DNA of 11,492 nucleotides from Streptosporangiaceae bacterium (GTDB lineage: Bacteria > Actinomycetota > Actinomycetes > Streptosporangiales > Streptosporangiaceae). The stretch lies in assembly GCA_030040475.1 (NCBI GenBank), contig JASHTQ010000414.1, forward strand, positions 1 through 11,492. Direction: 5' to 3'. The translations under genes and the position numbers were made by a program. Below, in pieces: positions 1 to 11,492 of this stretch (position 1 is the stretch's first letter; every line of letters starts with the position of its first letter). The notes under the pieces were generated by a model, which was not told where the DNA came from, ran no database searches, and was given only the letters and a program-made list of their open reading frames with translations.

Positions 1-985
1 CGTCGGTGTCCTCGTCGGGGTCGTAGTCCCGCACGTACGCGGCCAGATCGGCGGCCGACGCGGCCGTGCCGGGGCCGCCCGCGGCGAGCGCGGTCATCAC
101 CGCCAGCCAGTCGAAGTGGTCGATCGCGCAGATCGCGGCGACCACGCTGTCGGTCTCGTCCAGTTCGCCGTCGCCGTTGACGGCCGCCCGCTCGCTCCAG
201 CCCTCGGAGCCCTTGGGAGACGCCACGCCCGCCGCCAGGCCGAGCCACAACTCAACGTCGTCGGCCGGCAGGCTGCGCGGGCCGAGCCCGCCGCACTCGA
301 TAAGCAACTCGCTCGGCCAGCCGGGCCTGGCGATGGCCTCCCGCAGCCGCGCGCTGGCCGCCCGCAGTTCTCCGGCCGGAATCGGGCGGTCGCCGACGCG
401 GTCCAGCAGCGCCTGGAGCAGGCTGAGCGCCTCGGCATCGGCGGCGTCCCATTCGGCGAGGAACTCCTCGTCCTTCTCTTCGAGCAGCACGTCCATGGGT
501 ACCCGGCCGTCGGGCAGGGGCGACGTCATCCAGCGCTCCTGCATCTCGACGTAGGCCTCGCAGGCGGCCGGATCGCCGGCCGCAAGCAGGTCGGGATCGG
601 TCTCGCCCGCGGCGAGCCGTTCCTCCAGGTGATTGACCAGCCTGGTGTGCATCTCCGCCGCGAGCTGGCTGCGCTCGGACTGGTCGTCCCAGACGTGCAG
701 GCCGATGATCCCGTTCGGCTCCGTCCCGGTTGCCTCCAGCCAGGTCCTGACGTCCCCGACCGTCGCCGAGCCCTCGCTGATCTTCTGCAGCACGGCCTCC
801 GCGGACGACCAGAACATCGCGGACAGCGGGTTGCCGGCCGCGAGCAACCCTCGCCTGATCCCGGGAAGCGAGGCCAGGGCCTCGGCCGACGGCACGGTGA
901 GCAGCGCGAGCGCGACATCGCGTCTGGTCAACGCGGCGAGCGGGCGGTCGGCCAGGTCGGCCACGCGGTCGGCGTCAAGGTTCAC
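1..985 (-). CDS. Hypothetical protein, N-terminal part (runs off the left edge)
   Basis: Reading the minus strand from a GTG at 985 gives 328 codons with no stop to the window edge, so the C-terminus is missing. The frame begins VNLDADRVADLADRPLAA and stays rich in Ala, Leu, Asp and Glu throughout. GC-rich third positions in this frame support it over the competing frames on both strands. The protein is acidic and helical-looking. It has no signal peptide, no obvious membrane segment and no motif I recognise. A Trp/Asp/Glu-rich middle (MQERWMTSPLPDGRVPMDV) and a late IDHFDWLAVMTALAAGG segment are the most distinctive parts. A GAGG lies only one base before the GTG, which is unusually close, so the true start could be a later codon such as the in-frame GTG seven codons downstream (964). 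Function unknown; coding confidence is good. Confidence 0.72.
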   Translation of the reverse strand, partial: MNLDADRVADLADRPLAALTRRDVALALLTVPSAEALASLPGIRRGLLAAGNPLSAMFWSSAEAVLQKISEGSATVGDVRTWLEATGTEPNGIIGLHVWDDQSERSQLAAEMHTRLVNHLEERLAAGETDPDLLAAGDPAACEAYVEMQERWMTSPLPDGRVPMDVLLEEKDEEFLAEWDAADAEALSLLQALLDRVGDRPIPAGELRAASARLREAIARPGWPSELLIECGGLGPRSLPADDVELWLGLAAGVASPKGSEGWSERAAVNGDGELDETDSVVAAICAIDHFDWLAVMTALAAGGPGTAASAADLAAYVRDYDPDEDTD

Positions 986-1103
986 GCCTCGCAGCGTACG
1001 CCGTCCGGGCGGCTGAGCGCGCACGAAGCTCGCCCGTACGCCAAGGGGCGCATACCGGGCGGTCGGCCAGCATCGTGGAGGTGCCCGCCGGTGGCGTGGT
1101 CCC

Positions 1104-1133
1104 GGGCGAAGAAGGGCGAAGAAGGGCGAAGAA
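1104..1133. repeat. Tandem repeat, three copies of GGGCGAAGAA
   Basis: Three exact head-to-tail copies of the 10-base unit GGGCGAAGAA occur, followed by a partial, degenerate copy (GGCGAGC). They sit in the GC-rich half of the intergenic region, upstream of the TATAAT promoter. Role unknown; replication slippage is the simplest origin. Confidence 0.85.
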
Positions 1134-1213
1134 GGCGAGCACGCCGCGGGTGCGCCGGAAGCGGCGGCGGACGGAGTTCTTTTCAGCACGACCTGGTTGC
1201 CGTTGTGCCTGAT

Positions 1214-1240
1214 TTGCCCAGAACTGGCAGTCTCTATAAT
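1214..1240 (+). promoter_or_regulatory. Candidate promoter for the cytidylyltransferase/phosphatidyltransferase pair
   Basis: A perfect -10 hexamer TATAAT lies at 1235-1240. TTGCCC at 1214-1219 could serve as the -35, but the 15-base spacer is short; shifting by one or two bases gives 16-17 bases with weaker hexamers. Transcription would start near 1247, leaving a leader of about 55 bases. A perfect TATAAT is rare in GC-rich DNA, which is the main support. Confidence 0.5.
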
Positions 1241-1303
1241 GGCTGCGGTTAAGATAGCGTATGATCGGCTGGCAAGAGCTCGTCTAACGCGAAAGCGACA
1301 TAA

Positions 1304-2224
1304 ATGATCTACAATCCGATTGTAAATCCGCTCTTCTTGCCCACCGCCATAAGAATTCTCGTTATCTTGCTGCTGCTGTTCCTGGCCGCATTGTGGCGGC
1401 GCGTCAATGCCGCCAAATCGAGCGCGACTTCTACCATGCTGAGCAAGATCATAACGGTCGCCTGGGTGGCCCCGATCCTGCTGTTTGCCCTCTTCTGCGG
1501 GGGTCTGGTGCTAGCCGTAGTAGTGGGCCTGGTGCTAGTAGAGGGGCTGGCCGAATATACCCGGCTCGTCGATCTCGGCCGGCGGTACAGCCTGCTGCTA
1601 GCCGGATATTCCATCATCACGCTGGTCCTGAGTGCGCTGCGGTCCTCTTATATCGTAATGCTGATGCTGCCATTCGGGTTGTTTCTGATATCCACCCTGA
1701 TACCGATACTCTCGGGCGAAACCGTGGCCGCGCACAGGCAAGTGGGCTCGGTAATGTTCGGCTATCTTTACATCGGTATCGGCCTGTCCAGCATCGTCTT
1801 TATACGTGCCACCCAAAAATGGGGCCTGGAGTTCCTGATCATCGTCGGAACCGCGATCGCCCTCTCCGATGCGGGCGGGTATATTGTCGGGTCTTCTGTC
1901 AAGGGTCCCAGGCTGGTGCCACGTGTGAGCCCGGGAAAGACGTGGAGCGGCCTGGCCGGCAGCCTACTGGGAGTCATCACGGGAATAGCGATCCAGTGGT
2001 TCGCAAGACCAAGCAGCTGGAAGCTATATATTGCCATTTTGCTGGCCTTCGCGGTGACCGTGGGCTCGGTCTGGGGAGATCTCATTGAGAGCTTCGTGAA
2101 GCGGAACTTCGGCGTGAAGGACGCCGGTGATGTGCTACGAGGCTTTGGCGGCGTGCTCGATCGTTTCGACTCGTTCCTGGTAGCAGTGCCGCTAGCCTAT
2201 GCAGTGGTGCTGGCGGCGATATGA
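1304..2224 (+). CDS. CdsA-family phosphatidate cytidylyltransferase homologue
   Basis: This 306-residue multi-pass membrane protein belongs to the CdsA family, which makes CDP-diacylglycerol from CTP and phosphatidic acid at the inner membrane. Hydrophobic segments lie at about residues 11-31, 48-80, 97-110, 115-137, 150-167, 176-188, 216-231, 240-257 and 289-305. The family's middle motif is present (DAGGYIVG at 189-196, then SPGKTWSG at 209-216). So is the C-terminal signature from S263 to D289: SFVKR, KD at 272-273, and LDRFD. Within that signature the near-invariant Pro-Gly-His-Gly-Gly reads Arg-Gly-Phe-Gly-Gly (279-283), so the His is replaced by Phe281. The start has only a weak Shine-Dalgarno site. 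The gene overlaps the next one by ATGA, so the two are coupled. Codon use is odd (many ATA, CTA, AGA). The family is sure; the exact substrate is not, and it may be a specialised paralogue rather than the housekeeping enzyme. Confidence 0.88.
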   Translation: MIYNPIVNPLFLPTAIRILVILLLLFLAALWRRVNAAKSSATSTMLSKIITVAWVAPILLFALFCGGLVLAVVVGLVLVEGLAEYTRLVDLGRRYSLLLAGYSIITLVLSALRSSYIVMLMLPFGLFLISTLIPILSGETVAAHRQVGSVMFGYLYIGIGLSSIVFIRATQKWGLEFLIIVGTAIALSDAGGYIVGSSVKGPRLVPRVSPGKTWSGLAGSLLGVITGIAIQWFARPSSWKLYIAILLAFAVTVGSVWGDLIESFVKRNFGVKDAGDVLRGFGGVLDRFDSFLVAVPLAYAVVLAAI

Positions 2225-2844
2225 GCATATTTAGACTTGGGGCGCGCGGCAACAACGACATCCCGGTTCAGGACAGGGTGTTGACGGTTGCGAATGCCAT
2301 TACCCTGGTACGCCTGCTGCTTGTACCGCTGCTCAGCTGGCTAGTTGCCGTGCAGCACGCGTGGCTGATCGCCTTTATAATATTCTGGGCAGCAGCGGTT
2401 ATGGATGCGCTGGATGGATTTGTCGCGAGGCGTTTCAACCAGGTCACAAAGATTGGTACCTGGCTCGACCCCACCGTAGACAGACTGGTAATGATCGCAA
2501 TACTGCTAATCCTGGCCCTTGCTCACGTAATTCAGGTATGGCTGCTGGCTTGCGTCGCTGCCCGGGAGCTGGCGCTGGGCCTAATCGTCCTCATTATCTG
2601 CCACGGCCGAATGCCTGTATCCGTCGCAAACACTGGGAAACTGGGGACGCTGCTGCTCTTCTTCGGCCTTCCGGGCCTGCTCCTCGGCCGGGTGCCGGTG
2701 CCGGACGGCAGCTACCTGCGCGCATTCGTGATAGTACTGGTCTCGGCAGGCCTGGCGCTCTACTATCTGTCGCTCGTCCAGTATACGAAGATGGCCCTGC
2801 GCTGGCGCAGTAATAAGAACGTTGCGGCGAAGGCCGCGACGTGA
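2221..2844 (+). CDS. CDP-alcohol phosphatidyltransferase (PgsA-like)
   Basis: This 207-residue integral membrane enzyme moves a phosphatidyl group from a CDP-linked lipid to an alcohol such as glycerol phosphate, inositol phosphate or another phospholipid. The complete catalytic signature is visible: D62-x2-D65-G66-x2-A69-R70-x8-G79-x3-D83-x3-D87, whose Asp residues bind the metal ions. The family's N-terminal NAITLVRLLLVPL helix (25-37) and a GKLGT (139-143) also match the PgsA branch. The other hydrophobic segments are at about 48-62, 90-105, 106-127, 142-156 and 166-186. The start codon lies inside the stop region of the cytidylyltransferase gene (ATGA), which implies translational coupling and a product/substrate relation through CDP-diacylglycerol. 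The alcohol acceptor cannot be told from sequence; phosphatidylglycerol phosphate synthase is only the default label. The ATA-rich codon use is shared with the upstream gene. Confidence 0.88.
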   Translation: MSIFRLGARGNNDIPVQDRVLTVANAITLVRLLLVPLLSWLVAVQHAWLIAFIIFWAAAVMDALDGFVARRFNQVTKIGTWLDPTVDRLVMIAILLILALAHVIQVWLLACVAARELALGLIVLIICHGRMPVSVANTGKLGTLLLFFGLPGLLLGRVPVPDGSYLRAFVIVLVSAGLALYYLSLVQYTKMALRWRSNKNVAAKAAT

Positions 2845-2939
2845 GATGAATATCATTCAGGTAGGACCGGTATTCCTGCGGCCCCGTCCCGGCAGTCCTA
2901 AGACGTCGCGGCGGGGACACCGACGGCCGAGAAGCTAGC

Positions 2940-5639
2940 TCAGGAATCCGGGGATTTCATCAGCCCGCTTTGGACGGCTTCCTCCAGTGACATCGCCTTT
3001 CCTTCGCGCCGCGCCGCGGCGAACGCCGGCGTCCGGAGCGGGTCGAGATCCTTGTGGATCTTGCTCTCGAGGGCGCTGTACTCGGCGTGCAGACGCCGTC
3101 CCTTTATCTGCCCGTATATGCGGTCCGCGGTGCCGAGCAAGCGCGCGCCCGCCGCGCCGTTGCCGTCCCGGGCTGCCGCGGCGGCGAGTCCCTCCAGGCA
3201 TTCAGCCGTGCCGGCCAGATCGCCCACCTCGTTGCGCAACTTCAGGCTCTCTTGCAGCAGCGAGCGGGCCGTTGCCAGATCGTCGTTGATGTAGCTGAGG
3301 AGCCCGGCAAGATGCGCAGCGAGTATGACCCCGCGTTTGTAGCCCAGCTCCCTGCAGGTCCGCAGGCTCTGGTCGGCAAGTTGGACGGCGGCGGCTGTGT
3401 TGCCGCGCGCGACGGCGGCGTAGCCAAGATAGATCCTGGTCAGGGCGGCTCCGGTGCGTCCCCTGACCGGGCGGCGGCGTTGCATGTCGGCGGCCTCCGT
3501 CAGCAGCGTGACGGCCCCTTCCGGGTCGTCGATGCAGAGCAGGGCCAGGGCGAGGTCGGTAGCCGTCCACACGATGCCCCACTCGTCGTCAAGCCCGCGG
3601 TATATGCGCAGGCTCTCCTCGTACTGCCGGACGGATTTCTCGTATTCGCCCATCTCCTTGGCGACGAAGCCCAGGCTGTTCAGCGACTTGGCCCTGCCCT
3701 CGGCCTTCGAGACGAAACCGAGCTCGGTCAGCAGCGTGGCCGTGGCCGCGTCGTCCGGCAGCTGGTCGAACAAGCCGAACCCTTCCTCGAGCAGCTGCCT
3801 GGCCTCCTCGAAGTCGCTCAGGTGGTAGGCAAGCATGCCCAGCCAGTTAAGCGCCTTCGCGCGGACTGGGGCGTGGGCTATCAGGCCGGCCGTCAGCAGC
3901 TGCTGCAGCCAGCGCCGCCCCTCGCCGAACTGCCCGCGGATGTACCACAAAGGCGCGTGCGCGCTGGCGAGCCGGAGCCCTTCCTCGATGTCGACGGCAC
4001 CAGCCGCGCTTCGCTCCAGCACGGCCCGGATGTTGTCGTCCTCGGGCGACAGGCGGGATACCCAGTTCTGCTGGCCAGGGCCCTCGAGATCCGGCTCGGC
4101 CGACTCGACCAGCTTGCGGAAGTACTCGGCATGCCTGTGCCAGATGTGACCTTGCTCGCCGTTCTGGCTCAGCCGGCGAACGGCGTGCTCCCTGACCGGC
4201 TCGAGTATGAAGTAGCGGTAGCTGTCGTTGACGGTGCGGACAAGGACCAGGCTCGCGTCGAGGAGGACCCTGAGGTTCGGCAAGATATCGGCGCTGGGGC
4301 TTGGGCCGCTGCAAATTGCCTGCGCGTCCGTTAGCGTGAAACCCCCGACAAAGACGCCGAGCTGCGCGAATAGCGTGCTTGCCGAGGCATCAAGCCGATC
4401 CACGCTGGTCCGGATGACGGTGTTGAGCGGCTCGACCAGGACCGTCAGGTGACCGAGCATCTCCTTCGGCGACAGCATCGTCACCGCGCTGGCGAGCAGG
4501 TGGATCGCGAGCGGCAGCCCGCTGACCTTGACGCAGAGCTGAGCGACCGCTTGAGCGTCGCCCGGCGTGAGGGCGAAAGTCGACTGGACCGCCCGGGCTC
4601 TTTCCACGAAAAGTCTCACGGACGGATTCGCCATCAGTGCCTTCACCGGCTCCGGAGGGTCGAGCGTGGGCACCGCGAGAGGGTTGATCTGGATAATCGA
4701 CTCCCCGGGGATGTTCAGCGGAGTCCTGCTTGTTATCAGGAGCTTGAGCTTCGGACAGGCCTGGAGAAGGTCGCTGGCCACATTCTTGGACGGGAGGGCC
4801 CGCTCGAAGCCATCGAGCAGCAGGAGAACTCGCTGATCGGCGACGAATTCCGCGAGCCGCTCGGAAGCCTGAATGTCGCCTGTCGTGTGAACACCCAGTT
4901 CCCGGGCTATCGAAGACTCAAGGAGCTCGGGCGTCTTGGTCGGCGAAAGGTCCACCCGGTAGATGCCCTCAGGAAAGGCCTCCATGACGTCCGGATCTGC
5001 TCCCGCCTCGAGTGCGAGATGTGATTTCCCGACACCGGCCGACCCGACGAGCGTGAGCAGGCGTGTCTCGCCAAGCAGTTTCTCCCGGACGAGGCGGACC
5101 TCGGCCTCGCGGCCGACCAGGTCCATGAGCGGACGGGGCCATCGGCCTCGTTTCGGGGCGGCCTGCTGCCGGGGCAACTGCCGCCTCAACTCGACCGCCA
5201 GGTCGTCGATGGCCTCCGCGACGACAGTCCATCCTCGGTCTCGCGGCTGCCACTCCGTTACCGGCTTCCCGTCGGTCGGAAGGACCTGGAGCTTGGCAAA
5301 CGGCGCGCCCCTCCAGTAGACGGGCCGCAACAGGATGGGGACCACCCGCGCCTTCCCCGCCTGATGCCTGGCCATCGCGGCCTGCATCTCGACCCCCCAG
5401 CAGTACTCAGACTGGATGAAGTCGCTGCTGATCAGCAGGAGGATCAAATCCGCGTCGGCCAGCTTCTCGTCTATTTCCTCCTCCCAGTTTGTTCCGGGAA
5501 GGATGTTTCTGTCGCTCCAGTCTTGGATGACTCCGTTGCGCCGCGGAACTGCCAGCGCGGCGCTCAACTCCATGCGGAGCGCTTCATCCTTGTGCGCGTA
5601 AGAATAGAAGACCTTGACCGGCTCGATGTGCGTCGGCAT
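2940..5639 (-). CDS. TIR / NB-ARC / TPR protein (prokaryotic NLR-like STAND ATPase)
   Basis: The start is the ATG at 5639, behind GGGGGAG at 5644-5650; an upstream in-frame extension lacks such a site. The protein has 899 residues. Residues 8-155 form a TIR_2-type domain (VFYSYAHKDE; W41-x-D-R; LILLLISSDFIQSEYCWGVE), with Glu84 at the position of the NADase catalytic glutamate. NB-ARC follows: VGRE at 175-178, Walker A GSAGVGKS at 199-206, Walker B VLLLLDGFE at 271-279, LLITSR at 300-305 and GLPL at 374-377. A winged helix covers about 415-490 and TPR-like helical repeats about 550-840. The end (RLLGTADRIY, then FAAARREGKAMSLEEA) is typical of actinobacterial LuxR/AfsR-like ATPases. By family, TPR sensing should drive nucleotide-dependent oligomerisation and TIR NAD cleavage, in phage defence or stress signalling. 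No transmembrane segment or DNA-binding domain is seen. It converges on the phosphatidyltransferase gene with a 95-base gap. Confidence 0.9.
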   Translation of the reverse strand: MPTHIEPVKVFYSYAHKDEALRMELSAALAVPRRNGVIQDWSDRNILPGTNWEEEIDEKLADADLILLLISSDFIQSEYCWGVEMQAAMARHQAGKARVVPILLRPVYWRGAPFAKLQVLPTDGKPVTEWQPRDRGWTVVAEAIDDLAVELRRQLPRQQAAPKRGRWPRPLMDLVGREAEVRLVREKLLGETRLLTLVGSAGVGKSHLALEAGADPDVMEAFPEGIYRVDLSPTKTPELLESSIARELGVHTTGDIQASERLAEFVADQRVLLLLDGFERALPSKNVASDLLQACPKLKLLITSRTPLNIPGESIIQINPLAVPTLDPPEPVKALMANPSVRLFVERARAVQSTFALTPGDAQAVAQLCVKVSGLPLAIHLLASAVTMLSPKEMLGHLTVLVEPLNTVIRTSVDRLDASASTLFAQLGVFVGGFTLTDAQAICSGPSPSADILPNLRVLLDASLVLVRTVNDSYRYFILEPVREHAVRRLSQNGEQGHIWHRHAEYFRKLVESAEPDLEGPGQQNWVSRLSPEDDNIRAVLERSAAGAVDIEEGLRLASAHAPLWYIRGQFGEGRRWLQQLLTAGLIAHAPVRAKALNWLGMLAYHLSDFEEARQLLEEGFGLFDQLPDDAATATLLTELGFVSKAEGRAKSLNSLGFVAKEMGEYEKSVRQYEESLRIYRGLDDEWGIVWTATDLALALLCIDDPEGAVTLLTEAADMQRRRPVRGRTGAALTRIYLGYAAVARGNTAAAVQLADQSLRTCRELGYKRGVILAAHLAGLLSYINDDLATARSLLQESLKLRNEVGDLAGTAECLEGLAAAAARDGNGAAGARLLGTADRIYGQIKGRRLHAEYSALESKIHKDLDPLRTPAFAAARREGKAMSLEEAVQSGLMKSPDS

Positions 5640-5643
5640 GGCA

Positions 5644-5650
5644 CTCCCCC
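5644..5650 (-). promoter_or_regulatory. Ribosome binding site fixing the TIR-NLR start
   Basis: The minus strand reads GGGGGAG, then TGCC, then ATG. This strong, well-spaced Shine-Dalgarno site places the TIR protein start at 5639, with the domain beginning 8 residues later. It argues against the 29-residue-longer in-frame reading that starts at 5726. Confidence 0.8.
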
Positions 5651-5703
5651 AAGTCCAGACGGAACGTGGCCAGGCATCGCGGGTGGTCGAGACCGCTGAC
5701 ATG

Positions 5704-5709
5704 CATAAT
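5704..5709 (+). promoter_or_regulatory. Possible -10 element of the GH2 gene (CATAAT)
   Basis: CATAAT matches TATAAT at five of six positions. It ends nine bases before the ATG at 5719, and no Shine-Dalgarno site lies before that ATG. Together these suggest a leaderless transcript, which is common in actinomycetes. No convincing -35 hexamer is visible. If translation instead starts at 5701, this hexamer is coding and the call is wrong. Confidence 0.3.
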
Positions 5710-5718
5710 GATGACACT

Positions 5719-7545
5719 ATGGCCACGGAGAACCACCCTCGACCACAGTTGGTCCGGCATCGCTGGGTCGATCTTTGCGGCGAGTGGCAGTTTGCTTACG
5801 ACGACACCGACATCGGCATCCGCGAGGGCTGGCCTAATCGCCGTGACGTCTTCGACCGCACGATCGTCGTGCCGTTCCCGCCGGAGTCCCCGGCGAGCGG
5901 CATCGGAATCGCCGCGCCGCACCCGGTGTTGTGGTACCGCCGTGTGTTCACCGTCGATGAGGCAGACATCGGCGGCCGCCTTTTGCTCCACTTCGGCGCG
6001 GTCGATTATCGGGCCGAGGTCTGGGTCAACGGCCAGTCGGTCGTCCGCCACGAAGGCGGGCACACGCCGTTCACGGCCGACATCACCGGCGTCGTGCGGC
6101 CCGGAGAGCAGGTTCTCGTCGTCCGGGCCGAGGACCAGTGCGACGAGGGCCAACCGAGGGGCAAGCAGTACTGGAACGCCGTGCCCGAGCAGATCTGGTA
6201 CAGCCGTACCTCCGGAATCTGGCAGACGGTCTGGCTCGAACCCGTTCCCGCCACGTACGTGTCCGCGATCCGGTGGACGCCCGACGTCGACCGGGAGAGG
6301 CTGACCGTTCAGGTATCGATACGGCCGCCTGCATCGCGGCCGCTGCGCCTCCGGCTGGAGTTGCGCCTTCACGGCGAGACGCTGGCCGACGACGTCGTCC
6401 TGTTCCAGGGGAGCGATCTCACCCGGGAGATCGCCATGGCCGCGGGCGTGCCGAGGGGTACCAGGAACGAGCGCCTGTGGTCGCCCGACTATCCCAACCT
6501 CATCGACGCGACCTTGACGCTGATGGACGGCGACGTCGCGGTCGACCAGGTCGCAAGCTATGTCGGCTTTCGCGGCGTCGGGACCGAGGACGGGAGATTT
6601 CTCCTGAACGGCCGGCCGTATTTCCTCCGGCTTGTGCTGAACCAGGGATACTGGCCGGAATCACACCTGGCAGCGCCGGACGCCGACGCGCTGCAACGCG
6701 AGGTCCGCGCGATCAAGATGATGGGCTTCAACGGCGTGCGGGTACACCAGAAGGTCGAGGATCCGCGCTTCTTGTACTGGTGTGACCGGCTGGGCCTGCT
6801 GGTCTGGGCCGAAATGCCGAGCGCCTATTCCTTCTCCGCCTCCGCGGTGCAGCGACTCACCCGTGAGTGGCTCGAGGTGCTGCATCGTGATCACAGCCAT
6901 CCGTGCGTCGTGACGTGGGTGCCCTTTAACGAGAGCTGGGGGGTGCCCGGCCTTCGCGACTCGGCGCAGCAGCAGGCATACGTCCGGGCGATATTCCAGC
7001 TGACCCACGCCGTCGACGGCACCCGGCCGGTGGTGGCCAACGATGGGTGGGAGCACATTGACGGCGACATGCTGGGCATCCACGATTACACATCGCACGG
7101 GGAGGCACTGCATGACCGCTACGGTGATCCGCGGGAACTACAGCGCACGCTTCTCACGATGCAGCCCGGCTCCCACCGGCTCACGATCGACGCGCCGGCG
7201 CCGGGCGAACCGGTGGTGCTAAGCGAGTTCGGCGGCATCACCTTGCCGCCGCCGACCGAGCGAACGGCATGGTACGGCTACGGCTTCGTCGGTGACGAGG
7301 AGGCCCTGCTCGCCAAGTACGACGAGCTGACCAGTGCAGTTCTGGCGTCGACCGCGCTGGCCGGGTTCTGCTACACCCAGCTGACCGATGTGGAGCAGGA
7401 GCCCAACGGCTTGTACACGGCCGACCGCAGACCCAAGGTCGATCCCAAGCGCATCATGGCCATCACCTCGCAGCCCGCCGCCGCCCTCCCCGGAGAGGCG
7501 ATACACCCGCCGCCGCAGCCCTTAGGCACCCGGAACGCGGCTTAG
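5719..7545 (+). CDS. Glycoside hydrolase family 2 enzyme (beta-galactosidase/glucuronidase-like)
   Basis: The 608-residue protein (from ATG 5719) has the GH2 order: an N-terminal jelly-roll sugar-binding domain (about 10-175, with VWVNG and GGHTPF), an immunoglobulin-like domain (about 180-285) and a TIM barrel (about 295-570) opened by LNGRPYFLRLVLNQGYWPE. The acid/base is Glu405 in WVPFNESWG and the nucleophile is Glu503 in VLSEFGG. Both are intact, so a retaining mechanism is expected. There is no signal peptide, so it should act in the cytoplasm on imported or internally released glycans. GH2 covers beta-galactosidases, glucuronidases, mannosidases and, as I recall, some actinobacterial beta-galactofuranosidases. 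The last is tempting beside the mutase gene with which it converges. The ATG at 5701 is an alternative start; extension further up would overlap the divergent TIR gene and is unlikely. Family sure, substrate unknown. Confidence 0.9.
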   Translation: MATENHPRPQLVRHRWVDLCGEWQFAYDDTDIGIREGWPNRRDVFDRTIVVPFPPESPASGIGIAAPHPVLWYRRVFTVDEADIGGRLLLHFGAVDYRAEVWVNGQSVVRHEGGHTPFTADITGVVRPGEQVLVVRAEDQCDEGQPRGKQYWNAVPEQIWYSRTSGIWQTVWLEPVPATYVSAIRWTPDVDRERLTVQVSIRPPASRPLRLRLELRLHGETLADDVVLFQGSDLTREIAMAAGVPRGTRNERLWSPDYPNLIDATLTLMDGDVAVDQVASYVGFRGVGTEDGRFLLNGRPYFLRLVLNQGYWPESHLAAPDADALQREVRAIKMMGFNGVRVHQKVEDPRFLYWCDRLGLLVWAEMPSAYSFSASAVQRLTREWLEVLHRDHSHPCVVTWVPFNESWGVPGLRDSAQQQAYVRAIFQLTHAVDGTRPVVANDGWEHIDGDMLGIHDYTSHGEALHDRYGDPRELQRTLLTMQPGSHRLTIDAPAPGEPVVLSEFGGITLPPPTERTAWYGYGFVGDEEALLAKYDELTSAVLASTALAGFCYTQLTDVEQEPNGLYTADRRPKVDPKRIMAITSQPAAALPGEAIHPPPQPLGTRNAA

Positions 7546-8927
7546 CGTGCCGTGTCCTCTCCGCGCGGCAGCCACGTCCGTTCGGGCCGGTCGAGAAGCA
7601 TGGCATCGGCGAATTCCACCCCCTGCATCAGGGAGTGATCCATGTTGCCGATCTCGTACAGCCAGGCGCCGAAGCGGCCACGGGACCAGATGCCCCGGCT
7701 ACGCAGCCACGGCTGAATCGTGCCGAGCGCGGAGTCTCTTCCGAGGGTGGGGACCGGGTAGCTCTTCGCCGGGGAGACGCGCCAGCGGGCCACGATCCGA
7801 TCCAGGTCGGCATCTTCCAGCAGCCCGGTCGTCACCAGCCCGCGGAGCACCCTGGCGAGGATGGTCCGCGAGTCTTCCGGCTTATGGTCCGACCAGGACG
7901 TCTCGGCAAGCAGGCTGAACTGGCCCGGCCGCGGCGTAACGAACGGCGAATAATTGGACAGGTAGGTCACCCGGTAAAAGGGGACGTCGCTCTCGGGAAA
8001 GTAGATCCAGTTCTTCGCGCTGTCGTTCGGCCGGTCAATCCCGATCCCGACCACGTGGGTACCGCTCGAGCGCAGGCCGCGGGCGGCGCGGCGGATCTCC
8101 TTCGGCGCGCTCTCGATGGCGGCGACCAGGTCATCGAGTGGCATCGTCGATAGCAGGACGTCGTAGTCGAAGACCCGGCCGTCGGCGGTGGCAACCCGCT
8201 TGGCGGCCGCGTCGACCGCGATCACGCGGCAGTCGAGCAGCAGCCGGGGCGCCAGGGCGCGGCCGACTTGCTCCCAGAGGAATCCCGAGCCACCGCGCAG
8301 CGGGTAGCTGAAACTGCTGTTCGGTCCCCAGTTCATGCCCGGTTCATCAAGCAGGACGTTCCGCAGCAATTGCTCGATACTGACGGCAGCGACCCGCTCG
8401 TCGATCCAGTCGAAACTCATCAGTTCTGGCGGGGTGGCCCATACCTTCGCGTTGTAAGGAATCATGAAGTGGTCGGCAATCCCGTTGCCCATAGTTGCGC
8501 GGATCCAGTCACCGAAATTCCGTGGCTGCCCGCGACCCGGCCGCTCGATCGCGGCTTGCACGGCGCCGCTTACGCAGTCATAGATCGTCTGCGGCTCCAG
8601 CCTGCGGATGTTCATCTGGAACGGATAGCCGATAAATCGGTTTTCCATCCAGATCCAGGCCTGCCTGGTCACGGTCGAAACCTGATCACCCAACATGCGC
8701 CGGAGCAGCTCGTCATGGTACTCATAGTGGCTGAACATCACATGCCCGCCGATATCCCAGGTGAAGCCCGCGCAGTCGACATATGATTTCGCCAGGCCGC
8801 CGACCCGATCGCTTTCCTCAAGCAGCACCCAGTTGTCGTAGCCGAGCTCCTGCAGGCGGTAACCCGCCCCGAGGCCTGTCGGGCCGGCGCCGATAATCAC
8901 GATCCGCGGGTTCGCGGGGCTGCTCAT
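7542..8927 (-). CDS. glf: UDP-galactopyranose mutase homologue, eukaryotic-type (FAD enzyme)
   Basis: The start is the ATG at 8927, behind GAGGAAGG (8932-8939); the product is 461 residues. The N-terminus is a Rossmann FAD site: GAGPTGLG 13-20, Glu37, RVGG 41-44. The rest closely follows fungal UDP-galactopyranose mutase as I remember it: GGHVMFSHY 60-68, YPFQMNI 101-107, PYNAKVWATP 157-166, NWGPN 199-203, WIYFPES 307-313, FYRVTYLSNYSP 317-328, and GRFGAWLYEIGNMDHS 417-432. Residues matching the Aspergillus active site are all present: His62, Tyr101, Gln104, Trp163, Arg178, Asn203, Trp307, Tyr309, Arg319, Tyr326, Tyr390, Arg418, Tyr424, Asn428. The reaction would interconvert UDP-galactopyranose and UDP-galactofuranose, using reduced FAD. 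Classical bacterial Glf is shorter and differs through most of these blocks. It follows the glycosyltransferase gene by 28 bases. A related FAD oxidoreductase with another substrate cannot be excluded. Confidence 0.8.
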   Translation of the reverse strand: MSSPANPRIVIIGAGPTGLGAGYRLQELGYDNWVLLEESDRVGGLAKSYVDCAGFTWDIGGHVMFSHYEYHDELLRRMLGDQVSTVTRQAWIWMENRFIGYPFQMNIRRLEPQTIYDCVSGAVQAAIERPGRGQPRNFGDWIRATMGNGIADHFMIPYNAKVWATPPELMSFDWIDERVAAVSIEQLLRNVLLDEPGMNWGPNSSFSYPLRGGSGFLWEQVGRALAPRLLLDCRVIAVDAAAKRVATADGRVFDYDVLLSTMPLDDLVAAIESAPKEIRRAARGLRSSGTHVVGIGIDRPNDSAKNWIYFPESDVPFYRVTYLSNYSPFVTPRPGQFSLLAETSWSDHKPEDSRTILARVLRGLVTTGLLEDADLDRIVARWRVSPAKSYPVPTLGRDSALGTIQPWLRSRGIWSRGRFGAWLYEIGNMDHSLMQGVEFADAMLLDRPERTWLPRGEDTAR

Positions 8928-8931
8928 GCCG

Positions 8932-8939
8932 CCTTCCTC
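8932..8939 (-). promoter_or_regulatory. Ribosome binding site of the mutase gene
   Basis: The minus strand reads GAGGAAGG, then CGGC, then ATG. It lies in the 28-base gap after the glycosyltransferase stop and selects the ATG at 8927 over an in-frame start 54 bases further upstream that would overlap the previous gene. Confidence 0.75.
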
Positions 8940-8955
8940 GCCGCGCCCGGCATGC

Positions 8956-10023
8956 TCAACGAGCTGTTCGCAGATCAGCAAAGGTGAGGCTCTCAGCGGG
9001 AAGCATTTCCCTGAAGCGAACGTACCTGTTAATTAGATTGCGCCAGCCCGCACGGGGCAAGCCCGAGTGATCGATCAATTCGTCCAGCAATCCGCGGGCC
9101 GAGTAGGCGTCCCTGACCAGCGGCATCCCCAGCCGCTGACAGACACGGCTGGTGGAGGTTTCGAGCCCGGGAACCCCCGGCATAAGCAAGAAGGGGACGC
9201 CGGCGTCCGCGGCCTCCTGGAGGGTGAGGGACCCTGGCTTGGTGACGATCAGGTCATACTCATGGAACGTCCGGGCCAGGTCCGGGAAGAACTGCAGAAT
9301 GCGTATTCCAGGAAAGTCGCTGCGCATAGTGGCGGCTAGCCTGTCGTTATTGCCGCAGGCGACTGTCAGGACCGGCCGGCACCGCGCCTTGAGCAGACCC
9401 GAGGTTATCTCCCAGATAGGTCCCACGCCCTCAGCCCCGCCGATCACGAGGATATGCGGCCGGGCAGACCGCGGTGCGCTTTTAACCGTCGCCGCGATCG
9501 GTAGTCCGGTAGGAAGGCGCCGGACAATGACCCGGCCGGGAGGAACGCCGGCCCGTACCGCGTGTGCGCGCATCTGCTGGCTAGCCAGCACGTACAGGCT
9601 GGCGTTCGGGGTGAACCACTCGGCCGGCCCGCTGAACAGGTCCGTGGGCACTACCACCACATTGCAAGCGAAGCTGTTGAGGTCATCGATATAGTTGCAG
9701 TAGAGCGGGTGGGTGATGATCACAAGATCGGCCTCCGCCTCGGCCTCGCCTATCGCGACATGCGGCGGGATTATCCAGCGGATTATCGAGCGGTTGAGGG
9801 CGCGAACCGTGCGGAGCCGGCGGCTGTAATAGTAAAGGGCCCAGACGGCGGGCAGGCTGGTGACCAGGTACGAGTACGCCTTCGGGATAATATTGGAATT
9901 GTCGGCGGCGCCGGCATCGGATATCTTGATCGCGGTGGCTTCTTCGTCGAGTCGTGTCGCAATGGCAGCGGCGAGAGAACCATGAGCGCCGCCAGTCTGG
10001 GCCGTCAGGATGACGATACGCAT
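8956..10023 (-). CDS. MGDG synthase / MurG-like (GT28-type) glycosyltransferase
   Basis: This 355-residue GT-B fold protein resembles the diacylglycerol glycosyltransferase/MGDG synthase group, which moves a sugar from a nucleotide donor to a lipid at the inner membrane face. Its N-terminal half has GGAHGSLAAA (11-20, the usual Gly-Gly-x-His loop), DLVIITHPL (99-107) and VVVVPTDLF (122-130), which match the MGDG_synth domain. The C-terminal half has HILVIGGAEGVGP (190-202) and the donor-site signature DLIVTKPGSLTLQEA (257-271), then GVPFLLMPGVPGLE. No signal peptide or clear membrane helix is seen, so peripheral membrane binding is likely. The ATG at 10023 places the first strand (MRIVILTAQ) correctly but has no Shine-Dalgarno site. 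A GTG at 10065 would add 14 residues that the fold does not need. It is probably co-transcribed with the downstream mutase gene. Donor and acceptor are unknown. Confidence 0.82.
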   Translation of the reverse strand: MRIVILTAQTGGAHGSLAAAIATRLDEEATAIKISDAGAADNSNIIPKAYSYLVTSLPAVWALYYYSRRLRTVRALNRSIIRWIIPPHVAIGEAEAEADLVIITHPLYCNYIDDLNSFACNVVVVPTDLFSGPAEWFTPNASLYVLASQQMRAHAVRAGVPPGRVIVRRLPTGLPIAATVKSAPRSARPHILVIGGAEGVGPIWEITSGLLKARCRPVLTVACGNNDRLAATMRSDFPGIRILQFFPDLARTFHEYDLIVTKPGSLTLQEAADAGVPFLLMPGVPGLETSTSRVCQRLGMPLVRDAYSARGLLDELIDHSGLPRAGWRNLINRYVRFREMLPAESLTFADLRTAR

Positions 10024-10048
10024 AACACGAGATCGATCCGCTGGAATA

Positions 10049-10067
10049 CCGTGCCCCTCCGGCACGG
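10049..10067 (-). promoter_or_regulatory. Perfect hairpin with GGAGG as its loop
   Basis: On the minus strand CCGTGCC and GGCACGG form a perfect 7-base-pair stem around the five-base loop GGAGG, a full anti-16S sequence. The loop lies 32 bases before the ATG at 10023, too far to serve it directly. It overlaps the alternative GTG at 10065. It may expose or mask ribosome binding, be a protein operator, or be chance. Confidence 0.45.
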
Positions 10068-10171
10068 GCCGGCTGGCAGGTGACGCTTACCGTTGGCACC
10101 CGAGTGGGGTCCCGGGTCGCCCTTCCCCGAGCGCCACGACATAACGTATGCCATCGGCCGGTAACCCGCAC

Positions 10172-10184
10172 CCTGCGCAGCAGG
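10172..10184 (-). repeat. Small inverted repeat in the leader
   Basis: CCTGC and GCAGG pair perfectly around a three-base loop. It is not followed by a T-run, so it is not a standard terminator. Short perfect stems are common in GC-rich DNA, and this is only notable together with the neighbouring hairpin. Confidence 0.3.
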
Positions 10185-10305
10185 CACGACCGACTCCCGG
10201 CCGCCAGCATCCTGCATACCTATTACGATGCGCGATAGGCTCACGAAAAGCTAGGCCGCCATTTTATTTCCGAATCACGGGTTATGGCGCGGGCCGAAGT
10301 GAGCG

Positions 10306-11103
10306 CTACGCAGGGGGCAGCGGGTAGCGCAGGCCGACCAAGGCGGCCAGGTCGCCGAGGGTGAGCTCGAACATCGGTGCCGGATCGGCGAGCGCGAAGC
10401 TCATGTGGCCGAACACCTCCATCGCCACCGCCCCGTACAGCACCGTCCAGCAGCGCAGGAAGGTCAGCACCGCGCCGACCGGGATGTCGGTGCCCAGCCA
10501 GTCGCGGTAATAGATGAGCTGATCTCGCAGCCCCGGATCCAGATCGGAGTCCGCCGGAACGGCAAACGGCGCCAGCCGCCACAGCTCGAGGAACAGCGTG
10601 AAGAACGTGCCGGCGAACTCCAGCGCGCACTCGTCCGCGACGTCGTACCGCCCGTCGTCAAGCCCGGGCAGCGGCACGCCGAACAGCAGCCCGAACTCCG
10701 CCTTATGGCCCATCGCCCAGCGCCGGAACTCCCGGCACGCCTCGATCATCTTGACCGTGATGTGCTCGGTCGTGCCGCCTCCCTCGGGCAGCGAGACGTC
10801 GTGGATGGCCCGCCGGATGTCCGAGCCGAGTTCGGTGAAGATGCTGGCGACGACGTGCCTGATCAGCTCCTCGTGGCTGCCGAAATACCGGTAGAGCCCC
10901 GGCGCGGTCATGCCCATCTCGCGCGCGATGGCGCGCAGCGAGATCGCCTCGGGCCCGCTGGCGACCAGCAGGCTCCGCGCGGTCTGGATGATCTCCTCGG
11001 TCGTCGCCGCGCGCAGCCGGTCCCGCCGGGACGGCGCCTGCGCCGAGCCCGGCTCAGGCGCGCCGACCCCGCCAACCCCGGTTGCCTCCGCGGCGTGTGT
11101 CAC
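10306..11103 (-). CDS. TetR-family transcriptional repressor
   Basis: This 265-residue protein starts at GTG 11103, behind AGGAGG (11109-11114, five-base spacer). A 25-residue Ala/Gly-rich tail precedes the TetR N-terminal domain. The helix-turn-helix covers about 53-80 (ISLRAIAREMGMTAPGLYRY), typical of TetR recognition helices. The C-terminal half, about 90-265, contains EFRRWAMGHKAEFGLLFGVP and resembles the WHG-type TetR ligand-binding domain found in many actinobacterial repressors. The gene diverges from an MMPL-type exporter, the usual arrangement in which the repressor controls itself and the pump until a hydrophobic ligand binds. Palindromes in the shared intergenic region are candidate operators. 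The ligand is unknown. A TTG six codons upstream is possible but lacks the ribosome binding site. Confidence 0.9.
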   Translation of the reverse strand: MTHAAEATGVGGVGAPEPGSAQAPSRRDRLRAATTEEIIQTARSLLVASGPEAISLRAIAREMGMTAPGLYRYFGSHEELIRHVVASIFTELGSDIRRAIHDVSLPEGGGTTEHITVKMIEACREFRRWAMGHKAEFGLLFGVPLPGLDDGRYDVADECALEFAGTFFTLFLELWRLAPFAVPADSDLDPGLRDQLIYYRDWLGTDIPVGAVLTFLRCWTVLYGAVAMEVFGHMSFALADPAPMFELTLGDLAALVGLRYPLPPA

Positions 11104-11180
11104 AGCAGCCTCCTGGACCAAGTCTTACCGTCGAGCGCCACCCGCTGGCGAGACCCGCGACCCGTCCACAGTAAACACCC

Positions 11181-11186
11181 TTGACA
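11181..11186 (+). promoter_or_regulatory. Possible -35 (TTGACA) for the MMPL gene
   Basis: A perfect TTGACA occurs in the exporter's direction. No good -10 lies 16-18 bases downstream (GAAGTT at 17), so the promoter may depend on another sigma factor or the match may be chance. Confidence 0.3.
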
Positions 11187-11212
11187 GAGCGAACACCGTA
11201 TGCGAAGTTAGC

Positions 11213-11224
11213 ACTGTTATCAGT
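11213..11224. promoter_or_regulatory. Candidate TetR operator half-palindrome (ACTG-TTAT-CAGT)
   Basis: Four-base perfect arms surround TTAT. The site overlaps the proposed -10 of the repressor promoter, where a bound TetR dimer would block transcription. The arms are short, so this is suggestive only. Confidence 0.35.
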
Positions 11225-11249
11225 TTACACCGTTTACTTGAGTAATCAA
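11222..11249 (-). promoter_or_regulatory. Candidate promoter of the TetR gene
   Basis: On the minus strand TTGATT (11244-11249) and TAAACT (11222-11227) are separated by 16 bases, each one or two bases from consensus. Transcription would start near 11215, giving a leader of roughly 110 bases. Both hexamers are overlapped by the two short palindromes. Confidence 0.45.
11234..11245. promoter_or_regulatory. Candidate TetR operator palindrome (TTACT-TG-AGTAA)
   Basis: Perfect five-base arms flank a two-base centre. It sits inside the -35/spacer region of the repressor promoter and about 33 bases before the exporter start, where binding could affect both genes. The nearby GTTTAC words at 11223 and 11232 and GTAAAC at 11171 may be parts of the same recognition system. 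Confidence 0.45.
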
Positions 11250-11277
11250 CAAAAACTTCCAAGGTCCTGGAGGCAGG

Positions 11278-11492
11278 ATGTTCGAGACGTGGGGACGAAC
11301 CCTGTACCGGAGGCGGCGGCTGACCCTGAGCGTCGCGCTCCTCTTCGTGATCTTTGCCGCCGTATGGGGCACCGGCGTGTTCGGGAAGCTCTCCTCGGGC
11401 GACAACTTCACCCCGCCGTCCAGCCAGAGCCAGCGCGAGGCCAACCAGGCCGCCCAGGTGTTCGGCCGGAACGACGCCGACGTGGTGGTCCT
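11278..11492 (+). CDS. MMPL/RND-family membrane transporter, N-terminal fragment
   Basis: The ATG at 11278 follows GGAGG (11269-11273) by four bases. The 71 complete codons seen run off the right edge. The product has a short basic cytoplasmic start (RTLYRRRRL), one membrane helix at about residues 16-36, and then KLSSGDNFTPPSSQSQREAN and VFGRNDADVVV. This matches the start of the first periplasmic/extracytoplasmic domain of MMPL proteins, where Ser-Gly-x-Phe and an FG...DVVVL strand recur. MMPL proteins use the proton gradient to export lipids or hydrophobic compounds. The divergent TetR repressor probably controls it. The substrate and the rest of the protein cannot be seen. Confidence 0.85.
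   Translation, partial: MFETWGRTLYRRRRLTLSVALLFVIFAAVWGTGVFGKLSSGDNFTPPSSQSQREANQAAQVFGRNDADVVV

What the first reader, a model, noticed from the sequence alone, without database searches (positions are those of the whole stretch)
7542..8927. Eukaryote-type UDP-galactopyranose mutase in an actinomycete
The protein shares long ordered blocks with fungal UDP-galactopyranose mutase (GGHVMFSHY, YPFQMNI, WIYFPES, FYRVTYLSNYSP, GRFGAWLYEIGNMDHS). It keeps every active-site residue I can recall from the Aspergillus enzyme, with block-wise constant offsets in numbering (for example Trp163, Arg178, Asn203; then Trp307, Tyr309, Arg319, Tyr326; then Tyr390, Arg418, Tyr424, Asn428). Classical bacterial Glf is shorter and lacks most of these. 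Such a gene could be a bacterial relative of the ancestor of the eukaryotic enzymes, a transfer, or an enzyme with a new substrate.
Basis: partly seen in the sequence, partly recalled or inferred. Interest (0 to 1): 0.75.

Follow-up and report, generated by a model that had tools for sequence, protein, structure and literature searches.

The report
Bacterial eukaryote-type UDP-galactopyranose mutase
An unidentified bacterium carries a sugar-ring-switching enzyme of the sort known from fungi and trypanosomes; its family turns out to be widespread in bacteria, often beside sugar-transferring and sugar-cutting genes, and the eukaryotic enzymes look like one branch of it.

Summary
Window 7542-8927, minus strand, encodes a 461-aa protein whose only strong PDB matches are the T. 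cruzi and A. fumigatus UDP-galactopyranose mutases (44.5% and 42.5% identity). All 15 active-site positions checked are kept; the model (pLDDT 92) matches those enzymes first; no classical bacterial Glf is hit by sequence. It is neither rare nor a transfer from eukaryotes: 7036 of 7997 scored database proteins reach E<=1e-10, and 78 of 80 fetched bacterial loci keep all 15 residues. In a rooted tree the eukaryotic rows form one clade inside a bacterial clade, and the window's gene lies in a different, Actinomycetota/Chloroflexota, clade; joining the two is rejected. In the 33 nearest loci a GT4 gene is nearby in 25, a glycoside hydrolase in 24, GalT in 6. A Methylomagnum plasmid fuses GT4 to the mutase in one ORF, followed by GH2, galT and galK. 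The window's own GH2 falls with the GH2_18/19 furanosidase subfamilies. Best reading: a real UDP-Galp/UDP-Galf mutase feeding a galactofuranosyltransferase, with turnover enzymes nearby. No activity was tested.

The parts
7542..8927 (-). Eukaryote-type UDP-galactopyranose mutase, 461 aa (P0001)
8956..10023 (-). Glycosyltransferase of the MGDG-synthase/GT28 type, same strand, 28 bases upstream of the mutase start (ATG 10023; the ORF can also start at GTG 10065). Candidate user of UDP-Galf, or simply a glycolipid synthase
   Evidence: Pfam MGDG_synth 38.6 bits; PDB MGD1 4wyi 58.6 bits, both with a query one codon longer; not found in the fetched stretches of the other 80 loci
5701..7545 (+). GH2 glycoside hydrolase of the GH2_18/GH2_19 (furanosidase) group, convergent with the mutase, stop codons overlapping. 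Start not settled: ATG 5701 or 5719, ORF open from TTG 5614; my searches used 5704-7542
   Evidence: PDB 7xyr (GH2_19 in PMC12243196; depositors' label is beta-glucuronidase) 350 bits, 7sf2 273, Streptomyces beta-D-galactofuranosidase 9j6n 244, next GH2 105 bits; FNES and SEFGG present; subfamily meaning from passages of PMC12243196

Best explanation
It is a true UDP-galactopyranose mutase: reduced FAD attacks C1 of UDP-Galp through N5, UDP leaves, the sugar ring opens as a flavin iminium and recloses through O4, and UDP returns to give UDP-Galf. The UDP-Galf feeds a nearby glycosyltransferase (a GT4 in most near relatives, perhaps the GT28-like one here), and the neighbouring GH2 trims furanose residues in the same pathway. 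The gene belongs to a bacterial family of which eukaryotic UGMs are one later branch. Shown: homology, active site, predicted fold, tree, gene neighbourhood. Inferred: catalysis, substrate, the partner glycosyltransferase, the direction of flux.
For: 44.5% and 42.5% identity to TcUGM and AfUGM, which are 49.9% identical to each other. All 15 active-site positions kept here, in 78 of 80 loci and in 239 of 241 P-proteins. AlphaFold2 pLDDT 92.1; the first 34 PDB matches are all T. cruzi or A. fumigatus UGM, then a drop to protoporphyrinogen oxidase. Q104 (uracil) and N203 (sugar O3) kept, unlike four PRK07208 paralogues (roles from passages of PMC3624792 and PMC4192007). GT4 near the mutase in 25 of the 33 nearest loci, and fused to it in Methylomagnum and Pantoea. 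A GH2 of the furanosidase group beside it in the window. Classical GLF found in 0 of 26 genomes carrying near relatives.
Against: No enzyme assay of a bacterial member showed in the listings of nine literature searches. T165, L423 and M429 differ from TcUGM V163, R428, Q434. The partner glycosyltransferase differs between window (GT28-like) and relatives (GT4). GH2_18/19 also holds alpha-L-arabinofuranosidases, and the closest structure is labelled beta-glucuronidase, so the GH2 may not act on Galf. The absence of GLF is weak: genomes are drafts of unstated completeness, and in 198 genomes of the phylum GLF occurs in 27, this type in 10, both in 1, about what chance gives. A Gloeothece plasmid stretch has GH2-galT-galK with no mutase in it, so those genes can go without UGM.
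Confidence: 0.87

Rival explanations
1. A furanose-forming mutase of the same chemistry but a different sugar nucleotide (another hexose, 6-deoxyhexose or pentose).
For: PRK07208 paralogues (L094, L095, L096, L103) keep the catalytic frame but change Gln104, Asn203 and, in 3 of 4, Tyr424, so the scaffold may take other substrates. The best NCBIfam match of the window protein is far below its cut-off (192 against 389 bits).
Against: The window protein keeps Gln104, Asn203 and Tyr424; galT, galE and galK stand beside some relatives.
Confidence: 0.08
2. Gene transferred into this bacterium from a fungus or protist.
For: High similarity to eukaryotic enzymes.
Against: Window nests in a bacterial clade (100/100 with P0003 and with the Actinomycetota group); one clade of eukaryotes plus window lineage rejected, p-AU 8.9e-7; eukaryotes plus the Actinomycetota subclade rejected, 4.8e-7.
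Confidence: 0.01
3. An FAD amine oxidase or protoporphyrinogen oxidase, as many automatic names say.
For: Pfam Amino_oxidase 65 bits; names such as 'protoporphyrinogen oxidase'; the general fold is shared.
Against: PPO structures match at 14-18% identity and TM about 0.7 against 0.89-0.93 for UGM; UGM active-site residues kept.
Confidence: 0.02
4. The mutase serves a galactofuranosyl glycolipid here: the GT28-like neighbour transfers Galf to diacylglycerol. A variant of the best explanation, not its opposite.
For: 28-base spacing on one strand; MGDG_synth domain and MGD1 match; cdsA-like and CDP-alcohol transferase genes in the same window. That Galf-diacylglycerols exist in some bacteria is recalled, not from a call.
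Against: The pairing is seen only in the window; none of the other 80 loci has this GT28 within the fetched stretch. MGDG synthases normally use UDP-Galp or UDP-Glc (recalled).
Confidence: 0.3

Closest known systems
Eukaryotic UDP-galactopyranose mutase (TcUGM 4dsg/4dsh, AfUGM 3uk*)
   Same: 42-45% identity, same length class, all 15 active-site positions, GGH loop, uracil-binding Gln; predicted fold TM 0.89-0.93 by query length
   Different: Bacterial gene in a separate clade; 461 aa against about 480-510; T165, L423, M429 differ
Classical bacterial Glf (Pfam GLF PF03275)
   Same: Same reaction expected; FAD GxGxxG motif
   Different: No PDB sequence hit at E<=1e-3 and no PF03275 match; 14-18% identity between the two types (PMC3624792) and 5 of 13 active-site residues shared (PMC4192007)
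PRK07208.1-4 (NF005548) bacterial paralogues
   Same: 26-29% identity; keep GGHY, W163, R178, W307, Y309, R319, Y390, R418, N428 in the four looked at
   Different: Lys for Gln104, Ile/Thr/Asp for Asn203, His for Tyr424 in 3 of 4; window protein scores 192 bits against a cut-off of 389
GH2_18/GH2_19 furanosidases (Streptomyces JHA19 beta-D-galactofuranosidase 9j6m/n; 7xyr)
   Same: Window GH2 matches these far above other GH2 structures (350/244 against 105 bits)
   Different: Activity unknown; the two subfamilies also include alpha-L-arabinofuranosidases (PMC12243196), and 7xyr itself is labelled beta-glucuronidase and called uncharacterised there

Membership tests
Eukaryotic-type UDP-galactopyranose mutase | Full-length homology to TcUGM and AfUGM well above other FAD amine oxidases | tested here: met
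   396 and 348 bits against 34 for the next
Eukaryotic-type UDP-galactopyranose mutase | Catalytic and phosphate residues: His, 3 Arg, 3 Tyr | tested here: met
   H62, R178, R319, R418, Y309, Y390, Y424
Eukaryotic-type UDP-galactopyranose mutase | Uracil-binding Gln absent from bacterial Glf, and two Gly before the active-site His | tested here: met
   Q104 and G60-G61-H62; the feature as stated in PMC3624792
Eukaryotic-type UDP-galactopyranose mutase | UGM fold | tested here: met
   pLDDT 92.1, top 34 PDB matches all Tc/Af UGM
Eukaryotic-type UDP-galactopyranose mutase | Phylogenetic place inside the eukaryotic clade | tested here: not met
   Sits in a bacterial clade of the same family; grouping with eukaryotes rejected. 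A member of the wider family, not of the eukaryotic branch
[quoted passage not shown]
   needs an assay
Classical bacterial Glf | GLF domain PF03275 | tested here: not met
Protoporphyrinogen oxidase | NCBIfam PPO models above cut-off | tested here: not met
   26.6 bits against 97.85 (TIGR00562), 30.4 against 517 (NF008841)
GH2_18/GH2_19 furanosidases (window GH2) | Best similarity to group III structures and the NE acid/base motif | tested here: met
GH2_18/GH2_19 furanosidases (window GH2) | Thr in place of the -1 subsite Trp (group III hallmark in PMC12243196) | not tested
   no alignment to a group I GH2 was made at that site
GH2_18/GH2_19 furanosidases (window GH2) | Activity on beta-D-Galf | not testable with these tools
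   needs an assay

The most novel reading that the evidence does not exclude
Bacteria of several phyla carry a self-contained galactofuranose module built round a eukaryote-type UGM: a GT4 galactofuranosyltransferase (fused to the mutase in Methylomagnum and Pantoea), a GH2 furanosidase, a GH1-like glycosidase, GalT and GalK or GalE. I noticed no exporter or polymerase in the near-set operons or the Methylomagnum cluster (not searched systematically), so it may make and recycle an intracellular Galf compound (storage or stress solute), a Galf cycle. The eukaryotic UGMs would be one offshoot of this bacterial family, and the PRK07208 proteins sister mutases for other furanoses.
Probability: 0.3. 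Interest if true: 0.7.

Novelty: new member of a known kind. Interest (0 to 1): 0.5.

Why it matters
UGM is a studied drug target and is described as two classes, prokaryotic and eukaryotic. If the many bacterial genes now named oxidoreductase are mutases of the 'eukaryotic' class, that split is a naming accident, the eukaryotic enzyme has a testable bacterial origin, and many bacteria not known for galactofuranose are predicted to make it. The GT4-mutase fusions point straight at candidate galactofuranosyltransferases, a class with few characterised members.

Tried and rejected
Transfer from a eukaryote: rejected. Amine oxidase/PPO reading: rejected on active site and fold. Mutual exclusion with classical Glf: 0 of 26 genomes with near relatives have GLF, but in 198 genomes of the phylum of L001's genome the overlap (1, G357) is about chance, so I make no claim. 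Host of the window: CdsA searches gave a better best hit in 246 genomes of L001's phylum (246.6 bits) than in 251 of L014's phylum (181.2 bits), both at 40% identity: consistent with Actinomycetota, not proof. Window GT28 in 10 related genomes: none, but the tool warns that an empty answer without a positive control shows nothing. The first neighbour clustering chained GH1-like and GT4 genes into one cluster and used some antisense ORFs (one hid GalT and GalK); I replaced it with tblastn by named queries. Gloeothece plasmid stretch L084: GH2, galT, galK but no mutase; its FAD protein matches over 74 residues only; the Gloeothece mutase matches counted were not looked at. Context of the bacterial clade nearest eukaryotes: of 61 genomes of L031's phylum, two (G562, G571) match P0184 at 64-65%; of six neighbour ORFs of G562 sent to Pfam two are GT2 glycosyltransferases, and three of G571 gave no glycosyltransferase.
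Full report
Observation. The gene is real and at the stated place, on the minus strand: ATG 8927, TAA 7544-7542, 461 aa. Its PDB matches are T. cruzi UGM (396 bits, residues 5-450) and A. fumigatus UGM (up to 348 bits); the next is a putative aminooxidase at 34 bits, and no prokaryotic Glf is among the 24 hits at E<=1e-3. Pfam sees Amino_oxidase and not GLF PF03275. Identity in a MAFFT alignment is 44.5% to TcUGM and 42.5% to AfUGM, against 49.9% between those two. That call used the stretches printed, not full chains.

Active site. From passages of PMC4192007 and PMC3624792 I took His62, Arg176, Asn201, Tyr317, Arg327, Tyr395, Arg423, Tyr429, Asn433 of TcUGM and the uracil-binding Gln107 and the GGH loop of AfUGM; Tyr100, Trp161 and Trp315 of TcUGM are my own additions (recalled). 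All 15 positions are identical in the window protein. Checked by pairwise alignment in the 80 loci, 78 have all 15; L036 has Phe at Tyr390 and L048 is cut by its contig end. Of 241 proteins (the window protein included), 239 have all 15; one has Arg at Trp307 and one lacks the first three. The 80 relatives go down to 38% identity.

Fold. AlphaFold2 on 64 aligned sequences gave pLDDT 92.1, pTM 0.91. Foldseek against PDB (50 of 1714 matches listed): ranks 1-34 are all T. cruzi or A. fumigatus UGM (TM by query 0.89-0.93); ranks 35-50 are protoporphyrinogen oxidases and other amine-oxidase-fold proteins at 14-18% identity. Classical Glf is not in the listed 50.

How common. 7036 of 7997 scored candidates reach E<=1e-10; at that limit some may be paralogues or eukaryotic. 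Names given by sources among the 120 listed mix 'UDP-galactopyranose mutase', 'protoporphyrinogen oxidase' and 'FAD-dependent oxidoreductase'. The genome collection gave 108 relatives, 80 kept, with record titles naming Actinomycetota, Chloroflexi/Anaerolineae, Acidobacteria, Gemmatimonadetes, Sumerlaeota, Omnitrophota, Nitrospirae, Deltaproteobacteria, Planctomycetes and others. In 198 genomes of the phylum of L001's genome (that genome, chosen for having the gene, is one of them) 10 have it at E<=1e-60 (34-66% identity) and 27 have classical GLF, with one in both (I take the two draws to be the same genomes).

Tree. A careful IQ-TREE run on 64 rows, rooted on four PRK07208.1-4 paralogues, puts all eight rows labelled eukaryotic with three unnamed environmental rows in one clade (95/90). 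The eight are A. fumigatus, T. cruzi, L. donovani, Leptomonas, Vitrella and three eukprot rows, two of which I believe to be prokinetoplastids (recalled). That clade lies inside a larger one (97/96) with bacterial rows, among them proteins named Gemmatimonadota, Acidimicrobiales and Sumerlaeia. The window lies elsewhere: with P0003 (100/100), in an Actinomycetota group (100/100), with Chloroflexota and Rubrobacter rows nearby. Weak points: the branch joining the window's clade to the remaining bacteria has 82/56; the outgroup branch is long (2.76); the program warns that long branches meet between the fusion rows and the outgroup. An earlier quick tree of 85 rows, rooted at the midpoint, showed the same nesting. 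Holding eukaryotes with the window lineage, or with its Actinomycetota subclade, is rejected (p-AU 8.9e-7 and 4.8e-7); these groups were named after the tree was seen. Fungi are represented by one incomplete sequence; animals and algae are missing.

Neighbourhood in the window. The mutase starts 28 bases after a GT28/MGDG-synthase-like gene (8956-10023) on the same strand. Tail to tail with it, stop codons overlapping, is a GH2 gene. That GH2 matches 7xyr (350 bits), 7sf2 (273) and the Streptomyces beta-D-galactofuranosidase 9j6n (244), with the next GH2 at 105 bits. PMC12243196 (passages) places 9j6m in GH2_18 and 7xyr in GH2_19, which together form a group with activities on furanoses (beta-D-galactofuranosides and alpha-L-arabinofuranosides); GH2_19 is about 10% secreted. 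7xyr is labelled beta-glucuronidase by its depositors and called uncharacterised in that paper. The window GH2 keeps the NE motif that 7xyr has lost. I ran no signal-peptide predictor.

Neighbourhood in relatives. I scanned the fetched stretches (up to 8 kb each side, shorter at contig ends) with ten query proteins besides the mutase. Several queries come from these same loci (L005, L009, L019, L076), so those loci count themselves. The near set is the 33 loci at 49% identity or more (L001-L029, L031, L048, L072, L076); I drew it. In these 33: GT4a 25, GH1-like 19, GH2 10, GalT 6, GH43 5, GalE-like 4, GalK 4, GH5 4, any of the four hydrolases 24, the window's GT28 0. In the other 47: GT4a 2, GalE-like 3, all other queries 0. 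L005 has GH1-GT4-UGM-GalE-GH2-GalT in one direction; L076 has GT4-UGM-GH2-GalT-GalK. L018 repeats the tail-to-tail GH2 of the window, with the closest GH2 of the 80 loci (57%). Acidobacterial loci instead show GT2, sulfotransferases and a Wzx-like flippase, and Streptomyces loci a different GT4 (Pfam on representatives only).

Fusions. A Methylomagnum ishizawai plasmid has one 874-aa ORF with GT4 (Pfam hits between residues 176 and 337) and UGM (from about 365), then GH2 (47% to the window's), galT, galK and a GH1-like gene (26%). A Pantoea plasmid has a 1236-aa ORF with GT4 (about 596-742) and then UGM (from about 775). Fusion of a mutase to a glycosyltransferase suggests that the transferase uses the mutase's product; that is inference.

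Reading. The protein is very likely a UDP-Galp/UDP-Galf mutase with the flavin-N5 chemistry described for TcUGM (PMC4192007, PMC3624792). Its product probably feeds a galactofuranosyltransferase. In the wider module the furanosidase and GalT/GalK would recycle galactose, so a closed Galf cycle is possible; I noticed no transporter or polymerase beside the Methylomagnum genes up to galK and the GH1-like gene (a potassium transporter follows), but I did not search for them systematically. Against it, a Gloeothece plasmid has GH2-galT-galK with no mutase in the stretch seen. For the window itself, a glycolipid made by the GT28-like partner is equally possible.

Print. In nine searches of the paper library no listed title or abstract start reports a bacterial enzyme of the eukaryotic type or a GT-UGM fusion; three listings were cut (25 of 29, 15 of 41, 10 of 19 shown). 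For PMC8092308, PMC3624792, PMC4192007, PMC12243196, PMC7278926 and PMC1852411 I saw passages only; PMC11627007 is not held. In the passage seen, PMC8092308 names four fungal enzyme clades that hold bacterial or plant sequences and UGM is not among them. Subscription papers are mostly missing, so this is no proof of novelty.

Noticed in passing
L094, L095, L096, L103: PRK07208.1-4 paralogues keep the UGM catalytic frame but replace Gln104 by Lys and Asn203 by Ile, Thr or Asp, and in three of four Tyr424 by His: possible furanose mutases for other nucleotide sugars, now named 'hypothetical'. L104 is a further paralogue with its own changes.
   Followed up: partly
L082:3906-6530 and L081:2688-6398: Natural single-ORF fusions of a GT4 glycosyltransferase with a UGM domain on Methylomagnum and Pantoea plasmids.
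   Followed up: partly
window 2940-5639, minus: TIR-NB-ARC-TPR protein (Pfam TIR_2, NB-ARC, TPR), a possible defence or signalling protein.
   Followed up: no
window 1304-2844, plus: CDP-diacylglycerol-synthase-like gene overlapping a CDP-alcohol phosphatidyltransferase; the synthase is only 40% identical to its best hits in the 497 genomes searched in two phyla.
   Followed up: partly
L087:1-7386: The Ewingella plasmid mutase-like stretch (6001-7386, no CDS annotated there) lies near a glycosyltransferase, a manganese catalase and ferritin-like genes, a hint at a stress role.
   Followed up: no
L018: Contig labelled Pleurocapsa (cyanobacterium) carries a mutase that groups with an Anaerolinea row (100/96); transfer or misbinning.
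   Followed up: no
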